This document shows, piece after piece, positions 1 through 64,000 of a DNA stretch of 64,000 nucleotides. Both the position numbers and the translations under genes were made by a program. Under the pieces are notes generated by a model. It made no database searches. It saw nothing but the letters and a program-made list of their open reading frames with translations, and had not been told where the DNA came from. The stretch lies in the IMG/VR virus record IMGVR_UViG_3300021197_001995, positions 62,001 through 126,000 of that record, one strand, 5' to 3'. The first letter of the stretch is position 1. Each line of letters starts with the position of its first letter. Origin of the DNA: a virus.

Positions 1-1
1 T

Positions 2-2836
2 GACCCAAACCTCATCCTGCTAAAGAACGCCGGCGAAACAAAAATCAATGATAAGTTTTGTCTAAACGTTTTATCTGTGTTTGATGAAGAAAACTGGACG
101 GAACCAACAGATTACAGCCTAGTTAACATAGCGTTATATCACGGCGCTATTGATAAATCTAAGACAGACCAGAACTGGACACTAGGCGGCGACCACAGTA
201 TCGAAATTTTTGAAGAGTTTGACTTTGCTTTTCTTGGAGATATTCACAAAACACAACAACTAGATAAAGAAGGGAGAGTTTGGTATGCTGGTTCTACCGT
301 TCAACAAAATTTTGGTGAGTCACTGGATAAAGGTTACCTCCTATGGGATATTGAAGATAGAAATAGCTTTACCAACAGGCTCATTACCTTTGACAATCCA
401 AAGCCTTTCGTTACTCTTGCCTTAACCAAGAATGGAAACCTACCCAGACAAAGACCCCCTGAAGGTGCACGTCTGAGAATCGTATCGGTCGACAACGTGT
501 CTCTGGACAAAGTTCGCAAGGCTGTCGATATAGTTAAGTATCGATACAAGCCTGAGTCAGTAACGTACCTCAACAGAGCAGCTGGTAAGCAGATTCAAGT
601 GGCTGCACCGGAGGGGTTGCAAAAACAGGATCTTCGCGACCTCAAGACTCAGGAGACTCTCATGGCTGAGTATCTAAAGGAGTTCGACGCCACCGATGAA
701 GTTTTGGAAAAGGTTTACAATCTAAACAAAGAATACAACAAACAAATAGAAGAGAACGAGGACGTCATGAGGAACGTCAACTGGTCTCTGCAAAGTTTAG
801 AGTGGGATAACCTTTTTAATTACGGAGAGGGTAATTCAATAGACTTTACAAAATTAGAAGGTATTGTTGGTATCTTCGGAAAGAACTACTCAGGCAAGTC
901 TTCCATTGTGGACACTCTTCTTTATTCTATGTACAACTCTACTTCGAAGTCTATTCGTAAGAACTTGAACATTATTAATCAGAACAGAGATAGTTGCATC
1001 GCCACAGCGACAATAAAGGTTGACGATACTGATTACATCATAGAAAGAAAGTCGGATAAGTATACTAAGAGGCTGAAGGGAGTAGAGACTCAGGAAGCTA
1101 CCACCGACCTTGAGTTCTATGCCAAGGACATGGTTGGCAATCACACCGGCTTAAACGGCACCTCACGGCAAGACACAGACAAGAACGTTAGAAAGTACTT
1201 CGGAACTCTTCCTGACTTCCTAGCGACGTCTATGGCCTCTCAGTTAGACTCGCTATCTTTCATAAATGAAGGTTCAACAAAGCGAAAAGAATTTCTAGCT
1301 AAGTTCTTGGATTTGGAAATCTTCGATAAGAAGTTCAAAATGGCCAAAGAAGCTTCCGCCGAAACAAAGGCAGCACTGCGCAGACACGAAGATATTGATT
1401 TTGAAACTCAGATAAAATCCATAAAATCAGAAATCGCGAAGAGTGAATTTGCCATAGAGGGGAACAAGGCTGTTTGTGTCTCGCTGAAGGAAGTCGCCCG
1501 CGAAACGACACAAGAACTCCACGAAATACAGACAAAGATAGAATCCGTCCCTGCAGAAATCATCGACCCGGTACTCACATCACGAAAAATCGAGATCAAA
1601 GAAAGAGCAATCCTTCAAACCGCGGCAAGAAAAACTGCAGCCCAAAAGAACTTACTGGAGAACGAAGGAAAATTTGAGAAAATTGAACAGTTTTTATCTG
1701 CGTTCCAGATAGGTTCTTACGAAGAAAAGAAGATCTTGATCGATAAAAATTCTGAAAAGCTCGACAGTCTACTGTCGGAGCTAAAGAGGGAAAGCGAATC
1801 CAAAGCCTCAAATAAATTAAAAGAAAAGCTTTTGTCCCAAGTACCCTGCGGTTCCGAATTCCCGACTTGTAAATTTATTAAGGATGCACACCAAGCAGTA
1901 GAGCTGGTTCAGATTGCCGAGAACTCGATGAGGGGAATCTCTAAAGAGATTAACGACTTGGGTATAAAAATTGAAGATCTAGATCCAATAAAGACGAATA
2001 GTCACATTCAAAAATACAATCAACTAACTGAGAAGAGAAATGCCATTGCGACAATCATCGCATCAAGCAAATTAACAATCGAAAGAGCAGACAGTAGTTT
2101 GTTTAAAGAGCAGGTGGAACTTCAAGAGCTTAGAGAAAAGAGTTTAGAATATGAAGAAAACAAAGAGTCAATTGAAAATTTGAAACAGCTTCTCAGCACC
2201 AGAGAAAGACTGAAGGAAGACATCATCTCTAAAGAAAAAGAAATGGCAAACTGTGAAATAAAAGTAATGCAACTTCACAAGAAGCACGGATCACTAGAAC
2301 AGAAGCTGGAACACACTCAGAATAATTTCGAAGAGTATGAAACCCTCAAAGAGGACTTCGCGGCGCATCATTTGTTCATGACGTGTTGTCATCCGAATGG
2401 CGTATCCTACGAAATCATCAAAGAAAGGTTGCCGTACATCAACCAAGAGATTGCAAAGATCTTAACCAACATCGTAGAGTTTGAGGTGTTCATCTCCAAC
2501 AACGAAGATAAGCTCGACATCTTCATCAAGCATGCAAGTCATGACCCCCGACCACTAGAGATGGGGTCAGGAGCAGAGAAGACGATTGCATCAATGGCCA
2601 TCAGACTCGCATTTTTAACCGTGTCAAGTTTACCTAAGTCCGACCTATTTATACTTGATGAGCCCGGCACTGCTCTCGATGAAGAGAACATGGAAGGCTT
2701 CGTGCGAATTTTAGACATGGTAAAGGGGTATTTCAAGACAGTACTTCTTATTTCGCACCTAGATAGTTTGAAAGACTGCGTTGATATGCAGATAAACATT
2801 GAGAAGAAGGACGGATTCGCACACGTAAATCTCTAG
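2..2836 (+). CDS. Fused SbcD-SbcC (gp47-gp46) recombination nuclease, 5' partial
   Basis: The reading frame is open from base 2, so the true start lies upstream; an in-frame GTG at 77 is internal. The first ~200 visible residues look like the C-terminal half of SbcD/Mre11 (T4 gp47): a 'YHG' motif, then 'LGDIHKTQ' and 'YAGSTVQQNFGE'. In the same frame follows an SbcC/Rad50 (gp46) ATPase: Walker A 'GKNYSGKSS' near base 880-905, long coiled coils, a zinc-hook-like 'PCGSEFPTC' near base 1845-1870, signature 'GSGAEK' near 2565 and Walker B 'LFILDEP' near 2645. In T4 gp46 and gp47 are separate proteins that form a DNA-end exonuclease for recombination-dependent replication and host DNA breakdown. 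Here both appear to be one polypeptide. The usual GHxH metal motif reads GDIH. Confidence 0.9.
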   Translation, partial: DPNLILLKNAGETKINDKFCLNVLSVFDEENWTEPTDYSLVNIALYHGAIDKSKTDQNWTLGGDHSIEIFEEFDFAFLGDIHKTQQLDKEGRVWYAGSTVQQNFGESLDKGYLLWDIEDRNSFTNRLITFDNPKPFVTLALTKNGNLPRQRPPEGARLRIVSVDNVSLDKVRKAVDIVKYRYKPESVTYLNRAAGKQIQVAAPEGLQKQDLRDLKTQETLMAEYLKEFDATDEVLEKVYNLNKEYNKQIEENEDVMRNVNWSLQSLEWDNLFNYGEGNSIDFTKLEGIVGIFGKNYSGKSSIVDTLLYSMYNSTSKSIRKNLNIINQNRDSCIATATIKVDDTDYIIERKSDKYTKRLKGVETQEATTDLEFYAKDMVGNHTGLNGTSRQDTDKNVRKYFGTLPDFLATSMASQLDSLSFINEGSTKRKEFLAKFLDLEIFDKKFKMAKEASAETKAALRRHEDIDFETQIKSIKSEIAKSEFAIEGNKAVCVSLKEVARETTQELHEIQTKIESVPAEIIDPVLTSRKIEIKERAILQTAARKTAAQKNLLENEGKFEKIEQFLSAFQIGSYEEKKILIDKNSEKLDSLLSELKRESESKASNKLKEKLLSQVPCGSEFPTCKFIKDAHQAVELVQIAENSMRGISKEINDLGIKIEDLDPIKTNSHIQKYNQLTEKRNAIATIIASSKLTIERADSSLFKEQVELQELREKSLEYEENKESIENLKQLLSTRERLKEDIISKEKEMANCEIKVMQLHKKHGSLEQKLEHTQNNFEEYETLKEDFAAHHLFMTCCHPNGVSYEIIKERLPYINQEIAKILTNIVEFEVFISNNEDKLDIFIKHASHDPRPLEMGSGAEKTIASMAIRLAFLTVSSLPKSDLFILDEPGTALDEENMEGFVRILDMVKGYFKTVLLISHLDSLKDCVDMQINIEKKDGFAHVNL

Positions 2837-2845
2837 GAGGATAAA

Positions 2846-3073
2846 ATGATGACACAGATTAAAGCGTTCGCAGACAAATACACAGAGAAATTTATCTCAA
2901 GAAAATTTTTAGCATGGATTACAGCTACAGGCCTTTGTGCGTACGGGACAGTGACCAGCGATAACTGGACAGCTATAACTCTGGCCTATATTGGAACACA
3001 AGCATTAGTAGACATGGCAGTTCAATGGAAGCATGGACCAAGAGGTGGAAGTGATGGAATGGATCTTATTTAA
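2846..3073 (+). CDS. Small membrane protein, candidate holin
   Basis: 75 residues with a strong Shine-Dalgarno (AGGAGG) ten bases before ATG. Residues ~20-36 and ~42-60 form two short hydrophobic segments separated by a polar turn, followed by a basic, glycine-rich tail. Small size, two membrane segments and a charged C-terminus resemble phage holin-like proteins, and the next two genes also encode a membrane-anchored coiled coil and a secreted membrane protein, as expected for a lysis group. No holin family was identified, so function is inferred from topology and neighbours only. Confidence 0.45.
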   Translation: MMTQIKAFADKYTEKFISRKFLAWITATGLCAYGTVTSDNWTAITLAYIGTQALVDMAVQWKHGPRGGSDGMDLI

Positions 3074-3458
3074 GAATTTTGTTAAGACATCATGGCTTTG
3101 GCTGAAAACCCACTGGCACATTCCATTTATAGTTACGTGGACGCTCATCGTATGGGCCCTCTCTAGGGGCAACGTAAAGGCGGTGACTGAAGTACTGAAG
3201 GCCAAGAAAGAATCATACGAAAAACAGATTGAAGCTTTGAAGTCCGCACACACTGTGGAAATAAAAAAAAGGGAAGAACTTCATTTAAAATACAAGGAAA
3301 CTCTTGATACAATAGAGAGAGAGTTTAAGTTGAAAGAAGAAGAACTTTCTATACTCAAAAAGAAAAAGATTAAGCAGATAATCAAAAGCTCAAAGGATGA
3401 ACCTCATGAAATTAATAAGAAAATTGAAGACCTATTTGGCTTCACTCGCGTTGATTAG
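3054..3458 (+). CDS. Membrane-anchored coiled-coil protein, spanin-like
   Basis: The chosen ATG at 3054 has AGAGGTGG five bases upstream; an in-frame ATG at 3033 lacks a good site. It overlaps the preceding gene by 20 bases. The 134-residue product has one N-terminal membrane segment (residues ~17-36, Trp-rich) and then a long Lys/Glu-rich coiled coil to the end. An N-terminal anchor plus periplasmic coiled coil is the topology of an inner-membrane spanin (Rz), and the next gene is nested in its 3' end as in Rz/Rz1 pairs. There is no sequence proof of spanin function. Confidence 0.45.
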   Translation: MEWILFKNFVKTSWLWLKTHWHIPFIVTWTLIVWALSRGNVKAVTEVLKAKKESYEKQIEALKSAHTVEIKKREELHLKYKETLDTIEREFKLKEEELSILKKKKIKQIIKSSKDEPHEINKKIEDLFGFTRVD

Positions 3459-3849
3459 TTTTGCGACCACTGCCACCGCAATGCCAGGAAGCTACACGCA
3501 GATCGAAGAGGGTCAACCCTCTCCCTTCTCTGGATACTGCTTTGACATCACCGCGTCTGCCCACATTATAGCCGACAAAGAACTTAGGGACAAGTGGTGT
3601 AAAGATAAAACGAACAAGTCCTTGGCTATCCAAAAAGCAGAGTTCGATCTCGAAGTTGGCAAGCTGCTAGCAGAGTTCAACTACGAAAGTTCAGTAAATA
3701 AAAAAACGATTGAATCGTTGAGAGAGGAAAACCTAAGATTAGAGACAACAGCTCTTTCAGCTCCAAACAACTATTGGTATGTTTTTATGGGCTCTGGAAT
3801 ACTTATGGGTGTCGTAACAACGGTCTTGGTGGTACAGGTATTAAAATGA
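3406..3849 (+). CDS. Secreted/membrane protein with signal peptide and C-terminal TM
   Basis: ATG at 3406 is preferred over 3397 because AAGGA lies eight bases before it. Residues 1-25 form a classic signal peptide (KLIRKLK, hydrophobic core, cleavage after TATA). The middle is polar with a short coiled coil, and residues ~122-144 form a C-terminal membrane segment. No lipobox is present, so it is not an Rz1-type lipoprotein. It begins inside the 3' end of the coiled-coil gene, and its stop overlaps the next ATG (ATGA). It may act in lysis or envelope remodelling with the two upstream genes. Confidence 0.5.
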   Translation: MKLIRKLKTYLASLALISFATTATAMPGSYTQIEEGQPSPFSGYCFDITASAHIIADKELRDKWCKDKTNKSLAIQKAEFDLEVGKLLAEFNYESSVNKKTIESLREENLRLETTALSAPNNYWYVFMGSGILMGVVTTVLVVQVLK

Positions 3850-4223
3850 AGAAAAAAGATTTAGACGAAATAGCTAGAATAGAAAAGGCGATAAAGGAGA
3901 GGTACGGCGAAGAAGCAATAATTAATCCAAGATCGTTGTGGGACAAAGAAAAGGAAGAGAGATATCTCAAAGACCTTAAAAGTTTCCATACTCGTAAAGA
4001 GAATGCCAGAGAAAAACTTACAGAAGCATCAGAGGGCTTCACAGTGAATACTAAGAAATCGAAAACCACATCAGGTCGCACGTGCCCCGTTTGCTCCTCT
4101 TATTCCTTTGTGGGTATTGACGACCTTTTCATGACAAAGTTTGAATGCTGCTTTAATTGTTACATACAATACGTAGAAGGCCGAGAAGAACGCTGGAAAT
4201 CGGGCTGGAGACCAAACAACTAA
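3846..4223 (+). CDS. Small zinc-ribbon protein, unknown
   Basis: The start at 3846 overlaps the upstream stop (ATGA); the longer frame from 3774 would run far into the upstream gene. The product is 125 residues, charged and helical in its first ~75, followed by a probable zinc ribbon: 'CPVC' and then 'CCFNC' about 27 residues later. Last gene before the packaging module. A nucleic-acid or protein-binding adaptor is plausible. No specific family recognised. Confidence 0.55.
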   Translation: MKKKDLDEIARIEKAIKERYGEEAIINPRSLWDKEKEERYLKDLKSFHTRKENAREKLTEASEGFTVNTKKSKTTSGRTCPVCSSYSFVGIDDLFMTKFECCFNCYIQYVEGREERWKSGWRPNN

Positions 4224-4250
4224 CTATTTACTATTAGCAAACTATTTATT
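4224..4250 (+). promoter_or_regulatory. Two CTATTTA-type elements, candidate late promoter
   Basis: CTATTTAC at 4224 and CTATTTAT at 4242 lie in the 44-base gap before the first packaging-module gene (ATG 4268). The same element occurs before several other virion genes in this window. Promoter function is inferred from this repeated placement. Confidence 0.4.
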
Positions 4251-4267
4251 GCAGAGGATTTTAAACA

Positions 4268-4750
4268 ATGGCAACAACTTTAGAAATTATTGACTGTATC
4301 TCTCAGGTACTATCTAACACTTATGATGGCGCTCTCGACGAAAACGGAGAGCCAATAAAAATCGGACTACGCAGAGAAGAAGGAAACCCACTCGTAGACC
4401 ACAGAGTCATGGACGGCTTCGGAGCAAATGTTTACGGAGATCGCCTGCACATCAAGTACCACGTAGAAATTCCACTTAAAGAAGTTCACTCTAATGGTTT
4501 CGAAGGAGAGATGGAATCGATGGTGGAAAAGGTAAAGTCTTTTATCCAGAAAGAGTACAAGAAGATAAAGAAGAACGCCTTAGCACTGTCAGAGCCAAGT
4601 GAAGTGGACGTCCTTGTGGAATACATTTCTCGCATCCGTTGCAGTGTCAAAGTCCATAAGTGCTACAAGATAGGGGCTATACCCGTCGAGCCAGAAAAAG
4701 AGATTGACCCAGAATTTGAAAAAATGGTTAATCTCGGCGGTCTTAAGTAA
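4268..4750 (+). CDS. Unknown protein directly before large terminase
   Basis: 160 residues, a soluble mixed alpha/beta protein with 'GANVYGDRLHIKYHVEIPL' near residue 50 and a Lys-rich helix around residues 85-110. It is followed nine bases later by the large terminase. In T4 this slot holds the small terminase gp16 (164 aa), so length and position fit, but gp16-type coiled-coil and helix-turn-helix features are not evident. The name is left open; another structural or packaging role is equally possible. Confidence 0.5.
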   Translation: MATTLEIIDCISQVLSNTYDGALDENGEPIKIGLRREEGNPLVDHRVMDGFGANVYGDRLHIKYHVEIPLKEVHSNGFEGEMESMVEKVKSFIQKEYKKIKKNALALSEPSEVDVLVEYISRIRCSVKVHKCYKIGAIPVEPEKEIDPEFEKMVNLGGLK

Positions 4751-4759
4751 GAGGTTTTA

Positions 4760-6346
4760 GTGGCGATAAAACTCACCAAACAAGAAGTAATGAAGGAGAT
4801 TGTCAGATGCGGCAAGAAACCTGAATATTTTATCCATACGTACGCAAAGATAACCCACCCGATGAGGGGGTTGATCCCATTTCATCTTTACCCCTTCCAG
4901 TCTCAGTTACTTGAAGACTTCGAAGACCACAGATTCAACGTGATCCTAAAAGCGCGCCAGCTGGGAATCTCTACTGTTACCGCGGCCTATGTCGCCTGGA
5001 TGATGATGTTTCATAGGGAGAAGAATGTACTCGTTATCGCGACCAAGTTTAGTACCGCGGCCAACCTAGTTAAAAAGGTTAAGGCCATTATAAAGGCTTT
5101 ACCAGCATGGCTGAGGATTTCAACAGTGGATATAGACAACAGAACCTCTTTCATATTATCAAACGGATCTCAGATTAAAGCTTCTTCTACTTCTGGCGAC
5201 GCCGGCCGTTCAGAGGCTTTGTCTCTTTTGGTTATTGACGAAGCCGCCCACGTGGAAGGGTTGGAAGAATTGTGGATGGGTCTATATCCTACGCTCTCAA
5301 CTGGTGGGCGCTGCATCGCATTGTCAACCCCCAACGGAGTAGGGAACTGGTTCCATAAAACGTATTCAGAATCAGAGAACAGGCTGAACGACTTTTTCCC
5401 CACCAAATTACCATGGGATAAGCACCCTGACCGAGACGTGGAATGGTTTGACAAAGAGACTCGAAACATGTCCCGTCGAGAAATAGCACAAGAGCTTGAG
5501 TGCAACTTCAACATGTCAGGTGAGACTGTATTTTCATCCGACGATCTTGAAAGGTGTTCTTCAGACACGAGAGAGCCGAAACACCGCACAGGCTTTGATA
5601 GAAACTTGTGGATCTGGGAAGAAAAAGACAGCTCAAGCACTTATTTCCTCGCGGCCGACGTAGCTCGCGGCGATGGCAAGGACTACTCGACATGCCATGT
5701 CTTTAACTTGGATACTATGGAGATTGTAGCAGAGTATCAAGGTAAAGTCACCCCGGACATCTTTTCCCGAGTACTTTTTGACATCGGCCAAGAGTACGGT
5801 AATGGTTTACTTGTGGTAGAAAACAACTCAGTAGGTTTCGCAGTGCTTGACAAGCTTAAAGAAATGAGGTATCCTAACTTGTATCACTCAGTTAAGTCAA
5901 CTCATGAGTTTGTGGAGGAATACCAGGCTGATCAAATGTCTAATGCGATCGCAGGATTTTCAACAACTTCAAAAACAAGACCCTTAATCGTAGCGAAACT
6001 GGAAGAATTCATCAGAAATAACCTAATTAAGATAAATTCTGCGCGTTTATTATCAGAAATGAGAACATTTATTTGGAATAACGGCCGCGCCGAAGCGATG
6101 CGATCTTACAATGACGACCTTATTATGGCATGCGCCATGGGTTGTTGGGTAAGAGACACAGCGCTATCCGCGAATCAAAAAGAGAGAGAGTATGCCAAAG
6201 CGTTCATAGGGTCGATAACCAAATCGACTAACGAATTGGATACCAGGATAACAGGAATGATTGGTACTAAAGATTTAAAAATGAAAGAGGACTTCAACAA
6301 ACAACAACAGGCTTTTTCGGAATTCCCTTGGTTGTTTAAAGGATAA
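4760..6346 (+). CDS. 17: Large terminase subunit (gp17-like)
   Basis: ATP-driven DNA packaging motor and headful nuclease. 528 residues from a GTG start with GAGG upstream; T4 gp17 is 610. The ATPase domain has a Walker A variant 'ARQLGIST' near residue 66 (compare T4 SRQLGKTT) and Walker B 'LLVIDEAAHV' near 157, whose following Glu would be catalytic, then coupling-motif-like 'LSTPNG' near 188. The RNase H-fold nuclease begins with 'FLAADVARGDGKDYS' near 296, followed by acidic 'LVVENNSVG' near 351 and 'YNDDLIMA' near 452. The portal gene follows six bases downstream. Confidence 0.95.
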   Translation: MAIKLTKQEVMKEIVRCGKKPEYFIHTYAKITHPMRGLIPFHLYPFQSQLLEDFEDHRFNVILKARQLGISTVTAAYVAWMMMFHREKNVLVIATKFSTAANLVKKVKAIIKALPAWLRISTVDIDNRTSFILSNGSQIKASSTSGDAGRSEALSLLVIDEAAHVEGLEELWMGLYPTLSTGGRCIALSTPNGVGNWFHKTYSESENRLNDFFPTKLPWDKHPDRDVEWFDKETRNMSRREIAQELECNFNMSGETVFSSDDLERCSSDTREPKHRTGFDRNLWIWEEKDSSSTYFLAADVARGDGKDYSTCHVFNLDTMEIVAEYQGKVTPDIFSRVLFDIGQEYGNGLLVVENNSVGFAVLDKLKEMRYPNLYHSVKSTHEFVEEYQADQMSNAIAGFSTTSKTRPLIVAKLEEFIRNNLIKINSARLLSEMRTFIWNNGRAEAMRSYNDDLIMACAMGCWVRDTALSANQKEREYAKAFIGSITKSTNELDTRITGMIGTKDLKMKEDFNKQQQAFSEFPWLFKG

Positions 6347-6351
6347 AAACA

Positions 6352-8361
6352 ATGGCTAAAAAAAGTAAAAATAACACAAGAAACCCACAGAGCGTACTTT
6401 TCAGGCGCCTGACTAAATTATTATCAGGGCCCCTGACGCAATATCGCACACAGAACAGTCACAGGCTTAGGCGTATAGACCTAGACAAATACGCAAATAA
6501 ATTCACATCTGCTTCTGGTAGAGATTTTAAAAAAACGGCTTACAATCCGTATGATAATCTACAAGCGCAGTACATGACGTCACAGCAAAGAGCAGAACGC
6601 TACGTAGACTTTGATCAAATGGAATATACACCAGAGATCGCTTCTGCCCTGGACATCTATGCTGACGAAATGACCACATACTCAGCTTTAACGCCGATGA
6701 TGTCAGTTGATTGCGACAACCAAGAGATAAAAGCCATCCTAGAGTCTTTATATACTAACGTTTTAAATGTTGAGCACAACATGTTTTCTTGGTGTAGAAC
6801 AATGTGCAAGTACGGTGACTACTTCTTGTACTTGGACATCGATGACCAAATGGGAGTAACGTCCGTCATCGGCTTGCCAACAAGAGAGGTCGAAAGACTA
6901 GAAGGTGAAGATCAGGGGAACCCAAACTACGTACAATACCAATGGAACTCCGCGGGAATAACCCTAGAGAACTGGCAAGTTGGTCACTTTCGCATCTTAG
7001 GTCAGGACAAATACAACCCTTATGGCACATCTGTTCTTGAGCCTGCTAGAAGGATCTGGCGACAACTGACGTTACTTGAGGACGCTATGATGGCCTATAG
7101 AATTGTAAGGTCACCGGAGAGAAGAGCCTTTTATGTTGATGTAGGTAATATACCTCCGCAGGATGTGGAGCAATACATGCAGAAAGTCATGACCACAATG
7201 AAAAGAAACCAAGTGGTGGACTCTTCTACTGGTCGTGTAGATCTAAGGTACAACCCTCTTTCAGTCGAAGAAGATTACTTCATACCCGTCAGAGGAAACA
7301 GCTCCACAAAGATTGAATCTGTCTCGGGAGGTAAATATACAGGCGACATAGAAGACGTCAAATATCTTAGAGACAAGCTATTCTCTGCACTCAAGGTACC
7401 AACCGCTTACATTTCGTCCGACAAGGATGGTGCAATGGAAGATAAGACTACTTTGGCACAGAAGGACGTCCGCTTCGCGAGAACAATACAGAGGCTCCAA
7501 AGATCGGTGTTATCTGAGATAGAGAAGATTGGAATCATACACCTGTATACACTTGGATACAGGGACGAAGACTTGGTATCATTCTCGTGCACGCTCAATA
7601 ATCCTTCTAAGATTGCCGAGATGCAAGAGTTAGAGTATTGGAAAACTAAGTTTGATATTGTTGGTTCTGCAACTGAAGGTTTCTTTTCAAAGCAGTGGCT
7701 AGCCAAAACTCTTTTCGGAATGTCTGATGAGGATTTTATTCGTAACAGAAGAGAGATGTTCTATGACAAGCGCTTCGAAGCAGCGCTGGAGTCAGCCGGC
7801 GAAGCCGAACAGGCAGAGGTTACTGCGGGTCTCAATGCGGGCCCCGACGTCGGAGGAGAGCTCCCCGGCGACATTGGAGAGCCAGGTGGAGTGGGCACAG
7901 TGGGCGAAGAACCAGAGTTGGGAGCAGGCCCCGAAGAAGCGGCCCCAGACCTAGGAGGCGCGCCCCCCGGAGATACACCCGCGCCAGCCGCGGCTGAAGA
8001 AGGGGGTCTCTTGGCGGCCCCACCTGGTAAAAGAGAAGATGATAAAGGTAGAACAACCACTGCCAAGTCTCACGGGTGGTATGAGCCACGCACAACCAAG
8101 GCCGGAGGAGATAGAAGGAAATCTTCAGGCCCTAGAAAGAAGAACATGTCCCGAGCAGCCTCACCGGAAACAGGTACACCTCGTAAATTGTACCCCGGAT
8201 ACAGTGATCTAACTGGCTTAGCGAAAGGAACGAGTATATATGAATCTGAAGCAACTAATTATAAAGTGGAAGAGAGAAAGATCCTTAAAGAACAGAAAGA
8301 GTTAAACGCTCTTTTCAAAAGCCTAAAAGCAAGGGAGAACAAGAATGAGACTGAAGCATAA
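6352..8361 (+). CDS. 20: Portal vertex protein (gp20-like)
   Basis: Dodecameric head-tail gatekeeper through which DNA is packaged. 669 residues against 524 in T4. The first ~500 residues carry the T4-type portal fold, for example 'EYTPEIASALDIYADEM' near residue 85 and 'VKYLRDKLFSALKVP' near 340. The extra length is a C-terminal Gly/Pro/Ala/Glu-rich low-complexity linker (residues ~500-570) followed by a basic tail. It follows terminase directly as in T4-like gene order, and the next gene starts inside its last 17 bases. Confidence 0.93.
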   Translation: MAKKSKNNTRNPQSVLFRRLTKLLSGPLTQYRTQNSHRLRRIDLDKYANKFTSASGRDFKKTAYNPYDNLQAQYMTSQQRAERYVDFDQMEYTPEIASALDIYADEMTTYSALTPMMSVDCDNQEIKAILESLYTNVLNVEHNMFSWCRTMCKYGDYFLYLDIDDQMGVTSVIGLPTREVERLEGEDQGNPNYVQYQWNSAGITLENWQVGHFRILGQDKYNPYGTSVLEPARRIWRQLTLLEDAMMAYRIVRSPERRAFYVDVGNIPPQDVEQYMQKVMTTMKRNQVVDSSTGRVDLRYNPLSVEEDYFIPVRGNSSTKIESVSGGKYTGDIEDVKYLRDKLFSALKVPTAYISSDKDGAMEDKTTLAQKDVRFARTIQRLQRSVLSEIEKIGIIHLYTLGYRDEDLVSFSCTLNNPSKIAEMQELEYWKTKFDIVGSATEGFFSKQWLAKTLFGMSDEDFIRNRREMFYDKRFEAALESAGEAEQAEVTAGLNAGPDVGGELPGDIGEPGGVGTVGEEPELGAGPEEAAPDLGGAPPGDTPAPAAAEEGGLLAAPPGKREDDKGRTTTAKSHGWYEPRTTKAGGDRRKSSGPRKKNMSRAASPETGTPRKLYPGYSDLTGLAKGTSIYESEATNYKVEERKILKEQKELNALFKSLKARENKNETEA

Positions 8362-9175
8362 CAAGAAGAGAAATACAGCGTTTGTTTATGAAGCACTAGT
8401 GAGAGAACTCACAGAGTCTGTTGTCAAAAACAACAAGAACAAACAGAATAAGATCGTTTCCATCATAAAAGAGCATTTCGGCGGAAGCTCGGTTTTAAAA
8501 GAGGAATTGGAGCTTTATAAGTCGATTTACGAAACTCGAGAAATCGAAAAGAATTTAGCTGAAAAGATAATGTATCAAGTAAAAGAAAAGCACGACGGAT
8601 TAGATAAAAAGAAGTTATTCCAGGAACAGAGTGCACTGATCAATAAAATCAACAGAACACTTTCTAGTAAAGTTTATGGTAACTTCGTGCCCAACTACAA
8701 AACAATTGCTTCCGTTTATTCTATTTTCCAAGAGACTCTACCAGTCAAGGACAGAGTTTTACTTGAGGAGAACATTGTGGATCAAATGTCGTCCTCTGTG
8801 GAAGCAAGATCCCAAAATCAGCAACCAATTGACTCGTTGACTTACAAAACGTTCGTCAGTCAATTCAACAGCGAATATACAAGCGCGCTGAACGAGAGCC
8901 AAAAAGACCTACTGGGTAATTACATCTCTTCATTTGTTGATAACGGATTAGGGTTCAAGGTCTATTTGAACGAAGAAATCGGCAGACTTAAAACTTCACT
9001 TACAGACGCAAAGAAGATGAAGAATATTTCCTCTGACGAAGTCCTCATTGAAAAACTGGATCAGGTTTACAATGTGCTGGACGAGACAAAGAATACGGAG
9101 ATCGATACTCGCACTCTTGAGATTGTTTTAAACGCGCAACAATTATTGGAAGATTTAGAAGAAAATGACAATTAA
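8345..9175 (+). CDS. Conserved head-module protein, unknown
   Basis: 276 residues, mainly helical and charged, beginning 'MRLKHNKKRNTAFVYEALVREL'. It overlaps portal by 17 bases and the next gene by 11, so it is part of the co-translated head operon between portal and prohead protease. In T4 this interval holds small prohead core genes (67, 68). No motif assigns function; a core or head-assembly role is inferred from position only. Confidence 0.6.
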   Translation: MRLKHNKKRNTAFVYEALVRELTESVVKNNKNKQNKIVSIIKEHFGGSSVLKEELELYKSIYETREIEKNLAEKIMYQVKEKHDGLDKKKLFQEQSALINKINRTLSSKVYGNFVPNYKTIASVYSIFQETLPVKDRVLLEENIVDQMSSSVEARSQNQQPIDSLTYKTFVSQFNSEYTSALNESQKDLLGNYISSFVDNGLGFKVYLNEEIGRLKTSLTDAKKMKNISSDEVLIEKLDQVYNVLDETKNTEIDTRTLEIVLNAQQLLEDLEENDN

Positions 9176-9707
9176 AGCAAAAATTGAAATGCACCCTAGA
9201 GTGAAGATAAAGGCCCGACGAACCTTGGATGGTAACATCCTTATCTTGGATCACGAAGATATCGACATTGTGTACCTCGAAGAGAAGAGCAAGTGCGTGG
9301 CTTTCCCCAAGGAGAGAATGAGTGACAAGGTGTACGCTGCACAGGATAGGATGTTTTCATTCCTCGCGAGAAAGGGTATAATTACACACTCCAGCATCAA
9401 AGGCGGAAACGTTTATGGATCTATGGAGGCAGAGGTTATGGAGTCTAAGATTCCAGGCATAGATGCGACTCAGGCATTTTTGTACACTTTGAATGAATAC
9501 CTCACAGGGGAGAAGCCATACTTCAAGACTGCAGCCGAATTTGATGATGACCGGTTGAACTCTCTATTGAGACCTTCCGATGAGGACTCAACTGAACTTG
9601 GCGACGTGCCACAATCGGATAGAAAGGGATCGATGCACAAGCAAATCGGACCATACGGCTTTCAATATAACTACTCGCTTATTCGAGAAGATGAAAGTGC
9701 GGACTAA
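9165..9707 (+). CDS. Conserved head-module protein, unknown
   Basis: 180 residues, soluble, with a basic N-terminus and a C-terminal Asp/Ser-rich stretch before 'QIGPYGFQYNYS'. It starts inside the preceding gene and its stop shares a base with the next ATG (TAATG). No recognised domain. The compact operon between portal and protease suggests a morphogenesis role. Confidence 0.55.
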   Translation: MTIKAKIEMHPRVKIKARRTLDGNILILDHEDIDIVYLEEKSKCVAFPKERMSDKVYAAQDRMFSFLARKGIITHSSIKGGNVYGSMEAEVMESKIPGIDATQAFLYTLNEYLTGEKPYFKTAAEFDDDRLNSLLRPSDEDSTELGDVPQSDRKGSMHKQIGPYGFQYNYSLIREDESAD

Positions 9708-10045
9708 TGAACTTTATTTGGTTTTGTCTTATTTCGTATGGCCTTACGCAACTCCTCGTATACGGAAAGATATTCGACCCAATCCGCCCAAAGTCCGGAA
9801 AGTTAGGGCAATTGCTTAGGTGCCCAATGTGCACTGGCTTTTGGGTAGGTTTATTTTTATGGTTCGTAAAGGACTACACTCAACTAATTACTTTTGACGA
9901 TTCTTTTGTCACAGGTCTCCTATTGGGATCAGCCGGCTCAGCCGCGGCCTATGTAGGGACCATGGTTTTCTGCGACGATGGAATAAAAGTTTACAAACTG
10001 GTCAACATAGAAAGGAGTGAGATAAATGCGAATAACGAGCACTAA
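9707..10045 (+). CDS. Small membrane protein with CPMCTGFW motif, DUF1360-like
   Basis: 112 residues with three hydrophobic segments (about 2-18, 43-58 and 66-90). A 'LRCPMCTGFWVG' motif follows the first segment; the pattern of a Cys-x-x-Cys next to Gly-Phe-Trp recalls DUF1360-type membrane proteins of phages and bacilli, but that match is from memory and tentative. A membrane protein is unusual in the middle of a head operon. Function unknown. Confidence 0.5.
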   Translation: MNFIWFCLISYGLTQLLVYGKIFDPIRPKSGKLGQLLRCPMCTGFWVGLFLWFVKDYTQLITFDDSFVTGLLLGSAGSAAAYVGTMVFCDDGIKVYKLVNIERSEINANNEH

Positions 10046-10120
10046 ATGGAGATTACCCCGGGTCCGCCGGTGTTGCAATGGAAAATAGACGACGCGGGTG
10101 ACCCCCGCTTTGAGGAATAA
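10046..10120 (+). CDS. Possible 24-residue peptide gene
   Basis: ATG follows the preceding TAA directly and the frame ends two bases before the prohead protease ATG, filling the gap exactly. Composition is proline-rich then acidic (ITPGPPVLQWKIDDAGD). No own Shine-Dalgarno is obvious, so it would need translational coupling. T4-like phages do have small prohead-core genes here, but this could be chance. Confidence 0.3.
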   Translation: MEITPGPPVLQWKIDDAGDPRFEE

Positions 10121-10121
10121 A

Positions 10122-10730
10122 ATGAAATTACTAAGAGAATATTACGAACTATGTGACGGCGGCGTCTGCCAAGACCTTCTAACAGAAGACGAAAAGAGGC
10201 GAGTGGCGGAAGGAAAGGTTACAATTCTATCCGGAGTTATGCAAATGTCAGAAACTCAAAACGGAAACGGAAGAGTTTATCCGCATGCCATTTTAGAAAG
10301 AGAAGTACAAAGCTACATGAACATGGTGGAATCCAGAAGAGCCCTCGGGGAGCTTGATCATCCAGATACTAGTGTTGTGAACTTGTCCAACGCATCTCAT
10401 TTGGTTACAAAGATTTGGATGGAAGACAACAAGTGCATGGGTAAAATTGAAGTGCTAAACACCCCATCCGGTAGAGTTCTTCAAGAGCTAGTTAATGCCG
10501 GCGTCAAGCTTGGCATCTCTTCTAGAGGTCTAGGCAGTGTGACAGAATCTAACGGAGTTACAATGGTAGAGGAAGACTTCCAGTTGATTTGTTTCGACAT
10601 GGTCTCCGATCCATCAACCCCGGGTGCGTTTATGATGACAGAGGCCAAACAACCATCTAACATCTTTACGCCGGCAGACAAGATCAATCGAGCATTGACG
10701 AGCTTTTTATACAAGTTTGGAGAAAAATGA
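10122..10730 (+). CDS. 21: Prohead core protease (gp21-like)
   Basis: Serine protease that degrades scaffold and trims the capsid protein during head maturation. The ATG at 10122 has GAGGA five bases upstream. 202 residues, close to T4 gp21 (212). Motifs of the T4/herpes-type prohead protease are visible: 'NGNGRVYPHAILEREV' near residue 47, 'GELDHPD' near 75 (His candidate), 'GISSRGLGSV' near 134 (Ser candidate), and 'FDMVSDPSTPGAFM' near 160. Its presumed substrates, scaffold and capsid protein, lie downstream and carry LxE|A-type sites. Confidence 0.92.
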   Translation: MKLLREYYELCDGGVCQDLLTEDEKRRVAEGKVTILSGVMQMSETQNGNGRVYPHAILEREVQSYMNMVESRRALGELDHPDTSVVNLSNASHLVTKIWMEDNKCMGKIEVLNTPSGRVLQELVNAGVKLGISSRGLGSVTESNGVTMVEEDFQLICFDMVSDPSTPGAFMMTEAKQPSNIFTPADKINRALTSFLYKFGEK

Positions 10731-11137
10731 AAAAGTCAGAACTGAAAAGCATTATTAAAGAATGCGTAAAGGAAATTTTGTTTGAAGAGGGAGTACTCTC
10801 TAACCTGGTAGCAGAAGTTGCATTTGGAATTACAAAGGCTCAAGGACAACTGTTGGAAAACAAAACAGTAAACCAGCCTACTTCCGAAGCCACACTCACA
10901 AAGAGGAAAGAACAAGAAGAACAAAAAAGAAAGCGTCTCTTAGAGACTAAGAAGAAAATGTTAAACGCAATGGGCGGAGAAAGAATGAGTGGAGTCTTCG
11001 AAGGTACAAATCCGCTTCCCAACACAGGGAACTCGAACGGCCACGGCCCCCTTGCAGGACAGGATCCAACTGACGCAGGAGTTGACATCTCCAGTTTATT
11101 TAGCTTAGCAGGCCACAAGTGGCAGAACCTAAAGTAA
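10727..11137 (+). CDS. Head-module protein with coiled coil, unknown
   Basis: 136 residues: a helical N-terminus 'MKKSELKSIIKECVKEIL', a Lys/Glu/Arg coiled coil around residues 60-85, then a Gly/Asn/Pro-rich tail. It overlaps the protease stop (ATGA). Similar small proteins with this N-terminal style are common in marine T4-like phages, without assigned function. Confidence 0.55.
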   Translation: MKKSELKSIIKECVKEILFEEGVLSNLVAEVAFGITKAQGQLLENKTVNQPTSEATLTKRKEQEEQKRKRLLETKKKMLNAMGGERMSGVFEGTNPLPNTGNSNGHGPLAGQDPTDAGVDISSLFSLAGHKWQNLK

Positions 11138-11156
11138 AGAAAGAAAAGGAATTATA

Positions 11157-11393
11157 ATGGGTAGAAGAACACCAGTACACGTGGAAGTGGTAATACACGA
11201 CCAAAGACAAGTTGAAAGAATGATCAAGAAATTCACTAGAAAGTGCAAGAAATCAGGATTGTTTGATGAGTTAAAAGAAAGAAGATACTTCAAGAAGAAG
11301 TCACTCAAGATGAAAGAGAAGAGAGAAAGAAAGAAAAAGCTTTCTCAGAAGTCTACACAAGACTATAAAGACAAATTTGAGAATTTTAAATAG
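11157..11393 (+). CDS. rpsU: Ribosomal protein bS21 homologue
   Basis: 78 residues, very basic. It aligns by eye with bS21 along its length: a short beta start 'VEVVIHDQRQVERMIKKF', then the family hallmark 'FTRKCKKSGLFDELKERRY' (bS21: F-K-x2-C-x-K-S-G-I-x2-E-x3-R-x2-Y), and a Lys/Arg-rich C-terminal helix. In bacteria bS21 sits by the mRNA exit path of the 30S subunit near the anti-Shine-Dalgarno and aids initiation. Phage-encoded bS21 is known from some aquatic phages and is thought to join host ribosomes. Its place just before scaffold and capsid suggests it may favour late-gene translation. Confidence 0.85.
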   Translation: MGRRTPVHVEVVIHDQRQVERMIKKFTRKCKKSGLFDELKERRYFKKKSLKMKEKRERKKKLSQKSTQDYKDKFENFK

Positions 11394-11407
11394 GAGATTA
11401 TTAAAAA

Positions 11408-11815
11408 ATGGCATCAGGATTTAACAACACACCTCCAGCATCGGAGTTTCACAGGCACAGTAGTTGGGGTAGAACCCGTAGACCAAAGAACGTAAATGGC
11501 GCGAGCAGCACAGCACATGCTCTAGACACGACGGCATATTTCACAGAGAACCAGAGGTTCTTGCACGTTGTGTGTGGCACGGCCGCGACAGTTTCAAAGA
11601 TTGAGGTTTATTATCATGGTGCCGGGATATGGTCGGAATTGGTAGAGTCTGTTGATCCGGACGGCAACGGCCAGCACCTAGACACTACCATCGCCGTCGC
11701 TGCTGGCAAAACAAGAATATTTGAAGTTGCCGGAGCAGATAAGGTTAGGATAACCAGAGCCGGCGACAACTCAGACGACACAAAAAAAGTTTGGTTACTT
11801 CTTTCCACCTTCTAA
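11408..11815 (+). CDS. Putative minor head/structural protein
   Basis: 135 residues, largely beta by pattern ('RFLHVVCGTAATVSKIEVYY', later 'TRIFEVAGADKVRITRAGD'). It lies between the bS21 homologue and the scaffold. A compact beta-rich domain at this place could be a capsid decoration or vertex protein, but no family was recognised. Confidence 0.5.
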   Translation: MASGFNNTPPASEFHRHSSWGRTRRPKNVNGASSTAHALDTTAYFTENQRFLHVVCGTAATVSKIEVYYHGAGIWSELVESVDPDGNGQHLDTTIAVAAGKTRIFEVAGADKVRITRAGDNSDDTKKVWLLLSTF

Positions 11816-11874
11816 AGCCTCAAAAATTTTTCCTTCCCTTTAGTTGACCCTAATACTAATTAATAGAGACAAAA

Positions 11875-11882
11875 CTATTTGT
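11875..11882 (+). promoter_or_regulatory. CTATTTGT element before scaffold gene
   Basis: A variant of the CTATTTAT element, preceded by AAAA, in the 104-base gap before scaffold (ATG 11920). Placed as at other virion genes. Weakest member of the set. Confidence 0.28.
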
Positions 11883-11919
11883 TTATACAAAAAAATCACA
11901 ATCGTTAGGAGTCAAAAGA

Positions 11920-13095
11920 ATGTCAAACCTACTTGAAAGAGCCATCATCGATGCAAAAGCCCTCAAGGAAGCCGCCCTCAAGAACGCGGAGCAATTAGTA
12001 GTAGAAAAATACTCAGAAGAAGTAAAGACCGCTATGTCCCGCCTACTGGAGGAAGCCCCAGAGGACGCGATGGGCGATTTCGACGATCTCGGAGCTGAAA
12101 CCGAGATGGGTCTAGAAGACACCGGAGAAGATCTGGGCATGGAGACCGGAGAAGAAGCATCAGAAGAGACTCCACTCGACCCAGACACCGTCATGGGATC
12201 AATCCCCGATGCCTTTTCTGGCGATGACGACGAAATCATAAGCATTAAGCTAGATTCATTGGAAGCTGACTATGAAGATGAGGTCGACGGCCCATTTGCT
12301 TCGGGAGATGAGTTTAATGATGAAGATCTTGGAATCAACATCCTTGATGATGATGAAGAAGACCTTGATTTCGACGACGACATTGAGTTCGACGATGACA
12401 ATGAGGTAGGAGTTGACATTGACATGGACGATGCCCCTACTGCTGACATAACTGCTGACATGATGCAGGAAGTACTCTCCGAGATGGGTCTCGATGAAGA
12501 TGAAATCGATCTTGAAGAGTTAATGGAGAAGGTTCGAGTTGATTTTGAACCACAAAAGTCCGGTTGGGCTGGAACTCCGGAACCTATTATGAAAGAATAT
12601 GAAGCTATGCTACTTGCCAGAGAGCAAGACAGCGAAGTAAAAGAAGAGAACGAGGAACTTCGCAAGAATGTAGCCGCTCTTCAAAAAGAAAACAAGACTT
12701 TAACTTCTGCGGCCACCAAACTGCAGAACCAAAACAAGAAATTTAACACAGCATTTGAAACTATGCAAGAAAAGTTGGAAACCATGAATGTATCTAACGC
12801 AAAGTTGCTGTATATAAACCAGGCCTTAGAGAATGCCTCCTTGAATGAGCGACAAAAAAGAAAAATTGTCGAAGCCATTTCCAAAGCCGAAACAGTACAA
12901 GAAGCAAAGATAGTCTTTGACACTATGAATGAAACTGTTACAACTACTTCAGACGTGAGGAAGAGTGCAACACTGAATGAAATGGTATCGAGACGACCAT
13001 CGCTACTTGTCGCGGCTCGTAATGAGCAACCAAACAAGGACGCCAATCCTTTATTCAATAGAATGCAAAAATTGGCAGGGATAAAGACACAATAA
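11920..13095 (+). CDS. 22: Prohead core scaffold (gp22-like)
   Basis: Internal scaffold around which the capsid assembles; later destroyed by the protease. 391 residues against 269 in T4. A helical start 'MSNLLERAIIDAKALKEAAL' is followed by a long Asp/Glu-rich region (residues ~45-205), then a coiled coil (~225-320), and it ends 'NPLFNRMQKLAGI'. Sites of the (L/I)xE|(A/G) type cut by gp21 are visible at residues 15-18 (LKE|A) and 43-46 (LEE|A). Position immediately before the capsid gene matches T4. Confidence 0.85.
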   Translation: MSNLLERAIIDAKALKEAALKNAEQLVVEKYSEEVKTAMSRLLEEAPEDAMGDFDDLGAETEMGLEDTGEDLGMETGEEASEETPLDPDTVMGSIPDAFSGDDDEIISIKLDSLEADYEDEVDGPFASGDEFNDEDLGINILDDDEEDLDFDDDIEFDDDNEVGVDIDMDDAPTADITADMMQEVLSEMGLDEDEIDLEELMEKVRVDFEPQKSGWAGTPEPIMKEYEAMLLAREQDSEVKEENEELRKNVAALQKENKTLTSAATKLQNQNKKFNTAFETMQEKLETMNVSNAKLLYINQALENASLNERQKRKIVEAISKAETVQEAKIVFDTMNETVTTTSDVRKSATLNEMVSRRPSLLVAARNEQPNKDANPLFNRMQKLAGIKTQ

Positions 13096-13106
13096 ATCTT
13101 ATAGAA

Positions 13107-13117
13107 AAGGAGGTGAT
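13107..13117 (+). promoter_or_regulatory. Full-length Shine-Dalgarno of capsid gene
   Basis: AAGGAGGTGAT is complementary over 11 bases to the canonical 16S rRNA 3' end; the GGAGG core ends ten bases before ATG. It is the strongest site seen in the window, fitting the most abundant virion protein. Confidence 0.85.
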
Positions 13118-13123
13118 TTTATA

Positions 13124-15025
13124 ATGTCTGTTTTACAAAAACTAACAGAGGGCGTTCAGTCTCGCGATATGCAAGCTGAAGGCGCCGCTCTACTAAACAA
13201 ATGGGAAGCTACTGGCTTGCTTGAGGGTCTTAACGAAGGCTCACACAAGCAGGGTATGGCTATGCTTCTCGAAAACCAAGCTAAGGAGCTTCTTCGCGAA
13301 GCTTCAGCTATGGGTGCCGGTGATGTCGAAGGCTTCGCAGCCGTCGCATTTCCAATCGTTCGCCGTGTATTCGGTGGATTGATCGCTAACGATCTCGTCA
13401 GCGTTCAGCCAATGAGCCTGCCATCAGGTCTCATTTTCTTCCTTGATTTTATCAAGAGCCCCGACAAGCGCGGAGGCGACGGTTCGTCGATCTATGGCGG
13501 AAACAAGGTAGGTAAAGAAATTCAAACTGGTGTTGACTTGAGCCCAGCTCATTCTGATGCCGGTGCATCACCGCTTAGCGCTGGTGGTTTCTACGACTTC
13601 AATACTGGTTTTGCTCACGCTACTGGTTCTGTTGTAGACCCGGCCAAGACGGCCACAGTCAACGCGTCAGTCGCCGCGGCCGAGCGAGTAGCGCTTGTTT
13701 CAGATACGCCAGTTACTTTAACTGGTCAGAAGACTATCGCAGATTTCAACGCCAGCACAGCAGCCGGCGAAGCCCTGAGAAAACTAGTTGATTTTGACCC
13801 AGATCTCTTGGCCATTACTGCCACCGCAACGAGAGTTGTACTTTTGGATCTTCCGATCCCATCAGACTTGAACAGAGACGCACTATCTGCTGTCAAGCTC
13901 GAAAGGTCAGCTGACAAGCGCATCGGAGCTTGTCTCGATGCTTCTGACGGTGAAGTAATCGATCGACTTTCTGTCGGTTGCCGACAGATCAGAAGACTAA
14001 CGAAGTTGGTCGACACTACTGGAAACGGTACCGTAGATAAGCTTCGAGTTTGCATCATCAATAACGACGCAGACGTCGCTATTACTGATAATAATGATAG
14101 CGAGGGCCCATCGGTCATCTTAAATACTCATCAGATCGAGATACAAAGCTATCCGAAGGCTGATCAGCTTGAAGCTGTATCCGGCGGCGTTGGTGCAGTT
14201 AATCTTGTCGGTACTGACGGTAGCGGCATACCACTTGAAAGCGCAGCTGACATGGCTGAGATCGACATCAAGGTCGACTCAATCGCAGTCACCGCACAGA
14301 CCAAGAAACTGAAGGCCAAATGGTCTCCAGAACTCGGTCAGGACCTCAACGCATACCACAACTTGGATGCAGAGGTTGAGCTTACTGGTATTCTTTCAGA
14401 GCAGATTGCTTTGGAAATCGACCGTGAGCTTCTCGGTGACCTTGTAAACGGTGCAACTGCTGGTACTCGTTACTGGAGCCGTGCACCTGGTTTATTCGTA
14501 GACTCAAGTGGCGCAGAGGTTGGTGCTTCTTCGGCAGCACCTGACTTCACTGGCACTGTCAGTGAATGGTATGAGACTCTCATTGAAACCATCAATGATG
14601 TTTCAGCCCAGATCCACAGAAAGACACTCCGAGGCGGAGCAAACTTTGTTGTTTGTTCTCCTGAGGTTGCTAACATCTTGGAATTCACCAGTGGTTTCCG
14701 CGCAAGCGTAACTGCTGACCAGGATCGTGGTACCATCGGTGCTGTTAAGTCTGGATCTTTGAGCAAGAAGTTTGACGTTTATGTTGATCCTTACTTTGTT
14801 CGAAACGTGATCCTCGTTGGTCGTAAGGGTAGTTCATTCCTCGAAAGTGGATTTGTCTACGCCCCATACGTACCATTGCAGGTCACACCAACCATTTTCG
14901 GTACGGAAGACTTCGTGCCACGTAAGGGTGTCATGACTCGTTACGCCAAGAAGATGGTTCGACCAGATATGTATGGTCTAGTTGTCGTTCGTGGTCTCCT
15001 CGGTGAGGCAGGAAAGACAGCCTAA
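13124..15025 (+). CDS. 23: Major capsid protein (gp23-like)
   Basis: Forms the head hexamers. 633 residues, longer than T4 gp23 (521). N-terminal assembly peptide followed by T4-type 'GFAAVAFPIVRRVFGGLIAN' near residue 70, 'PSGLIFFLDF' near 102 and the long spine region. The C-terminal part 'KVFSK'-like core reads 'GSLSKKFDVYVDPYF' near 545, then 'YAPYVPLQVTPTIFGTEDF' near 583. The extra ~110 residues lie in the middle (about 165-395), where T4 gp23 has its insertion domain. A gp21-type site LRE|A at residues 57-60 matches the place where T4 removes its 65-residue prepeptide. A terminator follows. Confidence 0.95.
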   Translation: MSVLQKLTEGVQSRDMQAEGAALLNKWEATGLLEGLNEGSHKQGMAMLLENQAKELLREASAMGAGDVEGFAAVAFPIVRRVFGGLIANDLVSVQPMSLPSGLIFFLDFIKSPDKRGGDGSSIYGGNKVGKEIQTGVDLSPAHSDAGASPLSAGGFYDFNTGFAHATGSVVDPAKTATVNASVAAAERVALVSDTPVTLTGQKTIADFNASTAAGEALRKLVDFDPDLLAITATATRVVLLDLPIPSDLNRDALSAVKLERSADKRIGACLDASDGEVIDRLSVGCRQIRRLTKLVDTTGNGTVDKLRVCIINNDADVAITDNNDSEGPSVILNTHQIEIQSYPKADQLEAVSGGVGAVNLVGTDGSGIPLESAADMAEIDIKVDSIAVTAQTKKLKAKWSPELGQDLNAYHNLDAEVELTGILSEQIALEIDRELLGDLVNGATAGTRYWSRAPGLFVDSSGAEVGASSAAPDFTGTVSEWYETLIETINDVSAQIHRKTLRGGANFVVCSPEVANILEFTSGFRASVTADQDRGTIGAVKSGSLSKKFDVYVDPYFVRNVILVGRKGSSFLESGFVYAPYVPLQVTPTIFGTEDFVPRKGVMTRYAKKMVRPDMYGLVVVRGLLGEAGKTA

Positions 15026-15053
15026 TAGTTAATTTAATTAACAATTAGAAAAC

Positions 15054-15095
15054 AAAGCCCTCGGTCATTAATTTGGTCGGGGGTTTCGTTTTTTC
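15054..15095 (+). terminator. Intrinsic terminator after capsid gene
   Basis: CCCTCG (15058) pairs with CGGGGG (15078-15083), with flanking A/T pairs, and is followed by TTTCGTTTTTT. Placed 29 bases after the capsid stop. Confidence 0.75.
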
Positions 15096-15146
15096 TGCGA
15101 CTAATTATTGTACATAGAATGAATCTACCCAGTTTCATGACATGAT

Positions 15147-15154
15147 TATAAATG
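15147..15154 (+). promoter_or_regulatory. T4-late-like TATAAATG element
   Basis: One mismatch from the T4 late promoter TATAAATA; 35 bases before the ATG at 15189 and directly after a terminator, so a promoter is expected here. No -35 box seen, as for T4 late promoters. Confidence 0.4.
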
Positions 15155-15188
15155 GTTAAAACCAAAAAAACCAATGGAGGGTTATAAA

Positions 15189-15713
15189 ATGGGTACAAAA
15201 AGAATAGGCCTGGCGAGAGTCGAGGCACTAATGGAGAATTTGAAGAGAGATCTGGCACTAGGTGGATCCACAATTAGCGGCAACCAGAGAAAGTGCGTGA
15301 CATTAACCGACGCGGCTGCTGCGGAAGCTATACGTTCGGCACTGACAGTGGCTGAGTCTGGAACAATATTCGTCGTTCCAGCACTGACTGGCGACACCCA
15401 GACTTTGGACCTGCCAGCGCACAATGCAGCCATGGTTGGCACAACGTATACGTTCACCATGGCCGCTACCGCGGGACAGATACTTACTATCAGCACTCCT
15501 GGCGCCGAAAAGATTGTCGGATGTGTTCCTAAGGGTGATGGTGACAATAACGCGGCCTCAGCTGCCAACGACTCAGTGTCTTTTGCCGCTACAGCAATTA
15601 TTGGCACACATTTTTCACTGACGTGTGTCTCTGCTACAGCAGGCGTCGCATGGCTTCTGCATGATGTTGTAGAGGGTGTTGCGGCCAACACAGGCACTGT
15701 CGTCTTGGCATAA
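15189..15713 (+). CDS. Putative head decoration protein
   Basis: The ATG at 15189 has GGAGGG seven bases upstream; an ATG at 15174 overlaps that site and is rejected. 174 residues, Ala/Thr/Gly-rich and beta-patterned, with repeated short strands ('TYTFTMAATAGQILTIST'). It is a single-gene unit between two terminators right after the capsid gene, so it is probably made in quantity with the head. A decoration or head-fibre protein is plausible. No family recognised. Confidence 0.55.
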   Translation: MGTKRIGLARVEALMENLKRDLALGGSTISGNQRKCVTLTDAAAAEAIRSALTVAESGTIFVVPALTGDTQTLDLPAHNAAMVGTTYTFTMAATAGQILTISTPGAEKIVGCVPKGDGDNNAASAANDSVSFAATAIIGTHFSLTCVSATAGVAWLLHDVVEGVAANTGTVVLA

Positions 15714-15743
15714 AAGCGACGCTTAAGATTTAGCAAATCTTCT

Positions 15744-15778
15744 AAACCCCCTTCCAATTCTTGGTTGGGGGTTTTTTT
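15744..15778 (+). terminator. Strong intrinsic terminator
   Basis: AAACCCCC pairs with GGGGGTTT around an inner CCAA/TTGG helix, followed by seven T. Ends the one-gene unit after the capsid gene. Confidence 0.9.
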
Positions 15779-15787
15779 ATATCCAAC

Positions 15788-15796
15788 CTATTTATA
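15788..15796 (+). promoter_or_regulatory. CTATTTATA element, candidate late promoter
   Basis: CTATTTATA lies ten bases after a terminator and 24 bases before ATG 15820, so a transcription start is expected here. Same element as at 16201, 55065 and 61587. Confidence 0.5.
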
Positions 15797-15819
15797 ATAT
15801 AACACGAAAGGATACTCCC

Positions 15820-16179
15820 ATGGGTAAGAAATCAAGAAAATTAAGAAGTCCGAAGTATGCAGTCAAGGCTGCTGGCCTACGAAACGCTGTAGCAAGACTT
15901 CGAGGCCAAGTAACAGAAGCAGTAGAGCCAGTAGTGGAGCCAGTAGTGGAGCCAGTAACAGAGATTGCCACGAAAACTGTTGAACCAGCACAAGAGGAGC
16001 CAAAGGAAAACCCTAATGCACTAAAGTTTATTAAAGAAGACAAGGAAATCCAGATTGAGGATCCAGATCTAGCAATTAAAACGCCCCCGGAAGCTAAGAA
16101 AACCTCTACAGCCACCCCAAAGAAAACGACTTCCACGACCCGTAGAAGGCGAACTACCAAAACAAAACAAGACTCCTAG
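15820..16179 (+). CDS. Low-complexity basic protein, unknown
   Basis: 119 residues: a basic N-terminus (MGKKSRKLRSPKYAVK), a Val-Glu-Pro repeat stretch (three copies of a VVEPV-like unit, visible as a direct repeat in DNA near 15925-15955), and a Thr/Lys/Arg-rich tail ending in TTRRRRTTKTK. Probably disordered. Gene position between capsid and neck suggests a virion or DNA-associated protein. No family. Confidence 0.45.
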   Translation: MGKKSRKLRSPKYAVKAAGLRNAVARLRGQVTEAVEPVVEPVVEPVTEIATKTVEPAQEEPKENPNALKFIKEDKEIQIEDPDLAIKTPPEAKKTSTATPKKTTSTTRRRRTTKTKQDS

Positions 16180-16200
16180 GCTATTTGTCCATACCACCAA

Positions 16201-16209
16201 CTATTTATA
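16201..16209 (+). promoter_or_regulatory. CTATTTATA element, candidate late promoter
   Basis: CTATTTATA, preceded by CCAA, 30 bases before ATG 16240. A second, weaker CTATTTGT lies at 16181. Same element as at 15788. Confidence 0.45.
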
Positions 16210-16239
16210 ATGATAAACTATAACTAGCGAGGGACAATT

Positions 16240-17886
16240 ATGTCTGCACCCACATTGACACCGGCAAGTACGCTATCAACAATTGTCTTGCCATCAGCAG
16301 GAACGATTTCAAAAGTAAACGAAGCGTTACCTTACAAAATCTATTCAGAAGAGTCTTCTCCAATGTACTCCTCAGAGTTTCTTTCGGGAGCCGTAGATCA
16401 AGTCTCTTATGTGTTTAAGAAACTTGGAGGTGATGTTTTAGATCTAGAGATAACAGAAGGAAACGTATACGCAGCTTATGAAGAAGCGGTATTAGAATAC
16501 TCCTACTTAATAAACGTACACCAGGCAACGAATGTATTGTCTGACGCACTAGGGAACACAACTGGATCGTTTGATTCCAAGGGCAACATCGAGCAAGGCG
16601 CTTTATCTTCTTCATTGGGAGGAACACACGTCGCCTTAAAGTATCCTAAATTCGACTACAGCATGACTAGAAGGATAGGTGAGGGCATAGGGTCCGAGAT
16701 TGGTTTAAACGGATCCGTGCAGCACTCTGCTTCCTTTGACGTCCACCCGGGAACGCAAGATTACGACCTTCAGCAAATCATAAGTTCAAGGTTGAATACT
16801 TCAGCCACCGCCGGCTTGACTTTATCCGCAGCACCGGCCAACGGAAAGATCTTAACCTTGATCGATACAGATAACAGAACAGTTGATTTCAAGTTTGACA
16901 CAGATCTAGACTACAGTTCTCCAAACGCATCTCCAGTGGTGATAGGCATCGACGCAGCAAACAACGCCGCAGACGCAGCCAACGCAGAATCTGTTGCAAC
17001 CTTGCTCGCTGCAGCTATTAATAACAACAACCATCTGCAGATAACGGCCGCGGTAGATGGATCCGATGCGAAAAAGGTAAATTTAACACAAAACAAGGGA
17101 GGAGCCGCCGGAAACACATCCATCACGGAAAACTCTGCAGCGATAACGGCAACTAGTTTTACCGACGGCGCTAATGAATTTCCCTATGGTAGCGACATAG
17201 CAGGAAAGCGAATCCTCGTCAAGAAAGTGTTCTACAAGACTCCGCATGCAATGTGGAGGTTCTTCGGCTACTATGGGGGATTAAACGTTGTAGGAAACTT
17301 GCACAACTACGGACAGTTCTCAGATGATTCAACATTCCAGTTAGTACCTGCGTGGCACAACAAGGCTCAGGCCATGGCCTTCGAGGATGCGATCTATACA
17401 AGAATGTCCCACTTCTCTTATGAACTTAAAAACAACAAGATTCGTCTTTATCCTAAACCATATGGTGGTTCCCCTGTAAAAATGTGGGTGGAGTTTTCAA
17501 TCCCAACTGACGTTTGGGACTCTGACGACGAATCAGTGAACGGTGTCAACAATATGAACACCTTGCCGATAGGTAACTTACCTTTCGGAAGCATAAACTC
17601 TATTGGTAAACAGTGGATACGAAGGTTCTCGCTAGCCTTGTGCAAAGAAACGCTCGGCCAAGTCAGATCTAAGTTCGGATCAGTACCGGTACCCGGCCAA
17701 CAGGTCCAGCTTAATGGCACAGCACTACTATCAGAAGCGAAAGATGAACAAAACAAACTAAGGGATGAGCTAAAGCAAACCCTTACAGAATTAACTTATG
17801 TTAAATTGGCAGAACAAGACGCCGGCATGCTCGAAAGCGCGGAGAAAGTCTTGGATAAGGTGCCAAATTACATTTTTGTGGGGTAA
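16240..17886 (+). CDS. Neck/head-completion protein (gp13-like, tentative)
   Basis: 548 residues. N-terminal 'MYSSEFLSGAVDQVSYVFKK', a middle 'KTPHAMWRFFGYYGGLN' and a C-terminal helix 'LRDELKQTLTELTYVKLAEQ' form a protein conserved in marine T4-like phages, which I recall as a neck protein. Next come genes of sizes fitting gp14 and gp15, so the order 13-14-15 is plausible. Residues ~188-315 look like an inserted Ala/Asn/Thr-rich beta domain ('NKGGAAGNTSIT') that also occurs in the sheath protein. The gp13 label rests on order and memory rather than motif. Confidence 0.6.
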   Translation: MSAPTLTPASTLSTIVLPSAGTISKVNEALPYKIYSEESSPMYSSEFLSGAVDQVSYVFKKLGGDVLDLEITEGNVYAAYEEAVLEYSYLINVHQATNVLSDALGNTTGSFDSKGNIEQGALSSSLGGTHVALKYPKFDYSMTRRIGEGIGSEIGLNGSVQHSASFDVHPGTQDYDLQQIISSRLNTSATAGLTLSAAPANGKILTLIDTDNRTVDFKFDTDLDYSSPNASPVVIGIDAANNAADAANAESVATLLAAAINNNNHLQITAAVDGSDAKKVNLTQNKGGAAGNTSITENSAAITATSFTDGANEFPYGSDIAGKRILVKKVFYKTPHAMWRFFGYYGGLNVVGNLHNYGQFSDDSTFQLVPAWHNKAQAMAFEDAIYTRMSHFSYELKNNKIRLYPKPYGGSPVKMWVEFSIPTDVWDSDDESVNGVNNMNTLPIGNLPFGSINSIGKQWIRRFSLALCKETLGQVRSKFGSVPVPGQQVQLNGTALLSEAKDEQNKLRDELKQTLTELTYVKLAEQDAGMLESAEKVLDKVPNYIFVG

Positions 17887-17892
17887 TTTTTA

Positions 17893-18390
17893 ATGTCAGA
17901 CGATAACAAATGGGAACAACCTGCAGCCCCACCTCCGCCACTCTTTACTGGAAAGAAAGAGAAGGACCTGGTAAAGCAGATCAACGACGAGATTATAGAG
18001 AGAGTCGTCGGGCAGACAATTTTGTACTATCCAATAAGTTTGGAGCACACAAAATTCCACAATACTTACGGCGAAGCAATAGACAAGAACTTTCTGAACC
18101 CAGTTAGGATTTATGCCATGGTAAAATATGTATCCCAAAACACAACCACAACGCCACTAGGTATTGACCGCGTGGAAAAGATTTCAATCTCGTTTCACAA
18201 GCGACGACTGGTAGAGGACCAGGATCTTTTTGTAAGAGAAGGAGACTTCGTTCAGTACGGTGAGAACTTTTACGAGATACTCACCCTAGTAGAGCCAGTG
18301 TGGTTATACGGCCAGGTAGAATCTAAGTTTGAGATCACAGCAGATTGTGTACGAGCCCGAGAAGGCTTGTTTGGAGTTAAGAGCCAATGA
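17893..18390 (+). CDS. Neck/head-tail connector protein (gp14-like, tentative)
   Basis: 165 residues, with a Pro-rich start and a compact beta-rich body ('KISISFHKRRLVEDQDLFV', then 'EGDFVQYGENFYEILTL'). It sits seven bases after the gp13-like gene and overlaps the next start (ATGA). T4 gp14 is longer (256 aa), so identity is uncertain; head-tail joining is inferred from order. Confidence 0.5.
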   Translation: MSDDNKWEQPAAPPPPLFTGKKEKDLVKQINDEIIERVVGQTILYYPISLEHTKFHNTYGEAIDKNFLNPVRIYAMVKYVSQNTTTTPLGIDRVEKISISFHKRRLVEDQDLFVREGDFVQYGENFYEILTLVEPVWLYGQVESKFEITADCVRAREGLFGVKSQ

Positions 18391-19208
18391 CAGAGAGCAA
18401 AATACCATACAAAATTTATTTTGAAGCATCCACAATAGAGAACATAGACAAATCAGTGCTAGATTATGTTAAAGGTATGCAACTAAGGTCGACAACTAAT
18501 GAGGGCTTCAAGGAAGTTCCGGTTATGTGGGGCACATCAGAGAGATCCTTTGTATCGAAGGGAGAAAAAAGCATTAGAGATGCCCAAGGCATGCTCAAGC
18601 TTCCAATCATTTCGATAAGAAGAACAGGATTCTCAAAACCACTAGCTAGTAAAGGGGCCTTTCATGGAAACGTACCAGAAAACCCAGATTCACAGGGCGG
18701 ATCTTTGGTGGTTAGTAGAGTAATCAATGCGGAGAAGACAAACAACTTTGCAAAAGCCGATACCAAGAAAATGACAGGGCAAACGAACTATCCTAGAAAA
18801 AACAACAAGATAGTTTACCAGACTGTCTCCGCACCTATGCCTGTCAACGTAGAATTGACTTATGAGATAACAATAAGAACAGAATATCAGCAACAAATGA
18901 ATGAATTGATGTTGCCTTTTGTTACAAAGTCTGGTACAATAAACTATGTTAGACTCGAAAGCAACGGCCACCGCTATGAGGGTTTCTTGCAGGACCAATA
19001 CAGTGCAAAAGACAATATTTCAGACTTCTCAGCTGACGAACGAAAATTCGAAACATCGATCAGCTTGAGAGTGGTGGGATATCTGGTAGGCCAAGGCGAT
19101 AATCGAGAGAAGCCACATTTCTCAGTGAGAGAGAACGCTGTAGAAGTAAAGATCCCCAGAGAAAGCGTAATTGTCAGCGAAGAAGAACTGAAAAAATACG
19201 ACTTATAA
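18387..19208 (+). CDS. Tail terminator/sheath stabiliser (gp15-like, tentative)
   Basis: 273 residues, nearly the length of T4 gp15 (272), third in a 13-14-15-like order. Beta-rich with 'NVELTYEITIRTEYQQQMNE' near residue 150 and 'YVRLESNGHRYEGFLQD' near 190, similar to phage tail-completion proteins that form a ring on the tube end. No direct motif proves gp15. Confidence 0.5.
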   Translation: MTESKIPYKIYFEASTIENIDKSVLDYVKGMQLRSTTNEGFKEVPVMWGTSERSFVSKGEKSIRDAQGMLKLPIISIRRTGFSKPLASKGAFHGNVPENPDSQGGSLVVSRVINAEKTNNFAKADTKKMTGQTNYPRKNNKIVYQTVSAPMPVNVELTYEITIRTEYQQQMNELMLPFVTKSGTINYVRLESNGHRYEGFLQDQYSAKDNISDFSADERKFETSISLRVVGYLVGQGDNREKPHFSVRENAVEVKIPRESVIVSEEELKKYDL

Positions 19209-19225
19209 ATTAAACAAAAAAACAC

Positions 19226-19254
19226 TTGAAATTAAATTATTTTGGTGATAGAAT
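19226..19254 (+). promoter_or_regulatory. Sigma-70-type promoter
   Basis: TTGAAA and TAGAAT separated by 17 bases, 18 bases after the gp15-like stop and 59 before ATG 19313. Confidence 0.6.
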
Positions 19255-19312
19255 TGTTACACCAAGTACTTATTAGAGGTACAAAACCTGTTAACATAGA
19301 AAGGAAAACAAA

Positions 19313-19666
19313 ATGACAGAAGAAACAACAGAGCAGACCGAAGCAACAGAAAGCGAAACAGTAGAATCAGCAGAGGAAATAAAGTTCCAGGAAGTTGTGG
19401 AAATTCCATGGGAGGAAGTCCAAGAAACGCTGCAATTGAGAATGACTTTGACTCAAGCCGAAGATCAAGTGTCAACATTTCTACTCAGCGCCGAAAAAAG
19501 AAAGACAATGCTTATGTCTCGCCTAGCAGAGCTGGAAAGCTCGCTCTATCAGTCTGCAAACGCACTGAGAGAGGACAAGGAACTCAACCCAGACTGGGCC
19601 TATGAGTTGAAACTCCCAGACGCTCAAGGAGAAAAAGGCTACTTTGTACGCAAAGAGGAACAGTAG
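19313..19666 (+). CDS. Acidic coiled-coil protein, unknown
   Basis: 117 residues. Thr/Glu-rich acidic start (residues 1-30), then a helical part containing 'QAEDQVSTFLLSAEKRKTML' likely to form a coiled coil. It has its own sigma-70-type promoter, unlike most structural genes here, so it may be made earlier. No family recognised. Confidence 0.5.
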   Translation: MTEETTEQTEATESETVESAEEIKFQEVVEIPWEEVQETLQLRMTLTQAEDQVSTFLLSAEKRKTMLMSRLAELESSLYQSANALREDKELNPDWAYELKLPDAQGEKGYFVRKEEQ

Positions 19667-19674
19667 ATACTACT

Positions 19675-19682
19675 TATAAATG
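19675..19682 (+). promoter_or_regulatory. T4-late-like TATAAATG element
   Basis: TATAAATG in the 91-base gap before the DUF5659-like gene. It overlaps the start of a hairpin-capable sequence (19682-19715). One mismatch from T4 late consensus. Confidence 0.3.
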
Positions 19683-19715
19683 TAAGTCTGGCCGCGGCAA
19701 CGCAGTCAGATTTAC
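19682..19715 (+). other. Hairpin-forming sequence without T-run
   Basis: GTAAGTCTG can pair with CAGATTTAC (nine pairs, one G-U) around a loop holding the palindrome GCCGCGGC. No T-run follows, so it is not a classical terminator; it could be an mRNA 5' structure. Confidence 0.35.
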
Positions 19716-19757
19716 GTAAGAAATCAAAAAATTCTCTCAAGAAGAAGGAGCAAATTA

Positions 19758-19970
19758 ATGTTTACGACGAGCGACATAGGAATAGCAGCATACTTACAAT
19801 TAAAAGGCCTAAAGCTTAAAGAATGTCGCCGTCTAGACACTGGCAAATTCCACTTTTGTTTTGAAGACCCAGATTCCAGGTCTCAGAGTCTCTCACTCGA
19901 ATTCTTGGATTCTGACTTTTGCAAATTTGACAACATTGTCCGCAACCTCAAGAAAATCCTCTTCTCTTGA
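19758..19970 (+). CDS. DUF5659-like small protein
   Basis: 70 residues with the layout of DUF5659: 'FTTSDIGIAAYLQLKGLKL' at the N-terminus (family pattern: Thr-x-Asp-hydrophobic, Ala-x-Tyr-Leu, x-x-Gly), a central 'FHFCFEDP' strand and a C-terminal 'NIVRNLKKILF' (family: R-x-L-K). These proteins occur in phages and bacteria with unknown role. It stands alone between tail genes. Confidence 0.6.
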   Translation: MFTTSDIGIAAYLQLKGLKLKECRRLDTGKFHFCFEDPDSRSQSLSLEFLDSDFCKFDNIVRNLKKILFS

Positions 19971-19982
19971 AGAAACGAAAAA

Positions 19983-19991
19983 CTATTTAAT
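19983..19991 (+). promoter_or_regulatory. CTATTTAAT element in long leader of fibre gene
   Basis: CTATTTAAT preceded by GAAAAA, identical in context to the element at 23094. It begins a 185-base gap before the fibre gene; the rest of the gap is AT-rich and holds another TTATTTATTTAT run near 20098-20110 and an AGGAGG site before ATG 20156. Confidence 0.35.
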
Positions 19992-20155
19992 AGTGTTCGT
20001 TAATTTTTAATCCCATAAGCCTTAGATTCACTTTTCTCACCTCACGCTTTTAGTTTACTGCCATCCCAATTTATCGATTTTTTGCTAATACTTGTTTATT
20101 ATTTATTTATCTAACCGTAGAAATAACAAAACATTTCTTAGGAGGAAATTAAAAC

Positions 20156-23002
20156 ATGGCACGTACAAAAATAAACGTATCAAACCAACTTTCAGTTAAC
20201 GCAAACCTCAAGCCTGATTCAGATGATGGATTCAGCTTGGGTACTACTGCTCACCAATGGTCGGACGCCTTTTTGGCATCTGGAGCAGTTCTAAACTTCA
20301 ACAACGGTGATGTCACTATGACTCACGGTTCAAACTTACTTACCATTTCAGGCGGAACATTCGCCACGGCTGCCTTGACTTCTACCACTATCACGGCTAG
20401 CGGAATCATCAAGACTGATGATTCAACTCAAGCCACCACGGCTCTTGACGGCTCTTTACAGACCGACGGTGGTCTGAGTGTTGTTAAAGACATTATTGCC
20501 GGCAACGATGTGAAATTACTTTCAGACGCAGCTGTTTTTGCAATGGGCGCAGGTAGCGATATTACAATTACTCACGACAACGGAACTGGCGGTACTTTAG
20601 CTTCTGCCGGAGCATTTGTCATCGACGGTGCAGCAGCTGTTACGGTTGATTCCGACGCCGCGCTTGTACTCGGTGGTGCTTCTATCAATGTCGACGCTGA
20701 CGGCGGCACACTAGCTCTCGACGGCACCGGTGGTGTAAGCCTTGGTACTGCGACCAGCGGTGTTGCAGTTACGATCGGCCATGGGACTTCAGAAGTTACC
20801 ATTGGTGACAACTTGACAGTGAGTGGTGACCTAACAGTGAGTGGTACAACAACCACTGTTAACAGCACAGTCACGACACTCGCGGATCCTTTGATAGTCC
20901 TTGCTCAAGGCGCATCTGGGTCACCGGCCAATGACTTAGGTTTAGTCCTTAAGCGTGGTTCTTCAAATAGCATGGGTATTATCTTTGATGAGTCCGATGA
21001 CACTTTCAAGGTTGCTGATATCGGTTCGGAAGATGGTACAACAGCTGGAAACATTTCACAAGTTACGCCTACTAAATTCATGGCCGGCCAGATCTTCATC
21101 GACTCTTCAAGCGATTATATCGACGTCGTGACCGACCTTAAGGTTGTCGCTGCTGCCGATATCGTTCTCGATCCAGGCGGAGCCAATGTTGTTCCTGGTG
21201 GCGATAGTGAAGACTCACTTGGTCGACCAGCTACATCCGCGTCTCACAGCGAAGGGTCTCAGACATTATCCACGAGTGGACTTACTTCATCGCAGTCGAT
21301 TTCCATGAGTGCTTCTGGCAATCATGCAGTTCTTTTCGGATCGAGCCTGAGCGCTCCTTCAGCTAGCTCTGCAGCTTCTGGTTTCACGAGCGCCCTTCAG
21401 GCCGTATCACAAAGTCTCAGTGGCTTTTCCAGTACTTTTAATGGTACCCTGTCTATGGGCTCATACAGTGGCAGTACAATATCTGCAGGATCTATCTTCT
21501 CACTTAACGGAAGCAGCAGCTCATTCTACTTTGTTGTCACCTCGGATTACTCTAGTGGTTCATCAATTTCGGTCTGCGCGATGCCTAACGTTAGTGGCCA
21601 CTCAACCTCAATTGGGTCGATATCAAGCGTAAGCTCTTATAGTAGCTCTGGATTTTCTGGATCTGGCGCCTTATCAGGAGTTTCAACATCTGCCGGCGAA
21701 ACCGTATCGTTTACCTTAAGCGGTGGATCTGCAGTATTCGTATCTGTAGTAGGACCTTCCTCAAGCACCCCTTGGGGTTTTGTTGGTGATCCTAGAGATG
21801 ATGTAAGTACTGCGGGCACGTTCTCCGGAACACCTACCGCCGCCAAAGCCGGTGGTTCAATAACTGCCGCAGCATCAGCTGTCGCTTGGGCAAATCTCTA
21901 CGTTGATGCTATTGATCTTAATGGTCAAGGCATAATATCAGTTGGTGGTGTAGGCGCCGCCGGTCAAGTAGGTATCGATCTAGATGCCGATGGTGATACT
22001 TCAATCCGCGCTTCCGCTGATGACGTAATTACATTCGAAGTAGGTGGTGCTGACTTAGTTGATATCAAAGCAGCAGGTCTTCAGATCACTGATGACAAGA
22101 AGTTGATGTTCGGCGCCGAATCAGGCGGTGACGCATCATTCGAGTATGACGAAGACGGCAATAACGTTCTTCTTTATGCTGGTGCAAGCATGAGATTTAG
22201 CGATGACGTCAAGCTCGAGTTTGGTGCTGCTGGTGATGCTTCAATCGAATATGACGAAGACGGAACTGATCAACTTCGTATTGCTGCTCCTTCTGCGGGC
22301 GTAGTGATTTCTGGTACTACTCCAAAGCTAGTCCTTGGTGACGCCGGCGCGGAAGACACAATGCTTGTATTTGATGGCAACGCACAGGATTTCCGCATTG
22401 GTCTTGATGACGGAACAGATATTCTTGAGCTTGGTGTTGGTGCAGCTCATGGAACAACCACATCACTTAAGTTGGACGCCAGCTTGAATGTTGATGTTGC
22501 CGGTCATGATGGGTCAACAGTAGGTCTGAAGCTTGCCGGCACAATCGTATCGGCAACTGCAGCAGAGCTTAACCACCTCGACGGAATTGCTGATGCAGCC
22601 TATGACCAGACCGCGGACTCTGTTGCTTTCTTTGACGCAACAGATTCCAAGATCAAGTACGAAGGTGCTAACGACTTCGCAACAGCAATCTCCGGCGACG
22701 GCCTTTCTGCTGCAAGTGGTAAGATTAAGATTACTGCTTACGAGCAGCACTTCAACTCTTCGTCCCTCGCGGCTGGTGCTCATACACCTGCACACCATGC
22801 AACGGCATCTCTAAATTTGGAGTCAGCAATTGTCTCAAATTCATTGGAAGTGTACCTTAACGGTATGTTACAAATGAAGTCTGGTTCCATCGCTGACCAC
22901 CCGGGCGACTCTTATGATTATAAAGTCGACGGCGTGCACGTGCAGTTGAGAGATCTTATGGATTCCAATGATGTCCTCGTGGTCAAGTACCTTGCCAAAT
23001 AA
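20156..23002 (+). CDS. Large repetitive structural (fibre-like) protein
   Basis: 948 residues, Gly/Ala/Ser/Thr/Asp-rich with repeated short beta motifs typical of phage fibre or whisker proteins, such as 'LTVSGDLTVSGTTTTV', 'SIEYDEDGT' and the fibre hallmark 'ATAAELNHLDGI' near residue 800. The C-terminus ('LEVYLNGMLQMKSG') resembles a trimerisation or tip domain. Residues ~356-576 form a Ser-rich block (about one residue in three Ser) that interrupts a 'SLG...WANLYVDAIDLNGQG' unit. It is a single-gene unit ending in a terminator just before sheath. Likely host-contact or collar fibre; exact position in the virion is unknown. Confidence 0.7.
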   Translation: MARTKINVSNQLSVNANLKPDSDDGFSLGTTAHQWSDAFLASGAVLNFNNGDVTMTHGSNLLTISGGTFATAALTSTTITASGIIKTDDSTQATTALDGSLQTDGGLSVVKDIIAGNDVKLLSDAAVFAMGAGSDITITHDNGTGGTLASAGAFVIDGAAAVTVDSDAALVLGGASINVDADGGTLALDGTGGVSLGTATSGVAVTIGHGTSEVTIGDNLTVSGDLTVSGTTTTVNSTVTTLADPLIVLAQGASGSPANDLGLVLKRGSSNSMGIIFDESDDTFKVADIGSEDGTTAGNISQVTPTKFMAGQIFIDSSSDYIDVVTDLKVVAAADIVLDPGGANVVPGGDSEDSLGRPATSASHSEGSQTLSTSGLTSSQSISMSASGNHAVLFGSSLSAPSASSAASGFTSALQAVSQSLSGFSSTFNGTLSMGSYSGSTISAGSIFSLNGSSSSFYFVVTSDYSSGSSISVCAMPNVSGHSTSIGSISSVSSYSSSGFSGSGALSGVSTSAGETVSFTLSGGSAVFVSVVGPSSSTPWGFVGDPRDDVSTAGTFSGTPTAAKAGGSITAAASAVAWANLYVDAIDLNGQGIISVGGVGAAGQVGIDLDADGDTSIRASADDVITFEVGGADLVDIKAAGLQITDDKKLMFGAESGGDASFEYDEDGNNVLLYAGASMRFSDDVKLEFGAAGDASIEYDEDGTDQLRIAAPSAGVVISGTTPKLVLGDAGAEDTMLVFDGNAQDFRIGLDDGTDILELGVGAAHGTTTSLKLDASLNVDVAGHDGSTVGLKLAGTIVSATAAELNHLDGIADAAYDQTADSVAFFDATDSKIKYEGANDFATAISGDGLSAASGKIKITAYEQHFNSSSLAAGAHTPAHHATASLNLESAIVSNSLEVYLNGMLQMKSGSIADHPGDSYDYKVDGVHVQLRDLMDSNDVLVVKYLAK

Positions 23003-23038
23003 TTAAGACCCCACCAAACTAGCTCAAAACCCACCTCA

Positions 23039-23070
23039 GCCCGCCTTTTTGGCGGGCTTTTCTTTTTCTT
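23039..23070 (+). terminator. Intrinsic terminator after fibre-like gene
   Basis: GCCCGCC and GGCGGGC around a TTTTT loop, followed by TTTTCTTTTTCTT. The same seven-base stem recurs at 38839. Confidence 0.93.
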
Positions 23071-23093
23071 CTTTCCTTTAGAAGAAAGAAAAA

Positions 23094-23102
23094 CTATTTA
23101 AT
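23094..23102 (+). promoter_or_regulatory. CTATTTAAT element, candidate late promoter of sheath gene
   Basis: CTATTTAAT, preceded by GAAAAA, 24 bases after a terminator and 45 before ATG 23148; a transcription start is expected in this gap. Confidence 0.45.
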
Positions 23103-23147
23103 AAGTAAAATAACATTTGTAATACTCTTCAAAAGGAGAAAAATAAC

Positions 23148-26100
23148 ATGGCATCTAGAAAGTTTCGATTTGTTTCCCCTGGCGTGTTCTTGAGAGAAGT
23201 AGATAACTCTCAACTTCCAGGCCAAAGCAACGCTATAGGACCGATCATTATCGGCCGTACCCGTAAAGGACCCGCACTCAGACCTTACAAGGTTAAGTCC
23301 TTGGATGAATTAGAGAGAGTGTTCGGCAAACCAATGCCGGGTAATCAGGGTGAAGACCCTTGGAGAGACGGCACTGGCATCCTTGCAGAGTCGTATGCAC
23401 CATACGCTGCAAAGGCTTACTTGACAGCAGGCCGCGGCACTGACTCGCCCGTGACGATGGTTCGCCTATTGGGTGTTGCAGGAGATGACGCAACTGCATT
23501 GCCTGCAGCAGAACCAGGATGGAAAGCAACACAGGCCCATGGCTTGTTCTTGTTTCAATCGTCCTCGAACACTGCAGTAGGAAACGACCTTCAACTGGCT
23601 GCAGTATTTTATTCAACGGACAGTAACTTTAAAGCATCTCTTAATGGGCAGCACATTAATCCGAATAGTGGATCAGTCAATTCTGCCACAGTTGCAGCCA
23701 CCACCGGCCATGTTCCTGTCATGTTCGATTCGGCAAAGAAACTTACAGTAAAACTGGAAACAACAACCGGTACATCTCGCTCGAAAGAGGTAAAGTTTGC
23801 TTTTGGTGACATAAGAAAAGAATTCAACACGAATCCTGTTTCTACAACTAGTCGAATCTCATCACCAAGCGCCGGATCCATCGCTGATGCATACTGGCTT
23901 GGAGAGACATTTGAAGAAACCTATAACAAATTTGAAAAAGCAACAACTGGCACAGCCAACACTGAGATGGCTGCAGTTATCTTGCCTTTGGACGCAGGTA
24001 TGGCTGACTTCAAGGGATCTAAGCACGAAGCTACCGCAGCTAAAACTGGCTGGGTCTTCGGACAGGACACTTCAGGAGATCACACGGCATACAGCCCTGA
24101 TAACTTGCAAAAGCTTTTCAGAATTGTTTCACTCCACGAAGGCAGAGATTCCTCGAAAGAGATTTTGATCGGTATAGAGGACATTTCAGTACCAAGAGAA
24201 GGTGCCACCAATCGATTCGGCACGTTCTCAGTGGTTGTCAAAAGAATTGGCACTACTAGAGTCGAGGCCATAGAGAGATTTGATAATTGTAACTTGGATC
24301 CAAACTCTCCTGACTTCGTTGCCAAGAAAATCGGTGACCAATATATGTTATGGAGCCCTAGCGAAAAGAGAAACAAGCTTTATGGTGAAAATCCCAACAT
24401 GTCAGAGCAAATTAGAGTTGACATGAACCAGGACATAATAAGCAATGGTGGTCCAATAAACACTGAGCATGTACCATTCGGTTTTTATGGCCCAATCGTT
24501 CCTGCAACAATTTCTGTTAACACTGATGTAACCACCGCAGCTGCAGCCGCAACTGCAACGATAGCTTGTCTAAGTGCCAGCAAAGCAGACTACGACGACA
24601 CAAAAATTACGCTTATTTCTGCAGATGGCACATCGAGAACATACGCAATCTCTAATGGCGGATCCGGGACTGGAACAGTTGTATCCGGCACAATCATAAG
24701 GGTCAATGTGGGCGCCGCATCCTCGGCTGCAGATGTCGCCGCTGAGATTAAAACCGCGATGGAGCATGCCCATGGACACACATCGTCTAAGTTAACTGTC
24801 GAGCGCAATGGCGCAAATCTTACTGTTACGCAGGCCACATCTGGCCACGCAGGGAACACTACTATCGCAGCCCTCACTGGATCGGGTGCAGACGCCGCGG
24901 TACTTACAGTTAACGGCGGAATCACAGAGACCAAGTTCTCTGGAGGGTTGGACTCGGGTACAGACGGAGCACAAGATCTTCAGATTGGGCTTACTAGTTG
25001 GGTCAACGCAACTCTGAACCTGGATAACCACAGACAGGACGCCAACGGAGAAGCACTTACAGTTAATGTTAAGTGGCCAGAGTCTCTGCTGATCAACACT
25101 TCTTCAGCGACTCAGGACTTCTATCAAGGTATCTCGCCTTACAAGTTCACATTCGACGGACTTGCTCCAACAGGCCTAGATAATGGCAGCAAGGTTGGAA
25201 GCAAGGTAAATAAAGGCTATGTAGATTACGTAAGAAGAATGTCAGACTACGGAACAAGTGCACTTGTTTCAAGCCAGGATTCTGGCCTTGCAACAGCCGG
25301 CACTACTGAGCATAGTTTCATCTTTACCTTAGACGAAGTTGTTCTTACACCAACTAGGCTAAAGACGAATTCTAGATACGTCGCCTCGGCAGGCGATGTC
25401 AAGGCAGCATACTATCAGGCGGGCTCACGAACAGGGGCAGGTGTTGCATGGACAGCTGTAGATGATAAAAACAATGAGAAATCATACGCATGGCACATCG
25501 CCAGCGGCTCGGGAGACTACAGGACACTGTTAGATGTCGTCGACGGATTCAACATGCCTTTGGTGGGCGGGTTCGACGGGGTTGACATAACTGAGGCAGA
25601 CCCTTTCAACGCCAACGTTCTTAACAATGGAACTACAGCAGACAGTTATGCTTATGCTTCAGTCGATAGGGCACTGGAACTGATAAAGGACCCAGAAGCA
25701 GTAGAGCACAACTTAGCTCTTATGCCAGGTATCACTGAAGAGTCGCTCACGACTAAGCTTGTAGACGCATGTGAAGCAAGAGCTGACTCTATGGCGATAA
25801 TCGACCTTCCGGACGTATATAAGCCACCATTTGAAGAGAAGTGTGACAACTTTCAATCTAGAATTGTTGCAACACCAGAGAGCGCAGCAAAGGCCTTGAC
25901 TAGTCGCCAGCTTAATTCTTCTTATGGTGCTGCATACTACCCATGGGTCAAGATTAAGGATGAAGAGTCCAACCGAGATGTTTGGGTTCCACCTTCAGTC
26001 GTGGCCCTCGGGGTAATGGCACACACGGAAAGAAACTCAGAGGTCTGGTTTGCTCCGGCCGGTTTTAACCGCGGCGGCTTGAATCAAGGAAACGCAGGAG

Positions 26101-26564
26101 TTCCAGTTCTTCAGGTAACTGAGCAACTTCTCTCGAAGGACCGAGACACCTTGTACCAGGCAAACATAAATCCTATAGCTTCTTTCGTGTCCGAGGGTAT
26201 TGTTATCTTCGGCCAAAAGACTTTGCAGTCATCGCAATCAGCGCTTGATCGCATCAACGTACGAAGACTCTTGATTTTCGTCAAGAAAGAAGTATCTAGA
26301 ATTTCTAGTTCACTATTATTCGAGCAGAACGTTCAGGCAACTTGGGCACGATTTCATGGCCAGGTTAAAAACTTCCTAGACAGTGTCAAGGTCCGTTTTG
26401 GCTTGACCGACTTTAAGGTTCTACTGGACAGCACCACGACCACGCCGGATCTCATTGATCGAAACGTCATGTACGCAAAGATCTTCCTGAAACCAGCTAG
26501 GGCCATTGAGTTTATTGCAGTTGATTTCGTTATAACAAACACCGGTGCCTCTTTCGATGACTAG
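23148..26564 (+). CDS. 18: Tail sheath protein (gp18-like)
   Basis: Contractile sheath subunit. 1138 residues, nearly twice T4 gp18 (659). The N-terminus 'SPGVFLREVDNSQLPGQ' is the family start, and the C-terminal domain shows 'SSLLFEQNVQATWARFHGQV' near residue 1050 and 'FLKPARAIEFIAVDFVIT' near 1110, the T4-type handshake region. The surplus includes a Thr/Ala/Asp-rich beta insertion at residues ~457-602 ('SGHAGNTTIAALTG') related to one in the neck protein. Further loops in the middle probably decorate the sheath surface. Tube gene follows. Confidence 0.93.
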   Translation: MASRKFRFVSPGVFLREVDNSQLPGQSNAIGPIIIGRTRKGPALRPYKVKSLDELERVFGKPMPGNQGEDPWRDGTGILAESYAPYAAKAYLTAGRGTDSPVTMVRLLGVAGDDATALPAAEPGWKATQAHGLFLFQSSSNTAVGNDLQLAAVFYSTDSNFKASLNGQHINPNSGSVNSATVAATTGHVPVMFDSAKKLTVKLETTTGTSRSKEVKFAFGDIRKEFNTNPVSTTSRISSPSAGSIADAYWLGETFEETYNKFEKATTGTANTEMAAVILPLDAGMADFKGSKHEATAAKTGWVFGQDTSGDHTAYSPDNLQKLFRIVSLHEGRDSSKEILIGIEDISVPREGATNRFGTFSVVVKRIGTTRVEAIERFDNCNLDPNSPDFVAKKIGDQYMLWSPSEKRNKLYGENPNMSEQIRVDMNQDIISNGGPINTEHVPFGFYGPIVPATISVNTDVTTAAAAATATIACLSASKADYDDTKITLISADGTSRTYAISNGGSGTGTVVSGTIIRVNVGAASSAADVAAEIKTAMEHAHGHTSSKLTVERNGANLTVTQATSGHAGNTTIAALTGSGADAAVLTVNGGITETKFSGGLDSGTDGAQDLQIGLTSWVNATLNLDNHRQDANGEALTVNVKWPESLLINTSSATQDFYQGISPYKFTFDGLAPTGLDNGSKVGSKVNKGYVDYVRRMSDYGTSALVSSQDSGLATAGTTEHSFIFTLDEVVLTPTRLKTNSRYVASAGDVKAAYYQAGSRTGAGVAWTAVDDKNNEKSYAWHIASGSGDYRTLLDVVDGFNMPLVGGFDGVDITEADPFNANVLNNGTTADSYAYASVDRALELIKDPEAVEHNLALMPGITEESLTTKLVDACEARADSMAIIDLPDVYKPPFEEKCDNFQSRIVATPESAAKALTSRQLNSSYGAAYYPWVKIKDEESNRDVWVPPSVVALGVMAHTERNSEVWFAPAGFNRGGLNQGNAGVPVLQVTEQLLSKDRDTLYQANINPIASFVSEGIVIFGQKTLQSSQSALDRINVRRLLIFVKKEVSRISSSLLFEQNVQATWARFHGQVKNFLDSVKVRFGLTDFKVLLDSTTTTPDLIDRNVMYAKIFLKPARAIEFIAVDFVITNTGASFDD

Positions 26565-26608
26565 AAAAAAGAAGCAACGCAACTATATACTATTAGGAGA
26601 CCTTTATA

Positions 26609-27175
26609 ATGTCAGGAAATAATTTTTGGAGCGAAGCAAGAACGGAACCAAAGAGGAAGTTTAGATACCTCCTCTACTTTGCAGGGATGCCACAATTCAT
26701 GGCTAAGACAGTGACGAAGCCATCATTCCAGGTGGGCTCCACTACTCACAGTTTTTTGCAACACAACTTCAACTTCCCAGGTAGAGTAACTTGGCAAGAT
26801 GTCAGCGTTACGATCGTAGATCCGATCCAGCCTGACGCAACCCAGAGTCTTTACAACATACTTAAGAGTTCGGGGTACGTTTTACCAACCGACGTCATGT
26901 CCTCGCCTGAGGGCAAGGCTACGATTACGAAAGCGGGCATGATTGACTCCCTAGGGCCTAACATCAGGATAGACACCATTGGTTCAGGTGGAGCAGACGA
27001 CATAATAGAATCGTGGATTCTTAACAATCCACTAATAACTTCAGTAAATTTTGATTCACTGGATTATTCGTCTGACGATATTCTCAACATTCAGATCGGG
27101 CTCAAGTACGATTGGGCAGAATTAAATAACGACATCTTGTCTGCAGAGGCAGGAACCGCTTGGAATGAAGAGTAA
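26609..27175 (+). CDS. 19: Tail tube protein (gp19-like)
   Basis: Forms the inner tube. 188 residues against 163 in T4. Family features: 'FRYLLYFAGMPQFMAKTVTK' near residue 19, 'HNFNFPGRVTWQDVSVTIVD' near 53 and 'ILNIQIGLKYDWAELN' near 157. Follows sheath as in T4. A CTATATACT stretch at 26583 is a distant relative of the late element. Confidence 0.93.
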   Translation: MSGNNFWSEARTEPKRKFRYLLYFAGMPQFMAKTVTKPSFQVGSTTHSFLQHNFNFPGRVTWQDVSVTIVDPIQPDATQSLYNILKSSGYVLPTDVMSSPEGKATITKAGMIDSLGPNIRIDTIGSGGADDIIESWILNNPLITSVNFDSLDYSSDDILNIQIGLKYDWAELNNDILSAEAGTAWNEE

Positions 27176-27231
27176 TTAAATCTCGTCTTCCAAATTACTA
27201 TTAGGACTATAAAAAAGAAAGAGAGGAAATA

Positions 27232-28113
27232 GTGACTAGAAACTCCAGAAAACTTCAGAGATCCCCACAGCCAGATTACGATCCCAACACAGAACAAGTC
27301 AAAGTGAAAAGCCAAGCGCAAAACAAAAATGCGAACTCGGCTAATCCCTTTGGTATGTCCTTTGTTGTTTCGACGGCAAAAGTTGAACTTCCAACGAAAG
27401 GGCTATTCTATCCAAGAGGCTCAAGTATGCATGGCATCGAAGAGTTAGAAATCAAACACATGACCGCGAAGGAAGAAGACCTCTTATCTACCGTCGGATC
27501 CGGCGCAGATGAAAATGTGTTCAATAACTTAATTTCAGGATTACTAACTGACAAGACAATAGACCCCTCAGAACTGCTGGACGAAGACAAGATGGCGATT
27601 CTACTGAAAGCTCGCGAAACTGGCTATGGAAACGAATACGAATCAACAATCTTTTGTGAAAATTGTAATAGTGAGACCAGTGCTGTTTTTGACTTGTCGA
27701 AGGCCAAAGTCACTTCAATCGCAGAAGAGAATCAATATGATCCCGATGAAGATTGTTTCGTTTTAACCTTGCCCATCTCGGACATTGAAGTAAAAATAAG
27801 AAGGATCACGGAAAAAGATCGAACGGAGATTGACCAGGACAAGGAAAAGAAAGAGAGTTTAAACATAGAGTTTAATCGGACTATCTCTATCTTGAAAAAA
27901 ACTATTATCTCCGCCAACGGAATCGTTGACCAAGCAACTCTATCAAAGCTTTATAATGTGTTGCCTGCAGCCGATGCAAAATTTCTATTAAATTTTGACA
28001 AAGACATAATACCAAAGCTGAGTACAGCACAGAACGTCGAATGTTCTAAGTGCGCGACGGTACTTGAAAGAGAGGCGCCTCTCTCGTGGGCCTTTTTTCG
28101 CACTGACATCTGA
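27232..28113 (+). CDS. Baseplate hub/tail assembly chaperone (gp26-like)
   Basis: 293 residues from a GTG start. After a disordered head, 'KVELPTKGLFYPRGS' near residue 46 and 'IKHMTAKEEDLL' near 73 match the T4 baseplate-protein family of gp26. Two Cys pairs ('CENC' near 141 and 'CSKC' near 267) suggest a zinc-bound knuckle. It lies between tube and tape measure, where other tailed phages encode a tail chaperone with a frameshifted extension, and an overlapping second frame is open at its 3' end. Confidence 0.75.
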   Translation: MTRNSRKLQRSPQPDYDPNTEQVKVKSQAQNKNANSANPFGMSFVVSTAKVELPTKGLFYPRGSSMHGIEELEIKHMTAKEEDLLSTVGSGADENVFNNLISGLLTDKTIDPSELLDEDKMAILLKARETGYGNEYESTIFCENCNSETSAVFDLSKAKVTSIAEENQYDPDEDCFVLTLPISDIEVKIRRITEKDRTEIDQDKEKKESLNIEFNRTISILKKTIISANGIVDQATLSKLYNVLPAADAKFLLNFDKDIIPKLSTAQNVECSKCATVLEREAPLSWAFFRTDI

Positions 28114-28261
28114 ATATATTGAAAGAGTCACGTACGAAGAGATTTTTCTCTTAATGAAAGAGAACAATTTTTCTTTCATCGAAGCATATAACCTGCCCGT
28201 CAAGCTTCGCAATTGGTTTGTCGACCGACTAATCAAGTACATTTCCCCAGAGGATGAATAA
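28022..28261 (+). CDS. Second frame of tail chaperone, probably reached by frameshift
   Basis: A frame +1 to the gp26-like gene is open from 28022 to the TGA-free stop at 28259. It has no ATG or GTG near its start and no Shine-Dalgarno; the only candidate is TTG at 28064. After the shared region it encodes 'ALTSEYIERVTYEEIFLLM' and 'NLPVKLRNWFVDRL', a helical tail-chaperone-like segment. The run CCTTTTTTCG at 28091-28100 is where both frames read Phe-Phe, so a +1 or -2 slip would fuse them smoothly. It sits just before the tape measure gene, the classical place for this mechanism. Confidence 0.55.
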   Translation, partial: VQHRTSNVLSARRYLKERRLSRGPFFALTSEYIERVTYEEIFLLMKENNFSFIEAYNLPVKLRNWFVDRLIKYISPEDE

Positions 28262-28279
28262 AATAAGTTATTGTGCTAA

Positions 28280-28288
28280 TTATTTATG
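28280..28288 (+). promoter_or_regulatory. TTATTTATG element before tape measure gene
   Basis: AATTATTTATGG resembles the CTATTTAT late-type element and lies 48 bases before ATG 28337. Weak. Confidence 0.2.
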
Positions 28289-28336
28289 GTATGATTTTAT
28301 ATTTCGACCCGAAGATTGAAGGAGAACGTTAGTGCA

Positions 28337-30424
28337 ATGAATTGGAATACTCTAACCGAGGCCGTGAGGTCACGCCTGACGTCACAGGGTGAAACTGAAA
28401 AAAGTTTCATGGCGAAAACCGAGGGGCAGAGGCAGAAGTTGCTCGCCGGCGTCAATAAGTTGCTGGGCGACGGCGCTAGTAAAAGGACAGAAAACAACGA
28501 ACCTTCGCGTATGGGGCTACCCTCTGCTAAGGACTTAGGTACGTTTACAGACATCGCCACGGCCATGGCCAGAGAAGCGGAGGAAACCGAGAAAGCTCTC
28601 CGCGCAATGAACGCCGCGGGCCAGAACTTTTTTGATGGAAACGCAGCAAAGGGTATTGCTGAGGTAACGAAAGCTTTAAACTTAAAGACGGGACAGATAC
28701 GACTCGGAGCAGAAGCATTTTTTCAGCTAAATGAAAAAGTGAACGCATTCGCATACCTCAGTGAAGAGGCTTTCAACAAAAACGGAAGACTATCTGCTTC
28801 ACTAGCAGAGCAGGCCGGCATCTTAAAACAGCTAGGCTTGAATTACGGAAACTTCGCTGCGAACACGGACACGGCAATCCACTCGCTTCAACTTAACGAA
28901 GAAGGGGTCAAGAAGTTCAACCTAAGTATAAAGACGCTAGCAGACGACCTGAAGATGCTACCAGATGAGGTCTCCAGGAACTTTCAAAAAGTTTCGAAAA
29001 ACCTAATGTATGATGCGGCAACCATACAATCCCAATTTGTTAAATTTCAAGTCCTGGCCCAAAAGACAGGATTAGAAGCAGATCAGATCGCCGGCAGATT
29101 TGGCTCAGGCATGGACACCATCTCCGGAGCATCTGGTGCCGCGGCCAATATCAACGCACTGCTGGGTCGTAACGCATTTTCCGCAACAGAACTTTTAGGA
29201 ATGGAAGAAGCGGACCGAGCAGAGGCTATCAGAGCGGCGATCCAGGGCGACTCTCAGCTGATGGCAGACATCGACGCCGGCGGCGCCCAAGGAAAATTTG
29301 CAATGATCTCGGTTGCTGAGTCCCTTGGTATGGGCAGGGACGAGGCGCGCCGCTTTATCAAGACAGGTGAAAAAGACGACTCTGTTAAATCGAAACTAGA
29401 GAAGGAAATCGGATCTGCCACTGGCGTAAGCAACATCGCTGGTGATGAAAGAATGTCCCGAGTAATTTCGAGCTTCACGACAGGCACATCTGATCTGAAA
29501 AAGGCGTTGGACAAGTTAACCGACACATACGAGAGGGGGCTAGATCCTCAAATGTCATTCGCGGTGCAGAACCGTCGACTGCTTCTTGAAAAAGCCAACC
29601 GCGGCGAATTCGCGGGTACAGAAGCACTGGGCACCTTCGGGCGCCTAGGTTCCATGACGAAAGGTTTATCCGTAGGTCAATTTAATCAAGCACAACGGCT
29701 TCAACCTGGAATAGGAGGCAGCCTGGAACGTTTGGTCAAAAGATCCCAAATGGGACTCTACGACACTTCCTCTAGCGAATTCCAAACAATGATTTCCCAA
29801 TTGACGTCAACAGACGAAAAAGAGAGAGCCACCGGCGCCAGCACTTTGGACGAAATCACTCGTAAGAGTCCCAAGAGGGATGAAGACGCAATTAGAAAAC
29901 AAGGCGGGATAGGCCCCGCGGCAATGAGCGTGATCACACGCGTCTCGAACATGTCAGAATACTCCGGCCGTCGCATGATGTCGGTATTTATGGAAAGATT
30001 CAGAGGCAAGAACCCAACAGAAGAGCAGGCAAAGGCCTTTGCCGAGGAGTACAAGAAATCTGACGAGTTTGCAGAAAGCGAAAAGATAGATTATGAAATG
30101 ACCGCGGTCAACGCGCGCCTCAAGGATACAACAAAAGAAGGTCGCGCCGCGAGCATAGACGATTTTAGCAGCGACTTTGGTGAAGGTTCCAGCCGCTTTA
30201 GCCGCTTAAAAGAATCTGCGCGCTCCAGCTTCCTCAGAGAGTCTGAGAAAAAAAGAAGAAAAGATAATGAATCAAAAAACAATCTTGAAGGGCCCTCCGG
30301 CTCGACGCAAAGAACGACAGACTCTTCTGGGAACACGATCGTGAACTTTTTACTAAATGATACAATTTTGGCTTCTGCTGTAATAAAGGGCACACATAAA
30401 GTACTAGGCAGAACAACAGAATGA
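28337..30424 (+). CDS. Tape measure protein (gp29-like, tentative)
   Basis: The ATG at 28337 follows AGGAGA; an upstream in-frame TTG at 28316 overlaps that site. 695 residues, almost wholly helical and Ala/Glu/Lys-rich, with no Cys-rich or enzymatic motif. Helical composition, length (T4 gp29 is 590) and position after tube and tail-chaperone genes fit the tape measure, which sets tail length during tube assembly. At about 1.5 angstrom per residue it would specify a tail near 100 nm. Confidence 0.65.
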   Translation: MNWNTLTEAVRSRLTSQGETEKSFMAKTEGQRQKLLAGVNKLLGDGASKRTENNEPSRMGLPSAKDLGTFTDIATAMAREAEETEKALRAMNAAGQNFFDGNAAKGIAEVTKALNLKTGQIRLGAEAFFQLNEKVNAFAYLSEEAFNKNGRLSASLAEQAGILKQLGLNYGNFAANTDTAIHSLQLNEEGVKKFNLSIKTLADDLKMLPDEVSRNFQKVSKNLMYDAATIQSQFVKFQVLAQKTGLEADQIAGRFGSGMDTISGASGAAANINALLGRNAFSATELLGMEEADRAEAIRAAIQGDSQLMADIDAGGAQGKFAMISVAESLGMGRDEARRFIKTGEKDDSVKSKLEKEIGSATGVSNIAGDERMSRVISSFTTGTSDLKKALDKLTDTYERGLDPQMSFAVQNRRLLLEKANRGEFAGTEALGTFGRLGSMTKGLSVGQFNQAQRLQPGIGGSLERLVKRSQMGLYDTSSSEFQTMISQLTSTDEKERATGASTLDEITRKSPKRDEDAIRKQGGIGPAAMSVITRVSNMSEYSGRRMMSVFMERFRGKNPTEEQAKAFAEEYKKSDEFAESEKIDYEMTAVNARLKDTTKEGRAASIDDFSSDFGEGSSRFSRLKESARSSFLRESEKKRRKDNESKNNLEGPSGSTQRTTDSSGNTIVNFLLNDTILASAVIKGTHKVLGRTTE

Positions 30425-30442
30425 TAAAAGGAGAATTGAGAA

Positions 30443-31075
30443 ATGGCATTTTTTGAAGAAATAGCAAGACAATCAAACCAGATAATAACGTTTACCAGTG
30501 TCGCCACGGGCCAACAAGTCAGTTTTCCTGCTTTTGTGACGCAATTTAGCGATAGCTATAACGTGGCCTGGGGAGGTTCAACGCCTTTTGGCAGGGTCGA
30601 CCCGATAAAGAACTATCAGTCAACAAGCCGTCGGATTAACGCAGCCTTCGACATCCTGGCAAAGGACGAAGATTCTGCAAGACAGAACTTTTTCAACTTT
30701 TCCAAGCTCGTGCAGATGTTGTATCCGGTATACAGCGATCCTGTGGGCCCGAACAACAAATCAAGAACGATTAGGGCAGCACCTATGATGAGAATTAAAT
30801 ATGTTAACTACATACGATCAGAGGTGAGTGAACACGGGCTTCTTGGTTGTTGCGGAGGGTTCAATTTTGAACCAAAGTTTGATTCAGGACATATATTAGC
30901 AGAAGATGGGGAACTGATTCCTTTGGTATATAGCATAAGTTTTGTCTTCGAACCTTTGCACGAGACACCCATAGGCTCTACGGAGCAAGGCCAGTTTCTC
31001 AGTGGCAAGTTTCCATACAACCAAGGAGTATCTGCACCAGAAGGGCGCCAGCCAGCCAGCGACCCAACGAACTAA
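30443..31075 (+). CDS. Baseplate/tail-tube initiator protein
   Basis: 210 residues. 'FPAFVTQFSDSYNVAWGG' near residue 28 and 'RRINAAFDILAKDEDSARQN' near 62 are typical of phage tube-like proteins near the tape measure; 'GLLGCCGGFNFEP' is near 132. In T4 this region holds gp48 and gp54, which cap the hub and start tube growth. Homology to either is not established. Confidence 0.5.
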   Translation: MAFFEEIARQSNQIITFTSVATGQQVSFPAFVTQFSDSYNVAWGGSTPFGRVDPIKNYQSTSRRINAAFDILAKDEDSARQNFFNFSKLVQMLYPVYSDPVGPNNKSRTIRAAPMMRIKYVNYIRSEVSEHGLLGCCGGFNFEPKFDSGHILAEDGELIPLVYSISFVFEPLHETPIGSTEQGQFLSGKFPYNQGVSAPEGRQPASDPTN

Positions 31076-31090
31076 ACAGGAGGATTTACC

Positions 31091-31444
31091 TTGACAGAAT
31101 GGACAAAAAGTGGTAGAGTATTAAGCAACAATGACAAGATATATCAGAGCTTCATGAAGAAGACAGGAACCAGAAACGTCGATCATTACGGACTGGTGAT
31201 CTTTGGGGATCCCATGCAGGAAGATTTTTTGAGTGAGATTTCAACGTCGGAGCACGTCTACTCAGTTGGGGATAGTCTGAGCAAGATCGCGTTTAAAGAA
31301 TACGGTGACCCAAGGCTTTGGTGGATCTTAGCTTGGTTTAACACCAAGCCAACAGACATGCACATCGACATCGGCGAACGAATTTACGCGCCACACCCGG
31401 TCGAAGAAGCGATACATCAAGCTCTGAAAGAGTTAGACTCATGA
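31091..31444 (+). CDS. 53: LysM-like baseplate wedge protein (gp53-like)
   Basis: 117 residues from a TTG start with AGGAGG upstream. Residues ~58-103 form a LysM-like fold: 'EHVYSVGDSLSKIAFKEYGD' then 'WWILAWFN' and 'IDIGERIYAPHP'. T4 gp53, a baseplate wedge subunit, carries such a domain; small phage LysM baseplate proteins are also common. Its stop overlaps the next start (ATGA). Confidence 0.7.
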   Translation: MTEWTKSGRVLSNNDKIYQSFMKKTGTRNVDHYGLVIFGDPMQEDFLSEISTSEHVYSVGDSLSKIAFKEYGDPRLWWILAWFNTKPTDMHIDIGERIYAPHPVEEAIHQALKELDS

Positions 31445-33747
31445 CCGAACAAATTTCATATTTTCCTCAGGGGTTGTTATTACATCATGTCGCCAATGCT
31501 CCGCCTGTCCCGGCCGATAAAATAAGGTCCGCAACTCAACTGGCGCAGTCTAAAATGGGCATGCAGAAGTATATTAATCTAGCGAAGCTAAAGGGGTCAT
31601 ACATCCCAGAAGCTGTTTTATCGAAGGTTTTAGCCAAAAAAACAGCTGCAGACATGGACAAGCTTTTCATGTCTTTACCTAACCATAAGATCTCATCGCT
31701 AACTCCTGAATTGAGACTTTACAAGAGAGACGGAAATAATATAACGCCATTTTATTTTCCCGTTTCTTCTGATTTTGACTTCGACGGATCCACTCGTGTT
31801 GATCTTTCGAAGCCCTTTAGTGCAAACGGCGCCGCTATCGAGAGTTTTTCAGTAACGTATACCGGAAAAAACCCTTACACGGCCTCGCGGAAGTTTATGG
31901 AGGCTTCTTTGAAAATAAAGGTGGATAACATTTCCGGACTATTCCACATCCCCCGCGGAAACTTGAACACTCAGTTTTCTCCGTTAGCTGATCTTTTCAC
32001 TATCCGTTCAGGCGCGCCCCCGAAGAAGCCCACCGGCGCTTCAAAGGTCCGTCCCCCGTCCGCTCTAGAAGCTGGTAAGCAGTGTAACATAGTCGCGACT
32101 TTAGGGTATGCAAATCACCAGACAGACACTCTAGGCGCTACAGAATTGAGGATGATAAACGAAAATAGGATAGTGATAAACATGTACTATAGATCACATG
32201 ACCTGAACATGAACGCTGACGGTAGCGCTACGGTGTCTGTATCTTACACCGGTTATCTCGCGTCAGCTAAGGGAGATGTTATTCTAGATGCGTTGACGCC
32301 TCATGAGTCTAAAGCTAAATTGATTAAAGAAAAAGTAGGAACGAAAAAGAAGAAAGATAAAAAAGACATAAAGAAAGCGACTGGAAAAGCTGCAGAAGAA
32401 GCAAAGAAGGCAGCAGAGGTAAAAGAAGAGCAAGTCCGAAAGATAAAGATAGATCAGATCACTAAAGGGTTCTTTAAGATGTTTGATAGTCTTTTCAACA
32501 ACAACAAGGTACATACTACTGTATTCATGAATGCATATAGTAAAAAGAAAGTGTTCGAAGAGACAGCAAAAACGGAACAAGACGGAAAAGTTACAACATC
32601 ACCAGAAGGTATTAAGACGAAACACTACGACTTTTTCAACCTTGAATCAAAGGACGTTAAAAACCTGTACACACCACTTCGCGAAAACCTGATGCATTAT
32701 GTGACTTTTGGAGATCTATTAGACTCCTACTTTAAAGTGCTAGGGGACAGCATTCGAAGCACGAAAGATTATTTAACGAAACAATCGAAGGCTAAGAGCA
32801 ACAGCCCCGCCGCCGCGGATATAGCCAGCCAACTTCAAGCGCTTGATGAAGAGTTTTTGCACCTGCAGAGAATAAATGTTTTAACTTGCGACTTCATATA
32901 TGCAATCAAGGGAGAGAACAATAGCAAAGAAACAAAGAAAACTATGAACATAGCAGACATTCCAATCTCAGTAGACACTCTTTATAGCCTGATGTATGAA
33001 AAGTTGGTGCAAGCGCGCAAGCCTTTTCTAGATTTCTCAGAATTTTTGGACGACTTTGTTCCTGCACTATTGGTTAGGTCATTTGGTGAGTTCCCCGGGG
33101 CTGACTTCCTTCGCGACATCACTTTCGTGGTAACTAATTTCACGGCGCCTCCATGTAAGAGAAAGGTAAAAGAAGGCATCCTGCGGCTGGCTAGCTTGCC
33201 AAAGCCAACAGGCGCGGTAACCAAGGGCAACTTAAAGGACGCTTCAGAATACTTTATAATCCATCAAAAAGCGCCCGCTTGGACCAGAGCCCCTGGCTCG
33301 GGAGACAAAGACAAAGACTTAAAGAACGGAATTTTCCACATCAGAGCGTCACAAGACAGAGGGTTTGTAAAATCAATTAATTTTTCAAAAATTTCACAAC
33401 CAGCGAGAGAAACATACATGATGTTTAGAAATGGTCACATGTATGATGAGCTGCGATTTCCTCACAACGCCACAGTAGAAATGTATGGGAACAACATCTT
33501 CATGCCAAACATGCAAGTGTACATAAACCCCGATACGCTAGGTTTCGGCGACCCCCGCGGTATAAATTCTTCCGCGCGCCGCCTAGGATTTGGGGGATAT
33601 TACACTTCCGAATCCGTGACTACAACTTTTTCACAAGGAGAGCTTACCACGACAATGCAGTTGTTCTTCAATTCTTTTCCAGACACAAAGAGTCAACCAA
33701 ACCTTCCAGGCGCAGTTAAGAACTCAATAAAGGATCTGAAGCAATGA
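31441..33747 (+). CDS. Large baseplate structural protein
   Basis: 768 residues. The N-terminal half is beta-rich; residues ~285-330 are a Lys-rich coiled linker; the C-terminal half contains 'FMPNMQVYINPDTLGFGDP' near 685 and 'LGFGGYYTSESVTTTFSQGE' near 715, where a strand-rich hub-like domain ends. It lies between the LysM wedge protein and another baseplate-region gene. Hub protein is a reasonable guess (T4 gp27 or gp5 position), but no lysozyme motif is present. Confidence 0.55.
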   Translation: MTEQISYFPQGLLLHHVANAPPVPADKIRSATQLAQSKMGMQKYINLAKLKGSYIPEAVLSKVLAKKTAADMDKLFMSLPNHKISSLTPELRLYKRDGNNITPFYFPVSSDFDFDGSTRVDLSKPFSANGAAIESFSVTYTGKNPYTASRKFMEASLKIKVDNISGLFHIPRGNLNTQFSPLADLFTIRSGAPPKKPTGASKVRPPSALEAGKQCNIVATLGYANHQTDTLGATELRMINENRIVINMYYRSHDLNMNADGSATVSVSYTGYLASAKGDVILDALTPHESKAKLIKEKVGTKKKKDKKDIKKATGKAAEEAKKAAEVKEEQVRKIKIDQITKGFFKMFDSLFNNNKVHTTVFMNAYSKKKVFEETAKTEQDGKVTTSPEGIKTKHYDFFNLESKDVKNLYTPLRENLMHYVTFGDLLDSYFKVLGDSIRSTKDYLTKQSKAKSNSPAAADIASQLQALDEEFLHLQRINVLTCDFIYAIKGENNSKETKKTMNIADIPISVDTLYSLMYEKLVQARKPFLDFSEFLDDFVPALLVRSFGEFPGADFLRDITFVVTNFTAPPCKRKVKEGILRLASLPKPTGAVTKGNLKDASEYFIIHQKAPAWTRAPGSGDKDKDLKNGIFHIRASQDRGFVKSINFSKISQPARETYMMFRNGHMYDELRFPHNATVEMYGNNIFMPNMQVYINPDTLGFGDPRGINSSARRLGFGGYYTSESVTTTFSQGELTTTMQLFFNSFPDTKSQPNLPGAVKNSIKDLKQ

Positions 33748-34913
33748 CTGAAGAAAAGTTTTTAGGGGGGTCGACCGTGGATCTCCAACTAGAGTTTTCG
33801 GAAAGAAGAAAATTTCTTGACTTTTTTAGGTCGAAAGGGTATCCTTTGCTTGATACCTTGTACGACAAAAGGTTGTACGGATTTGTGAACCACTTGGGCG
33901 AAGTTGTAATGCCTACTCCGACCCCCAAAAGGTTTGGAACAGACTCTGGATCCGTAACGGGGATTAATTATGTGGTGGATTTGTTTAATAAATTTCGAAA
34001 GATGTATGTCAACACTCCAGCACTAAAATTTCCGACCGCGGTTGCACAGCTCAAGCCGCGCAAAAGTTTTCAGAAGTTTGAGACAAGCTATAATGAGTAT
34101 GAAATACTTTTAGTCAACAAGCTCCTTCCAATCTTGATTGAAAGGATCCCAGACCCTAGTCCCTCCTTGGCAAGGTTCCTCGATGTTCTTGAGGCCTCAA
34201 TTTTCGACCCGGAGATGCAAGGCTACCCGATCACCCGATCAGGTTTTGCGTTGTCTAACCGGTCCACGGCTTATCACACTGGTTTATATGTCGATGTACT
34301 GTCGGGACAAGATACAAACCTAGACCAGCAAAAAGCTAATATTCTGGCCGATCCGGATTTTGAATGTTATGTTAGTATGGCACACGAACACGGATTTCTC
34401 GTCGACGCCAACGCTCCATGGCGACTAGTGGCTGATCTTGACTCGCCGATTGTAAAACGGAACATTATGAATGGAAGAGCCATCTCAGAGTTCAACGCGT
34501 TTTATCGTGATGTGTATACTATAAAGGTGGCGCATGACGATTATTGGTCGCTTAAATCTTTCTGCGCAAAATTTTATGTAGAATTTTACAACCAGAACAA
34601 CCAACCGTTATCATCTATGAGAAAGGATGTTACTACCGATCGTTACCTGGAATTCTTGATGACGTGTCACTTCAAAAACTTGTCGCTAATGTTTAATCTA
34701 GAGGGGAAAGAATCAGTTCTTTTTTCAAAAACTCTGAAAAAAGCACTTGACACAAACAGAATTTATGGGTTAACATCTAATGCTGGCGCCATCGGATTTA
34801 TTGAATCCTTTGTCTCCTCACAAATACTAAAAAAATTGGAAAAAAATGAAAATACTTCAAACGCTGGACATCAACAACAAGTGCCAGGGGATTTACCACT
34901 CTTGCGAATTTAA
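33744..34913 (+). CDS. Baseplate-region structural protein, unknown
   Basis: 389 residues, soluble, Phe/Tyr-rich, mostly helical, with 'RLVADLDSPIVKR' near residue 233. It starts four bases before the upstream stop. Its 3' end overlaps the polymerase gene by 68 bases, an unusually long overlap, so its last ~20 residues are constrained by another protein. It is the last gene of the structural module. No family recognised. Confidence 0.5.
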   Translation: MTEEKFLGGSTVDLQLEFSERRKFLDFFRSKGYPLLDTLYDKRLYGFVNHLGEVVMPTPTPKRFGTDSGSVTGINYVVDLFNKFRKMYVNTPALKFPTAVAQLKPRKSFQKFETSYNEYEILLVNKLLPILIERIPDPSPSLARFLDVLEASIFDPEMQGYPITRSGFALSNRSTAYHTGLYVDVLSGQDTNLDQQKANILADPDFECYVSMAHEHGFLVDANAPWRLVADLDSPIVKRNIMNGRAISEFNAFYRDVYTIKVAHDDYWSLKSFCAKFYVEFYNQNNQPLSSMRKDVTTDRYLEFLMTCHFKNLSLMFNLEGKESVLFSKTLKKALDTNRIYGLTSNAGAIGFIESFVSSQILKKLEKNENTSNAGHQQQVPGDLPLLRI

Positions 34914-35979
34914 ATTCAAAGATTATGAAAATCTACTTTCGCAATACTCCTTGGCGTGGAAACACTCCCCAATTTTAAATGATGAAAACTACAGATACCT
35001 ATTCTTATCATCGAAGAACGAGGATTTGTCTCTGTTTTCACGAACTCAAGATAGTTATGGAGAACTTAAACAGGTACTCGAAGCTCAAAGAAGAGCATCG
35101 CTTACGGCGAAGATAGATCTAGAAGAGAAATGTTTCCTTGACGTATTGCCGACCCATCAACTCTCCAAGTGGTTCGAGTTGCGAGAGGACGCCTTGCAGA
35201 ATCTTTACAACGAGAAGCAACAAGAAGACGACTATGACATTCTACACAAGGCCCACGTCCTAACTTCGGAGATCGCTCATCAGGATTTAATGTTCGAGGG
35301 CAAGAAAGGCAGAGTTCAATACAACATCTTCGGCTCGGCAACAGGAAGACTAACCACCAAGAAAGGTTCAGTACCCATCATGACTCTAAAGAAGGAAGAT
35401 AGGCATAAAATTACCCCTCAGAACGATGCTTTCGTGGAACTAGACTTAAACGCTGCAGAGATACGTACGTTAATGGCTCTATCAGGCCGAGAACAGCCGC
35501 AGGAGGACATTCACGAGTGGGTCGTGGAGAATGTGTTCAATGGAGAGATAGAACGCTCTAAAGCGAAGGTAGAGTTATTTGCATGGCTGTATAACCCTTC
35601 AAGTTCAAAATCCCAATTCGACAAATTTTTTTCTCGGCAAATTTTTCGAGATTTTTTTGCCCCTGGAAACCAGACGCTGAAAACCCCATTTGGTAGAGTC
35701 TTGGCGGTAGACGAAAGAAAAGCGCAAAATTACTTGCTTCAATCGACGACTTCTGATATAGTTATACAAAACGCATACAAGATTATGAAGATGCTAAAGG
35801 GCAAAAGGTCCAAAATAGCGTTTACACTGCACGATTCGATTATTATTGACATGTGCAAAAAAGATGCTATAATGTTAAAAGAAATAAAAAAACAATTCGA
35901 AGAAACGCCATGGGGCCCTTTCCTGAGTACGTGCAATGTAGGGAAAAACTTTGGAAACTTAAAGGAGCTAAAGATTTGA
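34846..35979 (+). CDS. Minimal family A DNA polymerase-like protein
   Basis: 377 residues, about a third of E. coli Pol I and far below the ~600 of a Klenow fragment. All core polymerase motifs are visible: 'GSATGRLTT' at 163-171 (Pol I TATGRL), motif A 'LDLNAAEIRTL' with Asp200, motif B R237-x3-K241-x3-F-x3-Y249 (Gly replaced by Asn250), and motif C 'LHDSIIID' with His329-Asp330. No 3'-5' or 5'-3' exonuclease domain and a reduced thumb (residues 1-150). T4 uses a family B enzyme instead. It could be an accessory gap-filling or translesion polymerase. Start overlaps the upstream gene by 68 bases. Confidence 0.8.
   Translation: MKILQTLDINNKCQGIYHSCEFKFKDYENLLSQYSLAWKHSPILNDENYRYLFLSSKNEDLSLFSRTQDSYGELKQVLEAQRRASLTAKIDLEEKCFLDVLPTHQLSKWFELREDALQNLYNEKQQEDDYDILHKAHVLTSEIAHQDLMFEGKKGRVQYNIFGSATGRLTTKKGSVPIMTLKKEDRHKITPQNDAFVELDLNAAEIRTLMALSGREQPQEDIHEWVVENVFNGEIERSKAKVELFAWLYNPSSSKSQFDKFFSRQIFRDFFAPGNQTLKTPFGRVLAVDERKAQNYLLQSTTSDIVIQNAYKIMKMLKGKRSKIAFTLHDSIIIDMCKKDAIMLKEIKKQFEETPWGPFLSTCNVGKNFGNLKELKI
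35846..35873 (+). promoter_or_regulatory. Consensus sigma-70 promoter inside polymerase gene
   Basis: TTGACA and TATAAT, both perfect, 16 bases apart, in the 3' end of the polymerase-like gene. Predicted start near 35880, about 95 bases before the FtsZ-like gene. Confidence 0.7.
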
Positions 35980-36833
35980 AAACAATTTTGGGCATAGGTA
36001 CAGCAGGAAGTAATGTTGTGCGCCAACTCGGAGAATATAAAACATACAAGCCGTATACGATTTGCACAGAAAATCAAAAAACTACGAAATACCATTTCAA
36101 TTTACCATCACTCGACGGACCAGAAGAGTATGAAGAAATGAACATGTCAAAGCTAACCAAATGGTTGGGTACAATCGAAAAAAGCTGCACAGTTTTTATC
36201 TGTGGAGCATCTAATTCATCGGGTATTACGTTACGAGCGCTCCACTCTCTGCACCAAAGAGGTGTAAAAATGGAAGTTGTGTATTTTATGCCTGAAACCG
36301 AGGTGTTATCTGAAGAGAAGACCCTGCAAGAACGCGCTTGTCGTGGTATTCTGCAAAATTATGCGCGCAGCGGCTTATTTGAAAAAATCTGTCTCGTATC
36401 CAACCTTCGGTTGGAGGAGATAGCGGGATCAACGAACGTATTTGACTACTATAGCCAAATAAACCATGTGTTTACAAGCACTTACTACATGATGGATGTC
36501 TTTAGGAACACAAAGCCGATTACATCCACATTTAAGCGACCAAAGGAATCTTGCCGGATTACCACTATCGGACTGGGATCATTAGAGAAAGACGATTTAA
36601 TGTTTTTTCCTTGCAATCGAGAGGTAGAAGTGGTATACTATTATGGTATCAACGAAGAAAAGTTAAAGACGGAAGAAAACTTATTCAGAACAATAACCAA
36701 CAAGGTAAAATCAAGAATCACCGATGAAACAAAGGTTTCGTTTGGGATTTATCCAACACAATACGAAGATGACTACATTTACGTGGAATACTTCTCACCA
36801 AAAATTCAACAAATAGTTGTTGACACAGAATAG
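35976..36833 (+). CDS. FtsZ/tubulin-like protein, divergent
   Basis: TTG at 35976 has AAGGAGC seven bases upstream and overlaps the polymerase stop; a frame from GTG 35853 would overlap far more. 285 residues. 'LGIGTAGSNVVRQL' at residues 5-18 matches the FtsZ start (GxGGxGxNAV). A strand then 'FICGASNSSGITLRAL' near 74 sits where FtsZ has GGGTGTG, and 'QERACRGILQNYARSGLFEK' plus a following 'CLVSN' resembles FtsZ between its T5 loop and 'VIPN'. The C-terminal half contains 'VSFGIYPTQYEDDYIYVEYF', like the FtsZ activation domain. The signature loop is degenerate and no clear catalytic T7 Asp is seen, so GTP hydrolysis is doubtful. Confidence 0.5.
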   Translation: MKTILGIGTAGSNVVRQLGEYKTYKPYTICTENQKTTKYHFNLPSLDGPEEYEEMNMSKLTKWLGTIEKSCTVFICGASNSSGITLRALHSLHQRGVKMEVVYFMPETEVLSEEKTLQERACRGILQNYARSGLFEKICLVSNLRLEEIAGSTNVFDYYSQINHVFTSTYYMMDVFRNTKPITSTFKRPKESCRITTIGLGSLEKDDLMFFPCNREVEVVYYYGINEEKLKTEENLFRTITNKVKSRITDETKVSFGIYPTQYEDDYIYVEYFSPKIQQIVVDTE

Positions 36834-36848
36834 AAAATATAGTATTAT
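36820..36848 (+). promoter_or_regulatory. Sigma-70 promoter of gp32 gene
   Basis: TTGACA and TATTAT, 17 apart, overlapping the end of the FtsZ-like gene; ATG of gp32 is 80 bases further, leaving a leader of about 73 bases. Confidence 0.8.
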
Positions 36849-36928
36849 ATAAACAGTTGGTCAGGATATTTGCTGACCTGCTATAGCCAAACGTGCAAAA
36901 AAGCAACATACCATAGGAGGTAATAACA

Positions 36929-37687
36929 ATGGCAATTAATTTAGACGCTATGAAAGCGAAACTCGATAAACTTAACGGAAAGGGAGACGGAAAGAAGAAT
37001 TTCTGGCGCCCAGAGGACGGAGAAAGCAACATCCGTATCGTTTCCACGAAGGACGGCGACCCGTTCAAGGAAAAGTATTTCCACTATGGCGTGGGAGGTC
37101 AATCCTTCCTTTGTCCGAAGAGAAACTTTGGAGATGACTGTCCAACCTGCAACTTTGCGAACAAGTTGTGGAACGAAGGGACAGAGGATAGCAAGAGACA
37201 AGCAAAGGAGATGTTCGCAAAGCAACGCTTCTTTTCACCGGTTCTTGTCCGGGGGGAAGAGGATCAAGGAATCCGAGTCTGGGGATACGGCAAGATGGCT
37301 TATGAAAAGCTGCTAACGATCGTACTGGATCCGGATTATGGAGATATCACAGACCCAGAAACCGGCAACGACCTCAAGTTGATGTACGGAAAGCTTCCTG
37401 GTGCAAGTTTCCCTCGTACCGATATCCGACCTCGTCCTCGAAAGACTGCACTTTGTGACGATGCCGTCGGTGGAGACGAAAGATGCGCAGAGCTTTTGGA
37501 GACTATTCCAAACTTTGATGAAATCTTTGAACGTAAGACAACCGAAGAGGTTCAATCTATTATGGACCAGTTCCTCTCAGGAGAGTCAGGAAACGCCGAG
37601 GTTCAGAAGTTTGGAACTAACACCTCAACGCCAACTGGACCTACAGATACAGTGGAAGCAGCGTTTAACGACCTGTTGAACGCGTAG
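36929..37687 (+). CDS. 32: Single-stranded DNA-binding protein (gp32-like)
   Basis: Coats ssDNA and organises replication and recombination proteins. 252 residues against 301 in T4. N-terminal basic cooperativity segment 'MKAKLDKLNGKG', an OB-fold core with zinc ligands His52, Cys62, Cys71 and Cys74 ('CPKRNFGDDCPTC'; T4 has one His and three Cys in the same order), and a C-terminal acidic/hydrophobic tail. Own promoter and AGGAGGT site. UvsX follows after seven bases, so both are probably made together. Confidence 0.95.
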   Translation: MAINLDAMKAKLDKLNGKGDGKKNFWRPEDGESNIRIVSTKDGDPFKEKYFHYGVGGQSFLCPKRNFGDDCPTCNFANKLWNEGTEDSKRQAKEMFAKQRFFSPVLVRGEEDQGIRVWGYGKMAYEKLLTIVLDPDYGDITDPETGNDLKLMYGKLPGASFPRTDIRPRPRKTALCDDAVGGDERCAELLETIPNFDEIFERKTTEEVQSIMDQFLSGESGNAEVQKFGTNTSTPTGPTDTVEAAFNDLLNA

Positions 37688-37694
37688 GTGAAGA

Positions 37695-38828
37695 ATGGCA
37701 AAAGCTAAAGTTACCAAACTTAAAAAGGGCGCTTTAGATATTGCTTCTATTCGAGGCATTATCAACAAGAAAGCCGGTAGAGAAGTTGCTCACTCACTTC
37801 AGGATAATAATCCAACAGAGGTGAATGAGTGGATTCCTACTGGCTCACGATGGCTTGACGCCATCATTTGCAAGGGCAGACACGCTGGCATCCCTGTGGG
37901 TAAAATCTCAGAGATAGCCGGCCTTCCCGGTACTGGTAAGTCATTCTTGGCTGCCCAGATTGCTGGGAACGCTCAAAAGATGGGTATTGATGTAGTGTAC
38001 TTTGATTCAGAGTCCGCTATTGACCCTTCTTTTATGGAGCGCGCCGGTTGCGACTTAGACAGGCTTATGTATGTCCAAGCAGCATCTGTTGAGTTTGTCT
38101 TGGAAACCATCGAAGAACTACTAGCTACTGGTAACAAGTGGCTTTTCATTTGGGACTCTTTGGCTCTTACGCCCTCGATTTCTGATGTTGAAGGCGACTT
38201 CAATCCGCAGTCTTCTATGGCGGTAAAGCCTAGAATCTTGGCTAAGGGAATGTCTAAGTTGACTATCCCCATCGCTGATGCAAACGCTACTTTTCTAGTC
38301 CTCAATCAGTTGAAGACTAACCTAGGAGCGAGAACGCCAGCCCAAGCCATGACTGAACCATACACGACCCCAGGTGGAAAGGCTATGATTTATGCTTATT
38401 CACTTCGTGTTTGGCTCACCGCAAGAAAAGCCAAAGCTAGTTTCATCGTTGATGACAATGGTTTCCGCATTGGATCTGAAGTAAAGGTAAAGTTAGAGAA
38501 GTCTCGTTTCGGGACTCACGGCCGAACCTGCAACTTCAAGATCCTGTGGGGAGATGATGCTGTTGGTGTCCAAGATGAAGAAAGTTGGTTCGATGCAATC
38601 CAAATCTCTGAAAGACTTGAACAGTCTGGTGCATGGTTTACGCTAATCCACAATGATGGGTCTAAGGAAAAGTTCCAGCGCAAACAATGGGTCACTAAAC
38701 TTGAGAGTGAAAAATTCAGAGAAAGTGTCTTGACTATTATTGAAGAAGATGTTATTATGAAGTTCAAGAATAGAGAAGGCAACGCAGGCGACTTCTACGA
38801 GCCGGATGAAATTCCGACCGAAGAGTAG
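37695..38828 (+). CDS. uvsX: RecA-like recombinase UvsX
   Basis: ATP-dependent strand-exchange protein for recombination-dependent replication and repair. 377 residues (T4 UvsX 391). Walker A 'GLPGTGKS' at 76-83, catalytic-Glu region 'VVYFDSESAIDPSF' near 98, Walker B 'LFIWDSLAL' near 148, and L2-like 'LNQLKTNLG...TTPGGKA' near 205-235. Acidic C-terminus. Paired with gp32, its usual partner. Ends 11 bases before a terminator. Confidence 0.95.
   Translation: MAKAKVTKLKKGALDIASIRGIINKKAGREVAHSLQDNNPTEVNEWIPTGSRWLDAIICKGRHAGIPVGKISEIAGLPGTGKSFLAAQIAGNAQKMGIDVVYFDSESAIDPSFMERAGCDLDRLMYVQAASVEFVLETIEELLATGNKWLFIWDSLALTPSISDVEGDFNPQSSMAVKPRILAKGMSKLTIPIADANATFLVLNQLKTNLGARTPAQAMTEPYTTPGGKAMIYAYSLRVWLTARKAKASFIVDDNGFRIGSEVKVKLEKSRFGTHGRTCNFKILWGDDAVGVQDEESWFDAIQISERLEQSGAWFTLIHNDGSKEKFQRKQWVTKLESEKFRESVLTIIEEDVIMKFKNREGNAGDFYEPDEIPTEE
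38730..38758 (+). promoter_or_regulatory. Possible promoter inside uvsX
   Basis: TTGACT and TATTAT separated by 17 bases, within the last 100 bases of uvsX. Predicted start near 38765, about 75 bases before the terminator at 38839, so it would make a short RNA or a read-through message for RNase H. Confidence 0.4.
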
Positions 38829-38838
38829 CCATCACACA

Positions 38839-38865
38839 GCCCGCCTCTTCTGGCGGGCTTTTTTT
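38839..38865 (+). terminator. Intrinsic terminator after uvsX
   Basis: GCCCGCC / GGCGGGC around TCTTCT, followed by seven T. Same stem as at 23039. Confidence 0.93.
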
Positions 38866-38877
38866 ATGGAGAATAGT

Positions 38878-39840
38878 ATGAAGAGAGTAATGATAGTAGA
38901 CGCGTACAACCAGTTCATCCGCGGATACATAGTAGACCCCAGCAAGAACCCAAACGGCTCCCCAATCGGCGGAATCAGGACTTTTATTAACATTTTTAAT
39001 AAGTTGACGAGAGAGATTAAACCGGATCTGTTGGTGTTGGTTTGGGACGGCAAAGGCGGCTCTAAAAAACGGCGCTCAATGAACAAGAACTACAAGGGTG
39101 GGCGCAAACCACCCCGCACTAACTGGACCCAAGTTGGCATGGGTGAAGAGGAGATTCTAGACAATAAGGTATGGCAACAGATGAGAGTGATTGAATACCT
39201 CAATCAGACGCCAGTAATTCAATTTATGGAACCTTTAGTTGAGGCTGATGACGTAATTTCTTACGTCAAGAACACACCAATGTTCGACGAGTGGCAAAAG
39301 GTCATCGTTTCGGCTGATAAAGACTTTATTCAACTTTTGGACGACAAGACGATTTTGCATCGCCCTATCCAGAAAGAGTATCTAAATAAGAATAGTGTGG
39401 TGGATAAATTCGACATTCACCCTACTAATTTCGCACTGGCTCGAGCCATAGTGGGTGACTCCTCGGATAACCTACCAGGAGTACCTAGAGTGGGCCTTCC
39501 GACAGTAGCAAAGAAATTTCCTTTCTTAAAAGAAGAGAAGACACACTACTTAGATAGTATTCTAGAGGAATGCAACAAGCCGGAAAATAAACAAAAAGTG
39601 TATACAAACATTTTAGAATCAAAGGAGTTAATAGAAAACAATTATGATATTATGCAGCTATCTTCGCCAATGCTATCTATACAAGCCAAACAAGGGATCG
39701 ACGATACGTTTGAGCAGTATAAGCCACAGTACAATCAAACGGAAATGAGAAAAAGAATGCTCCAAGATGGAGTACTGACAGTTTCCACCACAGATCTCGA
39801 ACAAAGATTTAATCACATTATCACTTCCTTTTCAGAGTGA
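38878..39840 (+). CDS. rnh: RNase H / 5'-3' exonuclease (FEN family, T4 Rnh-like)
   Basis: Removes RNA primers from lagging-strand fragments. The ATG at 38878 follows TGGAGA; earlier in-frame starts lie within or before the terminator. 320 residues (T4 305). N-terminal 'MIVDAYNQFIRGY' with the first metal Asp, 'LVWDGKGGSKKRR' near 60, 'PLVEADDVISYV' near 120, 'VSADKDFIQLL' near 143, and helix-hairpin-helix-like 'GDSSDNLPGVPRVGLPTV' near 198. All FEN-type acidic motifs seem present. Confidence 0.93.
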   Translation: MKRVMIVDAYNQFIRGYIVDPSKNPNGSPIGGIRTFINIFNKLTREIKPDLLVLVWDGKGGSKKRRSMNKNYKGGRKPPRTNWTQVGMGEEEILDNKVWQQMRVIEYLNQTPVIQFMEPLVEADDVISYVKNTPMFDEWQKVIVSADKDFIQLLDDKTILHRPIQKEYLNKNSVVDKFDIHPTNFALARAIVGDSSDNLPGVPRVGLPTVAKKFPFLKEEKTHYLDSILEECNKPENKQKVYTNILESKELIENNYDIMQLSSPMLSIQAKQGIDDTFEQYKPQYNQTEMRKRMLQDGVLTVSTTDLEQRFNHIITSFSE

Positions 39841-39858
39841 AATCTGTTATTATATACT
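39830..39858 (+). promoter_or_regulatory. Weak promoter-like sequence before gp41 gene
   Basis: TATACT at 39853 with a poor -35 (TTTCAG, 17 upstream). ATG 39877 follows. Confidence 0.25.
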
Positions 39859-39876
39859 AGAAGAAAAGGAATAGAG

Positions 39877-41271
39877 ATGGATCAGGAAAAGAACTTTTCA
39901 AAGTTCGGAAAAACATTCCAAGAAGACCTCTGTCATTTAATATTAAATGATAGAAGCTTTGCTGACCAGATGTTTGAGGTTTTAGACCTCGGGTTTCTGG
40001 AGCTTAAGCATTTAAGGGTTTTCATTGGAAAGATAAAGGAGTATAGGAAAAGGTATGGAGTTCACCCCACATCTAACATCATGCATTCCATCATACGGAC
40101 AGGTTTGGATGCAGAGCCCGAATCAGTCAAGGTGCGAATCAGAGAGTACTATGCCCGCGTCCTGGCCAATGGTCAAATACCAGAATCTTCTGACTACATC
40201 AAGGACACTGCTCTCGATTTTTGCAAAAAACAAAAACTCAAAGAAGCATTAATTAAATCAGTTGAGTTAATCAAGTCATCTTCATTTGACGATGTGTCTA
40301 GGGTTATCGATGAAGCTTTAAAGTTGGGATCTGATAACACGTTGGGTTACGACTATTTGGTGGACTTCGAGCAGCGATTCGTCAAAAAAGCCAGGAACCC
40401 AATCTCCACAGGGTGGCGAGACATTGATGACATAGCAAAGGGAGGCTTAGGAAAAGGTGAACTTGGTGTTGTTGTTGCTCCTACTGGTGCTGGTAAGTCA
40501 ATGGTACTTGTCCATCTCGGGGCCCAAGCCCTCAAGCAGGGAAAGAATGTACTCCATTATACTTTGGAACTTGCTGATACTATTGTCGCTGGCCGTTACG
40601 ATTCTGCTATTACTGGCGTGGAACTTAAGAACCTAACAGTATTTAAAGAAAAGATCTACGATGAAATCAAAGAAATTCAGGGAAAACTGATAGTAAAGGA
40701 GTATCCAACTCGTAGTGCTAGTATCCAAACAATAAAAAACCACGTTGAGAAGCTAAAACGACGAGATTTCGCCCCAGACATGATCATCGTTGACTACGGA
40801 GACCTAATTCGGCCAGAAAACGGCGGAAAAGATGAGAAAAGACATCAACTCGAAACTATTTACGAAGAGTTGAGGGGAATCGCCCAAATTTGCGAGTGTC
40901 CACTGTGGACAGCATCGCAAACTAACCGGTCTGGTCTCAACGCAGAAGTGATCACCATGGAATCAATCTCGGAGGCATTTAACAAGTGTTTCGTCGCAGA
41001 TTTTATCTTCACCGTTTCGCGAACAGTTGAAGACAAAAACACAAACACTGGCCGAATTTTTGTTGCAAAGAACAGAAACGGCCCTGATGGACTCGTGTAT
41101 CCTCTATTTATGGATACAAGTAACGTAAAGATAAAGGTTTTGCCAAAAACCGGCGAAACTGTTAATGAAATAATACAAAAATCTTCTGCAACGAGGTTGG
41201 TTAACCTCAAAGAGAAGTACGCGGCATTCAAAAAAGAAGGAGGAAAGAATCAAAATGGAATTGTCAAATAG
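39877..41271 (+). CDS. 41: Replicative DNA helicase (gp41/DnaB-like)
   Basis: Hexameric 5'-3' helicase at the fork. 464 residues (T4 gp41 475). N-terminal helical domain to ~165, then a RecA-type core: 'STGWRDIDDIAKGGLGKGEL' near 178, Walker A 'APTGAGKS' near 201, 'HYTLELADTIVAGRYDS' near 229, Walker B 'MIIVDYGDLI' near 302 and 'ASQTNRSG' near 345. Its last 17 bases overlap the reductase gene. No separate primase (gp61) is in the window. Confidence 0.93.
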   Translation: MDQEKNFSKFGKTFQEDLCHLILNDRSFADQMFEVLDLGFLELKHLRVFIGKIKEYRKRYGVHPTSNIMHSIIRTGLDAEPESVKVRIREYYARVLANGQIPESSDYIKDTALDFCKKQKLKEALIKSVELIKSSSFDDVSRVIDEALKLGSDNTLGYDYLVDFEQRFVKKARNPISTGWRDIDDIAKGGLGKGELGVVVAPTGAGKSMVLVHLGAQALKQGKNVLHYTLELADTIVAGRYDSAITGVELKNLTVFKEKIYDEIKEIQGKLIVKEYPTRSASIQTIKNHVEKLKRRDFAPDMIIVDYGDLIRPENGGKDEKRHQLETIYEELRGIAQICECPLWTASQTNRSGLNAEVITMESISEAFNKCFVADFIFTVSRTVEDKNTNTGRIFVAKNRNGPDGLVYPLFMDTSNVKIKVLPKTGETVNEIIQKSSATRLVNLKEKYAAFKKEGGKNQNGIVK

Positions 41272-43117
41272 AATCTTGTCAGAAATCACAGTACACATGA
41301 AGTACGCCCGGTACCTGGATGATAAAAAGAGAAGGGAAACGTGGGAGGAACTAGTAACTAGGAACATGAACATGCACCTTAAGAAATTTCCCGAGATGGA
41401 ACTTCAGATCGTAAAAGCTTATAAGAAGGTTTTCGAGAAAAAAGTTCTCCCTTCTATGAGATCTATGCAGTTTGGTGGAAAGCCAATTGAAGTAGCACCC
41501 AACAGAATCTTTAACTGCGCATTTATGCCAGCAGACGATTGGCGATGCTTCGGTGAAGCAATGTTTCTTCTGTTGGGGGGGACGGGTGTAGGATATTCCG
41601 TGCAAAAACATCATGTTGAAAAGTTGCCTGAGATTACTCGGCCAAACATGAACAGAACACGTAGATTTCTCGTAAATGATTCCATTGAAGGGTGGGCAGA
41701 CGCAGTGAAAGCACTCGTTCGCTCTTATTTCCAGGGCGGTTCGCACCTTCGTTTTGACTTTACAGATATCCGACCAAAAGGCGCCGCCCTTGTGACTTCA
41801 GGTGGTAAAGCACCAGGTCCTCAGCCACTTCGAGAGTGTCTGGTAAAACTAGAAGGCATGTTGGTTCATAAAGAGAATGGAGACAAGCTATCGCCCATCG
41901 AAGTGCATGACATGATCTGCCACATCGCAGACGCAGTACTCGCAGGCGGCATCAGAAGAGCGGCTTTAATCTCTTTGTTTTCAGCAGACGATGAAGACAT
42001 GATTGCTGCAAAAACAGGAAACTGGTGGGAAACCAACCCACAACGAGGAAGAGCTAATAACTCGGTTGTATTGCTTCGCCACAAGATTGACAAAGAGTAT
42101 TTTATGGGACTTTGGGACAGAGTAAAGGCTTCCGGCGCCGGCGAGCCTGGTTTTTATTTTTCGAATGATAAAGACTGGGGCACTAACCCTTGCTGTGAGA
42201 TTGGTTTACGCCCATACCAATTCTGCAACTTGACAGAAGTAAATGTATCTAATGTGGAATCTCAAGAGGACCTCAACGAGAGAGTCAGGGCTGCAACCTT
42301 TATAGGAACGTTACAAGCTAGCTATACAGATTTCCACTATCTTCGTGATATATGGCGCAGAACGACAGAAAAGGACGCGCTAATAGGTGTATCCATGACT
42401 GGTATTGCCTCTGGCGCTGTTTTGGAGCTTGACATGAAAGAGGCAGCAAAGTGTGTAAAAACAGAAAACGACCGCGTTGCGAAGCTGATTGACATAAGAC
42501 CGGCAGCACGTACAACCTGTGTCAAACCCGCGGGCACCACTAGTCTGACACTCGGTACGTCATCCGGAATTCACGCTTGGCACAATGAGCATTACATTAG
42601 AAGAATAAGGGTTGGAAAAAACGAACCAATCTATTCTTACCTAGAGATGAATCACCAGGAATTAGTCGAAGACGAATATTTCAGCCCCCATACAACGGCC
42701 GTTATCTCCATTCCGCAAAAAGCTCCTGACGGCTCCATCATGAGAACAGAGTCAGCACTACAGTTGCTCAAGAGGGTAAAGCATGTTACTGATGAGTGGG
42801 TGAAGCCAGGCTTCCGCAAGGGACAAAACACTCACAACATTTCAGCAACTGTATCAATAAAAGAAGCAGAGTGGGCAGACGTGGGTGAGTGGATGTGGGA
42901 GAATAGAGCTAGTTACAACGGCCTGTCTGTCCTGCCTTACGACGGAGGGTCCTATACCCAAGCACCCTTTGAAGACTGCTCTAAGGAGACTTATGAAGCA
43001 ATGATGGCATCACTAAGCAGCATTGATCTTACCAGGGTGACTGAATCGGAAGACAACACAAACCTTTCTGGCGAGATTGCCTGCGCCGGCGGCGCCTGCG
43101 AAATAAAATTTGTTTAA
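41255..43117 (+). CDS. nrdJ: Class II (B12-dependent) ribonucleotide reductase
   Basis: Makes deoxynucleotides using adenosylcobalamin, without oxygen or an NrdB subunit. 620 residues, the length of the monomeric triphosphate reductases. 'LLLGGTGVGYSVQKHHVEKLP' (shortened: GGTGVGYS near residue 108), active-site region 'NPCCEIGLRPYQFCNLTEVN' near 310, 'TTCVKPAGTTSLTLGTSSG' near 415 and the C-terminal redox Cys pair 'CAGGACEIKF'. Overlaps gp41 by 17 bases. The glutaredoxin at 60627 could reduce it. T4 uses a class I enzyme instead. Confidence 0.9.
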   Translation: MELSNRILSEITVHMKYARYLDDKKRRETWEELVTRNMNMHLKKFPEMELQIVKAYKKVFEKKVLPSMRSMQFGGKPIEVAPNRIFNCAFMPADDWRCFGEAMFLLLGGTGVGYSVQKHHVEKLPEITRPNMNRTRRFLVNDSIEGWADAVKALVRSYFQGGSHLRFDFTDIRPKGAALVTSGGKAPGPQPLRECLVKLEGMLVHKENGDKLSPIEVHDMICHIADAVLAGGIRRAALISLFSADDEDMIAAKTGNWWETNPQRGRANNSVVLLRHKIDKEYFMGLWDRVKASGAGEPGFYFSNDKDWGTNPCCEIGLRPYQFCNLTEVNVSNVESQEDLNERVRAATFIGTLQASYTDFHYLRDIWRRTTEKDALIGVSMTGIASGAVLELDMKEAAKCVKTENDRVAKLIDIRPAARTTCVKPAGTTSLTLGTSSGIHAWHNEHYIRRIRVGKNEPIYSYLEMNHQELVEDEYFSPHTTAVISIPQKAPDGSIMRTESALQLLKRVKHVTDEWVKPGFRKGQNTHNISATVSIKEAEWADVGEWMWENRASYNGLSVLPYDGGSYTQAPFEDCSKETYEAMMASLSSIDLTRVTESEDNTNLSGEIACAGGACEIKFV

Positions 43118-43122
43118 AAGTG

Positions 43123-43151
43123 TTGACAAACCAAGTAAAATAGATTATTAT
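43123..43151 (+). promoter_or_regulatory. Sigma-70 promoter
   Basis: TTGACA and TATTAT, 17 bases apart, six bases after the nrdJ stop; start near 43158, 22 bases before ATG 43180. Confidence 0.8.
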
Positions 43152-43179
43152 TATAACACAACTCAGAAAAGGAGAAATA

Positions 43180-43455
43180 ATGAGTATTAACAGTAACCAA
43201 AAGAAATCAACAAAAGAAGAGCACCTCGCGAACTACATCAAGACGTTTGTAGCGCTTGAGGATGCGATGGAACCATTCAAGGAGCAGAGGAAAGATTTGC
43301 GCGAGTCCTACTCTGAGAACGGATGGCTCTCTAAAGAAGACATGCGACTGGCAGTCAAAGCCTATCGACTATACAAGTCAGAGACCGACATGGAGATCTT
43401 GACAGATTATGTAAACAAGTGTCAACGATCTATGGGGAGGTTCCCTGGTGCCTGA
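43180..43455 (+). CDS. Small helical protein, GapR/DUF2312-like (tentative)
   Basis: 91 residues, helical. 'ALEDAMEPFKEQRKDLRES' followed by 'GWLSKEDMRLAVKAYRLYK' resembles the spacing of GapR (DUF2312: Lys-rich helix, 'G-F-D-x-K-x-L-R-x-V-x-R-x-R-K'), an alphaproteobacterial protein that binds overtwisted DNA. The similarity is by eye only. First gene of a promoter unit with the GroES-like gene and thyX. Confidence 0.45.
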   Translation: MSINSNQKKSTKEEHLANYIKTFVALEDAMEPFKEQRKDLRESYSENGWLSKEDMRLAVKAYRLYKSETDMEILTDYVNKCQRSMGRFPGA

Positions 43456-43768
43456 TCTATCTTTATTAAAACCGGTCAACAGGCATTTGTTGATCGTCCC
43501 GCACGTGAAGAAAAACGAAACAAGCTCGGGAGTGCTTCTTCCTGAGGATTTCAAGCCCGCGGAAGATAGTTATATAGAAGCAACTGTGATAGACATCGCA
43601 CAGGACTGTGATAAACAGTTCAGACACTTAAGTCATGGTAGTATTGATGACAACAAGATAGTTGTAGACAGAACAATGATTCAGGAGATAAAGATTAAAG
43701 GCAGCACTCATCACATAATTTTAGAAAATTATGTTGTAGGGATTTATCGGAGGTCGGATGCGCGTTGA
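43448..43768 (+). CDS. groES: GroES-like co-chaperonin (gp31-like)
   Basis: 106 residues from a GTG start with GGGGAGG upstream. GroES pattern: 'LKPVNRHLLIVPHVKKNE' (family: L-x-P-L-x-D-R-x-x-V), a mobile-loop-like 'NETSSGVLLPED' and 'YIEATVIDIAQD' in place of 'G-x-V-x-A-V-G'. The C-terminal 'NYVVGIYRR' gives the closing strand. T4 gp31 is such a co-chaperonin needed to fold gp23. A phage GroEL is encoded 15 kb downstream, so the pair may work together. Confidence 0.78.
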   Translation: MPDLSLLKPVNRHLLIVPHVKKNETSSGVLLPEDFKPAEDSYIEATVIDIAQDCDKQFRHLSHGSIDDNKIVVDRTMIQEIKIKGSTHHIILENYVVGIYRRSDAR

Positions 43769-44459
43769 GTTATTCGGAGACGGGATAGGTGCGGTTGAGT
43801 ACATTTCACATATGGGTTCAGATCTCTCGGTTGTTAATGCAGCAAGGGTATCTTTCGGCTCGGAAAAAGAAGAAGTAGATGAAAAGGACATCAAACTTAT
43901 CAACTACCTTATGGACCATAATCATAGCTCTCCTTTTGAGCATTGTGCTGTCACATTTAGGTTCACGGTTCCTCTCTTCATACGTAGCCAACACCATCGC
44001 CACAGGACATGGGCCTATAATGAGATTAGCAGAAGGTATACTTCCGTGGACATCAACTTCTATGAGCCGAAAAAATTCAGACAGCAACACGCTAGTAATA
44101 GGCAGGCTAGCACTGATGACTTGATCAATCCCACGCTTGATTCTTCCTATCTAGACTATGGATATGAGGTCGCCGCCACCGCAGTCAAAACACATAATAC
44201 TAGAAGCGTTTCGTTATATGGTGCACTGATAGCGTCCGGCGTATGCCGCGAGCAAGCCCGCGGCGTACTGCCTCAAAACCTCTACACGCAGTATTACGGA
44301 ACGGTAAACCTTCACAACCTTTTGAAGTTTATTTCCCTGCGCAGCCACCAGGGAGCGCAGTGGGAAATACAGCAGGTAGCTGCAGCCTGTTTATCTATTG
44401 TGAAAGACAAGTTTCCAGAATCAGTGTCTGCCTATAAAAAATACAAGATGGGCACCTGA
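43758..44459 (+). CDS. thyX: FAD-dependent thymidylate synthase ThyX
   Basis: Makes dTMP from dUMP with methylenetetrahydrofolate and NADPH via FAD. 233 residues, typical. Signature 'RSQHHRHRTWAYNEISRRYT' near residue 75 carries the RHR-x7-S motif. 'SPFEHCAVTFRF' near 55 and 'GVCREQARGVLPQNLYT' near 160 are also family positions. Works with dUTPase (52754) and reductase in dNTP supply. T4 uses the unrelated ThyA (Td). Confidence 0.95.
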   Translation: MRVELFGDGIGAVEYISHMGSDLSVVNAARVSFGSEKEEVDEKDIKLINYLMDHNHSSPFEHCAVTFRFTVPLFIRSQHHRHRTWAYNEISRRYTSVDINFYEPKKFRQQHASNRQASTDDLINPTLDSSYLDYGYEVAATAVKTHNTRSVSLYGALIASGVCREQARGVLPQNLYTQYYGTVNLHNLLKFISLRSHQGAQWEIQQVAAACLSIVKDKFPESVSAYKKYKMGT

Positions 44460-44489
44460 TGAACCTGAACAAGTACTGAGGAGAACACC

Positions 44490-46709
44490 ATGAGACTTAT
44501 CACTATTCTATTACTATTGGCAGGGTGCACAGATGTCGTATCTATGTCACCAGACCAGGGCTTTAGGGCCCTCGCTAGCGACGCTATTGTTCGCGATGTG
44601 CACATATTAGACTGGCAACCACCACCGCCCACCACACCACCACTGACCAGAGAAGAAAGGTGCGCACAGACACCAATGCAGGAGTCACAGGCTTATTGTC
44701 AGTGTTACCCGCAGTGTTGTGATTCTCAAAGGTGGTACTGTCCCCCGAACCCACAACAAACAATTGACGTGATGCAGGTAGTGGTTGAGGTGTGTGACGA
44801 CGATAAAAGCCCTTGCGTTTATGGTCCCGATCCCGATTGTCCACCTCCTGAAATAATCTCTCAGAGTGAATGTTATACCCAGTGGGAATGTCCTCCTGGG
44901 ACAAGTGGGGAATTTATTAGGTGGTTTGAGTGTCAACTTGAGGACGGAACATTGGGGAGGCAACAAATTATCTGCGATAAAGGAAACTTGCAACATCTCC
45001 CTTGTAGACCGTGTGATCCTGAGGTTTGCGACAATTTGGACAACGACTGTGACACCCTTGTAGATGAAGGCTTCTTTCCCTGTGAAACTACGTGCGGAGA
45101 GGGGGTGGGTGTCTGTATAGAAGGGAACGTGGAAGATTGCACTGCTGAATTACCTGGAGAGGAAAGGTGTAACTATGAAGACGACGATTGCGACGGAGAA
45201 GTTGATGAAGGTCAACGTAATGTCTGCAATGAATGCGGCGCCGTGCCATCCGATACGTGTGACGGAGAAGATAACGATTGCGACGGCGCTACAGACGAAG
45301 AGCTAATTCGTGAGTGCGAAACTGCATGCGAACGTGGTCTTGAAGTCTGCGAAGAGGGCAATTGGATATCTTGCACAGCGGTCCAGCCGTCTGCAGAAGA
45401 GTGCGATGGTGCCGACAACGATTGCGACGGACAAATAGATGAGCAGCTTAATTGTCTGTGTGACATCAGCGACGTCGGCAACCTGATGCCTTGTAACGAG
45501 CCTCCCCTGCTGTGCGGCCAGGGCTTTAAAACCTGTGAATGCATAGATCCGGGTTGTCAAGAGATGAGATTAACAGATTGCGCTTCTCTGTGTACATACG
45601 TGCCCCTCCCAGAGCCACCAGTTTGTGATCCCCTTAGGGGCATAGCTTTAGAAAGAGAGGAGTGCAATAATTTTGATGAGGACTGCGATCAGGTGATAGA
45701 CGAAAATCTAGCGCAAGCATGCTATACAGGTCCCCCGGACACTCTCCTAGTGGGCGTATGTCTCCCCGGGGAAGTTTTTTGTCACCAAGGTGCATGGGGA
45801 AACAATCGCGCCAACCAGTTCGAACCCGGATTGTGCACTGGGGAAATAACCCCTAGTGAAGAGATTTGTGACGGCGCCGATAATGATTGTGACGGAATAG
45901 TTGACTACGGAGAGGAAATAAGAGACACAGATATCTTATTCATCGTGGACTGGTCCGGATCCATGGATCAAGAGATAGAGGCCGTTAGAACGGCACTTAA
46001 TCGATTCGCCGCACAGTTTTCAGCAGAACAACAGCTTCAATGGGGCCTGATCGTTGGCCCAAAAGAGTTTAGAGGCACGCAGGATGAAATGCTGGTACTT
46101 GTGTCTGACATTTCCCCTTTTGAAAACTTTCTGAGATCGTTCGCCGCATTAGGTATGGAGGGCATGGACACAGGAAACGAAATGCTCCTAGACGCTATCT
46201 ATTTAGCAGTGAGAAACATTTCAGCTAGAGCCAACGTAGATTTGGCCTCGACAGTGTGGTGGAGAAACACCGGGTCGATACCGCCGAAGGGTATCTTCGA
46301 CATTACGTGGAGAGCAAACACTGACCGCGTCGTGGTTGTATTTTCAGATGAAGAAGAGCAATCTTTCTTGCGAGACATTAACGACCCGGAAGGGCCGGCG
46401 CGCCCTATAGATAGGGGAGTGGTAGCGGAAGCGGTAAGACTCACTCCGAGTTTGAAATTTTATGCATTCGCGCCTGTGCCCATCTTCGGAAACCTGCGCC
46501 AACAGTGGGAAGATCTAACATTAGCGGGTAATGGCACTGTCTTTGAGCTGACAACTAGCCCAGCTAGCATGTACAACGACCTGATGTCGATTATCGACGA
46601 AGCGTGCCTACCTAGGGCTAATTCCCGGGCATCCACTACGAAGAGTAATTATTCGCTCGCTTCCCACTCTCACCATCGGTACGATTATAGACTTGGTCTA
46701 TGCTATTAA
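44490..46709 (+). CDS. Lipoprotein with MopE-type repeats and von Willebrand A domain
   Basis: 739 residues. Signal 'MRLITILLLLAGC' ends in a lipobox with Cys13, so it should be lipid-anchored. A Pro-rich spacer follows, then Cys-rich repeats of the 'putative metal-binding (MopE)' type, C-D-G-x-D-N-D-C-D-G-x-x-D-E, six copies at about residues 185-475 (for example CDGEDNDCDGATDE and CDGADNDCDGQIDE). Residues ~480-690 are a VWA domain with MIDAS 'DWSGSMD'. Such proteins are frequent in myxobacteria and relatives and unusual in T4-like phages. Probably host-derived. Roles could be surface adhesion, superinfection exclusion or lysis control. The next gene overlaps its end by 10 bases. Confidence 0.85.
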   Translation: MRLITILLLLAGCTDVVSMSPDQGFRALASDAIVRDVHILDWQPPPPTTPPLTREERCAQTPMQESQAYCQCYPQCCDSQRWYCPPNPQQTIDVMQVVVEVCDDDKSPCVYGPDPDCPPPEIISQSECYTQWECPPGTSGEFIRWFECQLEDGTLGRQQIICDKGNLQHLPCRPCDPEVCDNLDNDCDTLVDEGFFPCETTCGEGVGVCIEGNVEDCTAELPGEERCNYEDDDCDGEVDEGQRNVCNECGAVPSDTCDGEDNDCDGATDEELIRECETACERGLEVCEEGNWISCTAVQPSAEECDGADNDCDGQIDEQLNCLCDISDVGNLMPCNEPPLLCGQGFKTCECIDPGCQEMRLTDCASLCTYVPLPEPPVCDPLRGIALEREECNNFDEDCDQVIDENLAQACYTGPPDTLLVGVCLPGEVFCHQGAWGNNRANQFEPGLCTGEITPSEEICDGADNDCDGIVDYGEEIRDTDILFIVDWSGSMDQEIEAVRTALNRFAAQFSAEQQLQWGLIVGPKEFRGTQDEMLVLVSDISPFENFLRSFAALGMEGMDTGNEMLLDAIYLAVRNISARANVDLASTVWWRNTGSIPPKGIFDITWRANTDRVVVVFSDEEEQSFLRDINDPEGPARPIDRGVVAEAVRLTPSLKFYAFAPVPIFGNLRQQWEDLTLAGNGTVFELTTSPASMYNDLMSIIDEACLPRANSRASTTKSNYSLASHSHHRYDYRLGLCY

Positions 46710-47488
46710 AAAACCTAGTAATAGGAAACAGTGTAGAATCTGCAACGTACGCCTTTCTTAACGGTTATTATTTCTTGCATTCGTCAGGAAACAACCCTCT
46801 GTTTTTCGAGCCAGTGGGTTTTAAATTTTTAGGAAGCGAGAGGAAGGACTACACCTGGAGTAGATTGCAAACTTTTCTAGCTTTCCACGGCCTGTTATTA
46901 AATTATGAGAATATTTCAACTATAAGAATAAGAGATAACGAGGTAAAAGTAGTTTCAGATTCAGGCCTAGTCAGGTATGATTTCGGAATGTGCGAAATTT
47001 TTGATACAACAGGTATTGACCTGGAGAATGAAGTAACGAAGGCTTTGTCCCCTGTGTTCGTAGTTTACGACGACTTTGAGCTTGCGAATTTAGGAGGTAA
47101 ACACTCCTACTTGGAGCCGAAGATTTCGAGAGGGTCACTTGCATGCCAAATACATTACTACACTTCCAGCCGCGTCGACGGAGCCCACTATGTAACAGAT
47201 TGTGTTTCGGTATCAAACCTCACAAGAGAGCAATTATCTGACTTCGAATATTCAGACTCTATGGCCAGATTTGCAGTCGAAAGGCACTTGACTTCTATAG
47301 GAATCCATGGTAATTTTATGGAGTACTACAAAAATGGTAGCCCGAAATACCGAAAACCAAAAGTTGTCCACAAAAAGAGGACGATCAGAAAGGAAGACAT
47401 GTCCGAATACAAAGACTCTGAAAGTGTAAAATTTTTAACTTTGGAATTGGAAGGTATCTTTGATGATTTCTGCACTACAAGGTCGTAA
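46700..47488 (+). CDS. Conserved unknown, dinucleotide-binding-like N-terminus
   Basis: 262 residues. It opens 'LLKNLVIGNSVESATYAFLN', a strand-glycine-helix pattern slightly like FAD/NAD enzymes or UDP-galactopyranose mutase, but lacking GxGxxG. C-terminal basic linker. It overlaps the lipoprotein gene upstream and the sugar-nucleotidyltransferase-like gene downstream, suggesting joint action. Function unknown. Confidence 0.5.
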   Translation: MLLKNLVIGNSVESATYAFLNGYYFLHSSGNNPLFFEPVGFKFLGSERKDYTWSRLQTFLAFHGLLLNYENISTIRIRDNEVKVVSDSGLVRYDFGMCEIFDTTGIDLENEVTKALSPVFVVYDDFELANLGGKHSYLEPKISRGSLACQIHYYTSSRVDGAHYVTDCVSVSNLTREQLSDFEYSDSMARFAVERHLTSIGIHGNFMEYYKNGSPKYRKPKVVHKKRTIRKEDMSEYKDSESVKFLTLELEGIFDDFCTTRS

Positions 47489-48329
47489 TGTCGCAGGTGT
47501 CATACCTTTGGCTGGCTGGAGTAACACTTTCGATCTACCATGGCCTGATTATCTACAGCCCCTCAGAGAAGGGTTCCTAGCCGTAGAGAGATCCGTATAT
47601 GAATGTGCTTATGCCGGTTGCGACAGTATTTGGATAGTATGCAACGATGACGTAGCTCCACTGGTGAAGCAAAGGATAGGCGATTATGTTATGTCACCCC
47701 GGTACTTCGAAGAGAAAGACTTTGTAAAGAGAAGAGATTATCATGAAAAGTGGATCCCTGTTTATTACACTCCCATTTCCCAGAAAGATAGAGACCGGAG
47801 AGATTCGCTAGGTTGGTCAATATTACACGGAGCGTTAACGTCTTTCATGATCTCAGACAAGATGAGCAGATGGGTAACACCTACAAAATACTTCGTGTCT
47901 TTTCCTTATGGGGTCTACCACCCGGGATTCATAAGGGATCATAGGGATGCCATCCGAGGCCCAAATTCTTTCTTTCTTTCTCACGGCGGGCAGACAGTCA
48001 GAGACAACAAGTACCTGGCGTTTACATTCTTCCCGGAAGATTGGCCGAAGTTTAAGTGGAACATTAAAAATCAGTGCACCGGAGGAGACAAGTCAATACC
48101 GTTCCAAGAAAGGTGGTCGAGTCGTCATTTTTCTCTTGACAAAATCTTCTCACTTAGTGTAATATCAATGGACAAGGTTGAAGAAGTGGAAGAGTACTAC
48201 GACCTTGAATCTTGGCAGTCGTTACAGGAATACTACGCCTCAGAACTCAAGATACCAAGACCCACAAAGGGGTTTATGAAACCATACATCCTTAAAAGCG
48301 AGACAGAAAATGACAACGAAATACTTTGA
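47463..48329 (+). CDS. Nucleotidyltransferase-fold-like protein
   Basis: ATG 47463 is preferred over TTG 47460; GGAAGG lies nine bases upstream. 288 residues. 'VAGVIPLAGWSNTFDLPWPD' followed by 'PLREGFLAVERSVYECAYAG' and 'SIWIVCNDDVAPLVKQRIGD' has the shape of GT-A sugar nucleotidyltransferases (N-terminal Rossmann-like start, then 'allgkpmiehvi', then 'i-i-v-v-n-x'), but the G-x-G-T-R loop is missing. Enzyme activity is uncertain. Adjacent to the gene above. Confidence 0.5.
   Translation: MISALQGRNVAGVIPLAGWSNTFDLPWPDYLQPLREGFLAVERSVYECAYAGCDSIWIVCNDDVAPLVKQRIGDYVMSPRYFEEKDFVKRRDYHEKWIPVYYTPISQKDRDRRDSLGWSILHGALTSFMISDKMSRWVTPTKYFVSFPYGVYHPGFIRDHRDAIRGPNSFFLSHGGQTVRDNKYLAFTFFPEDWPKFKWNIKNQCTGGDKSIPFQERWSSRHFSLDKIFSLSVISMDKVEEVEEYYDLESWQSLQEYYASELKIPRPTKGFMKPYILKSETENDNEIL
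48136..48163 (+). promoter_or_regulatory. Sigma-70 promoter inside upstream gene
   Basis: TTGACA and TGTAAT, 16 apart. Start near 48170, upstream of the small gene at 48310 and dnaE. Confidence 0.5.
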
Positions 48330-48513
48330 AGCAGCATATAACAGAATACCATACGACACAAAGCAAGAAATAGGTTTTCCTGATGCATTTATCTTCTTGA
48401 CAAGAGAGCAAGAAAGGTTTATAATGGAACTGTTCCAAGATGAGAGAGACACAATAAAGAAAGAACTTCTAGAAACAATAGAAGAAATGAAAGGTTTAAT
48501 TAATGAACTCTAG
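48310..48513 (+). CDS. Small helical protein before DnaE
   Basis: 67 residues, C-terminal coiled-coil-like 'ERDTIKKELLETIEEMKGL'. It overlaps both neighbours by 11-20 bases, so it is translated with DnaE. It could be a small polymerase partner. No family recognised. Confidence 0.5.
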   Translation: MTTKYFEAAYNRIPYDTKQEIGFPDAFIFLTREQERFIMELFQDERDTIKKELLETIEEMKGLINEL

Positions 48514-51500
48514 GAAAGAAAGCTCAATACCATTTGTAGGGCTACACGCACATTCGGTCGCAGGATCGCCATTCGACGCACTTGGATATCCACAAGAGCA
48601 TATGGACTTTGCTTATGAAAACGGCATGGATGCATTGGCATTGACTGATCATGGCAACGCCAACGGCCTAGCTTATCAGGTTTTGCATGCAAAAAAGATG
48701 CAGAAAGAAGGAAAAGAGTTCAAGCCGATCTTCGGCTGTGAAGCATATTTCATCCCCTCCGTCGCAAAGTGGAAGGAAGAATACGAAACTATCAGAAGCG
48801 CCGCAAAGAAAAAGTCCGAGTACGAGGCTGACAATTCTGGCACTACGGTCGAGGATGAAGCATCATCAAAGAAGAAGATCAAGTCGAGCCTCAACAGAAG
48901 AAGGCACTTGATACTTCTAGCCATGAACCAGACCGGTCTGCAAAACATTTTCAAAATGATTTCACAGTCCTACGCTGGTGACAACTTCTATCGATATCCC
49001 CGCGTAGATTATGCTATGCTCAAGAAACATGGCGAAGGTGTCATTGCGGCATCTGCTTGCCTTGGGGGTGTCTATGCTGGAAACTACTGGGAAAACCGAG
49101 ACACTGGGCCTGATGCAATCTTGTCCTCCATGCGAAAGACAACTCAAAAGATGCAGTCCATCTTTGGCGACCGCTGGTACGGAGAGCTTCAATGGAATAA
49201 TGTTCCAGAGCAGCACGACTTGAATCAATATATTATTCAGATGCACCAAGAATTCGGCATCGAGCTTATCTCAACGGCCGACTCCCATTATTACAACGCA
49301 GACGTGTGGAAAGACCGAGAGCTATACAAGCGCCTCGGCTGGCTCGGAAAAGGAAGGCCCGACTATCTGTCAGAAGAGCTGCCCCTATCCGTCGAAGAGG
49401 TAGGGTATGAACTTTACCCGAAGAACGGAGATCAAATGTGGGAATCTTACGTGAAGTATTCCAAGGAGTGTGGAGTCGAATATGATGATAAAATCATAAA
49501 AGACTCTATCACTAGGACACATCAAATAGCTCACGATAGAATCGAGAAATTCCTACCAGATAACAAGGTTAGGCTCCCCGACTTCGTCGTACCAGAGGGT
49601 TCTACTGCTGGCCAAACTCTCGCAGCTTTGTGTGTCGAAGGCCTCCGATCTCTAGGATTACAAAGCAATCAGGATTATGTAGATAGGTTGAAACACGAAG
49701 TTGGCGTTATCGAGGAGCGAGGCTTCTCCAAGTACTTCCTGACGATGAAGTCTATTGCTGACGTAGCTGTGGACAGGCAACTAGTTGGTGCAGGGCGCGG
49801 CTCTGCAGCAGGATCTTTAGTGGCATATGTTCTGAACATTACCCAGGTTGACCCCATCAAGTATGGACTCCAATTCGAGAGGTTTTTGACCAAGGGCGGC
49901 GCGGGATATCCAGACATCGATTATGACGTATCTGACCCGATGGTACTTAAAGAGGTCTTGATTGATCAATGGGGTGACAACTCTGTCGTGCCGATTACAA
50001 ACTGGAACACGCTTCAGTTGCGGTCACTCATCAAGGACATCTCGAAATTCTACGGAATCGAGTTCACGGAGGCGAACAACGTCACTAGTAAAATGGTTTA
50101 TGAGGCGACTCCTCGGGCTAAAGCAAAACACGGAATCACTTCCGGAGTATACGCCCCTACGTTTGAAGAGCTAGTGGAGTACTCCGAGTCTCTTCAAGCG
50201 TTTCTAGAGAAATACCCACACATCAGAACTCACATTGAGAAACTGTATGGCCAGACACGCTCAGCCTCTCGCCATGCTGGTGGTGTTGTTGTAGGTGAGA
50301 ACCTAGATCAGTGGATGCCGCTTATCAACTCAGGAGGAGTTCGACAAACACCTTGGTCCGAGGGTATGAACGTAAGACACCTTGAGCCCATGGGTTTCAT
50401 CAAGTTTGACATTCTTGGCCTCGCTTCACTTCGTATGCTGGAGGGTGCTATCGAGCGTATCCTCAAACGGCATCACGGAATGGAGAACCCTACATTCGCA
50501 GACGTCAAAGACTTCTACAACAAGAATCTACATCCAGAGAAGATTGACCTGGATGACAGAGAGGTTTGGGAGAACGTCTTCCACAAAGGTAAGTGGGCAG
50601 GCATCTTCCAGTTCACAGAGGCAGGTGCTCAATCGTTCTGTAAGAACGCTAAGCCAGATAACATCATTGACTTGTCGGCCATCACATCTATCTATCGACC
50701 AGGCCCACTAGGTGCGGGAGTAGATAGAAAATACATTGGAGCGAAGTCGAACCCCGAGGATGTGGAGTATGTCAACAAGCATGTGAGAGAAGTGACGGAA
50801 GAGACATACGGCTTCCTTATTTTTCAGGAACAGATTGCAATGCTGGCTCACAAACTAGGCAAGGACCTGTCCCTGGATGAAGGTAATAAGCTTAGAAAAC
50901 TACTTACTAAGAAGGGTACTGGTGAAGTCCAGGCTCAGAAAGACAAAATCTTTGACAAGTTCAAGCGCGGATGCTTAGAGAAAGGAATGAAAGATTATGA
51001 AGCTAGAGAACTATGGGAAACATTTGAATACTTTTCCGGCTACGGCTTTAATAAGTCTCACGCTGTATCCTACTGTGTGCTCTCTTATCAGTGTGCTTAT
51101 CTTCTTAACTACTATCCATCAGAATGGCTAGCCGCCTTCTTGGATAAAGAGCCGGAGACAAGAAAAGAAAGAGCAATCGCAACAGCAAAGTCGCTGGGAT
51201 ATAACGTGGAACAACTCAATGTGAACACGTCAGGAGTCGGCTGGGAAATCAGCGATGATGGCAAGACTCTGATTCAGCCCCTGTCCTCTATCAAGGGTCT
51301 GGGCATCAAGGCTATTGAACAAATCATTGAGAACAGGCCGTTCAATACTATTGAGGAGTTCTTGTTCCATGAGAAGATTACTTATTCTAAACTAAACAAG
51401 AAGTCTATCTCGGCTCTGTGTCTTTCCCAGGCGCTAAATACCTTGATGGATGACAGGTTTTCAGGTATGAAGCACTTTTTCAACGCAGTTGCCGAAGACC

Positions 51501-51937
51501 GCCCACGAAAAGAGAAGAAACTTTTAGAAAACATAGAACTATATGAGCCAGAAGGTGACTTCTCGGAGGAGGAGAAGCTAGAATACTTGGTAAATCTTAC
51601 GGGTGTGTTTCCAATCAACGCAGTGGTGACACCCAGGGTTAGACAAAAACTAGACGAACTTTATGTGCCCCCTATCTCAGAATATGATCCCGAACTTGGT
51701 GTGACTTGGTTTATCCCTCGGGAGTGCAAGCTCAAGAAATCAAAGAACGGAAAGAACTTCTATGTTGTGAAGGTAATCGACGACAACAACGAGATGACTG
51801 TGATTCGGTGTTGGGGTGTCGACCCAGAGAGAGACATTGTGCACATCAACAGGCCATACATGGCAAGACTAAATTACAATCAGCAGTGGGGATTCTCCAC
51901 TTTCAGTATGAGAAAAATGTTCAAGTTATTAGCATGA
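48503..51937 (+). CDS. dnaE: DNA polymerase III alpha-like (family C, DnaE type)
   Basis: 1144 residues, full bacterial length (E. coli DnaE 1160). PHP domain at the start is intact by motif: 'GLHAHSVAGSPFDALGYP' near residue 13, 'ALALTDHGNANG' near 46 and 'STADSHYYNADV' near 257. The polymerase palm has 'GYPDIDYDVSDP' near 466 (two catalytic Asp; E. coli PDFDVDF) and 'IKFDILGLASLRML' near 633 (third Asp). A helix-hairpin-helix 'SSIKGLGIKAIEQI' follows near 930 and an OB region ends the protein. T4-like phages usually use family B gp43; none is seen here. Probably the replicative polymerase, or a second one. Confidence 0.93.
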   Translation: MNSRKESSIPFVGLHAHSVAGSPFDALGYPQEHMDFAYENGMDALALTDHGNANGLAYQVLHAKKMQKEGKEFKPIFGCEAYFIPSVAKWKEEYETIRSAAKKKSEYEADNSGTTVEDEASSKKKIKSSLNRRRHLILLAMNQTGLQNIFKMISQSYAGDNFYRYPRVDYAMLKKHGEGVIAASACLGGVYAGNYWENRDTGPDAILSSMRKTTQKMQSIFGDRWYGELQWNNVPEQHDLNQYIIQMHQEFGIELISTADSHYYNADVWKDRELYKRLGWLGKGRPDYLSEELPLSVEEVGYELYPKNGDQMWESYVKYSKECGVEYDDKIIKDSITRTHQIAHDRIEKFLPDNKVRLPDFVVPEGSTAGQTLAALCVEGLRSLGLQSNQDYVDRLKHEVGVIEERGFSKYFLTMKSIADVAVDRQLVGAGRGSAAGSLVAYVLNITQVDPIKYGLQFERFLTKGGAGYPDIDYDVSDPMVLKEVLIDQWGDNSVVPITNWNTLQLRSLIKDISKFYGIEFTEANNVTSKMVYEATPRAKAKHGITSGVYAPTFEELVEYSESLQAFLEKYPHIRTHIEKLYGQTRSASRHAGGVVVGENLDQWMPLINSGGVRQTPWSEGMNVRHLEPMGFIKFDILGLASLRMLEGAIERILKRHHGMENPTFADVKDFYNKNLHPEKIDLDDREVWENVFHKGKWAGIFQFTEAGAQSFCKNAKPDNIIDLSAITSIYRPGPLGAGVDRKYIGAKSNPEDVEYVNKHVREVTEETYGFLIFQEQIAMLAHKLGKDLSLDEGNKLRKLLTKKGTGEVQAQKDKIFDKFKRGCLEKGMKDYEARELWETFEYFSGYGFNKSHAVSYCVLSYQCAYLLNYYPSEWLAAFLDKEPETRKERAIATAKSLGYNVEQLNVNTSGVGWEISDDGKTLIQPLSSIKGLGIKAIEQIIENRPFNTIEEFLFHEKITYSKLNKKSISALCLSQALNTLMDDRFSGMKHFFNAVAEDRPRKEKKLLENIELYEPEGDFSEEEKLEYLVNLTGVFPINAVVTPRVRQKLDELYVPPISEYDPELGVTWFIPRECKLKKSKNGKNFYVVKVIDDNNEMTVIRCWGVDPERDIVHINRPYMARLNYNQQWGFSTFSMRKMFKLLA

Positions 51938-51947
51938 GGAGGAATAG

Positions 51948-52127
51948 GTGAACAATTACACAATTAAGATACACAATGAAAAAGAAGACCTGTGGAAGGA
52001 GAGAGTGGTAGAAAAACTCACATTTCCAGAGGCAGCCATGGAAGCTTACAATACGCGGAGCAAGTTAGGCTATGCGTGGAAAGTAGTCAGTATTTGTAAA
52101 AACGAAAAGGAGAAGGAAAATGTCTAG
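51948..52127 (+). CDS. 59-residue protein, unknown
   Basis: GTG start with AGGAGGA five bases upstream. Short mixed protein, 'MNNYTIKIHNEKEDLWKERV', then 'LTFPEAAMEAYNTRSKLGYA'. It fills the 180 bases after dnaE and overlaps the next start by eight bases, which argues it is real. Function unknown. Confidence 0.6.
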   Translation: MNNYTIKIHNEKEDLWKERVVEKLTFPEAAMEAYNTRSKLGYAWKVVSICKNEKEKENV

Positions 52128-52767
52128 ACTAGCAGGTTTATGTGCCAGGATGACCGTTGACCATTACAGGGAGACCTTAATAAACAAGGGGTACAAATTT
52201 TTTGAGAAGGGGGATTATAACCTCAACATTATCGGAGTTAGGAACGATTCCGGAAGCGCTAGCAAGTTCGACGACTTGATTAACGTCTTTTATAAAATTG
52301 ATGGAGAATGGGTAGTAGACACTTATCCTGCCACCACAGAACCAGGAACAAGAATCTTAAACAGACCGATCAATGATAAGGGTACTGCCATTTTGGTACC
52401 GGATCAATATCGCTCAACTTACAAAATCGACATCCACGGAGGAAAGAGAAAATATACTGCATTATGCCAGCGCGCCGGAAAAGTCAAAGTCTGGCGCGAT
52501 GACAACCGCGATTCGACACCGGATTACGTTGGACCCGAAGATGAAGGCATGTACGGGATCAACATTCACAGACAGTTTGGCTCTGACGAGAGAGAATATA
52601 CAGGAGGAGTCTCCGCAGGTTGTCAGGTCTTTCAAAGTTCTGTAGACTTCTATGAATTCATGCATACTTGCAACATCTCCGCGGACAAGTGGAGCAACAA
52701 ATTTACTTACACTCTGATTGAAGAGAAAGACTTAAAAACTAAGGGGGTTAATTATGACATCGTTTGA
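52120..52767 (+). CDS. L,D-transpeptidase-like (YkuD-type) protein
   Basis: 215 residues. 'GMYGINIHRQFGSDEREYT' near residue 145 followed by 'VSAGCQVFQSSVDFYEF' near 165 gives the His...Ser-x-Gly-Cys arrangement of YkuD catalytic domains (H-x-x-G, then S-x-G-C). No signal peptide. Related phage proteins are annotated as transpeptidase-like and may cleave or modify peptidoglycan, which would make this a candidate lysis enzyme, since no other endolysin is seen. Tentative. Confidence 0.5.
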   Translation: MSRLAGLCARMTVDHYRETLINKGYKFFEKGDYNLNIIGVRNDSGSASKFDDLINVFYKIDGEWVVDTYPATTEPGTRILNRPINDKGTAILVPDQYRSTYKIDIHGGKRKYTALCQRAGKVKVWRDDNRDSTPDYVGPEDEGMYGINIHRQFGSDEREYTGGVSAGCQVFQSSVDFYEFMHTCNISADKWSNKFTYTLIEEKDLKTKGVNYDIV

Positions 52768-53215
52768 AAGTGTAAAAGTTTATCGTACCAGGCCAATCGC
52801 TAAGCTGCCACAAAGGGCCCATGGTACTGACGCAGGAATGGATTTCTTCTTCGCGCCGACCGAGGGAGCAGCCACCAGGATCAAGCCGGGCCAGAGTGTA
52901 CTTTTGGAAACCGGAATCAAAATGCAGGTGCCTCCAGGGTGCATGCTTCAGATTATGAATAAATCAGGCATCGCAAGCAAGAAACACTTGATTACTGGTG
53001 CTTGTGTGGTTGACGAAGGTTACGACGGCGAAATTTTTGTTAATCTTCACAACGTAGGTAACGACGTCGAGTACATCGAACTTGGCCAAAAAATAGCCCA
53101 GGGAGTTTTCGTGAGAATTGAAAAACCAACTCTTACTCTCATAGAAGAGGACAGCATCTACGATGGTTCTACTGACCGCGGCGATGGAGCACTCGGATCA
53201 ACAGGAGACACATAA
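52754..53215 (+). CDS. dut: dUTPase
   Basis: Converts dUTP to dUMP, feeding ThyX and limiting uracil in DNA. 153 residues, trimeric type. Motifs in order: 1 'HGTDAGMDFF' near 23, 2 'QIMNKSGIASK' near 70, 3 'VVDEGYDGEIFVNLHN' near 86, 4 'LGQKIAQGVF' near 113 and 5 'DRGDGALGSTG' near 140 (F of GFGST replaced by L). It overlaps the upstream gene by 14 bases and shares one base with the next start. Confidence 0.95.
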   Translation: MTSFESVKVYRTRPIAKLPQRAHGTDAGMDFFFAPTEGAATRIKPGQSVLLETGIKMQVPPGCMLQIMNKSGIASKKHLITGACVVDEGYDGEIFVNLHNVGNDVEYIELGQKIAQGVFVRIEKPTLTLIEEDSIYDGSTDRGDGALGSTGDT

Positions 53216-53463
53216 TGGGATTTGGAAGAAAGATTAAGAGAAAACAGATGTTAGTCGCAAGGAAACAATTTATGAAAAGCTTCAAGTCCAGTATGAGCAA
53301 TTTCAAGAAGCAGATCAAGTGCACGGCCTGCGACCGCCCACCAGAACCGGAAGAGAAGATAGATAATTGGCACATAAATAAAGAGTCAGAAAACATTGAC
53401 TTAATATGTACGACCTGTTATAATGAAGGTGAATCAAAAAAGGAAAGTGATAATGAAAATTAG
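53215..53463 (+). CDS. Small zinc-finger-like basic protein
   Basis: 82 residues. Basic helical first half (KKK/RK-rich, residues 1-38), then 'CTACDRPPEPEEK' and 'CTTCYNEGE', two Cys-x-x-Cys pairs 31 residues apart, a treble-clef or HNH-like zinc site without an obvious HNH. A promoter for the next gene lies inside its 3' end. Confidence 0.5.
   Translation: MGFGRKIKRKQMLVARKQFMKSFKSSMSNFKKQIKCTACDRPPEPEEKIDNWHINKESENIDLICTTCYNEGESKKESDNEN
53396..53424 (+). promoter_or_regulatory. Near-perfect sigma-70 promoter
   Basis: TTGACT and TATAAT, 17 apart, inside the zinc-finger gene. Start near 53431, 22 bases before ATG 53453. Confidence 0.75.
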
Positions 53464-54481
53464 AGAATCAGTATGTTTCGACGACGTGCTTCTTGAGCCG
53501 CAAAAGAGTGCAATCAACAGCAGGGATGCTATAGATATAAGCACGTCGATAGGCCACCACCGCTTCAGGCTCCCAATAATTTCGTCACCAATGGACACCA
53601 TCACCGAGTCAACGATGGCCCTTTCGATGGCCGCCTCTGGAGGCCTGGGTATCATACATAGATATAACACAATAAAAGACCAAGCAAACATTATTTCAGA
53701 AATGTCTTCTATCCATGAAAACATGGCCTCATCACACATTTCTTCCATTTCCGCCGCTGTCGGCGCCTCTTCTAATTTTATGGAGCGCGCTGCAACATTG
53801 TACGCCGCCGGAGCCAGAATCTTGTGCATCGACGTTGCTCACGGCCATCATTCTCTCGTCGAACGAGCGCTGAAAACCTTGCGGGATTCTTATGGTGATA
53901 ATGTCACTTTGATTGCAGGAAACGTCGCGACTGCAGAGGGGTTTAACGACCTTTCTTTGTGGGGCGCCGACGCAATTAGGGTTGGAATCGGAGGTGGCTC
54001 AATCTGCTCCACTAGGATACAAACAGGCCACGGCGTGCCAACTCTCCAATCGGTGCTAGACTGCAGAACAGTAGACTCAGACGCAAAGATCATCGCCGAC
54101 GGCGGAATCAAGAATGCTGGAGATATAGTCAAGGCCCTCGCCGCAGGTGCAGACTTTGCCATGCTTGGTTCAATGCTAGCGGGGACAAGGGAGACACCCG
54201 GACAACTCATAAACAATCAATACAAAGTATACAGGGGCATGGCCAGCCCAGAAGCTCAGATAGCGTGGAAGGGGGAGGCACGTTCCTTAGAAGGTGTTTC
54301 TACTACGGTACCACTTAAGGGAGACGTCGAAGACGTTTTAGGTAAGATCTCCAAGAACGTAAGGTCCGGCTTGTCATACACTGGAGCCTTAAACCTTTCA
54401 GAGTTCAGGGCCAAAGCCAGGTTTATCAAACAGTCTCCGTCAGCCCTTGTGGAAAGCAGGACTCACATTTTATCCAGATGA
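53453..54481 (+). CDS. IMP dehydrogenase / GMP reductase family enzyme (GMPR-like)
   Basis: ATG 53453 follows AAGGAAAG; the ATG at 53423 lies before the predicted RNA start. 342 residues with no CBS domains, matching GMP reductase (about 345) more than IMPDH (about 490). 'SPMDTITESTMALSMAASGG' near 42, 'LIAGNVATAEG' near 155, active-site loop 'GGSICSTRIQTGHGVP' with the catalytic Cys near 186, 'DGGIKNAGDIVKALAAGAD' near 222, and 'LEGVSTTVPLKGDVED' near 280, which is GMPR-like. GMPR turns GMP to IMP; IMPDH works the other way towards GMP. Either would tune the purine pool. Confidence 0.85.
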   Translation: MKIRESVCFDDVLLEPQKSAINSRDAIDISTSIGHHRFRLPIISSPMDTITESTMALSMAASGGLGIIHRYNTIKDQANIISEMSSIHENMASSHISSISAAVGASSNFMERAATLYAAGARILCIDVAHGHHSLVERALKTLRDSYGDNVTLIAGNVATAEGFNDLSLWGADAIRVGIGGGSICSTRIQTGHGVPTLQSVLDCRTVDSDAKIIADGGIKNAGDIVKALAAGADFAMLGSMLAGTRETPGQLINNQYKVYRGMASPEAQIAWKGEARSLEGVSTTVPLKGDVEDVLGKISKNVRSGLSYTGALNLSEFRAKARFIKQSPSALVESRTHILSR

Positions 54482-54807
54482 TAGAAGATTTCAAACCGGT
54501 AACTTTTACTTTCAAGTGTCACGAGAAGGAGTCCGCGGACTTAAAAGTAAGACTAAAATATGACAAGCTTCAGCAGACTGAATTTTTTGTGTCCATTCTA
54601 AAGATGTACATAGACAATGACCCTTTGCTTCTGAGCGTAGTAGAGAGGATAAAAGGAGAGAAGAGCAAGATGGGAAAGAAAAAACTAAAGAACACTAAAA
54701 GAGACTTAGACTTAGGAAGGGAAATTATGAAGAATTTAGGAATTACAGAATCAGACAAACAAAATGTTTTTGACTTGATCGAATCTGACTGGCCGGAACA
54801 TGAATAA
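54478..54807 (+). CDS. Small basic protein, unknown
   Basis: 109 residues, Lys-rich centre ('GEKSKMGKKKLKNTKRD'), helical ends. It overlaps the previous stop (ATGATAG) and the next start by eight bases, so it belongs to one unit with the sigma-like gene. No family recognised. Confidence 0.5.
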   Translation: MIEDFKPVTFTFKCHEKESADLKVRLKYDKLQQTEFFVSILKMYIDNDPLLLSVVERIKGEKSKMGKKKLKNTKRDLDLGREIMKNLGITESDKQNVFDLIESDWPEHE

Positions 54808-55045
54808 ATATGTACTGCCACAATGTGCCAAAAACTGCTTGAAAGCTGAAAAATCCTGCGATAAATCTGATTGCCGGATGTGGGTAAATTACGGAGAGGA
54901 CGTCAATTGTTCCCTGGTTTCAATCTACACTAATGGCGCGATGACTCTCGAAGAGGTAGCCAAGAGAATGGAGTTATCTTTCGTCAGGATCTCGCAGATA
55001 GAAAAGCAGGCAATAAATAAACTTTCAAAAAGGATAAAAATCTGA
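54800..55045 (+). CDS. Minimal sigma-70 region 4-like protein
   Basis: 81 residues. The C-terminal half 'GAMTLEEVAKRMELSFVRIS' then 'QIEKQAINKLSKR' is a sigma region 4 helix-turn-helix (sigma-70: L-T-L-E-E-V-x-x-x-x-x-V-T-R-E-R-I-R-Q-I-E-x-K-A-L-x-K-L). The N-terminal half carries five Cys (residues 9, 13, 20, 25, 37), perhaps a zinc site. It lacks region 2, so by itself it cannot melt a promoter; it might bind a -35 region or the RNA polymerase flap, as T4 gp55/gp33/AsiA do. Candidate regulator of the switch to late genes. Confidence 0.75.
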   Translation: MNKYVLPQCAKNCLKAEKSCDKSDCRMWVNYGEDVNCSLVSIYTNGAMTLEEVAKRMELSFVRISQIEKQAINKLSKRIKI

Positions 55046-55064
55046 CGTTTATACTGCACCTAAA

Positions 55065-55073
55065 CTATTTATA
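55065..55073 (+). promoter_or_regulatory. CTATTTATA element, candidate late promoter
   Basis: CTATTTATA preceded by CTAAA, in the 79-base gap before the acidic protein gene (ATG 55125). Confidence 0.45.
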
Positions 55074-55124
55074 GTTGTATTATACCAATGGTCACCACTT
55101 TGAACAACAAGGAGATTATATAAA

Positions 55125-55673
55125 ATGAGTGATAAAAAACTGCTAAAAGAAAACACGATTCGCCGCTTCATGAAGCTTGCAAACGTGGAAGCCTTAACGG
55201 ATAATTTCATCCAAACAAACGAGACCGTCGCGCCAGGCGTGGTTCTAAAAGAAGAGGCACCGATGGAAGATGAAATCGGCATGGAAGAAGAACCAGCTGA
55301 GGAAGAGATGGAAATGGAGATGGATGATGACATGGGCGACGAGATGGGCGGCGACATGGACGAGCCTGCTGCAGCCGACATCAGCCTGACAGAAGAAGAA
55401 GCACAACTTCTCATCGATCTTGGAGAGAGACTACAATCTGCTATGAGCGAAGGCTCAGAGGAAGAAGGTCTGGAAGACGACGACGAGGACTTTGATCTCG
55501 AAGACGACGACATGGGATCTGACCTTGATGCAGAGGACGAAGGCCCAGCTGAAGAGGAGCCAGAAGCCCCAGGAATGCGATCCGACGTTTATGAGAACAA
55601 AGAAGCGATTATAGAGGAGGTTCTTAAGAGAGTCACCAAAAGAATCGTATCTAAAAAGATGAATCGCAACTAG
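55125..55673 (+). CDS. Very acidic protein, possible internal head/core protein
   Basis: 182 residues. Helical start 'LLKENTIRRFMKLANVEAL', a Glu/Asp/Met-rich region (about residues 45-150, more than half acidic), and a basic C-terminal helix 'IIEEVLKRVTKRIVSKKMNRN' (ends at the stop; only 20 residues quoted here are less: VLKRVTKRIVSKKM). The layout resembles gp22-type core proteins. It has its own late-type element and terminator, suggesting strong late expression away from the head cluster. Function inferred. Confidence 0.5.
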   Translation: MSDKKLLKENTIRRFMKLANVEALTDNFIQTNETVAPGVVLKEEAPMEDEIGMEEEPAEEEMEMEMDDDMGDEMGGDMDEPAAADISLTEEEAQLLIDLGERLQSAMSEGSEEEGLEDDDEDFDLEDDDMGSDLDAEDEGPAEEEPEAPGMRSDVYENKEAIIEEVLKRVTKRIVSKKMNRN

Positions 55674-55707
55674 AAAGTAAGAAGTGAAAGCTCGTTGGTA
55701 ACATATA

Positions 55708-55737
55708 AAGCCCCGCCCTAAAAAGTGGGGTTTTTTA
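55708..55737 (+). terminator. Intrinsic terminator
   Basis: CCCCGC pairs with GTGGGG around CCTAAAAA, followed by six T. Ends the acidic-protein unit. Confidence 0.85.
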
Positions 55738-55799
55738 TTTATCAACTAAAAGAATTAAAATCTGAAAAAAGAGTGGAAAAGACAACAAACTTCTGATAG

Positions 55800-55807
55800 T
55801 ATAAATA
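55800..55807 (+). promoter_or_regulatory. T4-consensus late promoter TATAAATA
   Basis: Exact TATAAATA, 62 bases after a terminator and 26 before ATG 55834, so a new transcript is expected to start here. Confidence 0.55.
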
Positions 55808-55833
55808 AACATCAAAAAAGAGAGACCACAACA

Positions 55834-56526
55834 ATGATCGAAAGAGTAACATCTCAACCTGAGAAGAAGAAAAAACCTGGAAAGAAGGATAAAGCCAAAG
55901 AGAAAGACGATAATCAAATAGTTATAGTCAACAACATACAACTGCCTCAACACAGTGACCAAGAACTCAGGACTATAAATCTCTACGGTGACATCACTGA
56001 ACAAAAAGGCGCCGACGTGGTGGCCGCTCTATTATATTTAGAAAGTAACTCGCACACAGTAATGCAACAAGACCCCACGGATCCAGAAAGTAAAGACGTT
56101 ATCGTTGCGAGATCTATCTCCATGATAATCTCCACCCATGGCGGCATAGCCTCCGACATGTTTTCCATCTTGGACATTATGGACTTGATAAAACAGCGCA
56201 CATGTGACGTCGAGACCTTCGGCCTAGGCAAGGTAATGTCGGCCGGCGTGCCTATACTTGCTGCCGGCACACCCGGGAGACGTAAAGTCGGCCGAAATTG
56301 CCGCATAATGCTTCACAATGTGATGGCAGGAACAGGAGGGACGATCTTTTCCATGGAAAATGAACTTGACGAGATAAGATGGGTCCAAGACCGATACATC
56401 GAGACTCTTGCGAGCTACACAAAACTTACGCCATCTAAAATAAAAAAGCTTCTAAAGACCCAAAAAGACGTGTACATCTCGGCAGAAGAGGCTATAAAGA
56501 TGGGAATTGCAGATGAGATCATCTAA
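55834..56526 (+). CDS. clpP: ClpP-like serine protease
   Basis: 230 residues with a ~27-residue Lys-rich extension before the ClpP core. 'RTINLYGDITEQKGADVVAA' near residue 48 (ClpP: R-x-I-x-L-x-G-x-I), 'ISTHGGIASDMFSILDIMD' near 100 (S-P-G-G), catalytic Ser in 'GLGKVMSAGVPILAAG' near 136, His in 'RIMLHNV' near 160 and 'KDVYISAEEAIKMGIAD' near 211. Could act as a free-standing protease, hijack host ClpX/ClpA, or process head proteins. A gp21 protease is already present, so a second role is likely. Confidence 0.9.
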   Translation: MIERVTSQPEKKKKPGKKDKAKEKDDNQIVIVNNIQLPQHSDQELRTINLYGDITEQKGADVVAALLYLESNSHTVMQQDPTDPESKDVIVARSISMIISTHGGIASDMFSILDIMDLIKQRTCDVETFGLGKVMSAGVPILAAGTPGRRKVGRNCRIMLHNVMAGTGGTIFSMENELDEIRWVQDRYIETLASYTKLTPSKIKKLLKTQKDVYISAEEAIKMGIADEII

Positions 56527-56546
56527 TTATACAGAGGAGAAGTAAG

Positions 56547-58415
56547 ATGGCATGGCACGAAGAATTTTTATCAGAGAATAACAAGAAATCTACCATATCA
56601 ACCATGGGAGACCTTTTCAGTCTTATCGAAGAGGTCTTCGAGGTAGAGAAGGGTAGACTGTTTAAGTCGAACAAAGACCCAATCGCTCTGCTCAAAGAGC
56701 AATTCCTCAACGAACGAAAGTCTATGACTATGACCTTGGATGCTATTCCTGAAATAGCAGTCACAGAATTAGGCTGGACTGATGTCACAGGCGCCGGCGG
56801 CGACAATCCAGTTAACGGCCCTGAGCGAAAAAAGCTGTTGCAGTTCTTGGAGAACATTCCAGGCGGAGACTTTGTAGAAAAGATTAAGTCACTTTCCAAT
56901 TTCTATGACGATCCTGATGCTGCAATGCAAGAGATGTTTGGCGACGGGGGAAGCACTTCGACCGCACAACAGATAGCGGTAGCTTTATCTTATTTGGTCT
57001 TCTATAAGACGTTGACGAAGGTCATAGCGAATTTTAACGCTGCCTCTGCGGGCTTTAGTTTCGAAGCGTTCCTAGCTGTCTTGATGGAAGGCGAGCAAAT
57101 ACCAGCCAACACTGGGACTATTGCGGACTTTCTTTCTAGGAGTGACGGTACCGCCATGCCTGTAAGTCTGAAGTTGTATCAAGACGGAAACCTGCACGTT
57201 GGAGGTTCTTTCAGAGATCTCGTTGGAGATATAACGAACCCTAAATTTGATAACGATCTTATGCGTTATGTTGCCGTGACGAAAAGGTTCGAAGGCGGCC
57301 AGAAAGAAGGTCAGGACGTCAATGGTTTTTTGAAGTGGTATAGGTTTGACTTTACTTTAGATAACATTTTCGATATACTGTCCAGGTCCTCAAAACACTC
57401 CAGATTATGTATTCAGTTGCCAAGAGGTGGCCAAGCTTTCATAGACGATTTACCAGGCATCGCAGCGCCATCAGCAGAAGAGATGGAAAACAAATACGCC
57501 CTAGCTTTTCAAAAAGAAATGGACGTTATGAACGTGAAATTACCAGAAGAACTGCAAGTTGATGAGTTATTCACGCAACAATTTCTTAAAAATCTAAGTT
57601 GGGCCACGCAACTAAGTGATAAATTTTTTGCACAATTCGACCCTGATGCGAAGTTATCAGACGAACAAAAAGCTTCCCCCGATTACGAACCAAGAGCACC
57701 TTACGTAAAGAGGGGCACCTCTCCCATGTACGGCTCGGGAGCGCCTTTCCTCGCGCTAATAGACGTCGTACTAGGGACTCTAGCCCAAGTTAATGACACG
57801 CTACCTGAGCCTAGGTACAACCTGGAGGACAAGGCTATCACAAACCGTATGAACGGTCTTGCTATCAGTATAGCAAGACGTGCCAAAGCTGCCAACAACG
57901 GTGGTGGCGCCGCTGATAAGATTAGCATACTAAAGCAGTATTCTGCTACGAAAGAGACCTTGCGGCGCAATAAGCGTCTGAACTTAAAGAAGAACTGGTT
58001 CTCACCAGAGGAGTCGGCAAAACAATACAACGCTATGAGTAGAGAGCAGAAGCTGGCAGCCTTAGTGCAGACCCGAGGCTTTCTTTCAACAGAGCAGTTT
58101 GGTCTAACTCAGAACATGGTAGCAGAAATTGACACTTACAGCAACAGCCGCGTTCTTGGACCTAATCAAGATAAAGCATTCTTCGGAGTTATAAACGTTG
58201 GTAGGAAGAACACACAGAAAATGCTAAACAGAGTTACAGGAATCCTTAACGAGTCCTTGTTTGACATTTTTGTGAACGTAAAATCAATACAAGACAACAC
58301 CTATGCTTATATCGCCGGCGGCATGTCGGAAGACGCAAAAGCAGAAGAAGCAATTAAGGCTTCTGGAAATGTTATCTCAAAGACAGAAGAACTTCAATCA
58401 ACAAAAGATAAATAA
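56547..58415 (+). CDS. Large conserved phage protein, unknown
   Basis: 622 residues, soluble, mostly helical. 'SFEAFLAVLMEGEQIPANTG' near residue 172 followed by 'MPVSLKLYQDGNLHVGGSF' near 207 is a block I recall from several marine T4-like phages. GAGGAG precedes the ATG, 20 bases after clpP. It may be a virion or DNA-processing protein. No catalytic motif was identified. Confidence 0.55.
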   Translation: MAWHEEFLSENNKKSTISTMGDLFSLIEEVFEVEKGRLFKSNKDPIALLKEQFLNERKSMTMTLDAIPEIAVTELGWTDVTGAGGDNPVNGPERKKLLQFLENIPGGDFVEKIKSLSNFYDDPDAAMQEMFGDGGSTSTAQQIAVALSYLVFYKTLTKVIANFNAASAGFSFEAFLAVLMEGEQIPANTGTIADFLSRSDGTAMPVSLKLYQDGNLHVGGSFRDLVGDITNPKFDNDLMRYVAVTKRFEGGQKEGQDVNGFLKWYRFDFTLDNIFDILSRSSKHSRLCIQLPRGGQAFIDDLPGIAAPSAEEMENKYALAFQKEMDVMNVKLPEELQVDELFTQQFLKNLSWATQLSDKFFAQFDPDAKLSDEQKASPDYEPRAPYVKRGTSPMYGSGAPFLALIDVVLGTLAQVNDTLPEPRYNLEDKAITNRMNGLAISIARRAKAANNGGGAADKISILKQYSATKETLRRNKRLNLKKNWFSPEESAKQYNAMSREQKLAALVQTRGFLSTEQFGLTQNMVAEIDTYSNSRVLGPNQDKAFFGVINVGRKNTQKMLNRVTGILNESLFDIFVNVKSIQDNTYAYIAGGMSEDAKAEEAIKASGNVISKTEELQSTKDK

Positions 58416-58420
58416 ACCCC

Positions 58421-58449
58421 TTGACATTTCAACCGAAATGCATTATAGT
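58421..58449 (+). promoter_or_regulatory. Sigma-70 promoter of groEL
   Basis: TTGACA and TATAGT, 17 apart, five bases after the preceding stop. Start near 58456, 24 bases before ATG 58480. Confidence 0.8.
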
Positions 58450-58479
58450 ATATACATACAAACATGAAAGCGAGTCAAA

Positions 58480-60048
58480 ATGACCACACAACTCAGCCAC
58501 GGAACTGAACTCCGCAATAAAGTTCTTGAAGGCGTAAACACTCTGGCGGATTATGTAGCAACAACGCTTGGACCAAAAGGTCAAAACGTACTCATTCACG
58601 AAAAGGGCCGAAGCCCGTTTGTGACTAAAGATGGAGTCACGGTCGCACAGAGTATAAACTTTGAAGACCCGCACGTTAATGCAGGAGCACAGGTTGTAAA
58701 GCAAGTTTCAGCCCAAACAAACGCGGAAGCTGGAGACGGTACCACCACAAGTACCGTATTAGCCAGAGAAATACTTTCTCAAGCGAACAAACACATCGCT
58801 TCAGGGGTATCTCCCATAGAAATCAAAAGAGGCCTAGAACAGTGCATGCTCGAAGCGACAGAGATAGTGAAGGAAATCTCTACACCGATCTCGTCCGTAG
58901 AAGATGTAAAGCACATCGCAACCATCTCGGCAAATAACGACGAAACTATTGGAACGCTTGTCGCCACCGCAGTAGATAAGGTAGGCAAGAACGGCTCCAT
59001 CACAATCGAAGAAGCACGTAGTCATGAAACGAGTTTAGATCTTGTGGAAGGATTTAGATTCTCTGGCGGATATGCAGCCACCGCATTTGTTACGGATGAA
59101 AGAAGGGGTGTTTGCAGATATGAGAACCCAATGTTCTTTATTACTGACTCAAAGGTAGAACAGATAAACCAAATACTGCCGGCATTAGAACTAGCAGCCC
59201 GAGAAGGGCAGCCGTTTGTTATAGTTGCAGATGAAATAGAAGGTCAAGCGCTTGCTGCACTAATTATGAATACCGTTCGAGGTTCTATGAAGGTTGTGGC
59301 AATCAAAGCGCCACACTATGGTGAGCAAAGAAGAGCGATCATGAGTGACCTAGCGGTCTCAACCGGGGCAACATTCTTCCAACAAAAGATGGGGAACAAG
59401 TTGACTGAGGTTTCTTTGAGTGATTTTGGTAAAGCAACCAGTATAGAAATCACAAAGAACATGACGACGGTTGTTGACGGGGAGGGTTCACATGAAGAAA
59501 TCGACCAGACAATTGAAAAGGTTAAGGAAGAAATCAAACAAACTGATGACATCCATGAAGCAGGGCGACTCCAAGATCGTGTTACTCGCCTCTCTTCTGG
59601 TGTTGCTATTATCCGCGTGGGTGCATCATCTCAAGTAGAGATGATAGAAAAGAAGCACCGGATTGAAGATGCGTTAGAAGCCGTCAGATCTGCTCAGAAA
59701 GAAGGAGTGGTCCCTGGAGGTGGAACCACCTTATTGCGTATCGCATCCGCCGTAGCTCCAAACTTCGTAAATGAAGACCAAGCTACAGCGCTCTCAATTT
59801 TCCGCCGGGCCCTCGCGGCACCATTCAGAAAGATGGCAAGCAATGCAGGAATGTCGCCGGAAGTAGCGATGTTGACAGTTCAGGAATGTAAAGAATCCGA
59901 GGGTATTGATTTCTCCACTGGAGACAAGGTTGACCTCTTACAGGCTGGGATTATCGACCCTGCAAAAGTAACCCGCTGCGCCCTTAAGAATGCAGTATCA
60001 GTTTCTTCCACTCTTTTATTAACTAATCATAGTATTGTACAAGGGTAG
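58480..60048 (+). CDS. groEL: GroEL-like chaperonin
   Basis: 522 residues (E. coli 548). Family motifs: 'ATTLGPKGQNVLI' near residue 26, 'KDGVTVAQSINFEDP' near 49, ATPase 'AGDGTTTSTVLAREIL' near 84 (bacterial D-G-T-T-T-A-T-V-L-A), 'SANNDETIG' near 148, 'VEGFRFSGGYAATAF' near 188, and 'GVVPGGGTTLLRIAS' near 408. The usual C-terminal Gly-Gly-Met tail is missing. Probably folds phage proteins such as the capsid, with host GroES or the phage GroES-like protein (43448). Own sigma-70 promoter suggests early or middle expression. Confidence 0.96.
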   Translation: MTTQLSHGTELRNKVLEGVNTLADYVATTLGPKGQNVLIHEKGRSPFVTKDGVTVAQSINFEDPHVNAGAQVVKQVSAQTNAEAGDGTTTSTVLAREILSQANKHIASGVSPIEIKRGLEQCMLEATEIVKEISTPISSVEDVKHIATISANNDETIGTLVATAVDKVGKNGSITIEEARSHETSLDLVEGFRFSGGYAATAFVTDERRGVCRYENPMFFITDSKVEQINQILPALELAAREGQPFVIVADEIEGQALAALIMNTVRGSMKVVAIKAPHYGEQRRAIMSDLAVSTGATFFQQKMGNKLTEVSLSDFGKATSIEITKNMTTVVDGEGSHEEIDQTIEKVKEEIKQTDDIHEAGRLQDRVTRLSSGVAIIRVGASSQVEMIEKKHRIEDALEAVRSAQKEGVVPGGGTTLLRIASAVAPNFVNEDQATALSIFRRALAAPFRKMASNAGMSPEVAMLTVQECKESEGIDFSTGDKVDLLQAGIIDPAKVTRCALKNAVSVSSTLLLTNHSIVQG

Positions 60049-60082
60049 TTGACTAATTAGTGATAAGCGGGAGGGCTGAATT

Positions 60083-60346
60083 ATGTTTGAACAACAGGAC
60101 ATCATGGAATTATCTAACAAAATAGACAAGGTCTGCAACGGCATAGAAGTGGTGAGAGACAAACAGGAAGAAATGTCGGAAGATGTAGCAAAAATAAAAG
60201 AGGCAGTTTATAATCCAGACAACGGTCTTTACGCTAGGCTGAGGGAACTGGAAACCTGGAAGCAAACATCATCCAGAATGATTTGGACGCTTTTTACGAC
60301 GGTTATTGGTTTAATAGGTGCCTTCGTCCTGAAGAGTATAGGGTGA
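60083..60346 (+). CDS. Coiled-coil, single-TM protein (XhlA/holin-like)
   Basis: 87 residues: helical coiled coil (about 5-65) and a C-terminal membrane segment 'MIWTLFTTVIGLIGAFVL' (residues ~66-83). The layout matches XhlA-type haemolysin/holin-associated proteins, which have a short coil then one membrane helix. Alternative: a tethering protein for another process. Tentative. Confidence 0.45.
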   Translation: MFEQQDIMELSNKIDKVCNGIEVVRDKQEEMSEDVAKIKEAVYNPDNGLYARLRELETWKQTSSRMIWTLFTTVIGLIGAFVLKSIG

Positions 60347-60349
60347 GGC

Positions 60350-60634
60350 ATGCTGGTCGAGCTTAAAAAATTATCCATAACAAACAACGGATACAATAGA
60401 GTTATCTCTTTAGATAGGTTCTATGTGAACTCTAACAGTATTCTGTCCTTATCTGACTATTCCGGCGCTAAAGAATTTCTCCTGAAGGAGAGTCCTGAAA
60501 ACTATTCTAAAAAAGCTTATTCGATCCTGAAGTTTACCGAGGGTGCCAACATCGAAGAGATTATTGTTCTAGGAACAGCGGAAGAGCTATTTAAGGCGAT
60601 TAACGGATCCGGGAAGATGTTGTTAAATGACTGA
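60350..60634 (+). CDS. Small unknown protein
   Basis: 94 residues, alpha/beta, with 'SLDRFYVNSNSILSLSDYSG' and a C-terminal 'IEEIIVLGTAEELFKAI'. Starts four bases after the previous stop and overlaps glutaredoxin by eight bases. No family recognised. Confidence 0.5.
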   Translation: MLVELKKLSITNNGYNRVISLDRFYVNSNSILSLSDYSGAKEFLLKESPENYSKKAYSILKFTEGANIEEIIVLGTAEELFKAINGSGKMLLND

Positions 60635-60875
60635 TAGAATACTAATTTATGGCAGAAGCAACTGCCCTTTCTGCCTATACGCTCAGGATTTTTGCATAGC
60701 AAATAGCTTAGAGTTTAAGTTCTTGGATTATATACACGACGAAGAATTTCTAGAAGAGTGTAAGGAGTTCTATGATCACCCAACTGTTCCGATTGTTTTA
60801 TCAAACGATTTAGATTCTGGATTGGTCAAAAAAATCGGAGGCTATACTGACCTGTTAGACAGGTCAAATGAGTAA
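60627..60875 (+). CDS. grx: Glutaredoxin
   Basis: 82 residues. Active-site 'SNCPFC' (Cys13, Cys16), cis-Pro region 'PTVPIVL' near 49, and 'GGYTDLLD' near 72, all Grx hallmarks. Reduces disulfides with glutathione; here it is a candidate electron donor for the class II ribonucleotide reductase (41255), as T4 NrdC serves its class I enzyme. Confidence 0.92.
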   Translation: MTDRILIYGRSNCPFCLYAQDFCIANSLEFKFLDYIHDEEFLEECKEFYDHPTVPIVLSNDLDSGLVKKIGGYTDLLDRSNE

Positions 60876-61200
60876 AGAAACCCCAGTGAAAGTAGAAGTC
60901 CTTAAGACTATCTATGATGCAATGATACCAGCTTATCATCGACTAAACTCATTAACACAAGATGTAACGTCAGGAACTTACCCTTTATCTGATTCCGAGA
61001 GGGCTTCGTTGCTGGACGCAACGGCATGTGCCACCACCCTAAAAGCAATCTTTGAAGAGTACTTATCTCAGGCTCTCGAAAGTTCTGTTGATACACTCTA
61101 CTTGCCCAATGCGGAATTCAAGAGTGTATTAACTATGTCAAAAGTAGTAGAGGCGTCACAAAGAGCGACCTACTCCAACGCAGCAATTTGGTCACACTAA
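60868..61200 (+). CDS. Small helical protein, unknown
   Basis: 110 residues, helical, no Cys pair or membrane segment. Overlaps glutaredoxin by eight bases, and its stop shares a base with the next ATG. No family recognised. Confidence 0.5.
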   Translation: MSKETPVKVEVLKTIYDAMIPAYHRLNSLTQDVTSGTYPLSDSERASLLDATACATTLKAIFEEYLSQALESSVDTLYLPNAEFKSVLTMSKVVEASQRATYSNAAIWSH

Positions 61201-61538
61201 TGTCAGTATATTTTGGCGTCTTTCTTTTTTTCTTGGGTCAAACGCTGGGATGGTTTCAGTTAAACACCCAATATTTATCAGAATGGTGGCAGAATAGGCC
61301 CATCGCAGCCGCATTCATAATGGGTGTGCCAACATCTATATCTTTTTGGTATGCCTGGAGAATTATAGTCGAAGCAACGGGGTCTGTATGGACCGCAAGA
61401 TTCATCGGCTCATCCGCAGGTTTAATACTGTTTCCTATTTTGACATGGTTCCTTCTTGGTGAATCAATGCTAACGACAAAAACCATGATCTGTTTTTCTT
61501 TGGCAGTGTTGATAATTCTAATTCAGCTTTTCTATTAA
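61200..61538 (+). CDS. Multi-pass membrane protein, unknown
   Basis: ATG at 61200 overlaps the upstream TAA. 112 residues with about four hydrophobic segments ('VYFGVFLFFLGQTLGWF', 'AAAFIMGVPTSISFWYAW', 'FIGSSAGLILFPILTWFLL', 'MICFSLAVLIILIQLF'). Size and spacing recall small DMT/EamA-half-type transporters, but no signature was found. Could be a superinfection or envelope protein. Confidence 0.5.
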   Translation: MSVYFGVFLFFLGQTLGWFQLNTQYLSEWWQNRPIAAAFIMGVPTSISFWYAWRIIVEATGSVWTARFIGSSAGLILFPILTWFLLGESMLTTKTMICFSLAVLIILIQLFY

Positions 61539-61582
61539 TCTTCGTCTGAAATCAATTAAATCTTAAACCCTTAAGTTACTCC

Positions 61583-61611
61583 TTGACTATTTATAGTAAA
61601 AAGGTTATAAT
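61583..61611 (+). promoter_or_regulatory. Sigma-70 promoter starting at a start codon
   Basis: TTGACT and TATAAT, 17 apart. The A of the ATG at 61618 is seven bases after the -10 box, where transcription would begin, predicting a leaderless mRNA. Confidence 0.75.
61587..61595 (+). promoter_or_regulatory. CTATTTATA element overlapping a sigma-70 promoter
   Basis: CTATTTATA lies inside the spacer of the promoter at 61583, 22 bases before ATG 61618, the same spacing as at 15788. Either or both signals could work at different times. Confidence 0.4.
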
Positions 61612-61617
61612 ACTAGT

Positions 61618-63489
61618 ATGAACTTCAACAACACATGGCGAAACTATGTTCGCACACCAATAAAATCTAAAAACGTCATCCTGATGGAGGAGGGCTATAG
61701 GTTAGCTAACTTGTTAGCAGAAAGCAAAAAGAAACTAGCCAAGGGAAAGTTTGAAATAACAAACGAGTTCGGAGTGGTGGATATCCTAGCGACACAACTG
61801 AAAAGTCAGTTCGGGCCCCAGGGTATGTCAAAATACATAATGTTTGCCTGCAAATGTATGGAAGAATTTTATCAAAAATTTACAATCAAAAACCCAGAAG
61901 GTAAACATGTTATGAAAGACGGTTACACTGCGACGACCTTCTTTGACCAAGTGATGGGTTTAGTCACTGACTTCCATAGAAATCAGCAGAGAATCGATGA
62001 GAAAGACATAAACAAGTATACTTTTGATACCCTCACTCAAAAATTGCAAGCCTTACCGCAGTCCGCCGGCGAAAGAAAGAGGTACATGAAAGACAAAGAG
62101 TTGGCGAAAAAAGACTCAGAACTAGTCTACAGCGATAACGGCATTTTTGCTGTGCGGCCGCTCACAACACAGTCTTCGTGCTACTACGGTCAAAACCCCC
62201 GACTAACAAATTGGTGTATCTCGACGAAATCTAAACTAAATTATTTTAAAAGATACACCGAACAAGAAGGTAAAGCGTTTGTTATAGCTTATTTTTCAGG
62301 TATCCCAGAGGGCAACAAAGACCACTTGATTACTTTAGAGTTTGATCAAGACGGCGATTTAACAATGATATGGGATGCTCCAAACAAATCGCAGGATCCG
62401 GATGATATTTACGAAATCGTAGAGAGACACCTCAAGGGCTTGCAAGAAAAGGAATCTGCCGACGCTATAGCGAATTTTAGAGATGAGCCGAAGTCGATGA
62501 CAGATGCAGGATTAGAATCAAAGGCCTTCTCGATAGTAGAAGAAATTCTGAGGGAGTCAAAGGAATGGATACAACACAACCCGCCACCAGATCCTGAGCA
62601 GGCGACAGAGAGGCGCTGCCAAGAAGCAGAACGAATGGCCAACGAAGAGTACGAGTTTGTTAGTCCGCACTGGGAACTGGGAAACCGAGAACCAGGCGAA
62701 CCGCCTTCTGTTATGTTCTACGCGAACCTGGAGGTACTCTGGGACATAGACACACCGGAGTACGAGGATGCCACAGGTAACGTGTTATTGAACAAAGACT
62801 ATCGTTTCTGGAGAGACTTCGAGTCTAAATTTTCAGAGAATTTGCAAAAAATGGGCCCACCATGGTCTGACATGTCCGGAGAGGTAAACTGCTATACTGA
62901 AGATAACTATGCTAAATTGGAGCTTAGATTCGACGGGTACGATTCTTACCATGGAGAAGATGCAGAAGGTTTCGAGGCCTTTTGTGCAGAAGACTGTAGG
63001 GCCCTGGAGAACCGCGGTGCCCAGATGCAAGAGCTTATGGCAGCAATGCTGAACGCAGAGGCGGGCGTAGATAGAAACAGAGACGAAGATGAAGACGACG
63101 ATTTGCTTGAGAACAAATTCTACCAAGGCTTAGAATCACAACTACTCGGAGAAGAAAAAGGCCGTTCAAGACAGAGAGGCATTTATAAGTTCTATTGCAT
63201 GATTGCTTACAGTTTGACAGCTGAGGGAGAAAAGACTCGTGGCCTCGACGACATTTTAGCAGACATGCGCGCGCTACCAAACGTCACAATCGTTACAGTA
63301 GCTATAAGAAACCAGAAGGTAGCCGACGGCCGATACATCGCAGGTTTGGCTATAAAATTCATACCATCAACACCTGGGGACATGAACACTCCAGAAAATG
63401 TAAAAGCCCGAATAGTCAGAGACATTAAGAGGTTAGAGAACGTCCGTTCTTTGTTTAAGCTCTCTTCCGGAATTATAAGATTGGAGTAG
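61618..63489 (+). CDS. Large conserved phage protein, unknown
   Basis: 623 residues. 'RPLTTQSSCYYGQN' then 'TNWCISTKSKLNYFKRYTEQ' (near residue 183-215) resembles a 'SC-x-YG-x-x-T-x-WC' block seen in other phage proteins of unknown function; the two Cys could pair. A very acidic stretch 'RDEDEDDDLLE' is near 485. No Shine-Dalgarno precedes the ATG; see the leaderless prediction. An in-frame ATG at 61684 is the alternative. Confidence 0.6.
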   Translation: MNFNNTWRNYVRTPIKSKNVILMEEGYRLANLLAESKKKLAKGKFEITNEFGVVDILATQLKSQFGPQGMSKYIMFACKCMEEFYQKFTIKNPEGKHVMKDGYTATTFFDQVMGLVTDFHRNQQRIDEKDINKYTFDTLTQKLQALPQSAGERKRYMKDKELAKKDSELVYSDNGIFAVRPLTTQSSCYYGQNPRLTNWCISTKSKLNYFKRYTEQEGKAFVIAYFSGIPEGNKDHLITLEFDQDGDLTMIWDAPNKSQDPDDIYEIVERHLKGLQEKESADAIANFRDEPKSMTDAGLESKAFSIVEEILRESKEWIQHNPPPDPEQATERRCQEAERMANEEYEFVSPHWELGNREPGEPPSVMFYANLEVLWDIDTPEYEDATGNVLLNKDYRFWRDFESKFSENLQKMGPPWSDMSGEVNCYTEDNYAKLELRFDGYDSYHGEDAEGFEAFCAEDCRALENRGAQMQELMAAMLNAEAGVDRNRDEDEDDDLLENKFYQGLESQLLGEEKGRSRQRGIYKFYCMIAYSLTAEGEKTRGLDDILADMRALPNVTIVTVAIRNQKVADGRYIAGLAIKFIPSTPGDMNTPENVKARIVRDIKRLENVRSLFKLSSGIIRLE

Positions 63490-63490
63490 A

Positions 63491-64000
63491 ATGAAAAAAA
63501 CGCCGCAAGAGTTCAAGAGGGAAAATTTAAAAGAACTCTTAGAAAAGACACTCAAAGCTCAGTCACTAAAATTGCAACCACTAGACATAACAGTAAAAGA
63601 ATCTTGTAACAGCGATTTCACCTCTGTTAGTTTGGCCATAAGTGAAACAACTGGTGGGATACAGAGGCGCACAGAGGTAACAGAAGAGAAAGCAAAAGGT
63701 TTCGTCGACGGAATGTTCAAGGCATGCCACGCGCAATATGTTGAAGGTAGCCCTAGCTTGAGGAATCTAAGGCTTGTGGATTACCAAGTCAATCCAAGTT
63801 TCAAAAAATCAACGGCCGCCATCGGGTCTGACGCGTCAACAGAGGTGGTCATTACCGTCGACGTCATCGACCGCGGCAGCTCAGAATTTAGTTGTACATC
63901 CAGATCTATTCTTCACTCAAGTCTTGTCGCGACGCTCAACGCTTTCGAATTTTATATTAACTGCGATGGCGCCTTCGAAAAGTTGAACTTGATAATAGCT
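63491..64000 (+). CDS. Stand-alone LeuA dimerisation/allosteric domain, 3' partial
   Basis: 170 residues to the window end without a stop, beginning two bases after the previous stop. 'GFVDGMFKACHAQYVEG' near residue 75 and 'LRNLRLVDYQVNPSF' near 93 match the allosteric domain of 2-isopropylmalate or citramalate synthase (GNGPVDA, L-x-D-Y-x-V). 'GSDASTEVVITVDVIDRG' near 115 and 'SILHSSLVATLNAFEFYI' near 140 match 'G-x-D-A-x-A-x-V-x-V' and 'D-x-x-x-A-S-x-x-A-Y-L-x-A-x-N'. No catalytic barrel precedes it here. It might mimic or pair with the host LeuA feedback domain. Confidence 0.7.
   Translation, partial: MKKTPQEFKRENLKELLEKTLKAQSLKLQPLDITVKESCNSDFTSVSLAISETTGGIQRRTEVTEEKAKGFVDGMFKACHAQYVEGSPSLRNLRLVDYQVNPSFKKSTAAIGSDASTEVVITVDVIDRGSSEFSCTSRSILHSSLVATLNAFEFYINCDGAFEKLNLIIA

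What the first reader, a model, noticed from the sequence alone, without database searches (positions are those of the whole stretch)
28022..28261. Candidate programmed frameshift in the tail chaperone before the tape measure
The gp26-like gene ends in TGA at 28113 while a +1 frame open from 28022 continues to 28261 with no ATG/GTG and no ribosome site. Both frames read Phe-Phe at CCTTTTTTCG (28091-28100), so a +1 or -2 slip gives a smooth join 'AFF-ALTSEYIERV'. Tail chaperone frameshifts upstream of tape measure genes are conserved in many tailed phages but are not classical in T4.
Basis: partly seen in the sequence, partly recalled or inferred. Interest (0 to 1): 0.7.

Follow-up and report, generated by a model that had tools for sequence, protein, structure and literature searches.

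The report
Tail-chaperone frameshift in T4-like phages
This virus very probably makes two versions of a tail-building helper protein from one gene by having some ribosomes skip one base at a run of T's; the trick itself is known in phages, but here the skip is forward, the opposite of the cyanophage version of the same gene, and the helper signals around it are mirrored too.

Summary
A gp26-like gene (27232-28113, PF12322) ends 4 codons after TTT TTT C (28093-28099). A +1 frame, open 28022-28258 with no ATG or GTG, continues past its stop.

Comparative evidence makes this a programmed frameshift. The slip motif plus open +1 frame occurs in 79 of 80 relatives (the other is cut off by its contig end). 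TTT is invariant in the second slip codon (53/53 non-redundant). Synonymous conservation peaks there. The +1 segment is under purifying selection (dN/dS ~0.14). No start codon is conserved. Variants TTC TTT T and TTT CTA T favour +1 over -2 and over transcriptional slippage. A Shine-Dalgarno-like GGAGG and a covarying hairpin lie just 5' of the slip in most relatives, less clearly in the window itself.

The fused product matches the cyanophage gp26-gp51 pair, which has a -1 site (T TTT TTC, 79/79), and through it T4 gp51. It is the tail assembly chaperone short/long pair (lambda G/GT type).

Such chaperones, with -1 signals in some T4-like phages, were reported earlier (Vladimirov 2022, paper not readable here). 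The +1 version with a 5' stem, mirror image of the -1 version with a 3' stem, appears to be a new variant. Expression is untested.

The parts
26609..27175 (+). tail tube protein, upstream neighbour
   Evidence: phrog_4542 tail tube E 2e-23
27232..28113 (+). short chaperone form (TAC-N), gp26-like, 293 aa, with two CxxC pairs
   Evidence: PF12322 E 6e-12, phrog_150 E 1e-13; fold matches T4-like baseplate hub/gp26 models in the viral structure library, E down to 4e-19; only PF12322 match in the 159 kb record
28069..28092 (+). 5' stimulator region: weak SD-like GAGAGG and possible hairpin; in relatives GGAGGT plus a 5-bp stem ending next to the slip
   Evidence: in the window alone the hairpin is not significant (synonymous null p 0.14)
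28093..28099 (+). slip site TTT TTT C; P-site Phe-tRNA shifts +1 from TTT to TTC
   Evidence: second TTT invariant 53/53, always followed by T or C
28111..28113 (+). 0-frame stop TGA of the short form
   Evidence: 0-frame stop 5-6 codons after the first slip codon in nearly all relatives
28100..28261 (+). +1-frame C-terminal extension (TAC-C / T-like), 53 aa plus stop
   Evidence: no stops over the 38 codons examined in any of 53 NR loci, dN/dS about 0.14; homologous to the cyanophage gp51 segment; predicted helical, pLDDT 84
28316..30424 (+). probable tape measure gene
   Evidence: position; annotated tape measure gene at the same place in LIS04 and immuto; no profile match

Best explanation
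A programmed +1 ribosomal frameshift makes two forms of one tail assembly chaperone. Most ribosomes stop at 28113 and give the short form. A fraction slip +1 when Phe-tRNA is on the second TTT (28096-28098 to TTC 28097-28099) and continue in the +1 frame to 28258, giving a long form of about 342 aa with the junction ...LSWAFF-ALTSEYIERV.... Shown by comparative sequence analysis: the conserved slip site, selection on the +1 segment, conserved 5' SD-like and stem signals in the clade, and homology to gp26/gp51. Inferred: that the ribosome really slips, the ratio of products, that the SD and 5' stem push the ribosome forward, and that the short form coats the tape measure while the extension recruits tail tube, as in lambda G/GT.
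For: Motif and open +1 ORF in 79/80 loci. Synonymous conservation peaks at the slip (z about 11) with TTT 53/53. In the +1 frame, conservation starts at the slip and there are no stops over 38 codons in 53 NR loci. dN/dS is about 0.14 in +1 against 1.97 for the same DNA read in frame 0. 21/53 NR loci have no ATG/GTG/TTG from -45 to +21, and six have a +1-frame stop 2-8 nt before the slip. SD-like 46/53 vs 17 expected; stem stability sum z -16 against a synonymous null; stem covariation 0/500 shuffles. Profile homology is colinear through the junction to the -1 clade (prob 98.9, E 2.6e-17), and from there to full-length T4 gp51 (prob 99.3, E 4e-20). The same arrangement is found in isolates Mel-JY01, immuto and RM378.
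Against: No expression data. There is no stop codon in the A site and no clearly rare codon there (CGC 7.0 per thousand). The SD is 20 nt from the P-site codon, not the 3 nt reported for known +1 stimulators (PMC5009743). The window's own SD and hairpin are weak.
Confidence: 0.88

Rival explanations
1. Independent initiation or reinitiation makes the T segment as a separate small protein.
For: 10/53 NR loci have a start codon with an SD-like sequence near the slip; in the cyanophage -1 clade an ATG lies 14 nt after the slip in 50/79; one distant huge phage has TAATG with a separate ORF (L088).
Against: 21/53 NR loci have no ATG/GTG/TTG in the region; six have a +1 stop right before the slip; slip codons are under synonymous constraint that separate initiation does not explain; in many cyanophages the ATG is inside a stable stem.
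Confidence: 0.06
2. A -2 ribosomal shift instead of +1.
For: It gives the same frame; T-runs allow it in most loci.
Against: Variants TTC TTT T, TTT CTT T and TTT CTA T allow a P-site +1 re-pairing (TTT to TTT or TTC, CTT to TTT) but give poor -2 re-pairing.
Confidence: 0.05
3. Transcriptional slippage on the T run produces mRNAs one base shorter.
For: Runs of 6-7 T in most loci.
Against: Ten of 53 NR loci have TTC TTT T, a run of only four T, and immuto-type loci have TTTCTTT or TTTCTAT; SD and stem signals point to the ribosome.
Confidence: 0.02
4. Sequencing or assembly error, or a decayed gene.
For: Homopolymer runs are error-prone.
Against: The same break recurs in about 80 contigs and in isolate genomes; both coding segments are conserved, and the +1 segment is under purifying selection.
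Confidence: 0.01

Closest known systems
Tail assembly chaperones of T4-like phages (gp26/gp51; Vladimirov, Gautam & Davidson 2022, Virology 566:9-15)
   Same: Same protein family (PF12322/phrog_150), same short and long logic. Some T4-like phages carry separate short and long genes instead of a frameshift (as summarised in PRFect); -1 poly-T signals in TAC-N genes of T4-like phages are attributed to this paper (PMC12846349).
   Different: Here one gene, +1 shift, 5' stem. The 2022 paper was not readable, so whether it covers this clade is unknown.
Lambda G/GT frameshift
   Different: Lambda is -1; no sequence relation was tested or shown.
Cyanophage gp26-gp51 (Kyanoviridae and other T4-like groups)
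   Same: Homologous in both parts; Phe-Phe slip at the same place.
   Different: -1 at T TTT TTC with SD 8-9 nt upstream and a 3' stem; usually annotated as two genes; PMC3037559 notes cyanophage gp51 is only about 20% of T4 length.
prfB (release factor 2) +1 frameshift
   Same: P-site slip of a U-rich codon followed by U or C, SD-like stimulator.
   Different: No stop codon at the shift site; SD is 20 nt away instead of 3, with a hairpin in between.

Membership tests
Tail assembly chaperone TAC-N/TAC-NC (lambda G/GT type) | gene pair lies between tail tube and tape measure genes | tested here: met
   tail tube upstream by profile; tape measure by position and annotated relatives, no profile hit in the window
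Tail assembly chaperone TAC-N/TAC-NC (lambda G/GT type) | conserved out-of-frame C-terminal extension reached through a conserved slip site | tested here: met
Tail assembly chaperone TAC-N/TAC-NC (lambda G/GT type) | both forms are made in a controlled ratio and are absent from the virion | not testable with these tools
   needs proteomics
Tail assembly chaperone TAC-N/TAC-NC (lambda G/GT type) | short form binds the tape measure, extension binds the tube | not testable with these tools
   needs binding assays
T4 gp26/gp51 family (PF12322) | N-terminal part matches the family above curated cut-off | tested here: met
   46.2 bits against cut-off 24.5
T4 gp26/gp51 family (PF12322) | extension homologous to the gp51 C-terminus | tested here: inconclusive
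   no significant direct match; supported through the -1 clade: +1 vs -1 extension prob 95.4, -1 extension vs gp51 prob 97.5
prfB-type +1 frameshift site | SD sequence about 3 nt before the shift codon | tested here: not met
   GGAGG lies 20 nt before the P-site codon in relatives; about 5 nt if the 15-nt stem-loop is looped out
prfB-type +1 frameshift site | stop codon in the A site | tested here: not met
   A site is CGC in the window, TGG in most relatives

The most novel reading that the evidence does not exclude
One homologous chaperone gene has evolved opposite frameshift directions with mirrored stimulators: +1 with SD plus a 5' stem adjoining a TTT-Y slip and no stop codon, versus -1 with SD, T TTT TTC and a 3' stem. 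The 5' stem would act as a forward motor or spacer that brings the SD close to the P site, a +1 stimulator architecture not previously described to my knowledge.
Probability: 0.5. Interest if true: 0.72.

Novelty: new variant of a known kind. Interest (0 to 1): 0.52.

Why it matters
[quoted passage not shown] The comparison places gp26 and gp51 in one chaperone scheme realised three ways: +1 shift, -1 shift, or gene duplication. It also offers a natural paired system for asking what sets the direction of ribosomal slippage, and it implies that many marine phage genomes miss the long chaperone form in their annotation.

Tried and rejected
Direct profile comparison of the +1 extension with the T4 gp51 C-terminus was not significant; the link needs the cyanophage intermediate. 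The PDB fold search gave only noise for both parts, and a sequence search of PDB with the short form gave nothing. No Rfam family fits. No tRNAs in the window. A conserved hairpin in the immuto clade was not claimed because its P-I-G codons alone favour a palindrome. My first thought that the T4 26/51 duplication was unreported was dropped after the 2022 reference was found.

Full report
OBSERVATION. The window reads as described. The gp26-like ORF 27232-28113 ends 4 codons after TTT TTT C (28093-28099). The +1 frame is open 28022-28258, with only TTG 28064 as a possible start. The window lies in a 159 kb virus record that holds a single PF12322 gene.

RELATIVES. A viral-contig scan gave 320 relatives, of which 80 were kept. 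In 79 of 80 the 0 frame ends shortly after Phe-Phe and a +1 ORF continues with a conserved segment (VYExFFxLKYxGGWSFTEAYNLPVGLRxWFxxRL); L011 is cut by its contig end. After removing near-identical extensions, 53 loci remain. In these the second slip codon is TTT in 53/53 and is followed by T or C; the first codon is TTT (42), TTC (10) or CTT (1). Isolates Mel-JY01, Flavobacterium immuto and Rhodothermus RM378 share the arrangement; in the immuto clade the site is TTT TTT T, TTT CTT T or TTT CTA T. These variants all permit a +1 P-site re-pairing and speak against -2 and against transcriptional slippage.

SELECTION. Synonymous conservation in the 0 frame peaks over the slip (z about 11). Frame-specific conservation switches from 0 to +1 at the slip; the +1 frame has no stops over the 38 codons examined after the slip in any of the 53 loci, while the 0 frame meets stops 5-6 codons after it. 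Pooled dN/dS past the 0-frame stop is 0.14 in the +1 frame and 1.97 when the same DNA is read in frame 0. No start codon is conserved: 21 of 53 have none of ATG/GTG/TTG from -45 to +21, and six have a +1 stop 2-8 nt before the slip.

STIMULATORS. A GGAGG or GAGGT sequence is present in 46 of 53 against 17 expected under synonymous recoding, and the segment just 5' of the slip folds more stably than synonymous recodings (mean -5.8 vs -2.6 kcal/mol). Covariation supports the 5-bp stem: 26 cells changed on both sides vs 13.6 in shuffles, 0/500; shuffles ignore relatedness, so this is suggestive. A scan along the region shows the signal is strongest at -21..+3. The stem is not universal (L056, L061 and the L021/L047/L062 group lack it), and the window's own version is weak (p 0.14).

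WIDER FAMILY. In cyanophages and other T4-like groups the same gene ends with T TTT TTC and a stop soon after. All 79 examined loci have the heptamer (stop one codon later in 78), with an SD-like GGAGGG or GAGGG 8-9 nt upstream in most and a 3' stem at +15..+39. The -1 frame holds the short 'gp51' annotated in many cyanophages. Profile comparison links the +1 and -1 fusions end to end (E 2.6e-17), the two extensions to each other (E 2e-8), and the -1 fusion to full-length T4 gp51 (E 4e-20). T4 gp26 and gp51 are both PF12322. So T4 carries short and long forms as two genes.

FUNCTION. By position (tail tube upstream; annotated tape measure downstream in relatives) and family, the products are the short and long tail assembly chaperone. 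The mechanism of stimulation is inferred. Known +1 SD stimulators sit 3 nt and -1 ones 9-14 nt from the shift site, and a 5' stem is thought to act as a motor in T4 gene 60 bypassing (PMC5009743). The -1 clade is at or near the known spacing. The +1 clade has 20 nt, about 5 nt if the stem-loop is looped out.

PRIOR ART. [quoted passage not shown] 2022 (reference and one-sentence summary in PRFect; poly-T -1 signals attributed to it in PMC12846349). From memory, its abstract says frameshifting is conserved in several T4-like groups while T4 uses separate genes 26 and 51; the paper itself could not be read. I found no paper in the held library describing the +1 form or the mirrored stimulators, which is weak evidence of novelty.

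VERDICT. A real, conserved programmed frameshift by comparative evidence, a new variant of a known kind; not shown experimentally.

Noticed in passing
L099-L178; L091, L272: Cyanophage-type gp26 genes have T TTT TTC plus SD 8-9 nt upstream and a 3' stem of up to about 12 bp; where an ATG start is annotated for the small gp51 it often lies inside that stem.
   Followed up: partly
L092, L095, L160, L270: In some -1 members a GAGGG-type sequence before the slip could pair with CCCTC after the stop, across the slip site.
   Followed up: no
L088 (LR756511 huge phage): The chaperone's C-terminal part appears as a separate ORF with its own ATG overlapping the stop (TAATG), another solution to the same arrangement.
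   Followed up: no
L090, L094: Sinorhizobium phiM9 and Vibrio VAP7 have gp26 followed by a small overlapping -1 ORF with an ATG at the stop (coupled start or -1 shift).
   Followed up: no
window 28718 and 35626: Two other in-frame TTT TTT Y sites in window genes (the tape measure gene and ORF 34846-35979); not examined for frameshifting.
   Followed up: no
window 31091-31444: Small baseplate wedge-like protein (phrog_7145, E 7e-6) downstream of the tape measure gene.
   Followed up: no
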